Source of the DNA: an uncultured Pseudomonadota bacterium | Lineage (GTDB): Bacteria; Myxococcota_A; UBA796; SXON01 | DNA: 58,523 nt | NCBI GenBank assembly: GCA_903921785.1 | Contig: CAIXRH010000072.1 | Span: forward strand, 1 to 58,523 | Direction: 5' to 3' | In this document: piece after piece, positions 1-58,523 of the stretch | How positions within the stretch are numbered: the stretch's first letter is position 1 | How the letters are laid out: every line of letters starts with the position of its first letter | Position numbers and translations under genes: made by a program | The notes under the pieces: generated by a model | What the model was told of the DNA's origin: nothing | The model's database searches: none | The model's input: the letters and a program-made list of their open reading frames with translations, nothing else

Positions 1-191
1 GGCCGGGACCGTTCGCGGCGGGCCTCCGGCCCGCCGGCGCCGCCGAGCGGTCCTCCGCTGCGCCGACGCCGGTCTGGCGCCCCCTGTGTCCTTGTCCCTG
101 TTTGCACCGTCGAACCGGCCCGTTTGGCCGCGACGGGGCCTGGCTGGTCGGGGCTCCCGCGCTCTCGGGTCTGCGATTCCCTGTGGGCGAG
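1..191. other. intergenic edge, no gene seen
   Basis: This stretch lies downstream of the first minus-strand gene and reaches the window edge. I see no convincing coding frame. It is extremely GC-rich, and positions 60-78 match the inner half of a dispersed intergenic repeat found four more times in the window. Confidence 0.6.
60..78 (-). repeat. dispersed repeat family 1, truncated copy
   Basis: Nineteen bases are identical, in reverse complement, to the core of the copy at 5207-5264 (GCCAGACCGGCGTCGGCGC). Similarity stops on both sides, so this is a fragment at best; chance is not excluded in such GC-rich DNA. Confidence 0.4.
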
Positions 192-2441
192 CTACTGCAG
201 CGCCTCGGCGGGCACCGGCCGCCCGAACAGGTAGCCCTGGAGCACGTCGCAGCCGGCGGCGACCAGGAAGGCCCGTTGGGCCTCCAGCTCCACGCCCTCG
301 GCCACGACGGTGAGCCCGAGGCCGTGGCCCAGCTCCACGATGGTGTGCACGATGACCCCGTGCTGGGGTTGGGTGAGCAGGTCGCGGATGAAGGCCTGGT
401 CGATCTTGAGCTCGTCCAACGGTAGCCGCTCCAGGCGGGAGAGCGAAGAGAGCCCGGTTCCGAAGTCGTCGAGCGCACACTGCACGCCGAGTGCGCGCAG
501 CGCGGCCATGTGGGAGACGGTCAACGCGACGTCTTGTTGGGTCATGCTCTCGGTGAGCTCTACCTGGAGGAGCCGCGGGTCCACCCCGTGGCGGGCGAGC
601 GTGGCCGTCACCTGCTCGGCGAACCCCGCTTCCTTGAACTGCAGGGCGCTCACGTTCACCGCGATCGACCACCGCGCACGCACGGGGTGGTCGGCCCACG
701 CGGCGAGCTGCTTGCACGCCGTGTCGAGGACCCAGGCGCCGAGCGGGAGGATCAACCCACACTCTTCGGCCAGCGGGATGAAGACCGCCGGGCCGATGGC
801 CCCGCGCTTCGGGTGGGTCCACCGGGCGAGCGCCTCCACCCCCCTGATGCGCCCATCGAGGGTCACCTGCACCTGGTAGTGGAGCGCGAGCTGCCCGCTC
901 CGCAGCCCTTCGGCGAGGTCGGCCTCCAGCTCATCCCGGGCGGCGGCGGCGGCCTGCATCGCCGGGTCGAAGAAGCGGAGGGTGTCGCGGCCGGCGGCCT
1001 TCGCCTGGTACATGGCGGCGTCGGCGCGGCGGAGGAGCTCCGTGGCGTCCGCCTCGTGGCCGTCGAAGAGCACGATGCCGAGGCTGGCGGTGGAGTCCCA
1101 GCGGTGCCCGAGCAGCACATAGGGCTCGCGGAGGAGCGCCCGGATGCGCTCCGCAGCGCCCGCGGCCTGGATGGCGGCGGCGGACCCTTCGGACGCGAGC
1201 TCGCTCACCAGCACCACGAACTCGTCGCCGCCGAACCGGGCCACGGTGTCCACCTCGCGCATGCCCTCGGTGAGGCGGCTCGCCACCTGCCGGAGGAGCT
1301 CGTCCCCCATCCCGTGGCCGCGGGAGTCGTTGAGGCGCTTGAAGTGGTCGAGGTCGAAGAAGATGAGCGCGCCGTTGTGCCCACTTCGGGCGACCTCGGC
1401 GAGGCTGTGCTGAAGTCGGTCCATCATCAGCCGTCGGTTGGGGAGCCCGGTCAAGGTGTCCTTGAACGCGAGCCGCTCCACCTCCGCCTCGTGCGCCTGC
1501 CGCTCGCTGAGGTCGTGCACGATGGCCAGGTGCACCGGGTGTCCGGCGCGGGGGACCGTCGTGAGCACCAGGCTCAGCGGGAGCACCGTGCCGCTCTTGT
1601 GTCGTCCGTGGACCTCGGACCACACGCGGGGCCCCACCCACCCGCCGTTCTGCACGTTCCGCTTGACTTGCTCGTGGTGGCGAGCCCGCTCGGGCTCGGG
1701 GATGAGCCGGGACACGTCCAGTCCCATCGCTTCGGCCGCGGTGTACCCGAAGATCGCCTGCGCGGCCCGGTTGAAGGAGAGGACTCGCCCGCCCGGCTCG
1801 GCGCAGACCACCCCCTCGGCGAGCGCCTCCACGACCGCCGCGTCGAAGGTCGCGGCTTCCCGGAGCGCCGCTTCGTCCGCCTGGCGCTGTATGCGGGCGG
1901 TGACGGTCGCGGTGACGTCGATCAACGCGAGCCGGTACGCGTGGCTGTCGAGCGCGTCGTGGGGCGGCCCGGCCTCCAGCCTCACCCACAGCGGAGCCTG
2001 TCGACCGGTGTGGAGGCGCACCTCCCGGTCCCGCGCGCCGCCGGGACGCCGGATGGCGCGACGGTAGAGGTGCAGCACGTCCTGGTCGGCACGGTCGACG
2101 AAGGCCGAGAGGCGCTTGCCGACGAGCGCCGCCGCCTGTACGCCGAGCCACCCGGCGAGGGTGCGGTTCGCCTCCAGCAGCACCCCGTCGTCGTCCATGG
2201 TGCAGTACCCGACCGGCGCTTCGTCGTAGAGCGCCACCAGTCGACGTTGGGCGTGCTCGAGCTCGGCCTGGATCCTGCGGAGCTCGTCGTTCTGCAGCTC
2301 CAGCTCGATCTGGTGCACGCGCAGCTCATGGAGCGTACGCTCCATGGACGGGAGGTCCACCACGCCCGCCGCGGGGCGGAGCCGCGCTTCGGCCCGCTCC
2401 CGAAGGACGGTCGCGGAGGAAGGATCAGGAAGATTCGGCAT
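192..2441 (-). CDS. PAS-PAS-GGDEF-EAL cyclic-di-GMP enzyme
   Basis: A cytoplasmic signalling protein of 749 residues that probably both makes and degrades cyclic-di-GMP. An N-terminal coiled coil (about 33-72) is followed by two PAS domains (about 70-180 and 200-310). The GGDEF domain has an intact GGDEF motif at 404-408 and an upstream RxxD inhibitory site at 395-398. The EAL domain shows EALAR at 536-540, ELTES, DDFGTG, KID and an AEGVE motif, so both catalytic centres look competent. No membrane segment is seen, so the PAS domains would sense a cytoplasmic or redox cue. Its start overlaps the last 17 bases of the CheB-CheR gene upstream, which implies co-translation and a shared pathway. 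The net direction of catalysis cannot be judged from sequence. Confidence 0.93.
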   Translation of the reverse strand: MPNLPDPSSATVLRERAEARLRPAAGVVDLPSMERTLHELRVHQIELELQNDELRRIQAELEHAQRRLVALYDEAPVGYCTMDDDGVLLEANRTLAGWLGVQAAALVGKRLSAFVDRADQDVLHLYRRAIRRPGGARDREVRLHTGRQAPLWVRLEAGPPHDALDSHAYRLALIDVTATVTARIQRQADEAALREAATFDAAVVEALAEGVVCAEPGGRVLSFNRAAQAIFGYTAAEAMGLDVSRLIPEPERARHHEQVKRNVQNGGWVGPRVWSEVHGRHKSGTVLPLSLVLTTVPRAGHPVHLAIVHDLSERQAHEAEVERLAFKDTLTGLPNRRLMMDRLQHSLAEVARSGHNGALIFFDLDHFKRLNDSRGHGMGDELLRQVASRLTEGMREVDTVARFGGDEFVVLVSELASEGSAAAIQAAGAAERIRALLREPYVLLGHRWDSTASLGIVLFDGHEADATELLRRADAAMYQAKAAGRDTLRFFDPAMQAAAAARDELEADLAEGLRSGQLALHYQVQVTLDGRIRGVEALARWTHPKRGAIGPAVFIPLAEECGLILPLGAWVLDTACKQLAAWADHPVRARWSIAVNVSALQFKEAGFAEQVTATLARHGVDPRLLQVELTESMTQQDVALTVSHMAALRALGVQCALDDFGTGLSSLSRLERLPLDELKIDQAFIRDLLTQPQHGVIVHTIVELGHGLGLTVVAEGVELEAQRAFLVAAGCDVLQGYLFGRPVPAEALQ

Positions 2442-5085
2442 CGTCTGCTCCCCCGGCGGCGCGCCGGAGCCGGTCGTGGGCGTCCTTCAGCGCGGCTCGG
2501 GCCTCGACGACCTGGGTGGTCTCCGCGAAGGTGATCACCACGCCTTCCACCACGTTCTGCAGCGTCCGGTACGGGAGCATGCGCATCGTGAACCAGCGCC
2601 CGCCCACGGTGTGCACCTCCGCCTCCCGGGGGGCCAGGCTGTCCAGCACCGACCGGGCCTCCCCGACGAGGTCGGGCGGGTCCACGAGGTTGGTCACGAG
2701 GTGGGCCAGCGGGCGACCCACGTCCCCAGGGATGAGGTTCACCAGGGCCTCGGCGCCCGGGGTGTACCGGAGGATGCACAGCGCCTCGTCCACGAACAGC
2801 GTGGCGATCCCGGTGCCCGCCAGCAGGTTGTTCATGTCGCCGTTGAGCCGGGAGAGGTCCGCCACCTTGGTGAGGAGCTCGGCGTTCACCGTCGAGAGCT
2901 CCTCGTTCACCGACTGCAGCTCTTCCTTGGACGTCTCCAGCTCTTCGTTGGTGGACTGGAGCTCCTCGTTCACCGACTGCATCGCGGCGGTGGCGGCGGT
3001 GAGCTCCGCGTGGGCGCTGAGCAGGTCCTCCGTCGCGGCCGCGAGGCTGGCGTCCCGGCGCCCCAATTCGGCCTCCAACGCGAGCACCCGGGCCTCGGTG
3101 CGGAGGGCGGGGCCCGTGGGCACCCCGGCTCGTTCGGCGCGACCCGGCCGGATCACCACCAGGAAAAGCGCGGGCTCTCCCCCGCTCCCCGCGACGATCG
3201 ACACCCCGAGGGATGCCGGCCGGCGGTCCGGGCCCGCGTCCACGTCCTCCCGTCGCACCGGTTGAAACGTGGTCACCGCTTCCCGCAGCATGCTGGTGAG
3301 CACCGCCCGGAGTCCGCCCGTCACCATCCGCAGCACGTTGGGTGGGCGCGTCTCGCCGCTCGGCGGTTCGAGCCACGGCGAGGCGCGGCCATGGAGGTAG
3401 AGCAGCTCGCCCTGCGCGTCGACGAGGGCCCCCACGCCGGGCCACTGCGCGAGGACCGCCTGCTCCGCGAGCTCCCGCACCCCCCGAACCGCCGGGCTCG
3501 GTCCCGGGGGGCTGGGGACCCGGGGCGGGAGCGGAGGCGGAGGGCCGGGCAGCCGGGGGCCAGGGGAGGGCTGGGGTTCCCGACGGTAGAGGTGGTTCCC
3601 GGCGGTGGCCGTGAACAAAACCCCGGGCTCTCCCCCGACCGCCTCGGACGTGCCGAGGAGGAGGAAGCCGCCGGGGTTCAGGGCGTAGTGGAAGATGGGG
3701 ATGAGGCGCCCCTGGGCTTCCCGGTCGAGGTAGATGAACAGGTTGCGACAGCTCAAAAGGTCCAGCCGCGAGAACGGCGGATCGCGCAGGACGCTGTGCT
3801 CCGAGAAGATCACCCGGTCCCGGATACGCTTCTGGATGCGATGCCGGCCGTCCGCCTCCGGCACGAAGAACCGCGAGAGCCGCTCCGGGGACACGGTGTC
3901 GGCGATCGACGCCGGGTATCGCCCGGCCCGCGCCACTGCGACCGCCTCGGGGTCGATGTCCGTGGCGAAGACCGTGAGCGGGTGGCTCAGCTGATGCGAC
4001 TCCAGGTACTCGGTGACGAGCATGACCAGGGAGTAGGCCTCTTCTCCGGTGGAGCACCCAGCACACCATAGGCGAAGCGCCGCTCCCTCCGCCTTCTCGG
4101 CGAGCAGCGTCGGCAGCGCCACCTCGGTGAGCGCGCGGAAGGCCTCGGGGTCCCGGAAGAAGGCGGTGACGCCGATGAGCAGGTCCGCGAAGAGCGCGCT
4201 GACCTCCGCCGGGGAACGCCTCAGGGTCTCCAGGTAGGCGGTGAGGCTGGGTACCTGCAAAAGCGCCATCCGTCGCTCGATGCGCCGCTGGATCGTGCCC
4301 GGCTTGTATCCGGAGAAGTCGTGTCCGGAGCGGGCGTGGAGACAGCGCAAGACCTCCGCGCGCACGGCGTCCTCGTCGACGGGGACGTCGGCCGGGGCGG
4401 GCTCGGGCTTGGCGGCCGGGGCGAGGAGGGGCGGCGCGGTGGGGGCGCCGGGCGCCCGTCCGGCCTCGGCGAGCAGGCGCGCGGCGAGCGCGTCGGGGGC
4501 GAGCACCGCGTCGACCACGCCGCTGGCGATGGCGCTGTCGGGCATCCCGGGGAACTCCGCCGTGCCCGGCTCCTGCACCAGGACCAGTCCGCCAGCGTCA
4601 TGGACGGCCTTTGCCCCCTCCGTTCCGTCGGTGCCGGTGCCGGAGAGCACCACGCAGATGGCGCCCTCGCGCCGATCGGCGGCGAGGGAGGTGAACAGCG
4701 TGTCGATGGGATGGCGGAGCCCTCGGGCGGCCACCGGCTCGACGACCCGCAGCCGACCTCGGTCGAGCGTCATCTCGCGGTCGGCGGGGAGCACGTAGAC
4801 GTGGTTTGCGGCCGGCGTCGCCCCATCCTCAGCCGGAAGGACGGTAGCATGGGTCTTTCGGCCGAGAAGCTGGCTGAGCAGGCTCTGGTGGTCGGGTGCG
4901 AGGTGCTGCACGACCAGCAGCGCGGGCGCGGCGCCGCCGGCGCCGTCTACCGCGGCGAGGAGCGTCTCGAGCGCCTTGAGGCCGCCGGCGGAGGCGCCGA
5001 TGCCCACGATCGCGAGGGGGGCCCGAGCGGGGAGGAGCGCGGCGTCCTGCTCCGCCCCCGGGTTCGGCGGGCGGGTGTTGGCCAT
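2425..5085 (-). CDS. CheB-CheR-PAS chemoreceptor methylation fusion
   Basis: This 886-residue protein joins a CheB methylesterase domain without a receiver (Ser32 in GASAGG, His61, Asp153 in GTGTDG), a CheR methyltransferase domain (about 220-480, with a CAGCSTGEEAYS SAM-binding region), a Pro-rich linker, a long coiled coil with repeated ELQS/NEEL units and a C-terminal PAS domain. Such fusions modify glutamates of chemoreceptor-like proteins or act as scaffolds for histidine kinases in alternative chemosensory pathways. The next gene in the same operon is a GGDEF-EAL protein rather than a kinase. The ATG start is preceded by TACAAC only five bases upstream, suggesting a very short or absent leader. 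No receptor or CheA gene is in the window. Confidence 0.93.
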   Translation of the reverse strand: MANTRPPNPGAEQDAALLPARAPLAIVGIGASAGGLKALETLLAAVDGAGGAAPALLVVQHLAPDHQSLLSQLLGRKTHATVLPAEDGATPAANHVYVLPADREMTLDRGRLRVVEPVAARGLRHPIDTLFTSLAADRREGAICVVLSGTGTDGTEGAKAVHDAGGLVLVQEPGTAEFPGMPDSAIASGVVDAVLAPDALAARLLAEAGRAPGAPTAPPLLAPAAKPEPAPADVPVDEDAVRAEVLRCLHARSGHDFSGYKPGTIQRRIERRMALLQVPSLTAYLETLRRSPAEVSALFADLLIGVTAFFRDPEAFRALTEVALPTLLAEKAEGAALRLWCAGCSTGEEAYSLVMLVTEYLESHQLSHPLTVFATDIDPEAVAVARAGRYPASIADTVSPERLSRFFVPEADGRHRIQKRIRDRVIFSEHSVLRDPPFSRLDLLSCRNLFIYLDREAQGRLIPIFHYALNPGGFLLLGTSEAVGGEPGVLFTATAGNHLYRREPQPSPGPRLPGPPPPLPPRVPSPPGPSPAVRGVRELAEQAVLAQWPGVGALVDAQGELLYLHGRASPWLEPPSGETRPPNVLRMVTGGLRAVLTSMLREAVTTFQPVRREDVDAGPDRRPASLGVSIVAGSGGEPALFLVVIRPGRAERAGVPTGPALRTEARVLALEAELGRRDASLAAATEDLLSAHAELTAATAAMQSVNEELQSTNEELETSKEELQSVNEELSTVNAELLTKVADLSRLNGDMNNLLAGTGIATLFVDEALCILRYTPGAEALVNLIPGDVGRPLAHLVTNLVDPPDLVGEARSVLDSLAPREAEVHTVGGRWFTMRMLPYRTLQNVVEGVVITFAETTQVVEARAALKDAHDRLRRAAGGADDAESS

Positions 5086-5090
5086 GGGGG

Positions 5091-5096
5091 GTTGTA
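5091..5096 (-). promoter_or_regulatory. candidate -10 hexamer next to start
   Basis: TACAAC on the minus strand ends five bases before the ATG of the CheB-CheR gene. It is one of several TAnnn-type hexamers placed so close to start codons that transcripts would be leaderless. Confidence 0.3.
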
Positions 5097-5206
5097 TTCC
5101 GGCTCACGGTCCGCGCTCGGACAATCCTCCGCTTTGGTATGGCGGGGGAGCGGGGGAGGGTACGGTCCTTCCCGGAGGCGGTGCCGCGCGTCGAGGGGGA
5201 AGATCA

Positions 5207-5264
5207 GGGTTCCCCCTCCCGTCTTGGCAGCACCGTCGCGAGCCAGACCGGCGTCGGCGCGCGG
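5207..5264 (+). repeat. dispersed repeat family 1, copy A
   Basis: It shares GGTTCCCCCTCCC at one end and GTCGCGAGCCA, GCGTCGGCGCGCGG at the other with the reverse complement of the copy at 54126-54185; the middle is more variable. Related copies lie at 24378-24436 and 58151-58210. Confidence 0.7.
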
Positions 5265-5324
5265 GGAACGGGGCGGTGTCCGGGTGGCACGCAGCGTCCC
5301 CCCGGCGGCCCACCCCGCCCGCCC

Positions 5325-5414
5325 CGCCATTCTCGCCGACTGCGGCTCCTCGACCGCCGACGCGTCCGGGGGGCAAGCCGGTGGGGCGTCGCGGCCCCTT
5401 CGCACCGTTGTTCG
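5325..5414 (+). repeat. dispersed repeat family 2, copy 1
   Basis: It shares CGCCATTCTCGCC, then GCGGCTCCTCGACCGCC, ACGC and CCGGG with 36325-36413 in the same order and nearly the same spacing. Both copies end close to CGTTGT. Confidence 0.65.
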
Positions 5415-5431
5415 GCCCGTCGGCTGGCCCC

Positions 5432-7375
5432 TCAGCGCTTCGGCTCGATCCACCCGTCCGGGCCGAAGTTCGTGGGCCCCTTCCGGTCCTGGAGCACCTC
5501 GGCCACGCGAAGCACCGCCTTGTACGAGCCGAACGGCGGGTAGACGTAGGTTCCAGCCATGCGCGGGTGGTTCATCACCTCGCGGAGCGCCTCCTGGGCG
5601 CACTGGATGCCCACCTCCCGCTGCGCGTCGCGATCGCCGGCGTTTCGGAGCCGGGCGAGGATCGCCGCCGGCACCTGCATGCCGGGCACCTCGTTGTGGA
5701 GGAACTCGGCGTTCTTCAGCGAGACCAGGGGCATGATGCCCACGAGGAACGGCACCTTCTTGAACTTGTCCGTGCGATCGAGGAAGCGGAGGAGCACCTC
5801 GGCGTCGAAGACCGGCTGGGAGAAGAAGAATTCGGCGCCGGCCTCGACCTTGCGGCCGAAGCGCTCCACTTCGAGGTCGAGGTCGATGTGGGCGGGGTTG
5901 CAGCCGGCGCCGACGAAGAGCGCGGTCTGCCCGCCGACGGGCTGCCCGGAGAAGTCGAGCCCCCGGTTGAGCATCTGGATGAAGTTGATGAGCCCGATGC
6001 TGTCGATGTCGAAGACGGCGGTCGCGTCGGGGTAGGTGCCCATCTTGGGCGGATCGCCGGTGACGGCGAGGATGTTGCGGAGGCCGAGCGCGTTGGCGCC
6101 CAGCAGGTCCATCTGCATGCCGAGCAGGTTGCGGTCCCGGCAGCAGTAGTGGACGACCGACTCCATGCCCGGGTCGTCGGCGCCGTGCGCGCCGCGGGTG
6201 TGGGCGCGGACGAGCTGGGCGAGGGCGCTCGGGCCCATGCGGGCGACGGCGCGGGGACCATCGGCGATGTTCACCACGTCTACCCCGGCTTCCCGGAGCA
6301 TCGCGGCGCCTTCCACGGCCTTCTGCGCGTCCACCCCGCGGGGCGGATCGAGCTCCACCGAGACGCAGAACTTGCCGCCGTAGAGCCGCTTTGCGAACTC
6401 GCTTCGGGCGACGATCGGCGCGGGCTCCGGGAGCTGCACCTTCTTCTCGGCCCCGGGCTCCTCCACGTGGATCACCCGGCGCTCGGCGGCGACCGAGCGC
6501 ACGAACGCCCGGATCTGCTTGATCATCTCGGGGGTGGTGCCGCAGCAGCCGCCCACGATGCCTGCGCCGAGCTGCACGAAGCGCCGCGCGTGCTCCGCCA
6601 TGTACTCCGGCGCCGCGAGGTACAGCGTGCGCCCTTCGACCACCTGCGGGAGCCCGGCGTTGGGCATCGCCACCAGCTTCAGGTCGGTGACCTCGCGCAT
6701 CCGCTCCAAGACGTGCTGCACGCCGCGCGGGCCGTTGCTGCAGTTGGTGCCGAACGCATCCACCCCCCAGCCGGCCACGGTGCGGGCGGCCTGCTCGGGC
6801 GTGTCGCCCTCGATCTGCATCTGGTCGGGGCCGATGAACGGGAAGCTCATGCAGGCCACGATGGGATGATCCCGCTTCACCGAGCGGATCGCCCGCACTG
6901 CCTGCCAGAGCTCGGCGAGGTGGGTGAAGGTCTCCAGCACGATGAGGTCGGCGCCCGCGTCGATCAGCACTTCGGCCTGCTCGCGGAAGGCCTGGTAGGC
7001 CTCGCCGGGCGCGACCTTCCCGACGGGCGCGAGGAGCGCTCCGGTGGGGCCCATGCTCCCGGCGACCCACGCCTTGTCCTTCGCGGCGGCGCGGGCGAGC
7101 TTCACGCCGCTGGCGTTGATGTCCCGCGCGCGGGACTCCAGGCCGTAGGCCCCGAGCCGCACCCGGTTCGCGCCGAAGGTGTTGGTGGTGATGACGTCGG
7201 CCCCGGCGCGCACGTAGGCGCCGTGGATTTCGCCCACGGTGTCGCCCTGCGAGAGGTTGAGCTCGTCGTAGCAGCGGTTGATGAACACGCCACGGGCGTA
7301 GATCTCGGTGCCCATGGCACCGTCGAACAACAGCACCCGCTGGGCGAGGGCATCGCGGAAGGAGAGGTCGGGCAC
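5432..7375 (-). CDS. bifunctional homocysteine S-methyltransferase / 5,10-methylenetetrahydrofolate reductase
   Basis: The 647-residue product combines an N-terminal homocysteine S-methyltransferase barrel with a C-terminal MetF-like reductase, as in Bacillus YitJ. The zinc cysteines of the methyltransferase are visible: one in GTNCSNGP near residue 210 and two in GGCCGT near residue 275. The second half starts around KFCVSVELDPPRG and keeps the MTHFR barrel motifs (VTGDPPK, a PVFDAE block and GIMPL). It should link the one-carbon folate pool to methionine synthesis. The start is a GTG with CGGAG about seven bases upstream. The gene stands alone, with an unrelated PP2C gene upstream on the same strand. 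Confidence 0.9.
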   Translation of the reverse strand: MPDLSFRDALAQRVLLFDGAMGTEIYARGVFINRCYDELNLSQGDTVGEIHGAYVRAGADVITTNTFGANRVRLGAYGLESRARDINASGVKLARAAAKDKAWVAGSMGPTGALLAPVGKVAPGEAYQAFREQAEVLIDAGADLIVLETFTHLAELWQAVRAIRSVKRDHPIVACMSFPFIGPDQMQIEGDTPEQAARTVAGWGVDAFGTNCSNGPRGVQHVLERMREVTDLKLVAMPNAGLPQVVEGRTLYLAAPEYMAEHARRFVQLGAGIVGGCCGTTPEMIKQIRAFVRSVAAERRVIHVEEPGAEKKVQLPEPAPIVARSEFAKRLYGGKFCVSVELDPPRGVDAQKAVEGAAMLREAGVDVVNIADGPRAVARMGPSALAQLVRAHTRGAHGADDPGMESVVHYCCRDRNLLGMQMDLLGANALGLRNILAVTGDPPKMGTYPDATAVFDIDSIGLINFIQMLNRGLDFSGQPVGGQTALFVGAGCNPAHIDLDLEVERFGRKVEAGAEFFFSQPVFDAEVLLRFLDRTDKFKKVPFLVGIMPLVSLKNAEFLHNEVPGMQVPAAILARLRNAGDRDAQREVGIQCAQEALREVMNHPRMAGTYVYPPFGSYKAVLRVAEVLQDRKGPTNFGPDGWIEPKR

Positions 7376-7394
7376 AGCAGCTCCGACGTTCGGT

Positions 7395-9188
7395 TTATGC
7401 CGAAAGGGTGAGGGTGAGGACGGTGGCGTTGTCGCCGCCGCTACCGTCGTTCGCGGAAAGCACGATCCGCCGGGCGAGGCGCATCGCAGTGGAGGCGTCT
7501 GCGCCCGCGCCGTGCTCGGCGACGAGGTGCTCGACGATGCGGTAGACGCCGGCTTCTTCGGCGGCGGCGTGGTCGCTGATGCCGTCGCTGGCGAGGACGA
7601 GCCACTCGCCGGGGAGCAGGCGCACGCTGGTGGTCATCACGGGGCCGAGGCGGGGCTCGCCGAGCTCATCGAAGTGGCCGAGGTAGCCGACCAGGGCGTA
7701 GCCGCGGTCGTCCCAGGGGAAGGGACCGCCGGCCGCGGCCTGCCGCAGGCGCACGCTGTTGAGGTTCTGGTCCCACAAAAGCGGCGCGACCCCGTGCCGA
7801 CCCACGAGCCACGCGCGGCTGTCGCCCAGGGCGGCCAGCCGCACCACGTCCCCCGCGGTGACGCCCACCACCACCGTGGTGCCCATCGGCACGTGGCGGC
7901 TGAGATCGCCACCGGCGAGGCGGATCGCCGCCTCGGCGACGACGCGGTTGGCACGGTCGAGCGCGGCGAGGAGGAACCGGAAGACCTCCTCCGCGGGGGC
8001 GCCGCGGAGCGCGTCCTGGTGGCCGGTCCACTGCAGCCGGAGGGAGCGGGCGGCGAGGGAGCTCGCGAGGTCGCCCGAGCCGGCGGTGGCGGTGCTGATC
8101 CCGTCGGCGACCATCACCAGGGCGTGCTCGGGGTCGCCGAGGAGGAGGAAGCTGTCCTGGTTGGTCTGCCCGGCGAGGGCCTTCATCGTGCCGATGTGGG
8201 TGTCGAACCCCGCGACGAGCTCGGCCTGTACGCGCCGGGGCAGCGCCTCGCGGCTGGTCCACACCGCGCGGGCGACGGCCAGCGTGTGCGCGAAGGCGAG
8301 CCCATCCCGCGGGCGCAACGCCGGGTCGCGGGCGAGGGCGTAGCGGAGCACCCCGAGCAGCTCGGGCGGCAGGTGGCTGAGCACGGCGGGCGCGAGGTCC
8401 ACCAGCTCGGAGCTGGGGACGGCGTCGGGGAGCAGCACGCCGAGCGCATCTTCAACGAAGCGCCGGGCCGCCCAGCACACATCCTCCGCGAGGGAGCCGC
8501 TCTCCGTGTCGGCTTGCAGCGACCATGTCGAGGTGTGCGTGGCCGCTTCTCGACGGTGGAGCAGGCATTCGCCGCGGGCGTGCAGCGCCGCGAGGGTGTT
8601 CGCGAGGTCCAGCACGCTGGCCCACAACCATCGGGCGTCGGCCGGCGGGCGTTCCGGCGGTGCTACGTCGGGCTCCGGCTCGGCGGGCGGGAGCGGCGAG
8701 GGCAGCTCGGGGGCCGGAAGGGGCTCCGCGAAGTCTCTCTCGGTGACCCCCGGGGCAAGCACGACGTGCGTGTCGTCGAGGAGGAAGCGGTCGTCGATCC
8801 CGGCGAGGGCCGTCACCGCGCCCCACCAGCCGGCGAAGTTGTGCTCGCCGACGAGCTGGAGCATCCACTCTTCGACGTCGGCGAGCGGCTGCGGGCCGCC
8901 GAGGTCCACCAACAAGAGCCCGAGCATCGCCACCGGGTCGTCGGCGGCGAGTTTTCGGGAGGCTTCGGGGTCCGCGAGGTGCCGCGCCAGGAGCCCGCCC
9001 GGCCGACAACGCCGATAGCTCGTGTGCAAGACGTGCCGGGAGACGTGCGTGGGGGACGCGTGACCTTCGCCCGCCCATCGGAGCTGGGCCCCGCGATCGT
9101 CCACCTCGGTGACGGTGGCGAACCCAAACGCAGGATGATGCACCACATCGCCGGGGCGGAGCGGATCGGAGGCGGCGACAGGGTCCAT
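7395..9188 (-). CDS. PP2C-family serine/threonine phosphatase with kinase-like remnant
   Basis: The last 230 residues carry the PP2C metal-site signatures in order: DGIS, MGTTVV, GDSRAW, LASDGISD and GGDNATV, so a Mn/Mg-dependent Ser/Thr phosphatase is likely. The N-terminus (PGDVVHHPAFGFATV) looks like a small SH3/Tudor-type barrel. A middle segment (LAALHARG ... LPPELLGVLRYALARDPALRP) resembles the C-lobe of a Hanks-type kinase without catalytic residues. I chose the ATG at 9188. An in-frame ATG at 9221 exists, but it would share bases with the divergent HD gene start and leave no promoter. The shared control region suggests joint regulation with the HD/radical SAM pair. Confidence 0.82.
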   Translation of the reverse strand: MDPVAASDPLRPGDVVHHPAFGFATVTEVDDRGAQLRWAGEGHASPTHVSRHVLHTSYRRCRPGGLLARHLADPEASRKLAADDPVAMLGLLLVDLGGPQPLADVEEWMLQLVGEHNFAGWWGAVTALAGIDDRFLLDDTHVVLAPGVTERDFAEPLPAPELPSPLPPAEPEPDVAPPERPPADARWLWASVLDLANTLAALHARGECLLHRREAATHTSTWSLQADTESGSLAEDVCWAARRFVEDALGVLLPDAVPSSELVDLAPAVLSHLPPELLGVLRYALARDPALRPRDGLAFAHTLAVARAVWTSREALPRRVQAELVAGFDTHIGTMKALAGQTNQDSFLLLGDPEHALVMVADGISTATAGSGDLASSLAARSLRLQWTGHQDALRGAPAEEVFRFLLAALDRANRVVAEAAIRLAGGDLSRHVPMGTTVVVGVTAGDVVRLAALGDSRAWLVGRHGVAPLLWDQNLNSVRLRQAAAGGPFPWDDRGYALVGYLGHFDELGEPRLGPVMTTSVRLLPGEWLVLASDGISDHAAAEEAGVYRIVEHLVAEHGAGADASTAMRLARRIVLSANDGSGGDNATVLTLTLSA

Positions 9189-9219
9189 CCCCGGGCTATA
9201 TCCCGCGCCCGGAGGTGAC

Positions 9220-10515
9220 ATGGAGGTCCGCGATCCGCTCCACGGCGCGATCCAGCTCGACGAGGGCGAGGTGGCGATCGTGGATCACCCGTTCGTACAG
9301 CGGCTTCGGGGCATCAAGCAGATGGGGTTCTCCGAGCTGCCTTTTCCGGGCGCCGTACACACCCGCTATGCGCACAGCCTCGGCGCCATGGAGCTGGCAG
9401 GCCGGGCGTTCGACAAGGTCTTTCGTCGCGACCCCTTCGGCGACGCCGCGGCCCGCACACGCTTCCGGGATGTGGTCCGGGTGGCCGCGCTCTGTCACGA
9501 TCTCGGCCACGCCCCGTTCTCCCACTGCACCGAGTTCGCCATGCCGCCGCTGCGCGGCCTGGGGGTCTCCGCGTACGATCCCGCGGCGGTGGCCAGCCGG
9601 CTCGACCGTACGGCCAGCCACGAAGACTACACCATCGGGGTGCTGACGAAGTCCACGTTGGATGCCACGATCTCGGCGCACTTCCCCTTCGGTGGTCGCC
9701 ACGTCGCCGCGCTGGTCTCCAGCGAAGTGAAGCTCGACGACGACTTCTTCCACCATGCCGGCCGCGACTACCGCCGGGTCCTCAGCCAGCTCATCAGCTC
9801 CGAGCTCGACGTGGACCGGCTGGATTACCTCGTCCGCGACTCGTACTTCTCCGGCGCCCGCTACGGCGAGATCGACGTGGACTGGCTGCTCAGCAACCTC
9901 GAGTGGCACGAAGACGCGCAAGGAAACGTCTCGTTGATGCTCGATCAGCGAGCCGTGTACGCGTTCGACGACTTCATGATCTCCCGCTACCACATGTTCA
10001 TGTCGGTGTACTTCCACCACAAAAGCGTGGTCTTCGAGGAGATGCTCAAGCGGCACTTCGCGGGCCCCGCCCGAACCTGGGAGTTTCCCTCGGAGATCGA
10101 GGCCTACCTCCCGCTCGACGACGTCGCGATGCACAGCTACCTCCGCAAGGCCGACGACGACTGGGCCCGGCGGATCGTCCAGCGGCGGCCCTACCGGCGG
10201 GTGATCGAGCGGCACGGCAACGAACGCGAGGTGGACCTCACGGACGCCCGCCACCGGCTCGACGCCGCGGGGATCGACCACCTCGCCGCCGGCTCCACGG
10301 GCAAGCTCAGTCGCTACTCCGCGATGGGGAAGAAGCGCGAGAAGGCGCCGCGGATCTGGGTGATCGACCGGAGCCCAGGCAGCCGCGGGGACATCACCCC
10401 CCTCGAAGACGCGACCCGCATCTTCGCCCGCTACCAGGAGGCGCGGCACATCACCCGCCTCTACGTGAACGAGGCCGACGTGGCGCATGCCCGGGACGTC
10501 CTGGACGCCCGGTGA
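9220..10515 (+). CDS. HD-superfamily (SAMHD1/dGTPase-like) phosphohydrolase
   Basis: A 431-residue cytoplasmic metal-dependent phosphohydrolase. It begins with the family's typical opening (VRDPLHGAI) and has the metal ligands His52 in RYAHSLG, His93-Asp94 in CHDLGHAPFSH and the later Asp in DVDRLDYLVRDS. Relatives hydrolyse deoxynucleoside triphosphates or other phosphoesters; the substrate here is unknown. An excellent ribosome site (GGAGGTGAC) precedes the ATG and TATATC lies about 18 bases further up. Its stop overlaps the start of the double radical SAM gene (GTGA), so the two proteins are translated together and probably act in one process. Confidence 0.88.
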   Translation: MEVRDPLHGAIQLDEGEVAIVDHPFVQRLRGIKQMGFSELPFPGAVHTRYAHSLGAMELAGRAFDKVFRRDPFGDAAARTRFRDVVRVAALCHDLGHAPFSHCTEFAMPPLRGLGVSAYDPAAVASRLDRTASHEDYTIGVLTKSTLDATISAHFPFGGRHVAALVSSEVKLDDDFFHHAGRDYRRVLSQLISSELDVDRLDYLVRDSYFSGARYGEIDVDWLLSNLEWHEDAQGNVSLMLDQRAVYAFDDFMISRYHMFMSVYFHHKSVVFEEMLKRHFAGPARTWEFPSEIEAYLPLDDVAMHSYLRKADDDWARRIVQRRPYRRVIERHGNEREVDLTDARHRLDAAGIDHLAAGSTGKLSRYSAMGKKREKAPRIWVIDRSPGSRGDITPLEDATRIFARYQEARHITRLYVNEADVAHARDVLDAR

Positions 10516-13500
10516 CCGCCCGCCCGCCCGACCGCGGCTGGACCTACGTCCGCGCCCCCGACGGCGGCGCCGAACGGGTCGTGGCGCATGGGCACGGGGG
10601 CCGGCTCGAGGTTCGCCGCTGCGAAGGGGAATCCTGGGCCGCCACCATCCGCCGCGCGCGCCTCGCCGCCGAGGCCGGCGCCCCGCCCGGCGCGACGGTG
10701 ACCGGGGACGGTGACGGTCGTTGCGCCTGGGGCCCCGTACCGGAGCGCCCCCCGGTGTCTGGCGCCCCCCTTCGCCGGGTTCTCTTCTTTGAATCCTTGA
10801 TGAACGCGGAGATGCCCCACAACGACGGGGAGCTCTCCCAGGGCGTGCTCCACCTCGCGTCGTCGCTGGCGGGGCTGCCCGTCGAGGTGGTCTTCGCGAA
10901 CGTGAAGATGGCGATCGTGGGGACGGACCGGCCGGTGCAGGGCCTCGACACCCTCGCGGCCGCGCTCGCGGGCGGGCCCATCGAGTTGGTCTGCGTGACG
11001 CTGCTGGAGGGCTACTGGGAGGGAGTGGTATCCCTTATCCGAACGCTGCGTGAGTTGGGATGTCGTGCGCATGTCGCCGTCGGGGGGGTCATGCCCACCC
11101 TCGCCCCCGACGTGGTGGCCGCCCACCTCCCGGACGTCTCGTTCGTATGTCGAGGGGCGGGTGAGGTCTTTCTCCCCAAGCTGGCGGAACTGTTGGGGGA
11201 GGGGGCGAGCATCGACCGCCCGCTGACCGACGCGCAGGTCGGCGCGCTCCTCGCGATGGACGGCCTCTACGCGCGCGACGAGGCGGGTGGACGGCTGGTC
11301 ACGGGCAACCCCGCCGCGGTGGTGGAGGTGCCCGATCTGGACGCCGTCCCGCTCGACCTGAACTTCCTCCAGGCGCGCCACTTCACGACCGGGGTCGAGA
11401 TCGCCTCCTCCCGTGGCTGTGTCCACCGCTGCGTCTTCTGCTCCATCCTCGGGCGGGAGCGGTACCAGTCGCGCTCCGCCGCCGGCGTCCTCGCCCTGCT
11501 CGACCAATACGACCGCCGCCTCCGCGAGCTCTTTGGCGCCACGCCGCCGCCCATGGCTCGCCGGGTGCACTTCTCCGACGACGACTTCGCCTGCGACCGC
11601 GGCCGCGCCCTCGCCCTCTTCCGCGCTCTCCCGTCCACCGCGTTCCGCCTCGCCTCCGTGCAGGTGTCCGTCGCGGACCTCTTCCGCCGCGACGGCGCCG
11701 CGCTCACCGCCGAGCCCGACCTGGAGCTCCTCGACGCCATCCGCCCCGAGGTCTTCGACGACGCCGCCCGCCCCCGGGACGCCCGCGACTTCGTCGCGGA
11801 CCACCGCACCCGCCAGTGGTCCAGCTACCTCCAGCTCGGCGTGGAGGCGTTCACGGACGTGGAGCTGGTGCGGCTCGGGAAGGGCTACTCCCGCGAGCAC
11901 GTGCGCCGGATCGTGGGCGAGCTCGCCGCGCGCCGGGTGCACCTCGACGCCTACTTCATCCTCGCCAACCGCCGCACCACGCTGGGGGAGCTCCTCGAAG
12001 GGTTGGATGAGGTCGTTCGGCTCAAGTCCCTGTATCCCTTGTTCTTCCACCTCCGCTTCCCGGTGGTTCCGAACCTCGTGAGCTACGCGACGAGCGCGAG
12101 CTGGCGGCGGATGGTGCGCCAGGGGGACGCCGCGGCGTTCGCCCTCCGCGGCACCCTCACCGAGCCGGGCTACCCCGAGCTGGACTACCCGCTCGTCGAC
12201 CACGACATCCCCGCCGACCCGCTCGTCCGCGACCACGTGGACGCCGCGCTCCTCACCGACGCCCACCACTACGCCGGCACGTTCGAGGCGCTCCGCGCCC
12301 GCCTCCTGGGCGCGTGGGCGTCCTCCCGCGACCCGGACCTCGAGTACGCCGCCCGCCTGTGCGACGACCGGGGGCGCCGCCGGGTCCTCGAGCTCCTCGA
12401 CCTCGCCCGTCGCGGCGGCCACACCGAAGACCTCGACCCCACACACCCGTCGTCCCTCCAGGCCTCCCCTGCGCTCCGCGCCGCCGTCGCCGGGCAGGCC
12501 GACCGCCTCAAGGCCCACGCCGACGCCACCCTCGGACCCACGGCGGGCTGGCTCCCGGCCTTCCAGCGCTACACCATGGGCGGCGTGACCCGGCTGGTGG
12601 TGATCCCGACCTGGCAATGCGAGCTGCGCTGCAACTACTGCTACATCCCCAAGCAGGACGGCCGGGTGATGACCCCGGACACCCTCGATCGCGCGATCGA
12701 CCTGCTCTGCTCGTCTGAGCGCCGCGATCTGACCTTGCAGATGTTCGGGGGGGAGGCGCTCTTGGAGTGGGCGCTGGTGAAGCGGGCGATCCACCAGGGC
12801 GGCGAGCGGGCCGCGCACCACGGCAAACGCCTGGACTTCGTGCTCTCCTCCAACGGATGGTCGCTCGACGAAACGAAGCTCGACTGGCTGCGGGGGCGCC
12901 CGGTGAAGCTGGAGCTCTCCCTCGACGGCGACCCGGAGACGCAGCGGCGCTACCGTCCCGCCGCGCGCCAGGGCGAAGACTCCTACACCAACGGGATCGC
13001 CCCCCGCGCCGCCGCCATCGTGGCCTCGGGGCTCGCCTACGACGTGATCATGGTGGTGCACCCCGAGCGGGTGGACCGGCTGGCGGCGAACTACGCCCAC
13101 ATCGCCGGCCTCGGCTTCCGCCGGGTGCAGATCAACGTTGCGCTCGGAAAGACCTGGACGCCGGAGCAGCGCGCCACGCTCGCCAGCCAGCTCTTCGCCC
13201 TCTCCGGCTTCCTCCGCGCCAACCCCGACGTGGTGCTGGTGAACGCCGAGAACGTGCCGATGCCGATGCGGCTGAACGCCGAGATCACCGTCGACTGGGA
13301 CGGCGCGGTGTACGGTGGCAACGCCTTCCTCCACGAGACCGAGCACAAGGCACGCTTCCGCCGCGGCCACCTCGACGACCTCCACGCCTTCGACCGCTAC
13401 TGGATGGACGCGCCCACCAACCAGGAGCTGGTGGACTGGAGCTACGGACGGGTGGTCACGGCGAACAACCTCAAGGTCGGCGCGGTGATGACGGACTTCC

Positions 13501-13544
13501 TCAAGTGGTGGCGGGGGGAGCTGGGGCTCAGCGGCAGACGCTGA
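10512..13544 (+). CDS. tandem radical SAM fusion: B12-binding-type domain plus SPASM/maturase-like domain
   Basis: This 1010-residue protein carries two complete radical SAM cores. The first follows a Rossmann-like segment (GGVMPTLAPD...GAGE) resembling the cobalamin-binding region of B12-dependent radical SAM enzymes, and has Cys303, Cys307 and Cys310 in CVHRCVFC. The second has Cys703, Cys707 and Cys710 in CELRCNYC, followed by the GGE-type motif (MFGGEALL) typical of peptide-modifying maturases. The first domain lacks the classical DxHxxG cobalamin ligand, so base-off binding of B12 is uncertain. No small precursor-peptide gene is seen next to it. The start is GTG overlapping the HD stop; its last 17 bases overlap the convergent gene downstream. 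Substrate unknown. Confidence 0.85.
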   Translation: MTARPPDRGWTYVRAPDGGAERVVAHGHGGRLEVRRCEGESWAATIRRARLAAEAGAPPGATVTGDGDGRCAWGPVPERPPVSGAPLRRVLFFESLMNAEMPHNDGELSQGVLHLASSLAGLPVEVVFANVKMAIVGTDRPVQGLDTLAAALAGGPIELVCVTLLEGYWEGVVSLIRTLRELGCRAHVAVGGVMPTLAPDVVAAHLPDVSFVCRGAGEVFLPKLAELLGEGASIDRPLTDAQVGALLAMDGLYARDEAGGRLVTGNPAAVVEVPDLDAVPLDLNFLQARHFTTGVEIASSRGCVHRCVFCSILGRERYQSRSAAGVLALLDQYDRRLRELFGATPPPMARRVHFSDDDFACDRGRALALFRALPSTAFRLASVQVSVADLFRRDGAALTAEPDLELLDAIRPEVFDDAARPRDARDFVADHRTRQWSSYLQLGVEAFTDVELVRLGKGYSREHVRRIVGELAARRVHLDAYFILANRRTTLGELLEGLDEVVRLKSLYPLFFHLRFPVVPNLVSYATSASWRRMVRQGDAAAFALRGTLTEPGYPELDYPLVDHDIPADPLVRDHVDAALLTDAHHYAGTFEALRARLLGAWASSRDPDLEYAARLCDDRGRRRVLELLDLARRGGHTEDLDPTHPSSLQASPALRAAVAGQADRLKAHADATLGPTAGWLPAFQRYTMGGVTRLVVIPTWQCELRCNYCYIPKQDGRVMTPDTLDRAIDLLCSSERRDLTLQMFGGEALLEWALVKRAIHQGGERAAHHGKRLDFVLSSNGWSLDETKLDWLRGRPVKLELSLDGDPETQRRYRPAARQGEDSYTNGIAPRAAAIVASGLAYDVIMVVHPERVDRLAANYAHIAGLGFRRVQINVALGKTWTPEQRATLASQLFALSGFLRANPDVVLVNAENVPMPMRLNAEITVDWDGAVYGGNAFLHETEHKARFRRGHLDDLHAFDRYWMDAPTNQELVDWSYGRVVTANNLKVGAVMTDFLKWWRGELGLSGRR

Positions 13545-14802
13545 CCCGCCCGATCCACGCGCCCGCGCTGCCTTCGACGCCCACCGTTCCCTCCCGGTGT
13601 TCGCCGGTGACGCCGCCGAGGACCATCGTGTCGTCCAGGCGCACCACGACCTTGTCCTGGCGTACGTCCACGCGGAGGACATGGCGGCCCGCGGTCTCGA
13701 CCTCGCGGCCCACCACGACCGTCCCTGGGAGCTCGACGAGGTCGATCCCGGTCGGGTTCAGGCGCGCGGCGAGGCCGTCGACCGTCGACGGGGCGAGGCG
13801 GACGCGCACGCCGACGTCGCCTTCCACCTCCACGCGCACGCTCACGTCGCCGTCGGGCGCCTCGGCGAGCCAGGTGGCGCCGGGCTGCGCGACGCGCATG
13901 CCGCCGTCGACGGGGTTGCCTTGGAGTTTGCCGCCCCAGCCGTCGCCGCCGGGGGTGCCGCGGAACACGGTGGCGTCGGGACAGGCGAGCGGATCATCGG
14001 GATCGTCGGGCGTGGACGCCTGCACCGTGGCGATGACCGGGCGGGGCGCGGTGGTCGCGGAGGGCGGGGGAGATGCAGCGGGCTTCGGCTCGTCCGGGGG
14101 CGGGTGCGTGGCTTCTGCGGCGTCGGGTGACACCTCGTCGGGGAGCTGCCCGAGGCGGAGCGCCGCATCGGCGGCGTAGGGGCCAAAGAGCGCGGCGTGC
14201 ACGAGGTCCTCGTCCGCGTCTTCGGCGAGGACGGCCTCGTTCACCCCGGCGCCTTTGCGCCCGCGGCGGTCGCAGCTCAGCGAGAGGGAGTACCGGTCCT
14301 CGACGTCCACCCAGGCGGAGGTGACCGCCCCGTCCGGGCACCGGACCTGGAGCAGGTGATCGCCGGGGTACAGCGCGACGTCGTCGGCGATGCGGGCGCC
14401 GTCGGCGAGGACGAGCACGCCCGCCGCGTCGCCGTTGAAGTCCACGTGGGCGTCGAGCCCTCCGCCCTCGGCGCCGAGCGCGCGGAGCACGGCGATGCCC
14501 TCGTCGTCGAGCAGCCCGTCGTCGCCGGGGTCCCACGCGCCAAGGTGCCACATCCGCCGCCACTCCGTCATCGCCTGGCTCTGCAGCCCCCCGGCCCACG
14601 CGCGCACCCCCCGGAGGTACAGCACCCGGGCGACCGCCTCGCCGGGCACCAACATCGTGGCCTCCCCGAGGGCCGTGTCCGCGTCCGCGAGCGCCTTCCG
14701 CGCGCTGCCGTCGTCGTGCCGCACGAGCGCCCGCCGAGCCTGTTCGAGGGCCACGGGGAACGGTTCGGCCGCGAGGGCGAGCGCGGGGAGGAGGAGGAGC
14801 AC
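13528..14802 (-). CDS. secreted hypothetical protein
   Basis: About 424 residues with a short hydrophobic signal (MLLLLPALALAAEP) when started at the GTG at 14802; longer in-frame starts reach 14949 but add an Arg/Ser-rich stretch with no match to a signal peptide. The first half is helical and Ala-rich, perhaps TPR-like. A Pro/Ala linker (about 270-300) follows, then a beta-rich domain of roughly 130 residues (WGGKLQGNPVDGG onwards) that resembles a concanavalin-like lectin fold. I do not recognise the family. It is downstream of a membrane protein on the same strand with a 55-base gap, and its 3' end overlaps the convergent radical SAM gene. Confidence 0.65.
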   Translation of the reverse strand: MLLLLPALALAAEPFPVALEQARRALVRHDDGSARKALADADTALGEATMLVPGEAVARVLYLRGVRAWAGGLQSQAMTEWRRMWHLGAWDPGDDGLLDDEGIAVLRALGAEGGGLDAHVDFNGDAAGVLVLADGARIADDVALYPGDHLLQVRCPDGAVTSAWVDVEDRYSLSLSCDRRGRKGAGVNEAVLAEDADEDLVHAALFGPYAADAALRLGQLPDEVSPDAAEATHPPPDEPKPAASPPPSATTAPRPVIATVQASTPDDPDDPLACPDATVFRGTPGGDGWGGKLQGNPVDGGMRVAQPGATWLAEAPDGDVSVRVEVEGDVGVRVRLAPSTVDGLAARLNPTGIDLVELPGTVVVGREVETAGRHVLRVDVRQDKVVVRLDDTMVLGGVTGEHREGTVGVEGSAGAWIGRVSVCR

Positions 14803-14857
14803 GATTCGGCGTCGATACCACGTCGGCTCGATTGTGGGAACCTCGGCTCGCCCCCCT

Positions 14858-16483
14858 TCAGTCCGGTTGCTGCTCGTCGTCCGTGCGCAGCGCGGGGTCG
14901 GGGACCCAGTCGGGCATCGGCGGCAGCGAACCATTGAGGTGGCGTTCAATGAGGTACGAGCGGGTCGCCGAGCTCCACCGGATGGTGCCCGAGCAGTTCG
15001 CGTAGAGCTCGGCCGCGTCCTCGGGCTTCACCCAGGGTGCGCAGTAGAACTGGCTCCCGGCGAGCAGGTTGGAGGTGCCTTGGATCACCTCGCACCCGTC
15101 GTGACGGGCGCGGGTGCCGAGCCCGCGGCGCGGGAGCACCCACCACGTACACCCTGGACACTCCTCCATCGCGGTGACCGCGGGGGTCTCGTACCGCACC
15201 CGGTACGCCTCCGCGCGCATCCGGTGCCGGGCGTCTTCGAGGCCGGAGCCGAGCATCACCGCGAGCCCGATGGGGACGAGGAGGGAGAGGGGGAGGATGC
15301 GGAAGCGGGTGCCGAGCGCCGGCGCCGGATCGGTGGTGGACAGCCGAAGGCGAAAACGCCGCTCGGTGGAGGCGAGCACCAGGCGCATCGCCACGAGGTC
15401 GGGAACCGCGACCGCGCCGAGCACGGCGGCCAGCACCACCGGGATGACCGTCATCCGGGAGGTGCTCACCTCCAGCCCGGCGAGCCACACCACGGTGATC
15501 GCCACCTGGGCGAGGAAGAGCAGGGTGATCAGCTGGACCAGGGCGGAGGTACGCTCGCGCCACGCGACGAGGGTACCGAGGACGATCCACCACACCCCGG
15601 TGCTGCTGGAGAAGCGCCAGGCGAGCGTGCGCGCGTCGTGGAGCCAGGCGGAGAGGGTGAAGCGCTGCCCGAGGCCCTCCCAGTCGGCGAAGTTGACCGG
15701 GCTCGCCTGGTATCCATGTCCGTAGACCGCGCGGATCACCATCCACGCGACCATGCCCCAGCACGCGACCGCGAGGGGCCTCCAGGCGCGACGGACGGCG
15801 AGCGCGATCGGGCGCAGCGACGCGTCCTCATCGCGGCCGGGGAGGTGCCCGCGGCGCAGCGCCCCGAGCCACGCCCACACCAGCGGCAGCAGGTGGCTAC
15901 GCCACGCGATGTACAGCACGATGCACGGCCAACCTTCGTAGCGCACGAGGCCGATGAGGCCGATGACCACGTCGCCCAGCCACGGCCAGCGGGTGCCCGC
16001 GAGGAGGAGCCCGGCGAAGAGCACCACGAGGAAGGTGGATTCCTGGTAGAAGACGGTCCCCCAGCTGCACCACGGGCCGAAGCAGGCGGCGATCACGAAC
16101 GCCCAACCCGCCCAGGTGGCCGCCGCGGGCGGGTGTCGTTCCCTGGCGATGCGCATGACGAGCATGGAGCCGAGGCACGCCGCGGTGGCGGCCACCCCGG
16201 CCATCACCACCCGGCCGACGAAGAGATCGCCCCCGAGGCGGGCGGTGAGCCAGACGAGCCCCTGGGTGGCCGGCAGCCAGTCCTGCACCAGGACGTGGTC
16301 GCGGCCGGCCCAGCGCTGGTACCCATCGAACGAGTAGGGGACCGGCGCCAGGAGGATGAGCGAGACCCGCCACGCGAACGCCACGAAGAACGCGACAAGC
16401 GGCGGCAACCACGGGGTAGGGGCGGCCTCGGCGAGCTTCGGGAGCGCGCGGGCGAGGCGAGGGATGTCCGGGTTCGTGCTCAC
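14858..16483 (-). CDS. polytopic membrane protein, GT-C glycosyltransferase-like
   Basis: A 541-residue protein with about nine to eleven hydrophobic segments and a soluble C-terminal part after about residue 380. The N-terminal arrangement (a first membrane helix, then a loop with SFDGYQRWAGRDH and DWLP) resembles the Asp-containing first loop of GT-C lipid-linked sugar transferases such as the PMT/ArnT group. A sugar-transfer role in the cell envelope is inferred; the acceptor is unknown. The start is a GTG overlapping the stop of the biotin carboxylase gene by four bases (GTGA), so it is co-translated with accC despite no clear functional link. Confidence 0.6.
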   Translation of the reverse strand: MSTNPDIPRLARALPKLAEAAPTPWLPPLVAFFVAFAWRVSLILLAPVPYSFDGYQRWAGRDHVLVQDWLPATQGLVWLTARLGGDLFVGRVVMAGVAATAACLGSMLVMRIARERHPPAAATWAGWAFVIAACFGPWCSWGTVFYQESTFLVVLFAGLLLAGTRWPWLGDVVIGLIGLVRYEGWPCIVLYIAWRSHLLPLVWAWLGALRRGHLPGRDEDASLRPIALAVRRAWRPLAVACWGMVAWMVIRAVYGHGYQASPVNFADWEGLGQRFTLSAWLHDARTLAWRFSSSTGVWWIVLGTLVAWRERTSALVQLITLLFLAQVAITVVWLAGLEVSTSRMTVIPVVLAAVLGAVAVPDLVAMRLVLASTERRFRLRLSTTDPAPALGTRFRILPLSLLVPIGLAVMLGSGLEDARHRMRAEAYRVRYETPAVTAMEECPGCTWWVLPRRGLGTRARHDGCEVIQGTSNLLAGSQFYCAPWVKPEDAAELYANCSGTIRWSSATRSYLIERHLNGSLPPMPDWVPDPALRTDDEQQPD

Positions 16484-17802
16484 TGGCCCCCGGCGAGGAG
16501 CGCGGGGAGGAAGGCGGTGTCGTAGTCGCCGGAGCGGAAACGTTCGGAGGCGAGCACCTTCTTGAGGATGGGGATGGACGTGGGGACGCCCTCCACCACC
16601 AGGTCGTCGAGCGCGCGCTCCATCTTCGTGATGGCCGACGCACGATCCTCGGCGTGGACGATGACCTTCGCGACCATCGAGTCATACTGCGGGGGGATGC
16701 GGTCCCCCTCGCGGAGCCACGTATCCACCCGGACGCCTTCGCCAGTGGGCAGAACGAGCCGGCTCACCAGCCCGGGTACCGGGCGGAAGTCGGCGTCCTC
16801 CGCGTTGATCCGGCACTCGATGGCGTGGCCCTTCGGCGCGACCTCGGGCTTGACCACCTCGTTGGCTGCGGCGCGGAGCATGAGCTCCACGAGGTCGAGC
16901 CCGGTGACCATCTCGGTGACCGGGTGCTCCACCTGCAGGCGGGTGTTCATCTCCATGAAGTAGAGGTTGCCCCGCTCATCTCGCAGCATCTCGATGGTGC
17001 CGGCGCCGTGGTAGCCCGCCTTCCGGCAGGCCTCCGCCACCCGCGCGCCCATCGTGACCCGCTGCTCCGGGGTGACCACCGGGGACGGGCTCTCTTCAAG
17101 GAGCTTCTGGTGCCGGCGTTGTACGCTGCACTCGCGCTCGCCCAGGCACACCACGTTGCCGTGGCGATCTCCGAGCACCTGGAACTCCACGTGCCGCCCG
17201 GAGACGATGAGCTTCTCCAGGTACAACGCACCATCACCGAAGGCGCTGGCCGCCTCGGCGGAGGCCTCGGCGAACGCCGCCGCGAGCTGATCGGGCGCTT
17301 CGACGCGGCGCATGCCGCGCCCACCACCGCCCGAGCGGGCCTTCAGCAGGATCGGGTACCCGACCTCCTCCGCCACCTTGAGCGCCGCCTCCACGGTCTC
17401 CACCGGGCCGTCGGAGCCAGGGATGAGCGGGAGACCGAGCGCCTTCATCGTGGACTTCGCCACCGACTTGTCGCCCATGGAGCGGATGGCGGCCGGGGAG
17501 GGGCCCACGAAGCGGATGCGGCTCTGCTCGCAGCGGGCGGCGAAGGTGGCGTTCTCGGAGAGGAATCCCCAGCCGGGGTGCAGCGCGGAGGCACGAGCCT
17601 CGCGGGCGGCGGCGAGGATCGCGTCGACGTCGAGGTAGGCGCGGGGGCCGCCGATCCGAGCGACCTCCACGTCGGCGAGCCACTGCGCGCCGGCGTCGGG
17701 ATCCGTGACCGCGACGATGGGGGTGAGGCCCATCCGCCGGCAGGTGCGCGCCACGCGCACCGCCACCTCGCCTCGGTTGGCGATGAAGACGCGGCGGAAC
17801 AT
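16480..17802 (-). CDS. accC: biotin carboxylase (acetyl/propionyl-CoA carboxylase subunit)
   Basis: The 440-residue product carboxylates biotin on a carrier protein using ATP and bicarbonate. It opens with the canonical FRRVFIANRGEVAVR, has the Gly-rich ATP lid (SGGGGRGMR), the EKLI...HVEFQVLGD segment, ECSVQRRHQK and the MEMNTRLQVEHPVTE active-site block, and is close to the usual length of about 450. No biotin carrier (accB) or carboxyltransferase gene lies beside it. This is unusual because accB and accC are normally adjacent, so it may instead belong to another acyl-CoA carboxylase assembled from distant genes. The ATG starts four bases after the stop of the YqeY-like gene. Confidence 0.93.
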   Translation of the reverse strand: MFRRVFIANRGEVAVRVARTCRRMGLTPIVAVTDPDAGAQWLADVEVARIGGPRAYLDVDAILAAAREARASALHPGWGFLSENATFAARCEQSRIRFVGPSPAAIRSMGDKSVAKSTMKALGLPLIPGSDGPVETVEAALKVAEEVGYPILLKARSGGGGRGMRRVEAPDQLAAAFAEASAEAASAFGDGALYLEKLIVSGRHVEFQVLGDRHGNVVCLGERECSVQRRHQKLLEESPSPVVTPEQRVTMGARVAEACRKAGYHGAGTIEMLRDERGNLYFMEMNTRLQVEHPVTEMVTGLDLVELMLRAAANEVVKPEVAPKGHAIECRINAEDADFRPVPGLVSRLVLPTGEGVRVDTWLREGDRIPPQYDSMVAKVIVHAEDRASAITKMERALDDLVVEGVPTSIPILKKVLASERFRSGDYDTAFLPALLAGGQ

Positions 17803-17806
17803 CGGC

Positions 17807-18256
17807 CTACCCGCCGAGGGCGCGGGTGAGGAGCGTGCGGGCGAGCGCGGCGTCGATGTCGGCCTTGTGGGCCTTCATCAAGGCACCCATCGCCTTGCCC
17901 ATCTCCTTGGCGGAGGTGGCGCCCGAGGCGGCGATCGCCTCGTTCACCCAGCCGAGGGTGGTGGCTTCGTCGGCGAGCTGGGGGAGCAGCGCGTCGATCA
18001 CGAGGAGCTCGGCGCGTTCGCCCTCGGCGAGGTCTTCGCGGTTGGCCGCGACGTAGGCCTGGATGCTGTCTTCCCGCTGCTTCTTGAGGCGCCGCAGCGA
18101 CTCGACACAACGTTCGTCGGTGACCTCGCCCTTGCCCTCTTTCTCCAGCTCGATGAAGGCGGCGCGGATCATCCGCAGCGCGGTGACACGCGGGGCGTTC
18201 TTCGCCAGCATCGCGGCCTTGAGTTCTGCGGAAACCTTCTCGACGATCGCGGCCAT
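17807..18256 (-). CDS. yqeY: YqeY-like (GatB/YqeY tRNA-amidase domain) protein
   Basis: A 149-residue all-helical protein matching YqeY: LKAAMLAKNAPRVTALRMI at the start, repeated ELL and LPQLADEAT motifs, and the typical ending GKAMGALMKAHKADID. YqeY domains resemble the tRNA-binding tail of GatB; the exact role is not established. The ATG at 18256 has a good GGGAG site five bases upstream; an in-frame GTG two codons earlier is less likely. It is the first gene of a cluster with accC and a GT-C-like gene. Confidence 0.88.
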   Translation of the reverse strand: MAAIVEKVSAELKAAMLAKNAPRVTALRMIRAAFIELEKEGKGEVTDERCVESLRRLKKQREDSIQAYVAANREDLAEGERAELLVIDALLPQLADEATTLGWVNEAIAASGATSAKEMGKAMGALMKAHKADIDAALARTLLTRALGG

Positions 18257-18322
18257 GGTCACTCCCGGACCCCGGCGCCTAACCCGAATCGGGCAGAAGT
18301 GTGGGCGGGGGTACGGCGGCGA

Positions 18323-19138
18323 CTACGGTGCGCAGCACCGGCGATAGCCCTCCGCGCACGACTGTTCCGCCAGCACCTTCGCCTTCGCGGGCGTGTCGGC
18401 GATGAGCGACTGTACGCAGAGCAGGCGTGGGCGGGTGGGGGCGTCAGGCGTGGCTGCGAGGAGCGAGGCGGCCAGCGCCTTCGCTTCGTCCTTCTTGCCA
18501 GAGCGGGCGAGCGCCTCGGCGCGGTGGCTCTCGGAGACCGGGCCGGGGAACCGCTTGACGGCCTCGGTCCACACGCTGAGCGCTTCGTCCCACCGCGCGG
18601 CGTCCTCGGCGACACCGCCGCGGAACACCCACACCCGCTCGAAGGCGGCGGCGGCGTCCGTCGCCGCGCGGGCCTCCGAGATCGCCAGGTCCTTGTTGCC
18701 GGACTTCAGCGCGCGTTGCGCCCCGTCGAGGTGGGGGTACGCGGCGGCGGGGAGCACGCTCAAGGTGGTCGGGACGCAGGCGTTTCCGCAGCGGTAGAGG
18801 TTGGTGTAGAGCACCTGGTGGCCGGACGGGCAGCCGATCTCCCAGGCATCCACCACGTCGCCGCCGCCGAAGGTCGGCTGGCCGCTCGGCGTGGATTGGC
18901 TCGGCGTCTCGGGGGTGCCGACGCCGCCGTGGCGCTTGATCACCGGAATCCGCCCGTCCGCACAGGAGATTCGCCCCCACCACGGCTGCATCCCGTCGGC
19001 GGCAGGCCCCCACTCCAGCGGGGTGTCCACGCTGGCGCCGAGGAGCGAGCCCGCGGGGCACGCAGGCGGATCCGTGGTGAGGCTGGGGCAGGCCGCGGGA
19101 GGGGTGCCCGCGAGGGCGGCGAGGACGGTGAGGAGCAT
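18323..19138 (-). CDS. secreted hypothetical protein with TPR-like tail
   Basis: 271 residues with a minimal signal (MLLTVLAALAG) and an N-terminal Cys-rich region with about seven cysteines between residues 15 and 120, compatible with disulfides outside the cytoplasm. The C-terminal half (from about residue 140) consists of helical pairs like TPR repeats (ALKSGNKDLAISEARAATD, SHRAEALARSGKKDEAKAL). Family not recognised. The neighbouring outer-membrane-like gene upstream ends only 42 bases before it on the same strand. Confidence 0.65.
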   Translation of the reverse strand: MLLTVLAALAGTPPAACPSLTTDPPACPAGSLLGASVDTPLEWGPAADGMQPWWGRISCADGRIPVIKRHGGVGTPETPSQSTPSGQPTFGGGDVVDAWEIGCPSGHQVLYTNLYRCGNACVPTTLSVLPAAAYPHLDGAQRALKSGNKDLAISEARAATDAAAAFERVWVFRGGVAEDAARWDEALSVWTEAVKRFPGPVSESHRAEALARSGKKDEAKALAASLLAATPDAPTRPRLLCVQSLIADTPAKAKVLAEQSCAEGYRRCCAP

Positions 19139-19180
19139 CGGCGGCGAGACTCGCGAGGCGGCGGGCCTATTGCGTCGGGG

Positions 19181-20146
19181 CTACTTCGCGTAGGGCAGCG
19201 CGAAGTTCCAGGTGAAGCCCACCCAGGGGATCGGGAGGACCGGCGGGTTGCTCCCCGGGAGGATGATCGGCACGACGCCGAGGTCCGTGGCGAACGCGGG
19301 GCCGATCAGGCGCACGGCGAGCGAGGGGACGACGAACACCGGGTCTCCGGTCGGGGACACGTCTCCCCCGAAGAAGATCCAGTTCTCCGAGACGAGCGCG
19401 GTCTTCGCGCCCAGGCGCCAGTTGCCGCTCACGGTCATCACCGGCGTAGGTTGGGAGAAGTCGTCGAAGACGCCGAGCGCGCCCACGTTCACGGAGAGGT
19501 GGCGATCTTCCGTGCCGACCGTGACCGTCGCAAAACCCATCCCGAGGGCCCCGCCCGCGAGGAACAGCGCCTGACCGCCCGCACCCAGATGCACCATGTC
19601 GCCGATAGGGAAAGCGAGCTTGGTGCCGACGACGCCGAACTGGCCGCCGTCGATGAGCAGGGTGATCACGCTCGTGCCCGCTTGGATGTCCCAGAAGTCG
19701 GTGATGCCGAACGCCGCTTCGGTGAGGACCAGCTCCTTCTGGGAGATGTACCCGCGGCCGCGGCCGAGGGTGAACGCCGAGGGGCTGTAGAGGTAACGAT
19801 TGCGGTTGGGATCGCGTGGCCAACCGCTCGCCGTGGTCGGCTCGACCTTGGCGGGCGCGGCGCCACCGGGCTCGGGGGAGGGGAGCGGCGCCGACCCGGG
19901 GGAGGTCGTGGGGAGCGGCGCCACGGCGACCGGGGTCGTGGTGGGGCACGGCGTGGCCGCGGTGGCGGTACGCACGTCGCGCACGGCGGCGGCCGGGAAC
20001 CGGAGCATCGTGCCGCTGGCGAGGGTGAGCACCACTGACCCATCGGCTTGTTTCTCGACCTGCCCACGGAGCACCTGCCCGTCATCGAGCAGGACCTCGG
20101 AGACCAGAGGTTCGGCGAGGGCGAGGGCGGCGAGGAGCAGGAGCAC
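19181..20146 (-). CDS. predicted outer-membrane beta-barrel protein
   Basis: Started at the GTG at 20146, the product has 321 residues with a short signal (VLLLLAALALAEP). A small N-terminal beta domain (about 15-60, VSEVLLDDGQVLRGQVEKQ) is of the type seen in envelope proteins that sense or bind. A Pro/Thr linker follows, then about 200 residues of alternating hydrophobic strands ending in the aromatic-rich WVGFTWNFALPYAK, typical of a barrel terminus. Binding partner and cargo are unknown. It lies 26 bases downstream of the GT-C-like gene on the same strand. Confidence 0.65.
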   Translation of the reverse strand: MLLLLAALALAEPLVSEVLLDDGQVLRGQVEKQADGSVVLTLASGTMLRFPAAAVRDVRTATAATPCPTTTPVAVAPLPTTSPGSAPLPSPEPGGAAPAKVEPTTASGWPRDPNRNRYLYSPSAFTLGRGRGYISQKELVLTEAAFGITDFWDIQAGTSVITLLIDGGQFGVVGTKLAFPIGDMVHLGAGGQALFLAGGALGMGFATVTVGTEDRHLSVNVGALGVFDDFSQPTPVMTVSGNWRLGAKTALVSENWIFFGGDVSPTGDPVFVVPSLAVRLIGPAFATDLGVVPIILPGSNPPVLPIPWVGFTWNFALPYAK

Positions 20147-20172
20147 GGTGGACCCGGGGCTACCCGCTGAGC

Positions 20173-21588
20173 TTAGCGCGGCGCGGAGGCGGCGGTGGGG
20201 CGGACCCACACCCGCCAGATCGAGGCCGACACCCGGGTCCAGCCGCCGACCTCGGGCTCCTTCGCTGCGAAGAGGGCGTGGAGTCCGGCGTAGTCGCGTT
20301 CGCTGCGGGTCGCGTCGAGCACGAGCACGCCGAGGCCGTGTTCGTCGGCCAGGCGGGCGAGCTCCTCGGGGGTGGTGCGCGGGGTGACGTAGAGGCCGCC
20401 GAGGTTGACCGACGGGACGAGCCAGCCGTCGGCCTCCGTGTAGGCCACGGGGTTGTTCGCCAGGACCTGCCCCGGCGGGAGCGGGGACTTCGCCTCGGCG
20501 AACGCGCTCGCGAGCTCACCCGCCATCCGCTCGTCGGGGGTGGGGGCGCGGAGGCCGGGGAGCCCGAACCAGAAGACGGCCGCCGCGGCGCCGAGCAGGC
20601 CACCGGAGGCCAGGGTGCGGAGGGAGGTGCCGAACCGGCCGAGTCGGCGGATCGCCACCGCCACGCCGAACAGGGCCGCGAGCGTGGCCGGCACCGCCAG
20701 CCGCGGGTTGGCGAAGACCGCCGCCAACGCCAGGGTGTGGAGGACTCCGCCGACGAACAGCGCGAGGGCGAGGCGGCGGTCGCGGGCGCCTTCGGCGTCG
20801 CCGCGACCGGCGGCGAAGACGGCGGCGAGGGGGAGGAGCGCAGCGCTGGCCCGTGTCGCGAGGTCGGGGAGCACGATCGGGGTGGTGCGCAGGAGACCGC
20901 TCGGGATCCGGGTGAGGGCGGCCCAGGTGCCGGCGGCCTGCGGTGGCGCGCCCGGTCCCGCGGCCATCGCCAGGTTCATGCCCTGGTCGGGGAAGACGAG
21001 GTGGCCGCTCCACGCGCAGGCCATCCAGTGCGGCAGCGTGCCGACGGTCATCGCCGAGATGGCCACGAGCCGCTCGCGGGGCGCGGTGACGATCCAGAGG
21101 GCGGGAATCCACGCGGCGGACGTCCAGCGGACGTCGATGGCGAGGCCGAGGCAGATGCCAGCGAGGACCGGGCGATCGGCGAGGAGCACGGCCCCGATGG
21201 ACAAGGAGGCGGCGAGCAGGTCGGTGCCCTCGGTCGCGCCCCAGGTGAGGAGCACGGGCTGCGCCAGGATCCAGATCGCGGCGGCGAAGCCGAGGCGCCG
21301 CCCGGCGAGCCCCACGAGGAGCACCGCCGCGACCAGCGACAGCGCGCGCGCCGTGAGGAGGACGGGGGCGCCGAACGCGTGGCCGATGGCCAGCATCGCC
21401 GGGTACCCCAGCGGATAGAGCCCGTCCGAGGCGGGGCGGCCGGCGGAGAGCTCGCGGGCGCGCCGCGAGAAGCTCACGATGTCCACGAAGCGGAGGCCGT
21501 GTTCGCGCCCGAGCCAGCCCACGAGCGCCGCGGCGGCGAGGAGCAGCAGCGCCGAGGGCCAGCGGGCGTTCGGACGGCGAGGAGGCAC
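20173..21588 (-). CDS. polytopic membrane protein, GT-C glycosyltransferase-like
   Basis: A 471-residue protein with roughly ten hydrophobic helices and a C-terminal soluble segment from about residue 370. The first extracytoplasmic loop (DIVSFSRRARELSAGRPASDGLYPLGYPAMLAI) resembles the GT-C/PMT-like family. The GTG at 21588 is the first sensible start after the stop of the penicillin-binding protein gene, 11 bases away. The adjacency to a peptidoglycan synthase suggests an envelope role; acceptor and donor are unknown. Confidence 0.6.
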   Translation of the reverse strand: MPPRRPNARWPSALLLLAAAALVGWLGREHGLRFVDIVSFSRRARELSAGRPASDGLYPLGYPAMLAIGHAFGAPVLLTARALSLVAAVLLVGLAGRRLGFAAAIWILAQPVLLTWGATEGTDLLAASLSIGAVLLADRPVLAGICLGLAIDVRWTSAAWIPALWIVTAPRERLVAISAMTVGTLPHWMACAWSGHLVFPDQGMNLAMAAGPGAPPQAAGTWAALTRIPSGLLRTTPIVLPDLATRASAALLPLAAVFAAGRGDAEGARDRRLALALFVGGVLHTLALAAVFANPRLAVPATLAALFGVAVAIRRLGRFGTSLRTLASGGLLGAAAAVFWFGLPGLRAPTPDERMAGELASAFAEAKSPLPPGQVLANNPVAYTEADGWLVPSVNLGGLYVTPRTTPEELARLADEHGLGVLVLDATRSERDYAGLHALFAAKEPEVGGWTRVSASIWRVWVRPTAASAPR

Positions 21589-21599
21589 GGGGACGGTGG

Positions 21600-24197
21600 C
21601 TAACGCGGCGTCGGCGTGTCTTCGCCGGCTTCGCCGTCGCGCACCTCGAGGTCGGCGTCGGGCACGTCCACCGGAGGGGCGGTGGCGGGATCGTCCGCGC
21701 CGAGCTCCACGTCCCCGGTGGCGGCTTCGTCCTTCGCGCCCTTGATCGCCGGGGCCGGGCCGATCGGCGGCTCCTCGGCCACCTGCGCGCGCGCAGCGGG
21801 CAAGGACAGCCCGAAGGGCGGGAGCGGCTGGTCCTCGGCGAGCTCGGGCACCTCCAGGACGTCCTCGGGGGGGTTCTTCCGGTCGTACCCGAGCCAATAC
21901 TTGTCCCAGGGGAGGAGCACCACGCCGTCGGGTACGGGGAAACGTTCGCCGGCCACGTTGGGCAGGTACTCCATGATGGTGGACCACACCGGGAGCGCGG
22001 CCTTGCCGCCCGTCTCCTTGTCGCCGATGCTCGACTGGCCGTCGGTGCCCACCCATACGATCACGGTGTAGCGCGGGCTGTATCCGGCGAACCACGCATC
22101 CACGAAGTTGCTGGTGGTGCCGGTCTTGCCCGCGAAGTCCATGCCTTCCCGCTGGCCCTTCTTGGCGGTGCCGTTGATGAAGACGTTGCGCATCATGTCG
22201 ACGGTTACGTACGCGGAAGCCGCGTCCATCACCCGCTCGCCGGGGCCACCGGGGAGCGTGCGGCTCAGGCCGCCGAGCGTCACCGACTCCCCCTCCGCGG
22301 CGAGCTCCTTGCCCTTGCGATCGAGCACCCGGGTGACGTACACGGGATCGATGTGCACGCCCTCCCGGGCGATGGAGCTGTAGGCCATGGCGAGGTCCAT
22401 CGGGGTGACCTCGCTGGAGCCGAGCGCCACCGTGAGGTCGCCACGCAGCGGCGAGCGCACGCCGAGGCCTCGGGCGAGGGCAACGATCTTGTCGATCCCC
22501 ACCTCGACGCCGAGGCGCACGGCCACCGTGTTGAGCGAGAGCGCCATGGCGGTGCGCAGCGGGATCGCCCCGTGGTACTTCCCGTCGTAGTTCTTCGGCG
22601 CCCACGGCCGGCCGTTGCTGCCGAGGAGGGAGAACGGCGCGTCTACCACGATGTCGGTCTGGCGCATGCCGTGGAGGATCGCGGAAGCGTAGACCATCGG
22701 CTTGAAGCTGCTGCCCGGCTGGCGGCGCGCCTGGGTGGCGCGGATGAAGCCTTCGAGGCCGGTCTCGTAGCCGCCGGAGAGGGCGACGATGTGGCCGGTG
22801 GCGTTCTCCACCACCACCGCCGCGCTCTCCGCCCACGGGCGGACTTTCCGGTGGACGATCCCCGCGCCTTCGCTGGCCGACGCGAGGCAGACCTCGAGGA
22901 CGTCGCCCCGCCGGAGGACCTCGCGGAGGGGACGGGCGGCGGCCGCGGCGGGCGCGGACTTGTCGCCCTGGCCCTGGCGCGCGCGGCGAACCTTGCTGTC
23001 GAGATCGGCGGCGGCGAGCTGGAACGTGAACGGCCCGGCGGAGAGGTGGCCGGCGTCGTCGTCCGCGAGGGCGGAGAAACACTCGTCGGGCTCGGGGGGG
23101 CGGAGCTTGCCGCTGTCCACGTCGAGCTTGAGGTGGTCGCCGCGGGCGAGCCAGGCGGCGCGCTGCTCGTCGCCCACGTTGCGGGTGGGACCGCGGGCGC
23201 CCTGGCGTTCTTCGAGGGCCTGGAGCCCCTTGCCCACCGCCTCCTCGAGCACGCGCTGGGCGCCGGCGTTGTACGGAGTGAACACCTGCATGCCTTCGAG
23301 GAACGGCATGTCGTCCCCGAACAGGCGGCGGACCTCGCGGCGCACCTCGGTGAGGTAGGCGGCGCCGGTCTCGTTGGCCCCGCGCTGGCGGGGGACCACG
23401 ACCGGATCCGCGAGGTGCTCGCTCGCTTGGACCGAGGTGAGGTACCCCTGTCCGACCATCAGCTTGAGCACGATCTCCCGGCGGCTCGCGGCGAGGTCGG
23501 GGTTGTGGCGCGGGGAGTAGCGAGACGGCGCCGGCACGAGCCCGGCGAGCATCGCCGCCTGGCCAGGGTCGAGGTCTCGCGCGGAGACGCCGAAGTAGTC
23601 CTGGGCGGCGGCCTCCACTCCGTAGTTCCCGTCTCCGAGGGCGATGTAGTTCACGTACAGCTCGATGAGCTGCATCTTGGTGAGCTCGCGTTCGAGGCGG
23701 TACGCGAGCACGGCCTCCCGCATCTTCCGGCGGTAGCTGCGCTCCTTGCCGACCAGGAGGTTCTTCACCAACTGCTGGGTGATCGTGCTCCCGCCCTGGT
23801 GGGTGCCGCCACCGGTGAGGTTCACCACGAGCGCGCGGAGGATGCCCTGAGGGTCGACGCCCTCGTGTTCAAAGAAGCGCCGGTCCTCGCTGGCGACGAA
23901 CGCCTTCCACACGTAGTCGGGGAGCTCGGAGAGCGGCACCCACACCCGGCGTTCCAGGTAGAACTGGTCCACGCGGTCGCCGCCCGCGTCGAAGACCTGC
24001 ACGGAGCAGGGGATGCGGAACTCGGTGGCCTGACCGAGGCTCTCGGGCAGGGTGGAGAGAATCTCCTCGTCGAACCAGCGGTACGCCACGGCGCCGCCGA
24101 TTCCACCGATCACGACGCCCAGGAGGCTGGCGCGGAAGACAATCCTCCCGAGCCGCCGGAAGCGGGCGCGCCAGGGCCGTTCGGGGGCAGTCTCCAT
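21600..24197 (-). CDS. mrcA: penicillin-binding protein 1A (transglycosylase/transpeptidase)
   Basis: A class A penicillin-binding protein of about 865 residues that polymerises and cross-links peptidoglycan at the outer face of the inner membrane. After a basic cytoplasmic tail and one membrane helix (ASLLGVVIGGIGGAVAY) come the GT51 motifs (ASEDRRFFEHEGVD, STITQQLVKN, RKMREAVLAYRLE). The transpeptidase SxxK lies in GSSFKP, with a later SLN and KTGTT. An OB-like insertion separates the two. The Asp/Glu/Pro-rich tail (last 70 residues) is an extension. I chose the ATG at 24197; an in-frame TTG at 24362 would add a 55-residue basic stretch overlapping a dispersed repeat. Confidence 0.92.
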   Translation of the reverse strand: METAPERPWRARFRRLGRIVFRASLLGVVIGGIGGAVAYRWFDEEILSTLPESLGQATEFRIPCSVQVFDAGGDRVDQFYLERRVWVPLSELPDYVWKAFVASEDRRFFEHEGVDPQGILRALVVNLTGGGTHQGGSTITQQLVKNLLVGKERSYRRKMREAVLAYRLERELTKMQLIELYVNYIALGDGNYGVEAAAQDYFGVSARDLDPGQAAMLAGLVPAPSRYSPRHNPDLAASRREIVLKLMVGQGYLTSVQASEHLADPVVVPRQRGANETGAAYLTEVRREVRRLFGDDMPFLEGMQVFTPYNAGAQRVLEEAVGKGLQALEERQGARGPTRNVGDEQRAAWLARGDHLKLDVDSGKLRPPEPDECFSALADDDAGHLSAGPFTFQLAAADLDSKVRRARQGQGDKSAPAAAAARPLREVLRRGDVLEVCLASASEGAGIVHRKVRPWAESAAVVVENATGHIVALSGGYETGLEGFIRATQARRQPGSSFKPMVYASAILHGMRQTDIVVDAPFSLLGSNGRPWAPKNYDGKYHGAIPLRTAMALSLNTVAVRLGVEVGIDKIVALARGLGVRSPLRGDLTVALGSSEVTPMDLAMAYSSIAREGVHIDPVYVTRVLDRKGKELAAEGESVTLGGLSRTLPGGPGERVMDAASAYVTVDMMRNVFINGTAKKGQREGMDFAGKTGTTSNFVDAWFAGYSPRYTVIVWVGTDGQSSIGDKETGGKAALPVWSTIMEYLPNVAGERFPVPDGVVLLPWDKYWLGYDRKNPPEDVLEVPELAEDQPLPPFGLSLPAARAQVAEEPPIGPAPAIKGAKDEAATGDVELGADDPATAPPVDVPDADLEVRDGEAGEDTPTPR

Positions 24198-24205
24198 CCG
24201 CCGGC

Positions 24206-24211
24206 AACGTA
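24206..24211 (-). promoter_or_regulatory. candidate -10 hexamer next to start
   Basis: TACGTT followed by GCC lies eight bases before the ATG of the penicillin-binding protein gene. The same TACGTTSCC block precedes two other starts in the window. Confidence 0.35.
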
Positions 24212-24377
24212 TTCTGGCGGCGGCCGCGCCGGGGGCCTCGGCGGTCCTGTCGATGAGGAGACGAACGAACATCTGGGCGATCGCCGGATCACGGTCCGCC
24301 TTCCCCGGGCAGGGTCCGGTGGCGATCGCGGCGCCGCGGCGGCGATGACGTCGAGCCGCCAACCTGCGCCGCGGCGG

Positions 24378-24436
24378 CGCCCGCCGACGCTGGTCTTGGC
24401 TCGCGACCGTGGAGATGGGCTGGGAGGTGGGACCCC
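24378..24436 (-). repeat. dispersed repeat family 1, copy B
   Basis: On the minus strand it reads GGTCCCACCTCCC, then TCGCGAGCCA, then GCGTCGGCGGGC, closely matching the copy at 58151-58210. It sits between the divergent penicillin-binding protein and methyltransferase genes. Confidence 0.7.
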
Positions 24437-24475
24437 CTTCGCCGTCCTCCGGGCAGACCGGTTAGCCGCGCGGCC

Positions 24476-25222
24476 GTGATCGCCGAGCCCACCACCTTCG
24501 ACCGCCTCGCCGGCGACTGGCGTATCCACCAGCTCAAGGGCGGCCACCGCTTCTCGGCGGATGACCTCTTCACTGCCTGGGTCGCCAGCGAAACCTGTCC
24601 CGATGCGCTCCACCTCGCCGACATCGGCGCCGGCATCGGGTCCGTGGGGCTGCTCACGCTGTGGCGGATGCGCCCCGAGGCCACGCTCATCGCGGTGGAA
24701 GCGCAGGAGATCAGCCACGAGCTGATGAAGCGCACCGTGTCCGACAACGACCTCGGCGGCCGCGTCACGTGCCGCTTCGGCGACCTGCGGGACGCCGCCT
24801 CGATGCCCGAGTCCGGCAGCTTCGACCTGGTCACCGGCAGTCCGCCGTACATCCCGCTCGGCAAGGGCGTCGTGTCGCCGCACCCCCAGCGGGCCGCCTG
24901 CCGGATGGAGCTGCGCGGCTCGATCGCGGATTACGCGCTCACGGGGGCGCGGCTCATCAAGCCGGAGGGCATGTTCGTCGTGTGCTTCGCCGCCGCCGAC
25001 CCCCGTGGCGAGCCCGCCATCGCCGCCGCCGGGCTCCACCTGCGCGCACGCCAGGACGTCGTCTTCCGCGGCGGCCAACCGCCGCTCATCACCATCTTCG
25101 TGGCCGGGCACGTCCCCGGGCCCTGCGACCGCCGCCCGCCCTTCTCCATCCGCGGCGCCGACGGGGAGTGGACGGAGGAGTACATGGCGGTGCGGCGGCG
25201 CATGGGGACGGAAGTTTGGTAG
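24476..25222 (+). CDS. TrmN6-like SAM-dependent methyltransferase
   Basis: A 248-residue class I methyltransferase of the group that includes tRNA1(Val) A37 N6-methyltransferase: an N-terminal QLKGGHRFSADDLF segment, the SAM-binding glycine loop ADIGAGIGSVGLL and motif IV as GSPPY. In the tRNA enzymes this last motif is usually NPPY, so the Asn-to-Ser change leaves the exact substrate in doubt. The start is a GTG preceded by CCGGTTAGCCGCGC, a block also found in front of the gene at 27090. Confidence 0.75.
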   Translation: MIAEPTTFDRLAGDWRIHQLKGGHRFSADDLFTAWVASETCPDALHLADIGAGIGSVGLLTLWRMRPEATLIAVEAQEISHELMKRTVSDNDLGGRVTCRFGDLRDAASMPESGSFDLVTGSPPYIPLGKGVVSPHPQRAACRMELRGSIADYALTGARLIKPEGMFVVCFAAADPRGEPAIAAAGLHLRARQDVVFRGGQPPLITIFVAGHVPGPCDRRPPFSIRGADGEWTEEYMAVRRRMGTEVW

Positions 25223-25269
25223 GTAGGCTATAGGCATTAGGTATTGGCCTCCCGCCTCCGGCCTCCCCG
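25223..25269. other. AT-rich gap between convergent genes
   Basis: A 47-base spacer that is markedly less GC-rich than its surroundings and built of near-repeats of TAGG (TAGGTAGG, TAGGCATTAGG). A pyrimidine-rich stretch follows. It may serve as a bidirectional termination zone, but no proper stem with a T run is visible. Confidence 0.3.
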
Positions 25270-27015
25270 CTACGCCCGCTCCCCCGTCTGCCTCGCCACC
25301 AACCTCGCGTACTCGCCACCCGCAGCGAGCAGATCCGCGTGGCGGCCACGCTCCACGATGCGTCCATCCGCGAAGACCACGATGAGGTCGGCGTCGCGGA
25401 TGGTGGAGAGGCGGTGCGCGACGACGAGCGTGGTGCGGCCGACCATGAGCCGCTCCAGCGCGTCCTGCACGAGCGCTTCGCTCTCGGCGTCGAGGTTGGA
25501 GGTGGCTTCGTCGAGCAGCAGGACCGGGGCGCCGCGCAGCAGCGCGCGGGCGATGCAGAGCCGCTGACGCTGGCCGCCGCTCAGGCGCATGCCGAGCTCG
25601 TCGATGCGGGTGGCGTAGCCGTTCGGCAGCGTGGCGATGAAGGCGTGGGCGTTGGCGGCCTCCGCCGCCGCGCGCACCTCCTCGTCCGTCGCGTCGGGCC
25701 GACCGAAGCGGAGGTTGCCCGCGACGGTGTCGTCGAAGAGGAACGGCTCCTGGGTGACCACCGCGACCTGCGCCCGGACCGAAGCGAGGTCGAGATCACG
25801 TAGGTCCACGCCATCCCATCGGACAGCACCACCCGTAGGATCCCGGAGGCGACAGGCGAGCGCGAGCAGGGTGCTCTTGCCCGCGCCGCTCCGGCCCACG
25901 ATGGCGACCCGCTGGCCTGCGGCCACGGTGAGCTCCACGCCGCCGAGCACGTCTCCATCGCCGTAGTCGAAGCCCACGTGGTCGAAGGTGATCTGCTGGG
26001 GCGGGACAGCGCGTCGCGTCGCGGTGGACGTGACGGCGGGGGGTTCGTCGAGCAGGCCGAAGACCGATTCTGCCGCGGCGAGCGCCCGCTGGACCAATGC
26101 GTGGATCTGCGCGAGCCCCTTGAGCGGCTCGTTCATCAGCCCCAGCGCCACCAGAAAACCGATGAGCTCGCCGGGGGCGATCTCCCCCGCGAAGACCTGC
26201 CGGCCGCCGACCGCGATCGCCGCTCCCACGCCCACCGCCGCGAGCAGCTCCACGATCGGGCCGGGGAGGATCTGCGCGGTGAGCGCCCGGACCTGTGCGG
26301 CGTAGTGCGCCTCGTTCACGGCTTCGAACGCCTTCTGTCGGGTCGGCTCCCCGCCGAAGACCTGCACCACGCGGATCCCCGCCAGCGTCTCCTGGGCGTC
26401 GCCCGAGAGGCGGGCGGCCGCGTCCAACGAATCGCGGGAGGAGCGCCGGAGCCAGGCGCTGAACCGGTCGATCGGCAGGGCGATGAGGGGGAGCACGGCC
26501 AGCGCCACGGCGGCGAGCTTCGGGTTGAGGAAGAAGGCGGTGGTGACGAGGCCGAGCAGCGTGAACGGCTTCTGGATCGCCCCGACGATGCCGAAGAGCG
26601 CGTACTGGAGGTTGTTCACGTCCCCGGTGAGGCGGCTCACCCGCTCCCCCAGCGGCGTGCGCTGGTGCCAGGCCACGTCCAGCCGGAGCAGATGCGCGTG
26701 GAGTCGGTTCCGGAGATCGGTGACGACCCGCCAGGCGACGCCGCGGTTGAGCGATGCGCGGGCGACCGTCGTGGCGCCGTTGACCGCGTAGAGCACGACG
26801 ACCCCCGGCGCGAGGAGCCCGAGGGCCACGGCGTCGTGGCGGATGAGCACGTCGTCGAGCACGTGCTGGATCACGTACACCAGGAGCGCCGGGAGGGACG
26901 CGCCGACGAGGGCCAGCACCAGCGCCAGGGCGAGGTGGCCCCAGTACGGGCGGAACAGCTCCATCAGCCGCCGCGCGGCGGTGCGCGGGGGCAGGGCCGG
27001 AACGTCCGCGGGCAT
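25270..27015 (-). CDS. MsbA-like ABC exporter (membrane and ATPase domains fused)
   Basis: 581 residues with six hydrophobic helices (about 25-310) followed by a nucleotide-binding domain. Walker A is GRSGAGKS, the Q-loop is VTQEPFLF, the signature is LSGGQRQR, Walker B is VLLLDEATS, and the switch His lies in VAHRLST. This is a half-size exporter that would work as a homodimer. Similarity is to the MsbA lipid A flippase group, but drug or lipid cargo cannot be told apart from sequence alone. No other exporter parts are adjacent. Confidence 0.88.
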   Translation of the reverse strand: MPADVPALPPRTAARRLMELFRPYWGHLALALVLALVGASLPALLVYVIQHVLDDVLIRHDAVALGLLAPGVVVLYAVNGATTVARASLNRGVAWRVVTDLRNRLHAHLLRLDVAWHQRTPLGERVSRLTGDVNNLQYALFGIVGAIQKPFTLLGLVTTAFFLNPKLAAVALAVLPLIALPIDRFSAWLRRSSRDSLDAAARLSGDAQETLAGIRVVQVFGGEPTRQKAFEAVNEAHYAAQVRALTAQILPGPIVELLAAVGVGAAIAVGGRQVFAGEIAPGELIGFLVALGLMNEPLKGLAQIHALVQRALAAAESVFGLLDEPPAVTSTATRRAVPPQQITFDHVGFDYGDGDVLGGVELTVAAGQRVAIVGRSGAGKSTLLALACRLRDPTGGAVRWDGVDLRDLDLASVRAQVAVVTQEPFLFDDTVAGNLRFGRPDATDEEVRAAAEAANAHAFIATLPNGYATRIDELGMRLSGGQRQRLCIARALLRGAPVLLLDEATSNLDAESEALVQDALERLMVGRTTLVVAHRLSTIRDADLIVVFADGRIVERGRHADLLAAGGEYARLVARQTGERA

Positions 27016-27089
27016 CGCGGCGCGCGTATCCCGCGCACGGGACGGCGGAGCGCCGGGCGCCCGGAGCGGATCCCGGTTAGCCGCGCCGG

Positions 27090-27920
27090 ATGTCGAGCGG
27101 GTTCTACGAGCTGTTGGGGGTCGCCGCCGAGGCGGATGGGGCAGCGATCCGCGCCGCCTACCAGGAGCAGGTCGCGCAGACGGTGCGCCGCCTCCGCGCC
27201 GCCGAAGCTCGTCAGCAGGACACCGCCACGTTGGAGGCGCGCCGCACCGCCCTCGCCGAGGCCATGGCGGTGCTCGGCGATGCCGCTCGGCGCCGCCGCT
27301 ACGACCGGTTCCGCGAGCTCTCCCGCGCCGGTTTCCCCGCCGATCTCGACGAACTCTGGCGCGCCGCCAGCCCGTCGCTGGTGGATCCGGCCGCCGCCGC
27401 CGCCCTCGACGTGGTGCGTACGCTCACGTCCTTGAAGGTCGGCGATGCGTTCGCCGCCGAGGAGCAGGGCGTGGAGGCCGACGCAGAGCGCACGGCGCCG
27501 GTCTCGGAGACGGTCTCGGGCCCCACCGTCACCCCGGTGGCGGTGGAGGTCTCCGCCGATCCCACGCCCGTGGCTCCGTCTTCGTCGTCGCCCCGCTATG
27601 TCGGCGCCGCCATCGACCGTACGTTGGCCGTCGCCGAGGTCCAACGGCTGCTCGATGTGTACGGGCCTACCGGCGCGTGGCTCCGCGCCGCCCGTGAAGC
27701 CCGCAAGCTCGACCTCGATGCGCTCTCCGCGTCCACGAAGGTGGCCCGCCGCTTCCTCGAAGCGATGGAGACCGAGGCCTGGGGCGCGCTGCCGGCCGCC
27801 ACCTTCGTCCGTGGCTACCTCCGCGTCGTGCTCCGCACGCTGGAGCTGGTGCCCGACCCCGACGAGGCCGAAGAGGCCGTCGCGGCGTACATGACCCGCT
27901 TCCACCGCTCCCGGGGCTGA
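27090..27920 (+). CDS. degenerate J-domain / RodZ-like helix-turn-helix fusion
   Basis: The 276-residue product starts like a J-domain (FYELLGVAAEADGAAIRAAYQ ... RRRYDRF at 4-73), but the helix II-III loop contains no HPD motif, so stimulation of DnaK is unlikely. A low-complexity Pro/Thr/Ser linker (about 120-170) leads to a C-terminal HTH_25-like domain as in RodZ (LRAAREARKLDLDALSAST ... TFVRGYLR). No transmembrane helix follows, unlike RodZ. The function may be DNA- or cytoskeleton-related scaffolding; this is inference. The next gene, rluD, begins two bases after its stop. Confidence 0.7.
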   Translation: MSSGFYELLGVAAEADGAAIRAAYQEQVAQTVRRLRAAEARQQDTATLEARRTALAEAMAVLGDAARRRRYDRFRELSRAGFPADLDELWRAASPSLVDPAAAAALDVVRTLTSLKVGDAFAAEEQGVEADAERTAPVSETVSGPTVTPVAVEVSADPTPVAPSSSSPRYVGAAIDRTLAVAEVQRLLDVYGPTGAWLRAAREARKLDLDALSASTKVARRFLEAMETEAWGALPAATFVRGYLRVVLRTLELVPDPDEAEEAVAAYMTRFHRSRG

Positions 27921-27922
27921 CC

Positions 27923-28876
27923 TTGTCTGAAGTCCGCACCTGGGTCGCCGGCCCGGGCGCCGATCGCCTCGATCGTGCCCTCGTCGTCGCTTTCCCCGAC
28001 CTCAGCCGCGCCCGCGTGCAGGCGCTCCTCGCCGAGGGCCACGTCCTCGTGGACGGTGAGGTGCCCAAGGCGAGCGCCCGCCCTCGGTCCGGTCAGGTGG
28101 TCACGGTCGAGGTGCCCGACGCGGTGGCCGCCGATCCGGAGCCGCAGGACCTCCCGCTGCCGATCCTGTACCAGGACGACGACCTGTTGGTCGTGGTGAA
28201 GCCCGCGGGGATGGTCGTCCATCCGTCGGCCGGCCACGCCGACGGCACCATGGTCAACGCACTCCTGCACCACGCCACCGGGCTCTCCGGCATCGGGGGC
28301 GTCGCGCGGCCGGGCATCGTCCACCGGTTGGACGTGGGCACCAGCGGGGTGATGGTCGTCGCCAAGCACGACATCGCGCACCGAGCGCTCACCGAGCAGT
28401 TCTCGGTCCACAGCGTGGAGCGGCGGTACTTCGCGGTCGTCCACCGGGTCCCCAACGTGGATCGCGGCACCTTCCGCAGCAACCTCGCCCGGGACCCCGA
28501 CGATCGCCTCCGCATCGCCAGCGTCGAGGACGGGGGCCGCCGCGCGGTGACCCACTGGGAGATCAAGGCCCGGGGGGATCGGGTGGCGCTCGTGGAGTGC
28601 CGCCTGGAGACCGGGCGCACCCACCAGGTGCGGGTGCATCTCAGCGAGGCGGGGCATCCCATCGTGGGGGATCGTGCTTACTCTCGCCGCGACTGCGTGC
28701 CGACCGCCCCGCTACGGCCTCGCGTGGAGGCGCTCGATCATCCTCTGCTTCACGCGTGGCTGCTCTGCTTCGATCACCCGGGCACCGGGGAGCGGGTTCG
28801 CTTCACCGCGCCCCCTCCGGCCGACTTCTACGCGTTCTGCGCCGCGGCGGGGCTCCCCGTGCCGCCGGTTCGCTGA
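27923..28876 (+). CDS. rluD: RluD-family 23S rRNA pseudouridine synthase
   Basis: A 317-residue RNA-modifying enzyme with an N-terminal S4 RNA-binding domain (about 8-70) and the catalytic Asp in HRLDVGTSG, preceded by LLVVVKPAGMVVHPS. Further family motifs are GRTHQVRVHL and HPIVGD. The RluA/RluD group modifies helix 69 or other uridines of 23S rRNA; the order of motifs fits RluD best. The start is a TTG two bases after the previous stop, since no ATG or GTG precedes the S4 domain. Confidence 0.88.
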   Translation: MSEVRTWVAGPGADRLDRALVVAFPDLSRARVQALLAEGHVLVDGEVPKASARPRSGQVVTVEVPDAVAADPEPQDLPLPILYQDDDLLVVVKPAGMVVHPSAGHADGTMVNALLHHATGLSGIGGVARPGIVHRLDVGTSGVMVVAKHDIAHRALTEQFSVHSVERRYFAVVHRVPNVDRGTFRSNLARDPDDRLRIASVEDGGRRAVTHWEIKARGDRVALVECRLETGRTHQVRVHLSEAGHPIVGDRAYSRRDCVPTAPLRPRVEALDHPLLHAWLLCFDHPGTGERVRFTAPPPADFYAFCAAAGLPVPPVR

Positions 28877-28900
28877 GACCGAAGTCAGGCGCGCGCTGTG

Positions 28901-28927
28901 TGCCGGCCTGTGTTAGGCTGGCCGGCA
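28901..28927 (+). terminator. hairpin between rluD and lipoprotein gene
   Basis: A perfect eight-base stem TGCCGGCC/GGCCGGCA encloses an 11-base loop. No T run follows, and it ends 15 bases before the next ATG, so it could be a terminator for rluD or a 5' leader structure. TAGGCT within the loop could equally be a -10 element. Confidence 0.4.
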
Positions 28928-28942
28928 TTCCCTGGGGTACCG

Positions 28943-29905
28943 ATGCGTCTTCTCGTCTTCAGCCTGTGCGTCCTCGCCGCCTGCGGTAAGCCCGCTGGCT
29001 CCACCACCGCGGTCGTTCCCGATGACAACAACGGCAACGACACCAACGACACGAACGACACCAACGACACGTCGGACACCAGCGGCAACGTGAACAACGA
29101 CTACCTCGAGGTGTCGGCGATCGGCTGGGAGTACGTGGGCAACTGGGACGAAGAGGGCGACCTCCTCGACAACTACACCTACACGGACGACGCGGGGGAC
29201 CTCCAGGCCGCCCCGTTCTACGTGAAGGTCACCCTCGCGTCGCTCGACTACTTCAGCATGACGTCCGACGATCCCGGCTACGAGGATGAGTACTGCGAGC
29301 TGCTCGCGTACTTCCACTACGGTCAGGCCGACTGGAAGGGCACCGAGTTCGACTGGGACGCCGGCAAGGGCGGCACCGGCGTCGACCTCACCACCTACTC
29401 CTCCTACGAGGGGTACCTGGAGGTCATGCCCGACAGCTACTCCGACGCCTGCTACGACCTCAACCCCGACGTCTTCGCCGACAGCGATCCGGCGTCGGTG
29501 ATCGACGGCATGCACTTCGGCGTCGGGTTCGGGCCGCTCACCTCGCGGTTCTACGATCAGTTCAAGGACGCCGACTGGTGGGCCGACTACTCGGGCGCCT
29601 ATATGACGGCGTACATCGCGGTGAATCACCCTGATGGCGCGGGTGGTTACACCTTCGAGGCCTACGACTGGAACACCGCCCTGCTGGTGGACACCGACTA
29701 CGACGCCTGCGTCGCGGTGGACGACGGCGCCGGCGGCACGTTCGACGTGTGCGGCGAACCCCAGGTCGACGCCGACAGCTACTACGTCCCGGGGGACGCG
29801 AACGCCGACCTCCACCACAACTTCGTGATCACCGGCTCGGCCTGGCTCGAGGACACGCCGAACCTCGACCTGAGCCTCTTCCAGGACGGAACCGAGGGGA
29901 TGTGA
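28943..29905 (+). CDS. predicted lipoprotein with Asn-Asp-Thr repeats
   Basis: 320 residues with a lipobox (VLAACGK, Cys14), followed by a linker of Asn-Asp-Thr and Ser-Asp-Thr units, then an acidic beta-rich domain full of Tyr, Asp and Trp. Family not recognised. Several Cys pairs and the acidic surface fit a calcium-rich or extracellular role. The ATG is at the MRLLVF signal start; an upstream in-frame ATG at 28898 would precede the hairpin and lacks a signal sequence. Confidence 0.68.
   Translation: MRLLVFSLCVLAACGKPAGSTTAVVPDDNNGNDTNDTNDTNDTSDTSGNVNNDYLEVSAIGWEYVGNWDEEGDLLDNYTYTDDAGDLQAAPFYVKVTLASLDYFSMTSDDPGYEDEYCELLAYFHYGQADWKGTEFDWDAGKGGTGVDLTTYSSYEGYLEVMPDSYSDACYDLNPDVFADSDPASVIDGMHFGVGFGPLTSRFYDQFKDADWWADYSGAYMTAYIAVNHPDGAGGYTFEAYDWNTALLVDTDYDACVAVDDGAGGTFDVCGEPQVDADSYYVPGDANADLHHNFVITGSAWLEDTPNLDLSLFQDGTEGM
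29036..29071 (+). repeat. four 9-base coding repeats
   Basis: Four units of AACGACAC followed by C or G encode Asn-Asp-Thr repeats in the lipoprotein linker. Such repeats may vary in number by slippage. Confidence 0.75.
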
Positions 29906-29933
29906 GTCGGAGCGGCGGGCGCCTGGGCGATCG

Positions 29934-32003
29934 ATGATCGTCGCCCTCGCGCTCGCCGCCCCTGCGCCGCTGCCCGGTTGGCGGGCAGCCGGCCCCGAAC
30001 GAGGCCACGTCATCGACGTGGCCGTGCTGGCCGACGCGGTCCTCGCGTCGAGCCGGCCGGGCGTGCTCCGCGCAGACCCGGCCCTGCGCCGCTGGTCGCG
30101 CGATCCCCGCTTCCCGGCCGGCGCGGCCCACCTGGCCGCGGCTGCTGACGGCGCGGTGTGGACCGACGCGATGGGGGCGATCTGGCGGGTGGAGGGCAAG
30201 GCTTCCCGGGTGGCCGCGCTGCCGACGGGCGGGGCCGCGGTGGACCTGTCCGCGGTGCCCGGTGGGGTGCTCGTGGCGGTGCGCGGGGAAGGGGCGGGCG
30301 TCGTTCGCGTGGGGGAGGACGGAACGGTCTCCACGGTGCTCGACGGGGTGGACCCGTGGGCGTTGGCCGCGAACGGGTCGGACGTCTGGGCCGGCACGCT
30401 CGACCACGGGCTGTTCCACTCCACGGACGGCGGGGTGCACTTCGTTCCGGTGGCCGACGGCGCCGTGAGCGCCCTCGCGCTTGACGGGGACTTCCCGATG
30501 GTGGCGTGGGCGGACGGGCGGGTGACGCGCGGCGAGGAGGTGCGCTGTACGCTCCCCGGCACCCCGGCCAGCGCGGTCGCTCGGGTGGGCAAGGCCATGG
30601 TCGTCATCGCAGACGGCGCCGAGGGCCCGCACGGCGGACTACTCCGGTGCGAGGAGGGGAAGGCCGCGCCGGTGGAGGGCTGGCCGTCCACGGAGGACGG
30701 GCTCGATCTCGCGCCGACCGGGCTCTGGGCGCTCCCCGGCGGGCGCCTGCTCATGGGCACCTTCCGGGCCGGGCCCGCGGTCGGGGACGCCGAGGGCGGA
30801 GCGTTCGCGCGTACGGGGTTCCGCGCCACCCTCACCAGCGCCACCGCCACCACCGAGTCGGGGCAGCTGATCGTGGCCCTCATGTCCACCGGCCTCTTTG
30901 GGACGACCGACGCCGAGGTGTGGGCCAACGAAGCGACCGCGAATTCTCGCCGGGGACCGGTCTCCGACGTGATGGACCTCCTCGCCACCGGCACGCGGCT
31001 CACGGTCGCGGACTTTGAAGGGCTCACCGTGGGCCGCGGCGAAACCTGGTACCGCAGCGACGGCGTGCAGGTCGCCGGGGCGGGGCGGGCGAACGCCTTG
31101 GTCGGGCTCGCGGAGGACGCCGCGGGCGGGCTCTGGGGCCGCGACGTGACCGGGCAGCTCTGGCATCACGAGCCCGCCGGGTGGACCGCGTGCGGGGAGA
31201 CGGGCGTCCTTCGGTTTGAAGGGAAGGGCGAGGCGCTGAAGGTGGTGACTCGGGCTGGCTACGCGGTCCCGGGGGACTGTGTGGGAGCGGTGAGTCCGGT
31301 TTGGCCCGCGCTCGGCGCCTCGGTGGCCGATGTCCGCTCCGACGGACGGTGGGCGGTCGGCCACGGGCGCACCTGGCACGACGGCGAGATCACCGGGGAG
31401 GTGCGACTGGGCGCGGTGGTCGCGGTGGCCACGCGAGAGGTCGGCGGCCACACGGAGCTCCTCGCGGCCTTCGGCGACGGCGGGGTGATGCGCTGCGTGG
31501 ACGGGAAGTCCTGCGCGAAGGCCGCGCAGGACCTGCCTTCCCCGGTGTCATCGGTGGGCTGGCTCGCGGACGGCACGGTCTGGGCCGCGGAGGTGCGGGG
31601 CACCCTCCTTCTGGTGGACCCGGCGGGACACGAGACCGCCTTCGTCGATGCGGGGGCGGTGTCGCTGCCGATCGGAGCGCCCGGGGCGCCCGTGGCCGCG
31701 CCGACGCTCGCTGCTTCGCTCAACGTGCCGCCGTGGCGTACCGTCGGGCGGCCCACGGGCGCCGCCGCGCCAGCCCTGGGCGCCGCCGTGCTCCCTACGT
31801 CACACGACAGCCCGGACGCGGCGGTGAACCCCGGGTATGCCGGGGGCGCCCCCGACGAGCGGGCCGGCGAGGCCTCCGGGAGCCGGGGGTGGAAGGCGCT
31901 GGCGGCCGGGCTCGGGTTCGGCGGCCTGGCGGGGCTGGCACTTTTGGTCTTCCGCACGCCGCGCGGCGAGGGGCGACGGGGGCGGCGGCGGGAGCGGGGA
32001 TGA
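29934..32003 (+). CDS. secreted beta-propeller-like protein with C-terminal membrane anchor
   Basis: 689 residues beginning with a short hydrophobic signal (MIVALALAAPAPL). About 500 residues of repeating strand-rich blades follow, with recurrent Asp-Gly and Trp motifs (GVLVAVRGEG, DVWAGTLDHG, GGLWGRDVTG) like a two-component-regulator-type or NHL propeller. A Pro/Ala region (about 570-630) precedes one hydrophobic helix (GLGFGGLAGLALLVF) and a strongly basic tail (RGRRRERG). The end resembles a sorting signal of the GlyGly/MYXO-CTERM style but without Cys. Function unknown; exposure on the cell surface is likely. Confidence 0.65.
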   Translation: MIVALALAAPAPLPGWRAAGPERGHVIDVAVLADAVLASSRPGVLRADPALRRWSRDPRFPAGAAHLAAAADGAVWTDAMGAIWRVEGKASRVAALPTGGAAVDLSAVPGGVLVAVRGEGAGVVRVGEDGTVSTVLDGVDPWALAANGSDVWAGTLDHGLFHSTDGGVHFVPVADGAVSALALDGDFPMVAWADGRVTRGEEVRCTLPGTPASAVARVGKAMVVIADGAEGPHGGLLRCEEGKAAPVEGWPSTEDGLDLAPTGLWALPGGRLLMGTFRAGPAVGDAEGGAFARTGFRATLTSATATTESGQLIVALMSTGLFGTTDAEVWANEATANSRRGPVSDVMDLLATGTRLTVADFEGLTVGRGETWYRSDGVQVAGAGRANALVGLAEDAAGGLWGRDVTGQLWHHEPAGWTACGETGVLRFEGKGEALKVVTRAGYAVPGDCVGAVSPVWPALGASVADVRSDGRWAVGHGRTWHDGEITGEVRLGAVVAVATREVGGHTELLAAFGDGGVMRCVDGKSCAKAAQDLPSPVSSVGWLADGTVWAAEVRGTLLLVDPAGHETAFVDAGAVSLPIGAPGAPVAAPTLAASLNVPPWRTVGRPTGAAAPALGAAVLPTSHDSPDAAVNPGYAGGAPDERAGEASGSRGWKALAAGLGFGGLAGLALLVFRTPRGEGRRGRRRERG

Positions 32004-32102
32004 CGCGAGGCCTCGGGGCACCCCAACGCAACGGGAGGTGACGCCGCCACTCCGGCTCACGCCCGCGTTGGCACCCTCGGGCATCCGCGCTACTTCGCCA
32101 GC

Positions 32103-32249
32103 GTGAACGAGCACGAGCGCGCACGGTTCGAGCGGGAAGGGCGAATCGCGAAGGTCGTGCTCGCCCTGTTCGCGCTCCTCGTGATCGTTCCGGCCGTCGT
32201 GGCCTTCTGGGTGGCCTACACCGTCGGTCTCCCGATCGACGGGCACTGA
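32103..32249 (+). CDS. small single-span membrane protein (48 residues)
   Basis: A GTG-started frame of 48 codons with a charged N-terminus (MNEHERARFEREGRIAK), one strong hydrophobic helix (VVLALFALLVIVPAVVAFW) and a short tail. It follows the propeller gene after 99 bases and ends one base before the stop of the convergent glycosidase gene. The amphipathic start and clean helix suggest a real gene, but no clear ribosome site is seen. Confidence 0.5.
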   Translation: MNEHERARFEREGRIAKVVLALFALLVIVPAVVAFWVAYTVGLPIDGH

Positions 32250-33644
32250 TCACGGGAACGCCGGCGCCTCCAGCCTCTCCCAGAGCTTGAGGTTCGCCGC
32301 CCGCATCGCCTCCGTGAGCTCGGCGTACGGCACATCCTGCTCGTTCACCAGCCCCCAGTTGTTGTCCTCGCCGTCGAAGCGCCCTTCCACCGGCTCGTCC
32401 ACCCACTCGAACCAGTGTTGGCCGACGATCCACGAGGTCTGCTGCGCCTGCTCGATGTACGCCGCGGCGGCGGCGGCCCGCTCCGACTGGGTGTCGAGCG
32501 TGGGGTAGATCGGCGGCCAGGTGTTCGGGAGTCCGGAGTCGGCGGCGCGGAAGCCGAACTCGGAGATGAGCACCGGGAGGTCCACCTCGGCGTGGAGGGC
32601 CGCGAAGTCGTCGGCGGGGTCGATGGCGCCGCTGAGCGCGATCGCCGCGACGTCCACCCCAGGTTGGAAGGTGTAGTTGTTGATCGAGAGCACGTCCACG
32701 TAGGGCGCGGCCGCCTCATAGACCTCCAGGCGGGTGAGCACGCTCACCTCCCGGTTGCCGAGGAGGAGGTGGTGGGGATCGGCGGCGCGGATCGCTGCCG
32801 TGGTCACCGAGAAGTAGCGGTCGGCGGTGGCCTGGAGCCAGGCGGTGGTGAGGTCGGCGGCGGGGCCGGGGGCGTCGGCGTCCAGGGCGTCCCAGGCGCC
32901 GGCGTCGGCCCGCATCGCGGCTTCGTCGGCGTAGGCGGTCCCGAGGGCGCCGTTCACCGCCTCGACGCCGCCGAGGCGGTCCAGGAGGAACGTGACCGCC
33001 GCTTGTTTCCCGGGCGCTGCCGCGTCGGTCTGCAGGTAGAGCTGGAGGAGGGTCGCCTGGCCGCGCCAGTCGGGCCCCCAGCGGTCCTCGTTGTCGAGGA
33101 ACCAACCGAGGACGTTCGGATCCTCCGCCCGCGGGACCACCACCGCCGCGACCGTCGCCTCGACGCCGGCCTCCCACGCCGGGTCGTACCAATCGGCGAC
33201 GCTGCCGGTCTGCCAGTCGCCGCCGGAGAGGTTGAGGATCGGCGTGGCGGAGGACCATGGCCGGAGGAGGTCATCGTCGCTCCACGCTCCGACGGTGTTG
33301 ATCCCCCAGCCGTTCAGCCGGGAAGCGGTCGCTTCGGCCCACGCTTCCGGCGAGGCGTAGGCGGCGGCGGTGGTGTCCGCGTAGGCCTGCTCCCCCGTGA
33401 TTGCGTTGACGTCCCCGGTCGGGGTGGCGTGGTTCACCCCGTTGGACCAGGCGGGGTGTCCCTCGGGCGTGATCAGCCACCAACGCTCACAGAACCGCTC
33501 CGTACGCCACCAGCCGGTCGCCTCCCGTTCCACGCCGGGGTGGCCGCCGTGGGCGTCGAGCCCCTCGGCGGCCCCGACCGGTTGGCAGGCGGGCACGTCT
33601 CCGGTGTCGGGAACGGGGGCGCAGGCGGCGAGGAGGAGGACCAC
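32250..33644 (-). CDS. agarase-like (clan GH-A) glycoside hydrolase lipoprotein
   Basis: 464 residues with a lipobox (LLLAACA, Cys8), then an agarase-like opening (RWWLITPEGHPAWSNGVNH at 54-72) and a TIM-barrel region. Likely acid/base Glu186 lies in WFLDNEDRWG and nucleophile Glu362 in LISEFGF. Agarase-type GH50/GH86 enzymes share this layout, but the substrate may be another polysaccharide. The start is a GTG with TACGTT five bases upstream. It ends tail-to-tail with the small membrane-protein gene. Confidence 0.75.
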   Translation of the reverse strand: MVLLLAACAPVPDTGDVPACQPVGAAEGLDAHGGHPGVEREATGWWRTERFCERWWLITPEGHPAWSNGVNHATPTGDVNAITGEQAYADTTAAAYASPEAWAEATASRLNGWGINTVGAWSDDDLLRPWSSATPILNLSGGDWQTGSVADWYDPAWEAGVEATVAAVVVPRAEDPNVLGWFLDNEDRWGPDWRGQATLLQLYLQTDAAAPGKQAAVTFLLDRLGGVEAVNGALGTAYADEAAMRADAGAWDALDADAPGPAADLTTAWLQATADRYFSVTTAAIRAADPHHLLLGNREVSVLTRLEVYEAAAPYVDVLSINNYTFQPGVDVAAIALSGAIDPADDFAALHAEVDLPVLISEFGFRAADSGLPNTWPPIYPTLDTQSERAAAAAAYIEQAQQTSWIVGQHWFEWVDEPVEGRFDGEDNNWGLVNEQDVPYAELTEAMRAANLKLWERLEAPAFP

Positions 33645-33649
33645 ACGGC

Positions 33650-33655
33650 AACGTA
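33650..33655 (-). promoter_or_regulatory. candidate -10 hexamer next to start
   Basis: TACGTT followed by GCCG lies five bases before the GTG of the glycosidase lipoprotein gene; the placement would make the transcript leaderless. Confidence 0.35.
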
Positions 33656-33666
33656 GCCCTGCCCGC

Positions 33667-34575
33667 TCACCCGCGCCCCAGCTCCTCCACCAGGAGGTCG
33701 AAGGCCACGCGCATCCGACGGCTGGTACGTAAGTCCCGGTGGCTCACCACGTGCATCGGCACCGGCATCGGCGGTAAGGAGGGGAGCACCCGCTGCACCA
33801 GGGGGTCGCCGTCGCCAACCTGCTCCATGACAAAGCAGATCCCCAGCCCTGCCCGGCAGAGTTGCCACTGGACGAGGTGGTTGTCGGTGATGACGGGGAA
33901 GTTGCGGCGCGTGGCCGGGATCCCGAGATGGTTGAGGTAGGTGACCATCCGATCCACTTCCACGAAGCCGAAGAACTCGGCACGGGCGAGGTCCTCGACG
34001 CGGAGGGGGCCGCTCCGCCCGAGAGCGGCGAGCAAGCCGGGCGTGGCGTACATCTGGGCGGCGCGCGCCGGGAGCTTCCGCGCGTAGAGCTCCGGCTCGG
34101 TCGGGGCGAAGTTGCGAATGGCGAGGTCGGCCTCCCGGCGCTGGAGGTCGTGGGCGGTGTTGGAGACCACGATCTCCAGCTCGATTGCGGGGTGTTCGCG
34201 GCGAAGGCGACGCACCACCGGCTCGAGGAGGTACGCCGCGACCAGCTCGCTGGCGGAGATGCGCACCATCCCGTCCAGCGCCTGGGAGCGACCCGCCGCG
34301 ATCCTGGACATGTGGGCGGCGGCGTCCTGCATCGCCCGGACGTGCGCCGCGAGCTCCGCGCCCGCTGGGGTGAGCTCGAGGCCATTGCCCACCCGCTCGA
34401 AGAGCGCGAGCCCGAGCTCTTCTTCCAGCGCCGCGATCTGCCGCCCGACGGTCGGCTGCGTGCTCTCCAGCACGCGCGCGGCGGCGGAGAACGACCCCGC
34501 GTCGGCCGCGGCGAGGAACGCGCGGGCGTGGTTCCAGTTGAAGCTGCCGGCGGGGAGGGTCATACGATTTTGCAT
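33667..34575 (-). CDS. LysR-type transcriptional regulator
   Basis: A 302-residue regulator with an N-terminal winged helix-turn-helix (FNWNHARAFLAAADAGSFSAAARVL ... TQPTVGRQIAALEEELG) and a two-lobe effector domain (about 95-300). It is transcribed away from the SDR-like gene, with a 105-base intergenic region in between, the classical arrangement for LysR control of a neighbouring target. A perfect six-base inverted repeat in that region is a candidate site. The inducer is unknown. It is read in the same direction as, and ends 22 bases before, the glycosidase gene start. Confidence 0.88.
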   Translation of the reverse strand: MQNRMTLPAGSFNWNHARAFLAAADAGSFSAAARVLESTQPTVGRQIAALEEELGLALFERVGNGLELTPAGAELAAHVRAMQDAAAHMSRIAAGRSQALDGMVRISASELVAAYLLEPVVRRLRREHPAIELEIVVSNTAHDLQRREADLAIRNFAPTEPELYARKLPARAAQMYATPGLLAALGRSGPLRVEDLARAEFFGFVEVDRMVTYLNHLGIPATRRNFPVITDNHLVQWQLCRAGLGICFVMEQVGDGDPLVQRVLPSLPPMPVPMHVVSHRDLRTSRRMRVAFDLLVEELGRG

Positions 34576-34640
34576 AACCTCTGCTCGGCTTTACGGGCTC
34601 CCTCGCGGCCAGCGTCGAGCATAGTCATGGGGGTCAGCCA

Positions 34641-34658
34641 AAACGAGCCGCTTCGTTT
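34641..34658. promoter_or_regulatory. inverted repeat, possible LysR operator
   Basis: AAACGA and TCGTTT are separated by six bases in the LysR/SDR intergenic region, 22 bases before the ATG of the SDR-like gene. LysR sites more often have T-N11-A with longer arms, so the assignment is weak. Confidence 0.3.
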
Positions 34659-34680
34659 CTGCCCCTTCCAGGAGTCTCCC

Positions 34681-35409
34681 ATGTCCTCGTCCGTCGCCGT
34701 CCCGTCCGCCCCCCTCTCGAAGGTCTGCATCGTTGGCGCCTCCGGGAAGCTCGGCCGCTACATGATCCAGCAGTGCCTCGACCAGGGCCTGGAGGTGGTC
34801 GGCGTGTGCCGCCCGGAGAGCGTCGGCAAGCTCGCCGACCTCGCCGACCGCATCACCATCCTCCCCGGAAAGACCAACGATCGTGAGGTGATCCGCCGCG
34901 CGGTGGCCGGATGCCAGGGCGTGCTCACGGTCCTCGCCCCCTGGGGCTTCCAGGACTACTCCTCCGGGACGGCGTCCGCGGTGCTCGATCACGCGGAGCC
35001 GGGCGCCTCGCTCGTGTTCAGCTGCGGCTGGCACATCACCCGCGACGGCCAGGACCGGTACCCGTTCTGGTGGAGCGTGAAGGTGGCGCTGTTCATCGCC
35101 GTCGGCTGGCTCACCCGGCTCGCGGACATCAGCGACCAGGTCCGCGCCTGCAACCTCATCTTCAACAGTGATACCCGCTGGACGGTGGTCCGTGGCAGCG
35201 ATCTGGAGGAGGGGCGGTCCCAGGGGCTGCCGGTCTGGCGCCGGCACGTCGGCGATCCGGCGCTCGCGTCGAACCTCACCCGCCGGGTGGACTACGCCCG
35301 TTTCATGGTGCACGCCCTCACCGAGCCGAGCCTCGCCCGGGAATGTCCGGCGATCGTCGGGCGGGAGACGGCGTCCGCGCGGTCGTCGCTCACTCCGGCC
35401 GCGGCCTGA
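34681..35409 (+). CDS. atypical SDR / NmrA-like NAD(P)-binding protein
   Basis: 242 residues. The ATG is followed by a Rossmann fold with GASGKLG, as in extended or atypical short-chain dehydrogenases and NmrA-like redox sensors. No Tyr-xxx-Lys catalytic pair is obvious, so it may be a redox-sensing or epimerase-like protein. A hydrophobic run (WSVKVALFIAVGWLTRL) may contact the membrane. It is divergent from a LysR regulator. Its stop lies three bases from the stop of the convergent barrel gene. Confidence 0.7.
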   Translation: MSSSVAVPSAPLSKVCIVGASGKLGRYMIQQCLDQGLEVVGVCRPESVGKLADLADRITILPGKTNDREVIRRAVAGCQGVLTVLAPWGFQDYSSGTASAVLDHAEPGASLVFSCGWHITRDGQDRYPFWWSVKVALFIAVGWLTRLADISDQVRACNLIFNSDTRWTVVRGSDLEEGRSQGLPVWRRHVGDPALASNLTRRVDYARFMVHALTEPSLARECPAIVGRETASARSSLTPAAA

Positions 35410-35412
35410 CGC

Positions 35413-36243
35413 TCACTTCCCGGCCTTACGCTCCACGACCCACGTCGCCGACGCCTGGAGGTTGGGCGTCGTGCCCACCCGGTCCGCGTCGACCACGTAG
35501 GCCAGCGCGAGGACGTTCACGGTGGGGATCGCGGGGGTGGTCCCGGGCTTGAACGAGACGATCCCCCCGACGACGAGGCTCTCGTCGCCGGAGTTGAGGG
35601 CGAGCCGCTCGCGCACCGTCGCGCCGACGCGGAGGAGCGGCCGCGCGCCGCCGGGGAGCACCTCGTACAAAAGCCCGCCCTGGTTCTCCACGAGCACGTC
35701 GTCCCAGGCGACGATGAGGTCGCGGTTCGGCTCGTACACGTAGGGCTCCGGCTTGCCGAGCGGGTTCTCCAGGTGCAAGAACGTGAAGGTGCAGGCGTCG
35801 AAGGCTACGATCGGGCCGAGCTTCGCCTTGAGGGTGGGGGTGGCGCTCGCCACCAGTCCGCTCGCCATGAAGCCGTCGTCGACACGGCTGTCACGCGTCG
35901 CGCTCTCCTTGCCGTCCGTCGCGGCGTAGGGGAGCAGCCCGTGGCCACCCCAGCTGTAGTAGCCCAGGTAGCTCGCCTGCACTTCGAGGTCGAACATGTC
36001 GATCGGCGAGATCGAGAAGCGCGGCCCGACCTCCGCGTTCACCGGGGTGAAGGCCACGCGCAGCCCCGCGCCGCCGTACGTCTCCCGGAAGAGCCGGCTC
36101 TCGGCCCGGTGCAGCGGCACGCGGTACTGCACGCGCGTGTCGACCAGGGCCCCGGAGGGGAACAGGCTCCCGCCGAACGACTCGCGGAACCACCAGGACG
36201 GAGCGTCGAGGGCGAGGGCGAGCGGCGCGAGGAGGAGGAGCAT
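35413..36243 (-). CDS. predicted outer-membrane barrel protein
   Basis: 276 residues with a minimal signal (MLLLLAPLALALDAP). The mature part alternates aromatic and hydrophobic strands (FRESFGGSLFPSG, YLGYYSWGGHGLLPY, LVVGGIVSFKPG), typical of small barrels. Family not recognised. The ATG at 36243 starts exactly at the signal; longer in-frame starts would add an Arg/Gly-rich stretch. No operon partner. Confidence 0.65.
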   Translation of the reverse strand: MLLLLAPLALALDAPSWWFRESFGGSLFPSGALVDTRVQYRVPLHRAESRLFRETYGGAGLRVAFTPVNAEVGPRFSISPIDMFDLEVQASYLGYYSWGGHGLLPYAATDGKESATRDSRVDDGFMASGLVASATPTLKAKLGPIVAFDACTFTFLHLENPLGKPEPYVYEPNRDLIVAWDDVLVENQGGLLYEVLPGGARPLLRVGATVRERLALNSGDESLVVGGIVSFKPGTTPAIPTVNVLALAYVVDADRVGTTPNLQASATWVVERKAGK

Positions 36244-36523
36244 CGGGGGTCCGGGTTCCCCCACAGGGTATGCCCTTTCTGGGAAGGCGCGCGGATCGTG
36301 TCTGATGACGGTCTGACCCGACCGCGCCATTCTCGCCCCGGCGGCTCCTCGACCGCCTACGCCCCCGGGCGGCAAAACCTGCCTCGACCCCCGCTCCTTC
36401 GGCATCGTTGTCGACGAACACGATCAAGGGCCGGCGCCCAAGCCACCGCCCTTCCCCCCGGTCACCGTCGGCGGTCGAGCGGCCACCGTCGGCGAGCCAG
36501 CCTCCCCGGGCGCGCCCGACCCA
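36244..36523. other. intergenic region with one repeat copy
   Basis: A 280-base gap between two minus-strand genes. The half near the barrel gene has CATACCCT as a possible minus-strand -10, about 22 bases from its ATG. The copy of repeat family 2 lies at 36325-36413. No coding frame is convincing. Confidence 0.5.
36325..36413 (+). repeat. dispersed repeat family 2, copy 2
   Basis: Shares CGCCATTCTCGCC, GCGGCTCCTCGACCGCC, ACGC and CCGGG in order with 5325-5414, with a few single-base gaps. It also lies in a gap upstream of a minus-strand gene. Confidence 0.65.
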
Positions 36524-38689
36524 TCACTTCGCGGCGAGGATCGAGGCAGTACGTTCGCGGCGCCAGGCCTGAATGGTCGCGGCGGAGTGCAGCCGTCCCC
36601 GCTTCGCCAGCTCGGTCGCCAGCGTCGCGAGGGCGCCGTCGTCGGTGGGGTTGGCGGCCACCGCCACCTCGGGGTCCTCGATCGTGAGGTTCAGGTTCAT
36701 GGCCGCGGCGTTCTCGCGGACGTCCTCGCGGGTGGGGTCGAGCAGCCAGGCCCGTCGTGCGGCGTCTTTCGCCCGGTCCTCGTGACCCACGGCGCTCCAG
36801 GCCACCGCGAGGTCCGACCAGGCGCGGGCGGCCCAGGGGTAGGCCTTCGCGAGGTCCACGCCGATGCGGAGGGCGGCGGCGTGATCCCCTAGGGTGAACG
36901 CCGCGGCGAGCGCGTTGGGGCCGGGTTGGGGCGCGACCGCACGGCAGACCACGATCCAGTGATGCGCGAGGCGGACCATGCGGTCCGGGCTGAGCTGGTG
37001 CGGACCGTCGAGGTCATGGTCGGTGGGTCGTTCGTCCGCGATCGCCGGGGCCGGGCCGTAGCCGACGCTGGAGGGGATCACCCGCTGCGCGGAGAGCCCG
37101 GCTTCATGGAGCGCCAGCAGGAAGTCGTCCGGACGCGCCTGGATCGTCCAGTCGGCGTGGCGATGCGAGGAGCCGAGCGCCCGGCTGAGGTGCGAGAGGT
37201 TGAAGAGGGTGAGGACGGCGAGCCCGCCGGGGTCCAGGGAAGCCCTGATTTTGCCGAGAACACCCTCTAGATCGTCCACATACTCCAGACTGCCCGACGC
37301 GGTCACCACGTCGTAGGTGCCCTTGGGCTTCCACGCGTCGAGCGTGCTGGTGCGGATGCGGAAACGCGGCTGCTGGGTGGCGACAGACTTCGCCACGTCG
37401 ATGCCGGTGTAATCGTAGGTGGGCCCGAGGAGGTGCCCGAGCTTGCCGGTGGAGCAGCCGAGGTCGAGCACCCGCTCGCCGCCCTCCGCGAAGACCACGT
37501 CGGCGACCTTGCGGAGCCGCGGATGCGCCACGTCGAACCGCCAGGTCTCGCCGTTCCAACCCGCTTCGGCGCGGCGCGCCACCGTCTCCTTCGCGGGGCG
37601 CTCGCCGTTGGCGATGCGCACGAGGAGGTCGAGGTCTTCGGCCGCGGTCGCCTGCATCGTCGCCACCGCGCGCTCCACGTGCGGGCGGAGCTTCTCGCGC
37701 TCGCCCCAGGTAGCCATGAGCAGCCCCTCGAGGCCGTCGCAACGTTCGATGGGCACCACGCGGCCGCCGAGGCCCACCTGGTCCATCCACTCATAGGTCT
37801 TCTGCTCGTAGGCGATGCCCACCGCCGGGACCCCCGCCGTGGTGGCGAAGATCAGCGAGTGCATGCGGGTGCCGAGGAACAGGTCGCAGGCGCCGGCTTC
37901 GCCGCGCAGCGTGGCGAAGTCGAGGTCCACCGACTCGATCACCTCGGCGTCGACGTGCATGCGCGCCGCCACCCGTCGCGCCGCCACCCGATCGTCCTGG
38001 CGGTAGCCGCCGTAGTTGGTGCAGTTGCTGAAGATGCGGACCTGCCCGCCGGTCTCCTTCGCCCACCGGTCCGCCGCCGTCGCGACCGCAGCTTCGTACC
38101 GCTCCTGGGCGCCGGTGGCCTCACGTAGCGACGGGAAGTGCCAGTTTCGAACGGTCACTCCAAGCACCGGGCCGTTGCCCTTCGCCGCGAGGTTCACCCG
38201 CCCGATCACCGCGGCGTCCACGCCCACGCGCACCGGCGTGTTCACGCCGAGGTCGCGCACCACCCGCTCGCTCGCAGCGTCGCGGACGCAGAGCCAGGCG
38301 GCACCGTCGAGCACCTCGCGGGTGGCCTTGCGGGAGAGCGGGAGGGTGAGGGGACCCAGGCTCTGCCCGAAGATGGCGTAGGGCTTGTTCAGGCGACGCG
38401 CGAGGTGCAGCGTCGCCAGGCGCGCGTTGAGGTTCGGCGCGTAGAGATCATGGAGGAAGCTGCCCCCGCACGACACCACGAAGTCCGCCCTCGCGACGGC
38501 GAGCGCCACGGCCCGTACGTCGTGATCGTCGACGACCTCCACCTCGTGGAACCGTCGGGCGACCTCCGGGAAGTGGGACACCACCTCCACCTGCCCGCCG
38601 CGCGCACGGAGCCCCTCGACCATCGCGTCGAGGATCGCGGCGTCGCCGCGGTTGGACGAGCAGAAGCTGTCGGTGATGAGGAATCGCAT
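36524..38689 (-). CDS. polysaccharide pyruvyltransferase - methyltransferase - TPR fusion
   Basis: 721 residues in three parts. The first 330 match the CsaB/WcaK polysaccharide pyruvyl transferase family (NRGDAAILDAM, VVSCGGSFLHD, GTRMHSLIFATTAGVP). A class I methyltransferase follows (about 390-520, VLDLGCSTGKLG, YDVVTASGSLEYVDD). The tail has TPR-like helices (about 610-715). It likely decorates a surface polysaccharide, with the two catalytic domains acting in sequence; substrates are unknown. It lies nine bases after the GT4 gene on the same strand, so the two form a small operon. Confidence 0.78.
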   Translation of the reverse strand: MRFLITDSFCSSNRGDAAILDAMVEGLRARGGQVEVVSHFPEVARRFHEVEVVDDHDVRAVALAVARADFVVSCGGSFLHDLYAPNLNARLATLHLARRLNKPYAIFGQSLGPLTLPLSRKATREVLDGAAWLCVRDAASERVVRDLGVNTPVRVGVDAAVIGRVNLAAKGNGPVLGVTVRNWHFPSLREATGAQERYEAAVATAADRWAKETGGQVRIFSNCTNYGGYRQDDRVAARRVAARMHVDAEVIESVDLDFATLRGEAGACDLFLGTRMHSLIFATTAGVPAVGIAYEQKTYEWMDQVGLGGRVVPIERCDGLEGLLMATWGEREKLRPHVERAVATMQATAAEDLDLLVRIANGERPAKETVARRAEAGWNGETWRFDVAHPRLRKVADVVFAEGGERVLDLGCSTGKLGHLLGPTYDYTGIDVAKSVATQQPRFRIRTSTLDAWKPKGTYDVVTASGSLEYVDDLEGVLGKIRASLDPGGLAVLTLFNLSHLSRALGSSHRHADWTIQARPDDFLLALHEAGLSAQRVIPSSVGYGPAPAIADERPTDHDLDGPHQLSPDRMVRLAHHWIVVCRAVAPQPGPNALAAAFTLGDHAAALRIGVDLAKAYPWAARAWSDLAVAWSAVGHEDRAKDAARRAWLLDPTREDVRENAAAMNLNLTIEDPEVAVAANPTDDGALATLATELAKRGRLHSAATIQAWRRERTASILAAK

Positions 38690-38698
38690 GGGGCTCCG

Positions 38699-39742
38699 TC
38701 AGGCGGCGAAGGCTTCGTGGACGAGGCGACGCGCGACCACGTCGGCGTCGTGGGCGGCGGCGAGCATCGGGCCGGCGGCGCCGAGGCGGGTGAGCTCCGC
38801 GGGGCGCTGCGCGAGGCGCACGAGCGCCATCGTGAGCGCGTGGACGTCGCCCGGGGGGACGAGGAGCCCGTTCACGCCGTCGGCGATGAGGTCCGCGATC
38901 CCGCTGACGTGCGATGCGATCACCGGGCGACGCAGCGCGCCAGCCTCGGCGAGCACCGTGGGGATTCCGTCCATGTCGCCGTCGGGCGCGACGACGCACG
39001 GGGCCACGATCACGTCCGCGGCTTTCATGGCAGCCACGACCTGCGGCCAGTCGCACATCGGCCAGAGGCGGAGCCCCGGCGGGGGGTTCTCCACGAGGCC
39101 GGCGCCGCCGATGATGTCGAGCTCGAGGTCAGGGACGATCTGCCGGGCGCGCGCCCAGGCCTGCACGAGCACGCCGAAGCCCTTCTTGGCCACGGGACGC
39201 CCCACCGCGAGCACCTTCCGGAGCTGACGGGGTGACTCCGGCGCGGTGAGGAAGAGGTCGGCGAGCGCGGCGGCGTTGGGGATGATGGCGATGCGGCTGT
39301 CAGGGACACCCCGAGCGAGGAGGAACTCGCGGTGGAAGCGCGAGATCGCCACCACCTTCTGCACGTGCGGCGCCACCGCCCGCCACTCCTCGGGGCGGAC
39401 CGCAGCGTCGCGACGGAACAGGTCGTAGGCGTGGCAGGTGAAGGAGAACGGCCGCTCGGCGCGCTGGGCGAGCGGCGCGAGGACCCGCACCCCGAAGTCG
39501 GCGAAGTGCCCGTGGAGGTGGTCAAAGCGGTGGAGCAACGCCGCGGCGTTCTGAAGCCCGACGTGGTCCAGCGGCAGCGGGTGACCGTCGGGGCCGTCGC
39601 CGAAGCTCACGTCTCCCGGGCCGGCTTCGTGGGCGACGACGTGCACGTCGAAGCCGAGGCGGCGGAGCGCGACCAGCTCCGCGTGGACGAAGGTCTGGCT
39701 CGGGACGGGGTACTGGGCGAGGACGTAGGCGACGGAGCGCAT
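38699..39742 (-). CDS. GT4-family glycosyltransferase
   Basis: A 347-residue GT-B retaining glycosyltransferase: an N-terminal acceptor lobe with YPVPSQTFV, a CHAYDLF segment and the IPNAA junction, then a donor-binding lobe with VGRPVAKKGF and the EX7E-like motif in DGIPTVLAEAGA. It resembles colanic-acid-type enzymes such as WcaL. Together with the fused pyruvyltransferase it suggests a small exopolysaccharide decoration cluster. A divergent protease gene starts 57 bases away. Confidence 0.85.
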   Translation of the reverse strand: MRSVAYVLAQYPVPSQTFVHAELVALRRLGFDVHVVAHEAGPGDVSFGDGPDGHPLPLDHVGLQNAAALLHRFDHLHGHFADFGVRVLAPLAQRAERPFSFTCHAYDLFRRDAAVRPEEWRAVAPHVQKVVAISRFHREFLLARGVPDSRIAIIPNAAALADLFLTAPESPRQLRKVLAVGRPVAKKGFGVLVQAWARARQIVPDLELDIIGGAGLVENPPPGLRLWPMCDWPQVVAAMKAADVIVAPCVVAPDGDMDGIPTVLAEAGALRRPVIASHVSGIADLIADGVNGLLVPPGDVHALTMALVRLAQRPAELTRLGAAGPMLAAAHDADVVARRLVHEAFAA

Positions 39743-39786
39743 GCCCCGGGGTCGGTCATCGGGGTCGAAACTTTAGGGGATGGGGT

Positions 39787-39792
39787 TAGCGT
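39787..39792 (+). promoter_or_regulatory. candidate -10 hexamer next to start
   Basis: TAGCGT lies seven bases before the ATG of the protease lipoprotein gene, inside GGGTTAGCGTTCACCCC. This block recalls the GGTTAG motif upstream of the genes at 24476 and 27090. Confidence 0.35.
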
Positions 39793-39799
39793 TCACCCC

Positions 39800-41080
39800 A
39801 TGCTGACCGTCCTGCTCCTCGCCTGCGGCACCCCCGACGACTCGGAGCGCCCCGACCCGCCCGGGCCGCCCGACACCGCGGAGGACACCGGGGACAAGGG
39901 CATCTCCAAGTGGCAGTTCCTCGTGTACATGGACGGGGACAACAACCTCGAAGACTGGGTGATGCACGACCTGAACGAGCTTGAGCTCACCGGCTCGGGC
40001 CGAGGCGTGCAGGTGCTCGTGCAGGCCGATCGCATCGACGGCTACAGCGAGAAGGACGGCGATTGGACCGGCGCCCGCCGCTACCGCATCGAGGCCGACC
40101 ACGACCCGAACCGCATCCACAGTCCGGTGCTGGAGGACCTCGGCGAGGTGGACATGGGGAGCCCCCAGACCCTCGCCGACTTCCTCGCCTGGGCCGACAC
40201 GAACTACCCGGCCGAACACCGCGCCCTGGTGATGTGGGATCACGGCGACGGGTGGACGCTCCAGGCGGACGCCGCGGACGCCGAGGAGACCGCCGCGGCG
40301 GCTGCGGCTGACCTCGATCCTACGGACGACGTGGCGCCCCCGCCGGGCATCGCCTGGGACGACACCGACGGGAGCTTCCTCAGCATCGCCGAGGGCACCT
40401 TCGCCGAGGGGCTCGCCGCGTCGGTGGAGGCGAACGGTCGCCTCGACGTGGTGGCGTTCGACGCCTGCAACATGGCCACCTGGGAGGTGCTGCATTCGCT
40501 GGTGCCCTACGCCGAGGCTGTCTCTGCCGCAGAGACCAGCGAGGGCTACGAGGGGCTCCAGTACGAGACGGCCCTCGCGTTCCTTGAGGAGAACCCGGCG
40601 GCCACCCCCACCGAGCTCGCGCAGGAGCTCAGCCGCGGCGCCGTCGAGGAAGGCGGCGAATACACGCACTCGGCCTGGAACACCGACGAGGTCGCGCAGA
40701 TCGACGCCGCGGTGGACGCCATCGCCGTCGCCGCCCTCGCCGATCCCGACCTCGCCGCCTCGATGCTCAGCTACCGCAAGGAGACCCGCGGCGTCGACCA
40801 CGTCTGGAAGAACTGGTATCTCGACGCCGGGGACCTCGGGAAGGTGATGACCGCCGCCGGGGACCCGGTGCTCGCACCGCTGGGCACGGACCTGGACTCG
40901 GCGATCGGCGCCGCGGTGGTGCAGAGCTACACGATCGACGACTACTCCTGGGCGAGCGGGCTCACGATCTGGTTCGATCCCACCGCCGACTACATCGACG
41001 AGTACACCGAGGGGGCGGGGGCCACCTGGGCCCAGGACACCCACTGGGGCGAGCTGATGCGGAGCTTCGTCAAGAAGTAG
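39800..41080 (+). CDS. clostripain-family (C11) cysteine protease lipoprotein
   Basis: 426 residues: a very short lipoprotein signal (MLTVLLLACG, Cys9), an Asp/Pro/Thr linker, then the C11 peptidase fold. The catalytic His148 lies in VMWDHGDGW and Cys223 in AFDACNMATWEV. The motif LVYMDGDNNLE at 41-51 is typical of the family. Clostripain-like enzymes cut after Arg or Lys; an Ala/Asp-rich insertion (about 155-180) may mark a processing site. The protein is surface- or periplasm-exposed. The next gene begins 16 bases after its stop and may be co-transcribed. Confidence 0.87.
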   Translation: MLTVLLLACGTPDDSERPDPPGPPDTAEDTGDKGISKWQFLVYMDGDNNLEDWVMHDLNELELTGSGRGVQVLVQADRIDGYSEKDGDWTGARRYRIEADHDPNRIHSPVLEDLGEVDMGSPQTLADFLAWADTNYPAEHRALVMWDHGDGWTLQADAADAEETAAAAAADLDPTDDVAPPPGIAWDDTDGSFLSIAEGTFAEGLAASVEANGRLDVVAFDACNMATWEVLHSLVPYAEAVSAAETSEGYEGLQYETALAFLEENPAATPTELAQELSRGAVEEGGEYTHSAWNTDEVAQIDAAVDAIAVAALADPDLAASMLSYRKETRGVDHVWKNWYLDAGDLGKVMTAAGDPVLAPLGTDLDSAIGAAVVQSYTIDDYSWASGLTIWFDPTADYIDEYTEGAGATWAQDTHWGELMRSFVKK

Positions 41081-41095
41081 GCTAAGGTGGAGGCG

Positions 41096-41638
41096 ATGAA
41101 CGTTCGTCGTGTCGCCGCTACGCTCGCCGTGATCGCGGGTGCCGTCGTTTCGATCGGCTCGCCCGCGCCCAACGGCGAGCAGCAGGCGCCGCTCTGGGTC
41201 GCCTACGCCTACGACGCGGTGGACGGCGGGCTCACGGTGCCCGCCGGGCAGATCGCCACGTACACCCTCCATGTCGAGCTCACCGTGCCGTCCGGCGGAA
41301 GCGGCGGGTGGACCGAGTCGCTCGACGTGATCCCCGGCGTCGACTCCGGCGAGGTGAACGTCGTGCTCGCGGACGACGCGGGCGCGGTGCTCGCTGAAGG
41401 CGACTTCACCACGATCGATCCCGCGGCGAACCGCGCTCCCGAGCTGGAGATCAAGGACTTCCTGGTGGACTGCGAGCCGGGAGTGGCCTGCGGGGCGGAC
41501 CTCACGCTCACCCTCACCAGCGGGGCCGCCGACACCACGATGTACCTCAACGTAGAATTCGTGGCCCGCGACAACGAGCTGAGCGCCGACCCGCTCACCA
41601 CGCAGATCCCCGTCACCCTCGCGCTCACGCCCGCGTGA
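41096..41638 (+). CDS. secreted beta-rich hypothetical protein
   Basis: 180 residues with a normal signal (MNVRRVAATLAVIAGAVVSIGS), one of the few in this window with basic residues in front. The mature part is beta-rich, with Ig-like alternation (ATYTLHVELTVPSGG, LTLTLTSGAADTTMYLNVEFVA) and one Cys pair. The ATG has GGTGGAGG just upstream. It overlaps the start of the following membrane-protein gene by four bases (GTGA). Family not recognised. Confidence 0.68.
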   Translation: MNVRRVAATLAVIAGAVVSIGSPAPNGEQQAPLWVAYAYDAVDGGLTVPAGQIATYTLHVELTVPSGGSGGWTESLDVIPGVDSGEVNVVLADDAGAVLAEGDFTTIDPAANRAPELEIKDFLVDCEPGVACGADLTLTLTSGAADTTMYLNVEFVARDNELSADPLTTQIPVTLALTPA

Positions 41639-42090
41639 GCGCGGTCCGTGGCGGGGTGATGCTCCAGGCGGGGCCGATCCTCGCCATCACGCTCCTGGTG
41701 GTCAACGACCACTGGGCGAAGGCGGCGTATCCGGGGTGGATCACGGGGAAGCTCTCGGACGTGGCCGGGCTGGCGTTCTTCCCGCTGCTGCTGGTGGCGC
41801 TGGCGGAGCTCGCGGGCGCACCCGCTACGCGGCGCGGGCTCGCCGTGAGCTGCCTGGCCACCGCCGCGGTCTTCGCAGCGGCCAAGCTGTGGCCTCCGGC
41901 CAACGACGCCGTTCGGCTGGCCTTCGGCCTCGCGCAGTGGCCGGTGCGGGGGCTGGCCGCGCTCGCGCGCGCCCACCCCGTCCCCGCCCCGGCCGCCGTG
42001 CAGATGCGCCTGGATGCCAGCGATCTCCTCGCCCTGCCCGCGGTGCTCCTGAGCGCGTGGTGGGGGCGTCGGCTGCCGCCGGGGCGTTGA
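41635..42090 (+). CDS. small polytopic membrane protein
   Basis: 151 residues with about three or four hydrophobic helices. The opening (PILAITLLVVNDHWAKAAYPGWITGKLSDVAGLAFFPLLL) is a recognisable feature of an uncharacterised membrane family. The start is a GTG overlapping the previous stop, so translation is coupled. Function unknown. Confidence 0.65.
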   Translation: MSAVRGGVMLQAGPILAITLLVVNDHWAKAAYPGWITGKLSDVAGLAFFPLLLVALAELAGAPATRRGLAVSCLATAAVFAAAKLWPPANDAVRLAFGLAQWPVRGLAALARAHPVPAPAAVQMRLDASDLLALPAVLLSAWWGRRLPPGR

Positions 42091-42155
42091 TCGCGGCGCG
42101 CTCGCCCCGGTGCCGCGGGGCGTGACCGGAAGGGGGGCCGCCCCGCTCAACGTCC

Positions 42156-42185
42156 CTCGCGGCAGGAATTTCCCGCCGCCGCGAG
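42156..42185. other. inverted repeat in intergenic region
   Basis: Eight-base arms CTCGCGGC/GCCGCGAG with a 14-base loop, downstream of the membrane-protein gene and upstream of the haem lipoprotein gene. It could end the former transcript or be a regulatory structure; no T run follows. The 234-base gap shows nothing else convincing apart from a weak sigma-54-like TGGCAC at 42257. Confidence 0.3.
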
Positions 42186-42324
42186 AGGAGACTGCCGGAT
42201 CGAGCGCCGCCGTTGCGGTCGGCGGGACCCTCGATCGGCTTCAGAGCTTGATTTTCTGGCACCATCGTCGCCGCACCGCCGCGGTACGCCGGTTGCACTC
42301 CTCTCGGGCACACCTGGAGGGTTC

Positions 42325-42861
42325 GTGACCTGTCTGATCCTGGCAATGGCGATGATGCACGGCTGCGCGGTGGGCGGGGAAGCCGGTGAGGGGGGCGAGT
42401 ACGGCGAGAGTGAAGGCGGGGAAGGGGGCGAAGGCGGCGGCGGGGGCGGCACCGCGTCGAGCGGCGGCGCCTGCAACGACGCCAACGAAGCCTGCGGCGC
42501 GGGCGCGAGCTGCGGCGGGGAGAGCGCCACCATGTTGCCAGGCGCGAACTGTCTCAACTGCCACACCGGCGGCGAAGCGGGCCACTGGACCCTGGCGGGC
42601 ACCGTCTTCACCGACATCGACGGTGGGGGCAAGTCCAGCGGCGCCACGATCACGGTGACCGACGCCAAGAACCAGATCGTCACCATGACCAGCAACAGCG
42701 CCGGCAACTTCTACACCACGAAGTCGGTGTCGTTCCCGGTCACCGCGGAGGTGGAGCAGAACGGGTTCACCTCGGCGATGGGCACCGAGGTGTCCAACGG
42801 GGGCTGCAACTCCTGCCACGCCTGCGACGGCGCGGCGGGCGGGAAGCTCTACACGGAGTGA
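42325..42861 (+). CDS. di-haem lipoprotein with Gly/Glu-rich linker
   Basis: 178 residues with a lipobox-like MMHGCAV, a Gly/Glu-rich spacer of about 30 residues and then two haem-binding motifs, CLNCH near residue 74 and CNSCH near 156. Between them is a beta segment resembling a carboxypeptidase regulatory fold (GATITVTDAKNQIVTMTSNS). It may be an outer-membrane-bound electron carrier. The GTG start has GGAGG seven bases upstream. It faces the multihaem gene across a strong hairpin. Confidence 0.72.
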   Translation: MTCLILAMAMMHGCAVGGEAGEGGEYGESEGGEGGEGGGGGGTASSGGACNDANEACGAGASCGGESATMLPGANCLNCHTGGEAGHWTLAGTVFTDIDGGGKSSGATITVTDAKNQIVTMTSNSAGNFYTTKSVSFPVTAEVEQNGFTSAMGTEVSNGGCNSCHACDGAAGGKLYTE

Positions 42862-42869
42862 TCGGCGTG

Positions 42870-42893
42870 GCGGGGGCGCACGAGCGCCCCCGC
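42870..42893. terminator. bidirectional hairpin between convergent cytochrome genes
   Basis: A perfect ten-base stem GCGGGGGCGC/GCGCCCCCGC with a four-base loop (ACGA), nine bases after the stop of the di-haem gene. There is no T run, so it may work only with Rho or as a stable 3' end. It is the strongest hairpin in the window. Confidence 0.6.
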
Positions 42894-43027
42894 GGCGGGC
42901 GATGGAAGGGGAGCGCTGACGGTCGTTGCGCCTGACCCGGGTCGGGCCGGCACAATCGGTCTATGGCGCCCAGAATCCCGTGGACGGTCGCGGGTCGGGC
43001 CCGGAGAGGACCGGCCGCCGACGGCCG

Positions 43028-44212
43028 CTACCACTTTTCGTTGTCGTGCTTCCTGTTGTGGCAGCTGCCGTCGCAATGGCTGCCGTCGTACGACATCCCG
43101 GCGGGCAGGGCCACCTCCACGCTGCCGTTGACGTGCATCGTCGGGTCCTTGATCTTGGTAGAGCTCGACGCCGTGGTGCTGTGGCACTCTTCACAGCCGA
43201 CGCCCTCCTCGAGGTGGTCATCGTGCTTGCCGTTGAGGCCGCTGCTCTTGTGGCAGTCGTTGCAGCCGCTCACCGAGCCCGAGGACTTGATGGTGCCGTT
43301 GTCCCCGGTGCCGTCGCCGTGGCAGTACAGGTTGGAGCAGGTGCCGCCGGCGTAGGTGGCCTTGTCCGAGAGGCCCTTGCTGAAGGTCATCTCGGCGGTG
43401 CCGGGGGCGGTGTCGGCCGTGTCGAGGAAGTGGCTCGCGCTCAGCGCGGTGTCGTGGGTGACGTGGCACTGCGAGCAGGCGAACGCGTCGTGAAGGCTGG
43501 TGTCGTCGGTGTGGGCGCGGTGCGGCTCGAAAGTGAGCGAGGTGGTGGAGTCGTCGAGGTCCTCCCCGGGGGAGCCGAGCTTGTCGCCGTCGGTGCCGCC
43601 GTGGCAGAACGTGCAGTCGTCCTGCCAGCCCGCGTCATGGCAGTCGTCGCAGGTGACGGAGGAGGAACCGCCCTGGAGCGAGTCGCCGTGGCAGGACTTG
43701 CAGTCGTCGCTCTGGAACTTGGCGGCCATGCCGTGCTGAGAGGGGTCGTCCCAGCCGCTCGGGTGGTACTTGCCGCTGCCGGTGTCCACCGCGTTGCACT
43801 CCGAGCTGGCGCCATCGGTGATCCAGGTCTTCACCACGTCGGTGAGGGCCGCGGGGAGCGCGCCGTTGGTGGGCATCACCTCCCCGTTGGCGCCCTGCTG
43901 CCCGGTCATCTTCAGGTAGAGCAAGGAGCTGGACGGGTCGCCCGCCACCACCAGCGTCTGACCGTACGCCGCGCTCTGCACGCCCACGAGGGCGGAGTAG
44001 GGGTCGGTCTCCAGGTCGAGGTCGCCCTTGTGGCCGGAGGCGCTGTGGCAGACCGTACAATGGTCGTTGAAGATCTGCTTGGCGCCGCAGAAGTCGGGGG
44101 AGGGGACCCCGGTGTCGCCTCCTGCGGTGTCGTTGCCCCCGGCGGTGTCCCCGCCGATGGTGGTGGTGGAGGAGCACGCGGCGAGGAGGAGCAGGGGGAA
44201 GAGGTTGCGCAT
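43028..44212 (-). CDS. nine-haem c-type cytochrome lipoprotein with CxxxxCH domain
   Basis: 394 residues with a lipobox (LLLLAACSS, Cys13), a Gly/Asp/Thr linker and nine predicted haem sites: seven CxxCH (including CTVCH, CKSCH, CDDCH, CTFCH, CSQCH, CNDCH and CEECH), one CSNLYCH (CxxxxCH) and one CDGSCH (CxxxCH). The CxxxxCH...CxxCH pairing defines a domain common in Geobacter cytochromes. It likely passes electrons across or onto the outer surface, for example to minerals or extracellular acceptors. Upstream TAATGC lies six bases before the ATG. A di-haem lipoprotein gene is convergent; no porin or other conduit partner is present. Confidence 0.9.
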   Translation of the reverse strand: MRNLFPLLLLAACSSTTTIGGDTAGGNDTAGGDTGVPSPDFCGAKQIFNDHCTVCHSASGHKGDLDLETDPYSALVGVQSAAYGQTLVVAGDPSSSLLYLKMTGQQGANGEVMPTNGALPAALTDVVKTWITDGASSECNAVDTGSGKYHPSGWDDPSQHGMAAKFQSDDCKSCHGDSLQGGSSSVTCDDCHDAGWQDDCTFCHGGTDGDKLGSPGEDLDDSTTSLTFEPHRAHTDDTSLHDAFACSQCHVTHDTALSASHFLDTADTAPGTAEMTFSKGLSDKATYAGGTCSNLYCHGDGTGDNGTIKSSGSVSGCNDCHKSSGLNGKHDDHLEEGVGCEECHSTTASSSTKIKDPTMHVNGSVEVALPAGMSYDGSHCDGSCHNRKHDNEKW

Positions 44213-44587
44213 GACATTGCATTACCAGGAGCCTGTTGCCACCGCATCCGTCGAATGTCGGGTGGGCGTTTTGACACGCGATGAAGCGTACCATGGATGA
44301 GTACGCTGGAATACACTTTTTTCGAAATAGTCCAGAGGACTCATGACGGAACGGAGGAGTCAACGGGCGGCTCGGTGGGTTGATGCGCCAGGGCCGACTG
44401 GCCAGCGCGGGACCGGAGGGTCGCGGCGGTCGGGGCGGTCGCCTCGCTGCGACGGCGGGACCGCCACGCGCCAGGATCGCCAGGTGGTCGTACCGCCGCC
44501 ATGACGTGCGGACGCTCCTGCCCGCGTCGTGTCCCCTTTTTGCGGGGCGCCACTCAAGTGCGCGGACCGCTGACCGAGAGTTGGCCA
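44213..44587. other. divergent intergenic region with inverted repeats
   Basis: A 375-base region between the multihaem gene and a secreted-protein gene. It includes a lower-GC patch (44280-44340) with a perfect inverted repeat and a T run, and a GC-rich half with a weaker hairpin (44434-44440/44459-44465). Only very short frames occur. Confidence 0.5.
44285..44307. promoter_or_regulatory. perfect inverted repeat upstream of multihaem gene
   Basis: AGCGTAC and GTACGCT surround a nine-base spacer, with six T at 44317-44322. It lies about 73 bases upstream of the multihaem start, so it may be an operator for that gene; on the plus strand the T run could make it a weak terminator. Confidence 0.35.
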
Positions 44588-45163
44588 ATGTTGCTCCTCG
44601 CCGCCCACCTCGCCCTCGCCGCCCACCGCGTCGTCCAGATTCCGCTCACGGCCAGCGCACCCCCCGCGGGATGGCTCGGGTTCGGGGTGCCCTACCCGCT
44701 CTTCGCGTCGCCGACCGCCCCGTGGAGCAGTGACTTTCCGCGGGTGACCTGCGCGCACGAGTTCGGCGTCCTGTCCGTGCAGTACGACCTCGCCGGCCCT
44801 CCGGCCTACACCTTGCCGGATCACGTCACCTGCCGCCAGGGCCTCGTGTCGGTGCGGCTGGAGGTGCGGTTCGTCCCGCCCAGTCCGGTGCCGTGGATGG
44901 CGGACGACGGCACGATCATCCTCCCAGCGCCGGCCGGCGGCCGGAGCTGGGCCAGCACCCCGCTCTACGTCAAGGGGCTCGCCGTCGCCGCCGCCGAGAC
45001 CCCTGGCGACGACCCGTCCCTTCGCTGCTCCGTCGCCGACGGGCAGCTCCGGCTCGACGCCAAGGACGCGGAGGCCCCCGCCGAGGCCGTGTGCCGGATC
45101 ACCCCCGCCGACGGAGGCCCTGCCGTAGACCACCGCTTGCTCCTGGTTCCCTACCAGCGCTGA
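44588..45163 (+). CDS. secreted hypothetical protein
   Basis: 191 residues with a minimal signal (MLLLAAHLALAAHR). The mature part is beta-rich with four cysteines and Pro-rich loops. I do not recognise the family. Earlier in-frame starts (44501) would add an Arg-rich stretch; the ATG at the hydrophobic signal fits best. It precedes the benzoyl-CoA operon by 164 bases, but a sigma-54 promoter lies between, so it is probably a separate unit. Confidence 0.62.
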   Translation: MLLLAAHLALAAHRVVQIPLTASAPPAGWLGFGVPYPLFASPTAPWSSDFPRVTCAHEFGVLSVQYDLAGPPAYTLPDHVTCRQGLVSVRLEVRFVPPSPVPWMADDGTIILPAPAGGRSWASTPLYVKGLAVAAAETPGDDPSLRCSVADGQLRLDAKDAEAPAEAVCRITPADGGPAVDHRLLLVPYQR

Positions 45164-45194
45164 CCGGCGCCGCGCGTCGGGATTGCTCGGAACT

Positions 45195-45210
45195 TGTGTG
45201 GACCTGTGTG
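45195..45210 (+). promoter_or_regulatory. possible activator direct repeat
   Basis: TGTGTG occurs twice, ten bases apart (one helical turn), followed by an imperfect palindrome around GTGCGATCAC. It lies about 75-90 bases upstream of the -24/-12 element, a normal distance for a sigma-54 activator site. Which activator binds is unknown. Confidence 0.3.
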
Positions 45211-45281
45211 CGATCACGCAGGGGAGTGGGAATCTTCGCACGCCGGCTCGCGACGGGGCGATGATCCCGGCGTTCTGGCGT

Positions 45282-45296
45282 TGGCACAGGGCTTGC
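45282..45296 (+). promoter_or_regulatory. sigma-54 (-24/-12) promoter of the benzoyl-CoA operon
   Basis: TGGCAC, five bases, then TTGC reproduces the established sigma-54 core with exact spacing. It lies 32 bases upstream of the had start codon, which leaves room for a short leader containing a CGGAG ribosome site. It implies control by an enhancer-binding ATPase, whose gene is not in the window. Confidence 0.8.
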
Positions 45297-45327
45297 ACCG
45301 CCCGCGGCGGACCTCTCGGAGTGGTGC

Positions 45328-46395
45328 ATGGCGGTTCGAAACGGCTGGCAGATGGTCGCGCCCAAGGAGATGGTGCCCGTCCGTGAGGAGATGGGCGCCT
45401 TGCCCGCAGGCTATGCGCGCGTGCGCGTCGCCGGCTGTGGGGTGTGCCACACCGACCTCGGCTTCTTCTACGAGGGCGTGCGCACCCGCCACGCCCTCCC
45501 GCTCACCCTCGGGCACGAGATCGCGGGGTTCGTGGAGGAAGGTCCCGCGGAGCTCGTCGGGCAGGCGGTGCTCGTCCCGGCGGTGATCCCGTGCGGCCAG
45601 TGCGAAGCCTGTCGGGACGGCGTGGGCGGCATCTGCGGCAAGCAGATCTTCCCCGGGAACGACGTTCAGGGCGGCTTCGCCGATCGGGTGGACGTGCCCG
45701 CCCACGGCCTCTGCCTCGTCCCCGGCTGCACGAAGGCCGACCAGCCGCTGGGCGCCTCCGGCATCACCCTCCGCGAGCTCTCCGTCATCGCCGACGCCGT
45801 GAGCACCCCCTACCAGGCCGTCATCCACTCCGGGCTGCGCACGGGGGACACCGCGATCGTCGTCGGTTGCGGCGGAGTCGGCGGGTACGCGGTGCAGATC
45901 GCCCTCGCGTTCGGCGCCAACGTCATCGCGATCGACGTGCGGCCCGAGCGCCTCGCGGCCGCGGCCGCCGCCGGCGCGGTGACCTTCGACGCGAAGGAGG
46001 CCGACCTCAAGAAGAAGGTCCGCGCCCTGGTGAAGGAGCGCGGCTGGCGCCCCGAGCGCTGGAAGATCTTCGAGACGTCCGGCAGCACCCCCGGGCAGAA
46101 CACTGCGTGGGACCTCCTCGGGCCCGGCGCGATGCTCCTCGTGGTCGGCTTCACGCGGGATGCTTCGCCGATCCGCCTCTCCAACCTCATGGCGTTCGAC
46201 GCGACCGCCCGCGGCGTGTGGGGCTGCCTCCCCGAGCACTACCCGGCCATCCTCCAGCTCGCGCTCGACGGCAAGGTGGACATCCGCTCCCAGACCGAGC
46301 TCCGGCCGCTGTCCGAGCTCCCCACCGTCTTCGAAACCCTGCACCACGGCGGGCTCCCCCGCCGCGTCGTGCTCGTCCCCCCGGAGTCCCTGTGA
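45328..46395 (+). CDS. had: 6-hydroxycyclohex-1-ene-1-carbonyl-CoA dehydrogenase
   Basis: A 355-residue zinc-dependent medium-chain dehydrogenase, first gene of the benzoyl-CoA operon. It oxidises the alcohol made by the dienoyl-CoA hydratase, using NAD, to 6-oxocyclohex-1-ene-1-carbonyl-CoA. Catalytic zinc ligands include Cys40 (GCGVCHTD) and His63-Glu64 (GHE); structural zinc cysteines are 89, 92, 95 and 103. The NAD motif GCGGVGG follows. The strong match to Thauera-type Had, not to a general alcohol dehydrogenase, rests on the partners that follow. The ATG has CGGAG upstream. Confidence 0.92.
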   Translation: MAVRNGWQMVAPKEMVPVREEMGALPAGYARVRVAGCGVCHTDLGFFYEGVRTRHALPLTLGHEIAGFVEEGPAELVGQAVLVPAVIPCGQCEACRDGVGGICGKQIFPGNDVQGGFADRVDVPAHGLCLVPGCTKADQPLGASGITLRELSVIADAVSTPYQAVIHSGLRTGDTAIVVGCGGVGGYAVQIALAFGANVIAIDVRPERLAAAAAAGAVTFDAKEADLKKKVRALVKERGWRPERWKIFETSGSTPGQNTAWDLLGPGAMLLVVGFTRDASPIRLSNLMAFDATARGVWGCLPEHYPAILQLALDGKVDIRSQTELRPLSELPTVFETLHHGGLPRRVVLVPPESL

Positions 46396-47489
46396 ACGAC
46401 CACACCCTCGACGTCATCGGCACCCCCGGCCAGGTCCGCTACGAGCGGCGTCCCGTCAAGGACGCCTCCGGCGCCGTGGTCGATGGCCTCCACGCCATCC
46501 AGATCACCCTGGACAACCCGAAGCAATTCAACTCCTACACCACCGACATGGTGAAGGAGGTCATCCTCGGCTTCCGCCGCGCGAGCTGCGACCGCGCCGC
46601 CGTGGCCGTGGTGTTCACCGCCGCGGGGTCTAGCGCGTTCTGCACCGGGGGGAACACCAAGGAGTACGCCGAGTACTACTCCGGGCAGCCCCACGAGTAC
46701 CGCCAGTACATGCGGCTGTTCAACGACATGGTCTCCGCGATCCTGATGTGCGACAAGCCGGTGATCTGCCGGGTGAACGGCATGCGCGTGGGCGGTGGGC
46801 AGGAGATCGGCATGGCGTGCGACTACTCGGTCGCGCAGGACCTCGCGGTCTTCGGCCAGGCTGGCCCCAAGCACGGCAGCGCGCCCGACGGCGGCTCCAC
46901 CGACTTCCTCCCGCTGTACGTCGGCGTGGAGAACGCGATGGGCTCCTGCACGCTGTGCGACCAGTGGACCGCCCACGAGGCCCTCCGCCTCGGCCTGCTC
47001 ACCCAGATCGTGCCGGCGCTGAAGGTCGACGGCACGTTCGTCCCCAACCCGATGGCCATCACCGACCGCTACGTCGACGAGTACGGGCGGGTGATCCTCG
47101 GCAAGAAGAAGACCGGCGCGGAAGCCGCCGCCGCGAAGGCGGTGATGGCCTCCGGCACGGTCGACCTGTCCTTGCTCGACGAGGTGGTGGACCAGCTCGT
47201 CACCAAGCTCACGCTCACCTTCCCCGACTGCACGACCAAGACGATCGAGTCGATCCGCAAGCACAAGCTCGCGCACTGGGACAAGAACAAGGAGAGCAAC
47301 CGCGCCTGGCTCGCCAACAACATGATGACCGAAGCGAGCGCCGGGTTCCGAGCGTTCAACGAAGGTCCGAAGGGCCACCGGGAGATCGACTTCATCGATC
47401 TGCGCCTCCGCCTCGCCAACGGCGAGCGGTGGGGCGAGGAGCTCATCCGCGCGGTCTCCCCCCAGTACAAGACCTGGGACCCGAAGTGA
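46392..47489 (+). CDS. oah: 6-oxocyclohex-1-ene-1-carbonyl-CoA hydrolase (ring opening)
   Basis: A 365-residue crotonase-family enzyme that adds water to the ring and cleaves it, giving 3-hydroxypimelyl-CoA. Motifs typical of Oah/BamA are present: ITLDNPKQFNSYTTDMV, CTGGNTKEYAEYYSGQP, GGQEIGMACDYS, the active-site region GSAPDGGSTDFLPLYVG and the C-terminal SAGFRAFNEGPKGHREIDF. It is longer than simple enoyl-CoA hydratases, as expected for the family. The GTG overlaps the had stop by four bases, and its own stop overlaps the dch start. Confidence 0.93.
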   Translation: MNDHTLDVIGTPGQVRYERRPVKDASGAVVDGLHAIQITLDNPKQFNSYTTDMVKEVILGFRRASCDRAAVAVVFTAAGSSAFCTGGNTKEYAEYYSGQPHEYRQYMRLFNDMVSAILMCDKPVICRVNGMRVGGGQEIGMACDYSVAQDLAVFGQAGPKHGSAPDGGSTDFLPLYVGVENAMGSCTLCDQWTAHEALRLGLLTQIVPALKVDGTFVPNPMAITDRYVDEYGRVILGKKKTGAEAAAAKAVMASGTVDLSLLDEVVDQLVTKLTLTFPDCTTKTIESIRKHKLAHWDKNKESNRAWLANNMMTEASAGFRAFNEGPKGHREIDFIDLRLRLANGERWGEELIRAVSPQYKTWDPK

Positions 47490-48247
47490 GCGGCCCGGTC
47501 CGCGTGGCCGTCGAGGGCGGGCTGGCGTGGATCACGCTCGACCGTCCTCGCGCCAACGTGATCGACGCCGCGATGACCGCCGCGATGCGCGCGGCGATCG
47601 CCGACCTGCGCGGCGTCGCCGAGCTCAAGCTGGTCGTCTTCGAGGGCGCCGGCACCGAGTTCAGCTTCGGCGCGTCGGTGGAGGAGCACCAGCGGGACCA
47701 GGTGGAGGGGATGCTCAAGGGCTTCCACGCCTTCTTCCGCGAGCTCGAGGCGCTCGGCGTGCCCACCGCGGCCGTCGTCCGCGGGCGGTGCCTCGGCGGC
47801 GGCCTGGAGGTCGCCGCGTGGTGCGGTCGGGTCTTCGCCGCCCCCAACGCAGTCTTCGCGTGCCCCGAGGTGAAGCTCGGGGTGTTCGCGCCCATCGGCA
47901 GCCTGGCGCTCGACTGGCGCGTCGGCAAGGGCCGGTCCATCGGCATGCTCCTGAGCGGGGACAGCGTGGGCGCCGAAGAAGGCGCCCGCATCGGCCTCGT
48001 CGACGAGATCGCCGAGGACCCCGCCGCCGCCGCCCGCGCCTGGTACACCGCCAAGCTCGCGCCGCTCTCGGCTGTGGCCGTCCGCCACGCCTGGGCTGGC
48101 GTGCGCGTCGGGATGGCCGCCCGCCTCCGCACCGACCTGACCGAGCTGGAGGCGCTCTACCTGGAGCGCCTCGTCGCCACCCACGACGCCAACGAGGGCA
48201 TCGAAGCCTTCATCCAGAAGCGTCCCCCGACCTGGACCCACCGTTGA
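47486..48247 (+). CDS. dch: cyclohexa-1,5-diene-1-carbonyl-CoA hydratase
   Basis: A 253-residue crotonase-fold protein that hydrates the diene product of benzoyl-CoA reductase to 6-hydroxycyclohex-1-ene-1-carbonyl-CoA. Family motifs are LDRPRANVIDAAMTAAM, FSFGASVEEHQRD, GRCLGGGLEVAAWC and PEVKLGVFAP. Its length equals known Dch proteins. The GTG start overlaps the oah stop. The order had-oah-dch-bcrCBAD is compact, unlike the clusters of most known denitrifiers, where the lower-pathway genes may be placed differently. Confidence 0.9.
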   Translation: MSGPVRVAVEGGLAWITLDRPRANVIDAAMTAAMRAAIADLRGVAELKLVVFEGAGTEFSFGASVEEHQRDQVEGMLKGFHAFFRELEALGVPTAAVVRGRCLGGGLEVAAWCGRVFAAPNAVFACPEVKLGVFAPIGSLALDWRVGKGRSIGMLLSGDSVGAEEGARIGLVDEIAEDPAAAARAWYTAKLAPLSAVAVRHAWAGVRVGMAARLRTDLTELEALYLERLVATHDANEGIEAFIQKRPPTWTHR

Positions 48248-48254
48248 GGACCCC

Positions 48255-49421
48255 ATGAACCGAGCAGAAATCGTCGCCTGGGCCGAGGCGAACTACCTCG
48301 ATCTGGAGTTCACGGCGGCCCGCCGTTGGCTCGCCGAGGAGCCGGGCCGAAAGGCCGTAGGCTTCCTCCCCGTGTACGCACCCGCCGAGATCATCCACGC
48401 GGCCGGCATGCTCCCCGTGGGCATCCACGGCGGCGGCGACCGGATCGACATCATCCGCGGCGACGCCTACTACCAGTCCTACATCTGCCACCTCCCCCGG
48501 AGCGTGGTGGAGCTGGCCGTCACCGGCCGGCTCGACTTCCTCACCGGCGCGCTCTTCCCGAGCACCTGCGACGTGATCCGGAACCTCTCCGGCATGTGGA
48601 AGGTGATGTACCCCGAGAAGTACAGCCGCTACGTCGATCTCCCCCAGGACTTCGCCAAGGGCGTCGGCGGCGACTTCTGGACGCACGAGCTCCGTGAGCT
48701 GGTGCACGACATGGGCGAGCTCCGCGGCTCCCCGATCACCGAGGATGAGCTCCGCAAGGGCATCGGCGACTGGAACCGCCGCCGCGCCCTGGTGCGGAAG
48801 CTCTACGCCAAGCGCCGCGACGAGCCGCACAACGTGCCGACCGACGAGCTGTACCAGCTCCTTCGCGCCGGCGAGATCGTGCCGTTCGAAGAGTTCATGA
48901 CGATGGCGCAGGCCTACCTCGACGTGTGCGACAAGGACGGCCGCCGTCCCCGCGACAACGCCCGGGTCATCGTGATCGGCGCCTTCTGCGAGCAGCCGCC
49001 GCTCGGCCTCATCCGCACCATCGAGCGCGCGGGCTGCTACATCGTCGACGACGACTTCCTCATCGGCAACCGCTTCCTCACCCGGGAGGTGGACTGCTCG
49101 GGGGACGCCGTACGGGCCCTGGCGGAGACCTTCCTCAACCACACCGTGGCGAACCCGATCGTCTACGAGCGGGACGCCGACGGGAAGAAGAAGCTGGTCG
49201 GGGAGCGGCTCCGCGCCGCCCGCGCCGAGGGCGCGATCTTCTCCGCGCCGAGCTTCTGCGACCCGGCGCTCCTCGATCGGCCGATGCTCCAGGCGGGCGC
49301 CGCGCGCGAGGGCATCTCGTTCATCTCCTTCAAGTACGCCGAGAACACGGGGCAATTCCAGCAGTTCCGTGAACAGGCCGGCACCTTCTCCGACGCCATC
49401 AAGCTCTGGGGGAACGTATGA
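48255..49421 (+). CDS. bcrC: class I benzoyl-CoA reductase, subunit C (BcrC)
   Basis: A 388-residue member of the HgdB-like dehydratase-reductase superfamily. Three Cys (78 in YICHLP, 105 in PSTCDVIR, 335 in FCDP) are positioned to bind a [4Fe-4S] cluster, as in the catalytic module shared with BcrB. Together they reduce benzoyl-CoA to cyclohexa-1,5-diene-1-carbonyl-CoA. It begins seven bases after dch and overlaps bcrB by four bases. The ATP module is BcrA/BcrD, so this is the ATP-dependent class I type, not the tungsten BamB system. Confidence 0.93.
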   Translation: MNRAEIVAWAEANYLDLEFTAARRWLAEEPGRKAVGFLPVYAPAEIIHAAGMLPVGIHGGGDRIDIIRGDAYYQSYICHLPRSVVELAVTGRLDFLTGALFPSTCDVIRNLSGMWKVMYPEKYSRYVDLPQDFAKGVGGDFWTHELRELVHDMGELRGSPITEDELRKGIGDWNRRRALVRKLYAKRRDEPHNVPTDELYQLLRAGEIVPFEEFMTMAQAYLDVCDKDGRRPRDNARVIVIGAFCEQPPLGLIRTIERAGCYIVDDDFLIGNRFLTREVDCSGDAVRALAETFLNHTVANPIVYERDADGKKKLVGERLRAARAEGAIFSAPSFCDPALLDRPMLQAGAAREGISFISFKYAENTGQFQQFREQAGTFSDAIKLWGNV

Positions 49422-50713
49422 GCACCGTCGTCCGCGACCAGTCCCAGGAGCTCCAGAAGCAGCTCATCTCGGGCTACTTCGACTCGCTCTCCACCGCGAA
49501 CGAGGACGGGAAGAAGGTGGTCTACACCTTCGTGCCCGGGAACCTCACCGAGCTCATCCGGGCGTTCGACCTGCTCCCGGTCCTCCCCGAGATCAACGCC
49601 CTCCAGTACGGCATGCGCCAGAAGACCGGGCAGTTCATCCTCGACGCCGAGAAGGCCGGGCACTCCGAGGATGTGTGCACCTACGTGAAGGCCGATCTCG
49701 GCATGATCCGCGCCGGCAACATCGGGCCCACCGGGAAGAAGCTCCCGAAGCCCGACCTGCTGCTCTTGAGCTACACCGGCTGCTACACCTTCATGAAGTG
49801 GTTCGAGCTGCTTCGGGAAGAGTACCAGTGCCCGGTGGTGATGCTGCATGTGCCCTACCAGGGCGACGGGAAGATCTCCCCGGCCCACCGCGACTACGTG
49901 GTGCAGCAGCTCAAGGAGAAGCTCATCCCGGCGTTGGAGGAGCTCTCCGGCAAGAAGCTCGACGAAGACCGCCTCAAGGAGATGCTCAAGCTCTCCGCGA
50001 TGGCGGAGGACGACCTCGTCGCCGTGTTCCAGTCGGCGAAGGCCAAGCCCAGCCCGATCGACGCGTGGTTCGGCGGCGTGTACTACATCGGCCCGATGTT
50101 CACCGCGTTCCGCGGGACGCAGGCCGGCGTGGACTACTACAAGCTGCTCCGGGCCGAGGTCGAGGAGCGCATCCGGCTCGGAAAGGGCCCGATCACCCCG
50201 GAAGGGGACATGAACCAGGAGCGCTTCCGGCTCGTGGCCGAGGGCCCGCCCAACTGGACGAGCTTCCGGGAGTTCTGGAAGATGTTCTACGACGAGGGCG
50301 CCACCGTCGTGGCTTCCACCTACACCAAGGTGGGCGGCACCTACGACTTCGGCTTCCGTCACGACTACACCCGGCCGCTGGAAACCCTCGCTGAATACTG
50401 CGGTGAGTGCTACACCAACCGCAACGTCCCCACCCGCATCGACATGCTGGTGAAGTACGTGGAAGAGTACGAAGCAGACGGCTTCATCATCAACTCGGTG
50501 AAGAGCTGCAACAGCTTCTCCGCCGGCCAGCTCCTCATCCTCCGGGAAGTCGAGCGGCGCACCGGGCGCCCGGGCGCGTTCATCGAGTCCGATCTCGTGG
50601 ACCCCCGCTACTTCTCCGCCGCCAACATCAAGAACCGCCTCGAGAGTTATCTCCAGATGATCGAGGCTCGTCGGGCCGGCGGGCACGTGTCCGGCCTGGA
50701 GGTGTCGCCTTGA
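49418..50713 (+). CDS. bcrB: class I benzoyl-CoA reductase, subunit B (BcrB)
   Basis: A 431-residue partner of BcrC in the substrate-reducing module. Candidate cluster cysteines are Cys122 in SYTGCYTF, Cys328 and Cys331 in YCGECYTNRN and Cys364 in VKSCNSFSAGQ. The C-terminal block (PGAFIESDLVDPRYFSAANIKNR) is a hallmark of the family. The ATG overlaps the bcrC stop (ATGA), and its stop overlaps the TTG of bcrA. This stoichiometric coupling fits the heterotetramer known for Thauera. Confidence 0.94.
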   Translation: MSTVVRDQSQELQKQLISGYFDSLSTANEDGKKVVYTFVPGNLTELIRAFDLLPVLPEINALQYGMRQKTGQFILDAEKAGHSEDVCTYVKADLGMIRAGNIGPTGKKLPKPDLLLLSYTGCYTFMKWFELLREEYQCPVVMLHVPYQGDGKISPAHRDYVVQQLKEKLIPALEELSGKKLDEDRLKEMLKLSAMAEDDLVAVFQSAKAKPSPIDAWFGGVYYIGPMFTAFRGTQAGVDYYKLLRAEVEERIRLGKGPITPEGDMNQERFRLVAEGPPNWTSFREFWKMFYDEGATVVASTYTKVGGTYDFGFRHDYTRPLETLAEYCGECYTNRNVPTRIDMLVKYVEEYEADGFIINSVKSCNSFSAGQLLILREVERRTGRPGAFIESDLVDPRYFSAANIKNRLESYLQMIEARRAGGHVSGLEVSP

Positions 50714-52014
50714 ACGCATACTTGGGCATCGACCTCGGGAGCACCACCACCAAGGCGGTGATCCTCGATGAAGCAGGGGAGGTCCTCGGTCGGGGCATCA
50801 CCAACTCCCGGTCCAACTACTCGGTGGCGGCGCGCATCGCCGGCACGGAGGCCACGATCGACGCCCGCTTCGCCCTCCTCGGGCGCGAGCTGGGCGACCT
50901 CGACCAGACCGGTCTCCCGGCCTCCTTCCGTTTGGAGCAGTACCTCACCCAGCTCAAGCTGCTCGGGCAGATCGTGGAGGAGGAAGGCTCCAAGGGGCGC
51001 AGCGCCACCTACGGCAAGCCGCTGCTCGATAAGCTGGTCGAGATCCTGGTGGCCATGGAAGGCGCCGAGCTCGAGCGCTTCGCCCGCAAGGAAGAAGCGG
51101 GCAGCAACTTCTTCCGCGACCGCGCGGCCGCCGACTTCGCGAAGTTCGCCGAAGAGCGTGGGGATCGCAAGGGCGTCACCTTCGAGGCCCTGCTCGCCGT
51201 GTTCGACCGCGCGATCCTCCGGGTCGAGAACGCCGACGTGGACGTGTCCTTCGAGGGCAACATCCTCCGCGCCGTGGAGCGTATCGGCGGCGGCGACGTG
51301 CGCGTGGCCGTGCAGAAGATCCGCGACACGCCGCTGGTGATGGCCGCGTCGGTGGGCACCGGGTACGGCCGCGCCCGACTCCCGTTCCCCCGCGAGCAGA
51401 TCCGCAGCGAGATCCTCTGCCATGGGCTCGGGGCCCACGCGATGTTCCCCGAGACCCGCACGGTGCTCGACATCGGCGGGCAGGACACCAAGGCCATCCA
51501 GGTGGACGGCGCGGGCATCGTCACCTCGTTCCAGATGAACGACCGCTGCGCGGCCGGCTGCGGCCGCTACCTCGGCTACATCGCCGACGAGATGAACCTC
51601 GGGCTCCATGAGCTCGGGCCGCTCGCCGACCAGTCCAAGCGCCCTACCCGCGTGAACTCCACCTGTACGGTCTTCGCGGGCGCCGAGCTCCGCGATCGGC
51701 TCGGCATGGGCGAGAAGCGGGAGGACATCCTCGCCGGTCTCCACCGCGCGATCATGCTCCGGGCGATGAGCCTGCTCGCCCGCTCCGGCGGGGTGAACGA
51801 CGAGTTCACCTTCACCGGCGGCGTGGCCCGCAACTCCGCCGCCGTGCACGCGCTCATGGAGCTCGTGGAGGAGAACTACGGCAAGCGCATCCTCAACATC
51901 TCCCCCAACTCCATCTTCACCGGCGCGCAGGGGGCGGCGATGTTCGCCCAGCGTTCCTTCGAAGAGACCCAGCACGCCCCGGCCGTGTCCGGCGGCGCCG
52001 AGGTGCACGCATGA
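50710..52014 (+). CDS. bcrA: class I benzoyl-CoA reductase, subunit A (BcrA, ATPase)
   Basis: The 434-residue ATP-hydrolysing subunit of the acetate/sugar kinase/Hsp70/actin (ASKHA) fold. It opens with YLGIDLGSTTTKAVI and has the DIGGQDTKAI phosphate loop. Cys280 (NDRCAAGCGR) and Cys319 (NSTCTVF) are the expected ligands of the [4Fe-4S] cluster bridging BcrA and BcrD. Its length of 434 is the long Thauera-type BcrA, not the short Azoarcus BzdQ type. The start is a TTG within the overlap TTGA; no better start is near. It drives electrons from reduced ferredoxin, with two ATP per pair of electrons, to the ring. Confidence 0.94.
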   Translation: MNAYLGIDLGSTTTKAVILDEAGEVLGRGITNSRSNYSVAARIAGTEATIDARFALLGRELGDLDQTGLPASFRLEQYLTQLKLLGQIVEEEGSKGRSATYGKPLLDKLVEILVAMEGAELERFARKEEAGSNFFRDRAAADFAKFAEERGDRKGVTFEALLAVFDRAILRVENADVDVSFEGNILRAVERIGGGDVRVAVQKIRDTPLVMAASVGTGYGRARLPFPREQIRSEILCHGLGAHAMFPETRTVLDIGGQDTKAIQVDGAGIVTSFQMNDRCAAGCGRYLGYIADEMNLGLHELGPLADQSKRPTRVNSTCTVFAGAELRDRLGMGEKREDILAGLHRAIMLRAMSLLARSGGVNDEFTFTGGVARNSAAVHALMELVEENYGKRILNISPNSIFTGAQGAAMFAQRSFEETQHAPAVSGGAEVHA

Positions 52015-52862
52015 ACACCACCGTAGGCATCGACGTCGGCACTGGCGCCGTGAAGGGCGTGGTCGTCCGCTCCAACGCCGGCAGCGACGGGGTGATCGTC
52101 ACCACCCGGGTGGACCGGATGCGTCGCCGGGACGTACACAGCGTCGCCGAAGAGGTCTTCCACGGCGTGCTCGCCGAGGCGGGCATCTCCACGAAGGACG
52201 TGGACTACATCGCCACCACCGGCGAGGGGGAGGACCTGCCCTTCGCCACCGGCCACTTCTACGGCATGACCGCGCACGCGCGCGGCGGCATCTTCCTCGA
52301 CCCCTCGGCCGTCGCCGTGGTGGACGCCGGCGCGCTCCACGCCCGCGCCGTCGCCATGGATGGGCGGGCCAAGGTGCTCTCCTACCGGATGACCAGCCAG
52401 TGTGCGTCCGGCTCGGGGCAGTTCCTCGAGAACATCGCCCGGTACCTCGGGGTGTCGATCGACGAGGTGGGCGAGCTGTCCTTGTCCTCCTCCAACCCGG
52501 AGAAGGTATCGTCCATCTGCGCGGTGCTCGCGGAGACGGACGTAATCAACATGGTCAGCCGGGGCATCTCCACGCCCGACATCCTCCGCGGCATCCACCT
52601 CTCCATGGCCGGCCGTTTCGCCAAGCTGGTGCGCGCGCTCAAGGTCAACGGCACGGTCTTGATGACCGGCGGCCTGGCGTTCGACGCGGGTCTGCGCGGC
52701 GCCTTCCAAGAGCTGGTCGACAAAGACGGCGGCGCGAAGATTGAGGTGAAGACCCACCCGCTCTCCATCCACGCCGGCGCCATCGGCGCGTCGCTCTGGG
52801 GCGCCTGGCGGTACGAGAAGCTCCGCGAGCGGGGCGTGGACGTGCTGGTCGCGGCGCCCTAG
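52011..52862 (+). CDS. bcrD: class I benzoyl-CoA reductase, subunit D (BcrD, ATPase)
   Basis: A 283-residue ASKHA ATPase that pairs with BcrA. The first ATP-binding loop is TVGIDVGTGAVKGVV. Cys131 (SQCASGSGQFLEN) and Cys170 (SSICAVLAETDVI) are the second pair of ligands of the shared cluster, so all four expected cysteines exist. The ATG overlaps the bcrA stop. The complete CBAD set with all ligands argues that the enzyme is functional. Confidence 0.94.
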   Translation: MNTTVGIDVGTGAVKGVVVRSNAGSDGVIVTTRVDRMRRRDVHSVAEEVFHGVLAEAGISTKDVDYIATTGEGEDLPFATGHFYGMTAHARGGIFLDPSAVAVVDAGALHARAVAMDGRAKVLSYRMTSQCASGSGQFLENIARYLGVSIDEVGELSLSSSNPEKVSSICAVLAETDVINMVSRGISTPDILRGIHLSMAGRFAKLVRALKVNGTVLMTGGLAFDAGLRGAFQELVDKDGGAKIEVKTHPLSIHAGAIGASLWGAWRYEKLRERGVDVLVAAP

Positions 52863-52863
52863 C

Positions 52864-53343
52864 ATGCAGACCGACCCCGAACGCCGCCTCGAGCGCGACT
52901 GGCGCTCGATGATCCGCATCAGCCACGACTTCTTCCACGCCTGGCGGAAGGCCGTGGCCGACGCCTACGGCGAAGAGCGGGCCGCCGAGCTGGAGCTGTC
53001 GTTCTGGGCCGAGGTCGGGAAGGGCACGGCCAACGCTTACCTCGAGCGCGGCGGCGACCCCGAGGACCTCTTCCGCATCGTCGACGTGCTCCGCCGCGCG
53101 TCGGACGTGATGGGCGAGGTCTCCGAGACGGTCCGCGGCGACGACGGCGTGCGGCTGGTGCACACCCGCTGCCCCTGGCCCGACGGCTACCGCAGCCGCG
53201 GCTTGACCGCCCATTGTGGCGACGGCTGCGACGCCTGGTTCCGCGCCACCGCGTATGGCATCAACCCGGCCGTCACCGTCACCAGCGAGTGTCGGATTCC
53301 CGACGGCGCCGCCACCTGCACCCGCCTCTTCTCACGGGCATAG
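52864..53343 (+). CDS. ATC-hydrolase-like protein of the benzoyl-CoA operon
   Basis: A 159-residue protein that begins one base after the bcrD stop. The first half is helical (ISHDFFHAWRKAVADAYG ...), the second half has clustered Cys/His (HTRCPW, AHCGDGCDAWF, SECRIPDGAATC), resembling the L-2-amino-thiazoline-4-carboxylate hydrolase-like family. Members of this family also occur beside other radical or dehydratase-type CoA enzymes, so a helper or CoA-thioester role is possible. Its job is not known. Confidence 0.6.
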   Translation: MQTDPERRLERDWRSMIRISHDFFHAWRKAVADAYGEERAAELELSFWAEVGKGTANAYLERGGDPEDLFRIVDVLRRASDVMGEVSETVRGDDGVRLVHTRCPWPDGYRSRGLTAHCGDGCDAWFRATAYGINPAVTVTSECRIPDGAATCTRLFSRA

Positions 53344-53346
53344 ACG

Positions 53347-54087
53347 ATGAACAAGCTCCAGGATCGTGTCGCCATCGTCACTGGGGGCGGGCAGGGCATC
53401 GGCGAGGCCATCGCCCGGGCGTTCGTCGCCCAAGGGGCGAAGGTCGCCGTGGTGGACGTGCAGCTGGCCAACGCCGAGAAGGTCGCTGCGTCCCTGGGGG
53501 ATTCGGCGATGGCCTGCGCCTGCGACGTGGGCGACCGCGCCCAGGTGGACGCGAGCGTCGCCGCCGTCACCGAACGCTGGGGCCGGGTCGACATCCTGGT
53601 CAACAACGCCGGCATCACCCGCCCCGCGATGCTCCACAAGATGACGCTGGAGCAGTGGCACCTCGTGCTCCGCGTGCACCTCGATGGCAGCTTCCACTTC
53701 CTCCAGGCCGTCTCCACCGGGATGATCGCCCGGAAGTACGGGCGGGTGATCAACGTCACCAGCACGGCCGGCCTCCTCGGCACCATCGGTCAGGCCAACT
53801 ACTCCGCGGCCAAGGCGGCGATCGTCGGGCTCACGATGTCGGGGGCCAAGGAGCTCGGCCGCCACGGGATCACGGTGAACGCGGTCGCCCCCGCGGCCGC
53901 CACGCCGATGACCGAGACCATCCGCACCGACGAACGGTTCAAGGAGAAGTACCTCGAGCGCATCCCGCTCGGCCGGTGGGCGGAGCCCGCGGAGATCGCC
54001 CCGGTCTTCGTTTTCCTCGCCAGCGACGACGCGAGCTACGTCACCGGACAGGTGCTCGCGGCGGACGGCGGGCTGACGATCCGGTAG
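53347..54087 (+). CDS. FabG-like short-chain dehydrogenase
   Basis: A 246-residue classical SDR with TGGGQGIG cofactor motif, NNAG, the catalytic Ser in NVTSTAG and YSAAK. It is the last gene of the benzoyl-CoA operon, three bases after the previous stop. It may oxidise 3-hydroxypimelyl-CoA or a related 3-hydroxyacyl-CoA formed after ring opening; this is inference. The family also includes 3-oxoacyl-ACP reductases, so fatty acid synthesis is an alternative. It ends in a hairpin that includes its stop codon. Confidence 0.82.
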   Translation: MNKLQDRVAIVTGGGQGIGEAIARAFVAQGAKVAVVDVQLANAEKVAASLGDSAMACACDVGDRAQVDASVAAVTERWGRVDILVNNAGITRPAMLHKMTLEQWHLVLRVHLDGSFHFLQAVSTGMIARKYGRVINVTSTAGLLGTIGQANYSAAKAAIVGLTMSGAKELGRHGITVNAVAPAAATPMTETIRTDERFKEKYLERIPLGRWAEPAEIAPVFVFLASDDASYVTGQVLAADGGLTIR

Positions 54088-54101
54088 GGGAGCGGCTCCC
54101 C
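54087..54101 (+). terminator. hairpin at the end of the benzoyl-CoA operon
   Basis: GGGGAGC and GCTCCCC form a near-perfect palindrome beginning at the last base of the SDR stop codon. There is no T run, so termination is plausible but unproven. Confidence 0.4.
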
Positions 54102-54125
54102 GCCGTTCGCCCCCCACGCCCAACC

Positions 54126-54185
54126 CCGCGCGCCGACGCTTGTCTTGGCTCGCGACCATGGAGGAGGGCTGGGAGGGGGAACCCT
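54126..54185 (-). repeat. dispersed repeat family 1, copy C
   Basis: On the minus strand it starts within the kup stop codon and reads AGGGTTCCCCCTCCC, then GGTCGCGAGCCA and GCGTCGGCGCGCGG. It lies in the gap between the benzoyl-CoA operon and convergent kup. Confidence 0.7.
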
Positions 54186-56088
54186 ACAAATCGACCCGTG
54201 CCCCCAGCTCCACCACCTGCCGCTCGGGGAGGTGGAAGTACTGCGTGGGGTCCACCGCGTTGATCGAGAGGAAGCTGAAGATCGACTCCCGCCACGCCGA
54301 CATGCGGCCGCGGTCGGTGGCCATGAAGCTCTCGCGGCTGAGCAGGTAGGTCACGTCCTTGGGCTCCACGTCGAGGTCGGCGTCGCGGATCGCGTGGAGG
54401 ACCGCGGACGGCACCACTGGCTGCTCCATGAAGCCGTAGCGGAGGGTCACCCGGTAGAAGCCGTGATCGAGGGGCTCCATCGTGAGGCGCTTGTCCGCCT
54501 CCACCCAGGGCGCCGACTCGGTGGTCACCGTGAGGAGGAACACCCGCTCGTGGAGGCAGCCGAAGCGCTGGACCTGCTGCACCAACGCTGGCGGAGCGCC
54601 GTCCTTGGACGCGGAGAGCACCACCCCCAAGCCGGGGAGGCGACGGGCGGTGGACGGGAGGTCGCGGAGGAACCCCTGGAGCTCCCGGGCGCCCGAGCGG
54701 AGGTGCTGACCGAGGAGCGAGCGCCCGGTGACCCAGGTGGTCATCAGCAGGAACAGGCCGGCGCCCAGGGCGAACGGCAGGTAGCCGCCGTCGAAGAACT
54801 TCAGGCAGGTGGCGAAGAAGAACGGGAGGTCCAGCGCCAGGAGCAGCGCCAAGACCACGCCCGCCCGCACCTTCGACCACTTCCAGTGGTGGATCGCCAC
54901 CTGGTGGAAGACGATGGACGTGATCGCCATCGTGCCGCTCACCGCGAGCCCGAACGCCGCGGCCAACTTCGCCGACTCCTGGAAGAAGACCACCAGGGCG
55001 ACGCAGGAGATCGCCAGGGTCCAGTTCGCGAGGGGCACGTAGATCTGGCCCTCCTGGTCCGAGCTGGTGTGGAGCACCCGCACCCGGGGGAAGTAGCCCA
55101 GGCGCAGCGCCTGATGGGTGAGCGAGAAGACCGCGGAGATGAGGCCCTGCGAGGCGATCACGGTCGCCGCCGCCGCGAGCGCCACCAGCGCGAACGTCCA
55201 CCCGCCCGCGGGGACCATCGAGAAGAACGGCGAGCGTTCGGCCTCGGGGTTCGCGAGGAGGTTCGCGCCCTGTCCGAGGTAGCTCAGGGTGAGCGCCGGG
55301 TAGGTGACGGCGAGCCAGGAGAAGCGAATGGGGCCGCGGCCGAAGTGCCCCATGTCGGCGTAGAGCGCCTCGCCGCCGGTCACGGCCAGGACGACGGAGC
55401 CGAGCACCGTGGCCCCGGCCAGCCCGTGCTCGGCGAAGTACCCGATGGCCCACGTCGGAGAGAGCGCCGAGAGCGCCGAAGGATGCTGCACCACGCTCCA
55501 CGCGCCGAGCCCGCCGATGACGGCGAACCACGCCAACATCACCGGCCCGAAGAGGATGCCGAGCGTGCCCGTGCCGCGGCGTTGGATCGCGAAGAGCGCG
55601 AGGAGGATGCCGACGGTGGCGGGCACCACGGCGGGAGCGAGCCGCTCCTCCGCCACCACGAGCCCCTCCATGGCCGAGAGCACGGAGATCGCCGGGGTGA
55701 TCACGCCGTCCCCGAAGAGCAGCGCCGCCCCGGCGATGACCAGGAGGCTCACCCACCCGATGCGCCCCGCGGTGGCGATGCGCATGCGCTCCGGCAAGAG
55801 CGTGAGCAGCGCCATGATCCCGCCCTCGCCGCGGTTGTCCGCCAGCATGAGGAGGGCGACGTACTTCACGGTCACCACCAGGGTGAGCGACCAGAAGAGC
55901 AGGCTGGCGATGCCGTAGACGTTGGCCTCGGTGATCGCCAGCTTCCCGTGGTGCAGACACTCGTGGAAGGTGTACAGCGGGCTGGTGCCGATGTCGCCGA
56001 AGACGACGCCGAGGGCGCCGAGGGCGAGGGCCGCGGCCGAGCCGTGGGCGTGGCCGGCCTCGGGGGAGGGAGCAGAGGGCTTCGTCAT
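54184..56088 (-). CDS. kup: Kup-family potassium uptake transporter
   Basis: 634 residues: about twelve hydrophobic helices (about 20-430) and a soluble C-terminal domain of about 190 residues. The N-terminus carries the family block GALGVVFGDIGTSPLYTF, followed by TVKYVALLMLADNRGEGG. It imports K+, probably with protons, across the inner membrane. The start lies 25 bases downstream of an aldo/keto reductase-like gene on the same strand, so the two may share a transcript. Confidence 0.93.
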   Translation of the reverse strand: MTKPSAPSPEAGHAHGSAAALALGALGVVFGDIGTSPLYTFHECLHHGKLAITEANVYGIASLLFWSLTLVVTVKYVALLMLADNRGEGGIMALLTLLPERMRIATAGRIGWVSLLVIAGAALLFGDGVITPAISVLSAMEGLVVAEERLAPAVVPATVGILLALFAIQRRGTGTLGILFGPVMLAWFAVIGGLGAWSVVQHPSALSALSPTWAIGYFAEHGLAGATVLGSVVLAVTGGEALYADMGHFGRGPIRFSWLAVTYPALTLSYLGQGANLLANPEAERSPFFSMVPAGGWTFALVALAAAATVIASQGLISAVFSLTHQALRLGYFPRVRVLHTSSDQEGQIYVPLANWTLAISCVALVVFFQESAKLAAAFGLAVSGTMAITSIVFHQVAIHHWKWSKVRAGVVLALLLALDLPFFFATCLKFFDGGYLPFALGAGLFLLMTTWVTGRSLLGQHLRSGARELQGFLRDLPSTARRLPGLGVVLSASKDGAPPALVQQVQRFGCLHERVFLLTVTTESAPWVEADKRLTMEPLDHGFYRVTLRYGFMEQPVVPSAVLHAIRDADLDVEPKDVTYLLSRESFMATDRGRMSAWRESIFSFLSINAVDPTQYFHLPERQVVELGARVDL

Positions 56089-56113
56089 GGGTGCGGGAGC
56101 CTATCCGGCCGAT

Positions 56114-56893
56114 TCAGCCGTGGACGGCCTTCCCGTACCGACGGATCCACTCCATCTCCTCCGCCGACAGCGGCCCCTTCTCCAACGCCGCGAGGTTCGC
56201 ATCGAGCTGGGCACGGTCGGCGGGACCGGTGAGGCACACGTCCACCGAGGGGTTGGAGAGGGCGAAGCGGTAACAGTCGCCGGCGGACATCCCCGGGCCG
56301 TCCCAGCCCTTCGGCGGCTTCAGGAGCTTCCGCCACGCGGTGGCGGTGTACGCGACCACCGCGGGCTTCCGCTTCTCCAGGTGGGGGAAGACGTCCTGCT
56401 CCGCGCCGGGGTGGGCGGCGTTGTAGCGGAGCATGAACAGGTCGATCGCGGAGTCCTCCGCGAGGCGACCGGCCCGGGGACGGTCGTGGATCGACGTGCC
56501 GATCGCCCGGATCTTCCCCTCCTCCTTGAGCTTGAGCAGCGTCTCCACGGTGCCGTCGGTGTACGCCGAGGTGATGCCGAGCCAGAAGAGGTGGAAGACG
56601 TCGATGTAGTCGGTGCCGAGCTCCCGGAGCAGCGACTCGCAGCCGCTGCGGATGGTGGCGCCGAAGTACCCGATGAGGGGACCCGACGCGATGATGAGCT
56701 TCTCGCGGTCCTTCTTCATCGCCGCCTGGATGACCGGCTTGAACGCGCTGCTGCGGCTGGTCCAGAACAGGTAGTTCACCCCGCGCTCCAGCGCCGACTC
56801 GGCGGACGACGGGTCCACCCCGTAGCTGAACGCGAGCCCGAGGCGGAAGGCGGTCTTGCCGAGGTGGGGGACGGGGCGGTGGAGGAAGTCCAT
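56114..56893 (-). CDS. aldo/keto reductase-like protein without clear catalytic tetrad
   Basis: 259 residues with the overall TIM-barrel pattern of aldo/keto reductases: GTDYIDVFHLFWL, KEEGKIRAIGTSIH and the C-terminal NPSVDVCLTGPADRAQLDANL block. The usual Asp and Tyr near residue 50 (D..YG) are replaced (VNYLFWTSRSS), and the expected Lys near residue 80 is not clear, so reductase activity may be lost. The short N-terminus (MDFLHRPVPHLG) fits an ATG at 56893 with TACGTT five bases upstream. It heads kup on the same strand. Confidence 0.75.
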   Translation of the reverse strand: MDFLHRPVPHLGKTAFRLGLAFSYGVDPSSAESALERGVNYLFWTSRSSAFKPVIQAAMKKDREKLIIASGPLIGYFGATIRSGCESLLRELGTDYIDVFHLFWLGITSAYTDGTVETLLKLKEEGKIRAIGTSIHDRPRAGRLAEDSAIDLFMLRYNAAHPGAEQDVFPHLEKRKPAVVAYTATAWRKLLKPPKGWDGPGMSAGDCYRFALSNPSVDVCLTGPADRAQLDANLAALEKGPLSAEEMEWIRRYGKAVHG

Positions 56894-56898
56894 GCGGG

Positions 56899-56904
56899 AA
56901 CGTA
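56899..56904 (-). promoter_or_regulatory. candidate -10 hexamer next to start
   Basis: TACGTT followed by CCCGC lies five bases before the ATG of the aldo/keto reductase-like gene, matching the arrangement at 33650-33655. Confidence 0.35.
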
Positions 56905-56948
56905 ACCACCGGGGGGGCGCGGGTTCCCTCCGCCGCGCCCGTCGCCGT

Positions 56949-58097
56949 CTACTTCCCCAGCCCGTGGTGGGCGGCGTCGACGATGCGGGTGCAGGAGGTG
57001 GCGTCCGCGCCGGCGTAGGTGCCGCAGGTGCCCTCCACGAGCAGCAGGGCGGCCCCGTACTTCCGCGCGGTGACGAGGGTGGACGCCGCCGTGAGCCTCG
57101 CGGTGGACCCGGCGGGCAGCTCCCGAGCGAGCGCGTCGATCTTGGCGGTGTCGCCCTGGCGCGCGTACAGCTCCAGGACCACCCCCACCGCGGCGGTCTC
57201 CTTCGGCACCAGCGGCTCCACCAACGCGAGGGCCTCCGCCTCCCGCCCGGCGTCCAGGCGCAGGCGGGCATGCGCCGCGATCACCCGGGCATCGAGCCCC
57301 TTGGTGCCCGCCGCCACGAGGGTGTCGGCCCGGGCGGTGTCCTTCGCTGCCACGGCGCAGCGGTAGAGGATCGGCGGGAGCTTGTCGCGGTCGGCCTCGG
57401 GGAGGCGGAAGGTGTCGGCGCGGGTGAGGCAGTCGGCCGCCCGATCGGCGCGGAGGAGGCCGAGGAGCGCGTTGAGCTTCGCGGTGGTGCGGCCGCGGGC
57501 GAAGATGGCGTCCAGCACCTCCTTGGGGGCGTGGGCGCCGTCGTCGAAGACGACCCGGGCCACCTCCTCGAGCACGTCGGCGTCGTCGGGGAAGCGGGCG
57601 AGGGAGGCGGTCGCCAGCGGCCAGATCGCCTTCACCCCGTTCTGGGCGTGCTCCAGGAGCAGGCGGGACGCCGCGGTCGGACCGCTCTCCCCGACCATCG
57701 GCTCCAGGCTGGCGAGGGCCAACTGCGCGTCCTCGAAGGCCTTCTTCTCCACCATCGCGCGGAGGAGGGTCTCGAAGGCCATCTGGGCCTCGCGCCGGAG
57801 GTAGGCCACGTCGGCCGCCTTGCTCTCGCGGGACTTCAGGAGCACGCCCGGGTCGTACGGAGCGCTCACCCGGTAGAGGCTGAGCAGGTCGGTGCGGGCG
57901 ATGTCGCGCTCGGTGCCGGAGTAGCGGCAGGCGTCGAGGGCGAGGCGGGCGCCGAGGTCGTCGGGGAGGGCGTCGACGCGGCGGCGGAGGCCGGGCTCGG
58001 CGCCGGGGCAGTCGCCGCTGATCGCCTTGGCGATCGAGTCGTCGTGGAGCACGTCGGGGGGCGCGGCGAGGGCGGAGGCGAGGGCGAGGATCAGCAC
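56949..58097 (-). CDS. secreted TPR/alpha-solenoid-like protein
   Basis: About 382 residues when started at the GTG at 58097, which gives a short hydrophobic signal (MLILALASALAAPPD). The rest is mostly helical pairs typical of TPR or related solenoids (EAQMAFETLLRAMVEKK, ALAREL, ARLRLDAGREAEALALVEPL). Four or more cysteines occur. It probably forms a periplasmic scaffold; partner unknown. An earlier in-frame ATG region would run into the repeat and lacks a signal. Confidence 0.62.
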   Translation of the reverse strand: MLILALASALAAPPDVLHDDSIAKAISGDCPGAEPGLRRRVDALPDDLGARLALDACRYSGTERDIARTDLLSLYRVSAPYDPGVLLKSRESKAADVAYLRREAQMAFETLLRAMVEKKAFEDAQLALASLEPMVGESGPTAASRLLLEHAQNGVKAIWPLATASLARFPDDADVLEEVARVVFDDGAHAPKEVLDAIFARGRTTAKLNALLGLLRADRAADCLTRADTFRLPEADRDKLPPILYRCAVAAKDTARADTLVAAGTKGLDARVIAAHARLRLDAGREAEALALVEPLVPKETAAVGVVLELYARQGDTAKIDALARELPAGSTARLTAASTLVTARKYGAALLLVEGTCGTYAGADATSCTRIVDAAHHGLGK

Positions 58098-58150
58098 GGC
58101 GGGAGTTTGCCACGGGGCGGGGCGCCGGTGGGGGATTGTCGCGGAATGGT

Positions 58151-58210
58151 GGTCCCACCTCCCGGCCCTCCTCCACCCTCGCGAGCCAGGACCGGCGTCG
58201 GCGGGCGCCG
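58151..58210 (+). repeat. dispersed repeat family 1, copy D
   Basis: Reads GGTCCCACCTCCC, CTCGCGAGCCA and GCGTCGGCGGGC in the same order as the minus strand of 24378-24436. It lies upstream of the secreted solenoid gene. Confidence 0.7.
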
Positions 58211-58300
58211 CCGGGGCGGTGGGGGGTGGGCGGGCGGGGTCCACCCGCGAGCTTCGTGCCACCCGCCCGCAAACCTCCACGAAGCTCCGAGGGCCCCCCG

Positions 58301-58405
58301 CCGCCGCCGCCCGCCCCAAGGAACGCCCGCGGTGACCCCGTCACCCCCCGGGTTCCTTGGCCTCCGCCGCCGCCCGCCCCAAGGAACGCCCCCGGTGACC
58401 CCGTC
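58301..58405 (+). repeat. tandem duplication, 42-base units 63 bases apart
   Basis: The units at 58301-58342 and 58364-58405 differ at only one base (41 of 42 identical). The second unit ends exactly one base before the proposed end of the insertion sequence. Confidence 0.8.
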
Positions 58406-58523
58406 CTGAGCACTAGTGACTTCTTGACAAGTCAATGCTGCCGGGTGATCCGGGATTCCTGGAGAATTTCATGGATCCGAAGCGCTGGAGTGAAGAGGAG
58501 TTCGGGGAGGTGGACCTCCACGA
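58406..58523 (+). mobile_element. left end of an IS4/IS50-type insertion sequence (cut by window edge)
   Basis: From 58406 (CTGAGCACTAGTGACTTC) base composition drops sharply and the sequence starts with CTGA, as IS50 ends do. A palindrome (TTGACAAGTCAA-like) at 58423-58434 lies inside. The transposase frame starts at 58471. The right end is outside the window, so length and target duplication cannot be seen. Confidence 0.6.
58471..58523 (+). CDS. IS4-family transposase, N-terminal fragment
   Basis: The 17 complete codons read MDPKRWSEEEFGEVDLH, matching the N-terminal DNA-binding domain of Tn5/IS50-like transposases, which begins W..EEFG.A.LGD.RR. The ATG has GGAG seven bases upstream. The rest, including the DDE catalytic core, lies beyond the window, so intactness is unknown. 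Confidence 0.65.
   Translation, partial: MDPKRWSEEEFGEVDLH

Follow-up and report, generated by a model that had tools for sequence, protein, structure and literature searches.

A fused double radical SAM protein as a probable accessory of His-Xaa-Ser peptide systems in Myxococcota

What does a protein with two radical SAM cores do, and does the gene beside it share its task? The question is posed by a locus in the window, that is, the whole stretch of 58,523 nucleotides analyzed here. In this locus the gene for such a protein directly follows that of an HD phosphohydrolase, and the initial annotation proposed a pathway in which the HD enzyme would process a nucleotide or phosphate group. The three genes concerned are the following.

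7395..9221, minus strand: PP2C-type phosphatase of 608 aa, divergent from the HD gene (Pfam PP2C_2)
9220..10515, plus strand: HD phosphohydrolase of 431 aa, ATG start, SAMHD1/2hek-like, directly upstream of the fusion (PDB sequence match)
10512..13544, plus strand: double radical SAM protein of 1010 aa, GTG start; an open frame with full-length homologues (45-76% identity) in many Myxococcota

The TGA stop codon of the HD gene (10513-10515) and the GTG start at 10512 overlap by 4 nt (...CGG TGA / GTG ACC), as had been claimed. The GTG start is backed by the homologues, with an ATG beginning at the same place and a DRGWxY segment. The PP2C gene is on the minus strand and divergent from the HD gene, and is thus not co-transcribed with it. 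In a PDB sequence search the HD protein matches 2hek (E 3.3e-35) and SAMHD1 (E ~1e-20), with homology extending to 2o6i, and its HD residue pair sits in CHDLGH.

How general is this neighborhood? The arrangement of PP2C, HD and double radical SAM genes was sought in relatives, where the HD and PP2C genes are not linked to the fusion while the two radical SAM domains stay joined. Of the 58 relatives, 52 have the HD gene, and most of these are without the fusion. In every other genome having both, the HD gene and the fusion are on separate contigs; the contig breaks of draft genomes could mask linkage here and there, though hardly throughout. The HD and PP2C genes are divergent and less than 100 bp apart in 21 of the 21 family genomes that have both, fusion-free genomes included. 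From these gene orders we judge that HD and PP2C form a conserved pair independent of the fusion, the latter lying downstream in the window genome merely by chance. The HD-fusion neighborhood is private to the window genome. A single nucleotide or phosphate pathway formed by the HD phosphohydrolase and the double radical SAM protein, which the overlap and the shared orientation in the window would favor, is made highly improbable by the separate contigs elsewhere and by the persistence of the HD/PP2C pair without the fusion. The proposal of the HD enzyme as a pathway partner is thus not borne out, and we judge the PP2C phosphatase to lie outside the pathway as well.

Is the union of two different radical SAM cores itself real? 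The protein had been described as a tandem fusion of a B12-type and a maturase-type core, with Cys303/307/310 and Cys703/707/710. Both CxxxCxxC motifs are present, and the fusion is indeed genuine, being kept in relatives and having folds that resemble OxsB in the first half and CteB and anSME in the second. Its parts are arranged as follows.

10512..10766, plus strand: N-terminal region, residues 1-85, with 'DRGWxY...GRxEV' kept in relatives (alignment)
10767..11204, plus strand: B12-binding-type Rossmann domain, residues ~86-231, with loops 'VGGVMPTLAPD' and 'CRGAGE' (PF02310, profile search, fold match)
11379..12311, plus strand: first radical SAM core with the C-terminal portion of the first half, residues ~290-600 (predicted-structure alignment to OxsB)
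11418..11441, plus strand: first radical SAM motif, C303-VHR-C307-VF-C310, invariant in a 15-sequence alignment of full-length homologues
12579..13520, plus strand: maturase-type radical SAM core with SPASM-like C-terminal fold, residues ~690-1003 (predicted-structure alignment)
12618..12641, plus strand: second radical SAM motif, C703-ELR-C707-NY-C710, invariant in the same 15 full-length homologues and absent from the fusions of genomes G027, G052 and G235

The Pfam family Radical_SAM gives two matches in the window protein, and is found in 19 of 20 homologues. The fusion is present in 23 of the 58 relatives, with identity down to 45%, and its first half in 28 of 379 Myxococcota genomes, mostly as full-length fusions. 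On this distribution of homologues the full-length fusion is more than a chance joining, and is conserved across several Myxococcota families. When GTDB contigs were scanned with the window protein, 15 close relatives and two distant matches were found. The close relatives are all metagenome-assembled, and mostly carry the titles Myxococcota, Deltaproteobacteria or Proteobacteria, on which the assignment to the phylum Myxococcota is based. The record CAMBIK010000013 (locus L056), titled Klebsiella pneumoniae, encodes a 73% identical fusion and behaves like a genome of the window's genus; the title looks wrong. An Elusimicrobia locus (L070) with 32% identity was set aside as probably a relative at the superfamily level only. 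There, at L070:2318-8620, a B12-type radical SAM gene lies directly before a gene like the second half of the fusion, and the same segment contains two more radical SAM genes and an open reading frame like nitrogenase component 1 (PF00148).

The N-terminal region precedes the B12-type domain. It is only partly conserved, and is longer in other genera. The region was considered as a possible RiPP recognition element; a separate model from a longer relative (pLDDT 71) had no PDB match with E < 0.4, and no known fold was recognized.

The remainder of the first half has the architecture of a B12-type radical SAM enzyme. The PF02310 B12-binding profile matches residues 115-224 of the window protein at 26.1 bits, which is below its cut-off of 32.1, and is found in 20 of 20 homologues with a best E of 1.7e-10; a profile search also identifies an OxsB-like loop. 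In a predicted structural model built on 15 sequences (mean pLDDT 78.6), residues 86-621 align with OxsB (5ul3) with Z 19.4 over 445 residues (rmsd 4.8), and the model likewise aligns with TsrM, MgmA and CysS. What is shared with OxsB, TsrM, CysS, TokK and MgmA is the order of a B12-binding-type Rossmann domain and then a radical SAM core, over ~370-445 aligned residues; the fusion differs from them in being only ~15% identical, in reaching none of the NCBIfam cut-offs and in having a second radical SAM core. A cobalamin-dependent step, most likely C-methylation, would be in keeping with this architecture, and we put the chances of it at about even. Yet the model also aligns with AprD4 (6fd2, Z 18.6) and MiaB/RimO (Z ~15.8), close behind OxsB, and methylation is therefore not secured. 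The first half could instead be a B12-fold radical SAM protein of changed chemistry, with or without cobalamin, such as AprD4-like dehydration or reduction, cyclization or S-chemistry. Both the sub-threshold PF02310 score of the window member and the failure to reach the NCBIfam methylase cut-offs agree with this; the RiPP radical SAM C-methyltransferase family TIGR03975, for example, scores 28-31 bits where the cut-off is 281.85. Against it stand the presence of PF02310 in all 20 members, the retention of the OxsB-like loop residues, and weak matches to families that methylate C or P, as well as to the MCR Gln methylase family. On balance we regard such changed chemistry as possible but somewhat unlikely; it concerns the reaction only, and is compatible with the peptide substrate proposed below.

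The second half is a maturase-type core. Its model aligns with CteB (5why) with Z 26.2 over 299 residues (rmsd 3.0) and with anSME (4k36) with Z 24.1, so that the fold and the CxxxCxxC motif are those of the CteB/anSME-type SPASM maturases and the PapB family. Unlike these, the second half has none of the auxiliary-cluster cysteines of a SPASM domain, and there is no cysteine after C733 in the window protein. It scores 111.3 bits against the PapB family NF047865, well below the cut-off of 340, and the 79.3 bits of the window protein against TIGR03978 (cut-off 370) show that the fusion is not HxsB. Among the matches listed, no NCBIfam family is at or above its cut-off for either half.

Do the two cores work together? 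In G027 and G052 the fusion has lost CxxxCxxC from its second half; the motif is kept by a separate protein that shares 53% identity with the second half of the window protein. The second half has similarly decayed in G235, where an intact copy (57% identical) lies on the same contig ~8 kb off. The second half of G053 looks frame-shifted, and its loss of the motif was left out of the count of decayed forms (n = 3). That a decayed second core is paired with an intact copy elsewhere in three genomes points to a need for the second core, and because of this pairing both halves look like parts of one pathway. Of the earlier suggestion of two chemical steps, the steps are plausible within one pathway, and the HD protein as their enzyme partner is not supported. 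The decayed and intact forms provide a natural test case for the coupling of two radical steps.

There is precedent for such an arrangement. FbiC is a fused CofG-CofH FO synthase having two radical SAM domains that serve one pathway, and is split in some organisms (PMC11917521). It acts on a small molecule (ARP and tyrosine), however, whereas here a B12-type core is followed by a maturase-type core. Neither CofG nor CofH is matched among the best 25 of the 56 families listed for the window protein.

On what, then, might the fusion act? The initial annotation saw no precursor peptide. This holds for the window, where, as beside the scanned fusion, partner, hydroxylase and methylthiotransferase loci, there is no open reading frame with three or more His-Xaa-Ser repeats. 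Yet the same genome encodes a precursor, HxsA4, on contig C63 along with a radical SAM cluster of its own. The relevant genes are these.

L051:6876-7316: HxsA4 precursor, contig C63 of the window genome (NF038313, 106.9 bits, cut-off 55)
L051:7313-8836: HxsB maturase, contig C63 of the window genome (TIGR03978, 504.7 bits, cut-off 370)

The cluster also includes HxsD and another four radical SAM genes, and the HxsA4 protein comprises a leader and a core of the form HCS(HGS)nHGQW. HxsA4, HxsB, HxsC4 and HxsD are NCBIfam families of the His-Xaa-Ser (Hxs) systems (Haft and Basu, cited in PMC9062424). Such systems have long been known by sequence, and the open-access papers searched describe no product.

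HxsB (TIGR03978) is found in 25 of the 28 genomes with the fusion, compared with 126 of all 379 (p 2.4e-10, a value in which kinship inflates the independence of the genomes). HxsB is missing from three: in G026 and G053 the fusion adjoins other Hxs genes at contig ends, and the third, G041, is a genome only 73% complete. The fusion adjoins Hxs genes in G153, G027, G052, G053, G026 and G312, and in G181 lies ~13 kb from HxsB on the same contig with a hydroxylase between. Proximity of fusion and Hxs genes therefore occurs in seven genomes from at least four families. Taken together, we consider it probable that the 1010-aa protein serves the HxsA4-type Hxs system of Myxococcota as an accessory peptide maturase. 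That the HxsA4 precursor is its substrate, as linkage and co-occurrence suggest, is slightly favored over the contrary. The fusion set is an accessory, since Hxs systems are common without it, occurring in ~100 such genomes. A B12-type radical SAM protein is not found among the Hxs families matched.

Two further observations concern RiPP genes in these genomes. A second HxsB-type gene occurs on contig C334 of the window genome (L052:4666-6132) and in G005 (L123), where no His-Xaa-Ser repeat peptide was found alongside. In G027 and G052 a RiPP oxidase of the MbnB/TglH/ChrH type (DUF692, MNIO; L039:865-2589 and L040) is encoded close to both the fusion and the Hxs cluster.

The fusion is accompanied by a well-defined set of other enzymes. 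A further radical SAM protein, partner B, is encoded directly after the fusion in ~10 relatives, and is ~26-30% identical to the second half of the fusion. Within the 58 relatives it occurs in 20 genomes, all of them among the 23 that have the fusion, and in none of the 35 that do not. The same is true of an Asp/Asn beta-hydroxylase-type protein (PF05118), found in 20 fusion-bearing genomes and 0 of the 35 others. Fisher's test for partner B and hydroxylase against the fusion gives p ~1e-12 each, overstated by the relatedness of the genomes. Another radical SAM protein, D, whose gene is often divergent from that of the hydroxylase, is present in 21 genomes (E < 1e-30), again all fusion-bearing, and in none of the 35. 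No hydroxylase was detected in two genomes outside the order, G153 and G235, nor in G312 within it. A MiaB/RimO-like methylthiotransferase occurs in 11 genomes with the fusion and no others, and is counted as an optional member of the set. A flavin halogenase-like protein (c5) was rejected as a core member; it is present in 12 of the 23 fusion genomes, but also in the fusion-free G030, G035 and G042. SelO and an unassigned membrane protein adjoin the fusion within the genus, which we regard as synteny only.

In the window genome the set is scattered, with the fusion on C72, partner B on C253 (a 72% identical ortholog), the hydroxylase and D on C129, the Hxs cluster on C63 and the methylthiotransferase-like gene on C252. 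In most genomes, this one included, fusion and Hxs cluster lie apart. If the fusion serves the Hxs system, the genes of its pathway may thus be dispersed, over four contigs in the window genome. The substrate would be the HxsA4 peptide encoded on C63, with its leader and (His-Gly-Ser)n-His-Gly-Gln-Trp core. Using cobalamin and SAM, the first half would act on the peptide at an unactivated carbon, C-methylation being the likeliest reaction. The second half, which keeps the SAM-cleaving cluster and is without the cysteines of an auxiliary cluster, would abstract hydrogen from the same peptide in a second step, which may be, for example, a crosslinking, dehydrogenation or epimerization. Partner B, D and the hydroxylase would then add further changes. 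More tentatively, at least four radical SAM domains and a beta-hydroxylase, often joined by the methylthiotransferase-like enzyme, may form a dispersed pathway that places a second layer of modification on already Hxs-modified poly(His-Gly-Ser), including B12-dependent alkylation, with two different radical steps performed on the peptide by one fused enzyme.

The main rival to HxsA4 as substrate is that the fusion, partner B, hydroxylase and D act on something else, whether another peptide, a housekeeping protein or a small molecule, and that a common habitat, common descent or the co-transfer of radical SAM islands accounts for the association with Hxs. The genes are mostly scattered, unlike a classic RiPP cluster, and the ~100 genomes with Hxs and no fusion point the same way. 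In addition G006, of the same genus as the window genome, has an HxsA4 core identical to that of the fusion-bearing G009, yet is without the fusion, partner B and hydroxylase, so the presence of the fusion is not mirrored in the precursor sequence. In G153, contig C20 holds another radical SAM locus (L157:6519-17217), with genes like partner B, D, the second half of the fusion and the flavin halogenase, away from Hxs and HxsB. Yet the fusion repeatedly adjoins Hxs genes, in four families, and no conserved small open reading frame that might encode a dedicated precursor was found near the genes of the fusion, partner B, hydroxylase or D. We therefore think a different substrate unlikely, though much less so than a pathway with the HD enzyme.

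As far as our searches reach, the joining of a B12-type core to a maturase-type core, together with a strict accessory set around Hxs, is a new form of an otherwise known type of system. The Hxs systems of Myxococcota now have a defined set of accessory enzymes, among them a double radical SAM enzyme that also occurs naturally in split form, and this makes possible a concrete co-expression experiment on the fate of Hxs peptides.

The window contains other genes of some interest. At 5432-7375 a homocysteine S-methyltransferase is fused to a methylenetetrahydrofolate reductase. The region 45352-54087 encodes two HGD-D and BadF/BcrA-type subunits together with beta-oxidation-like genes; this is likely an operon of the class I benzoyl-CoA reductase type, suggesting anaerobic degradation of aromatic compounds.
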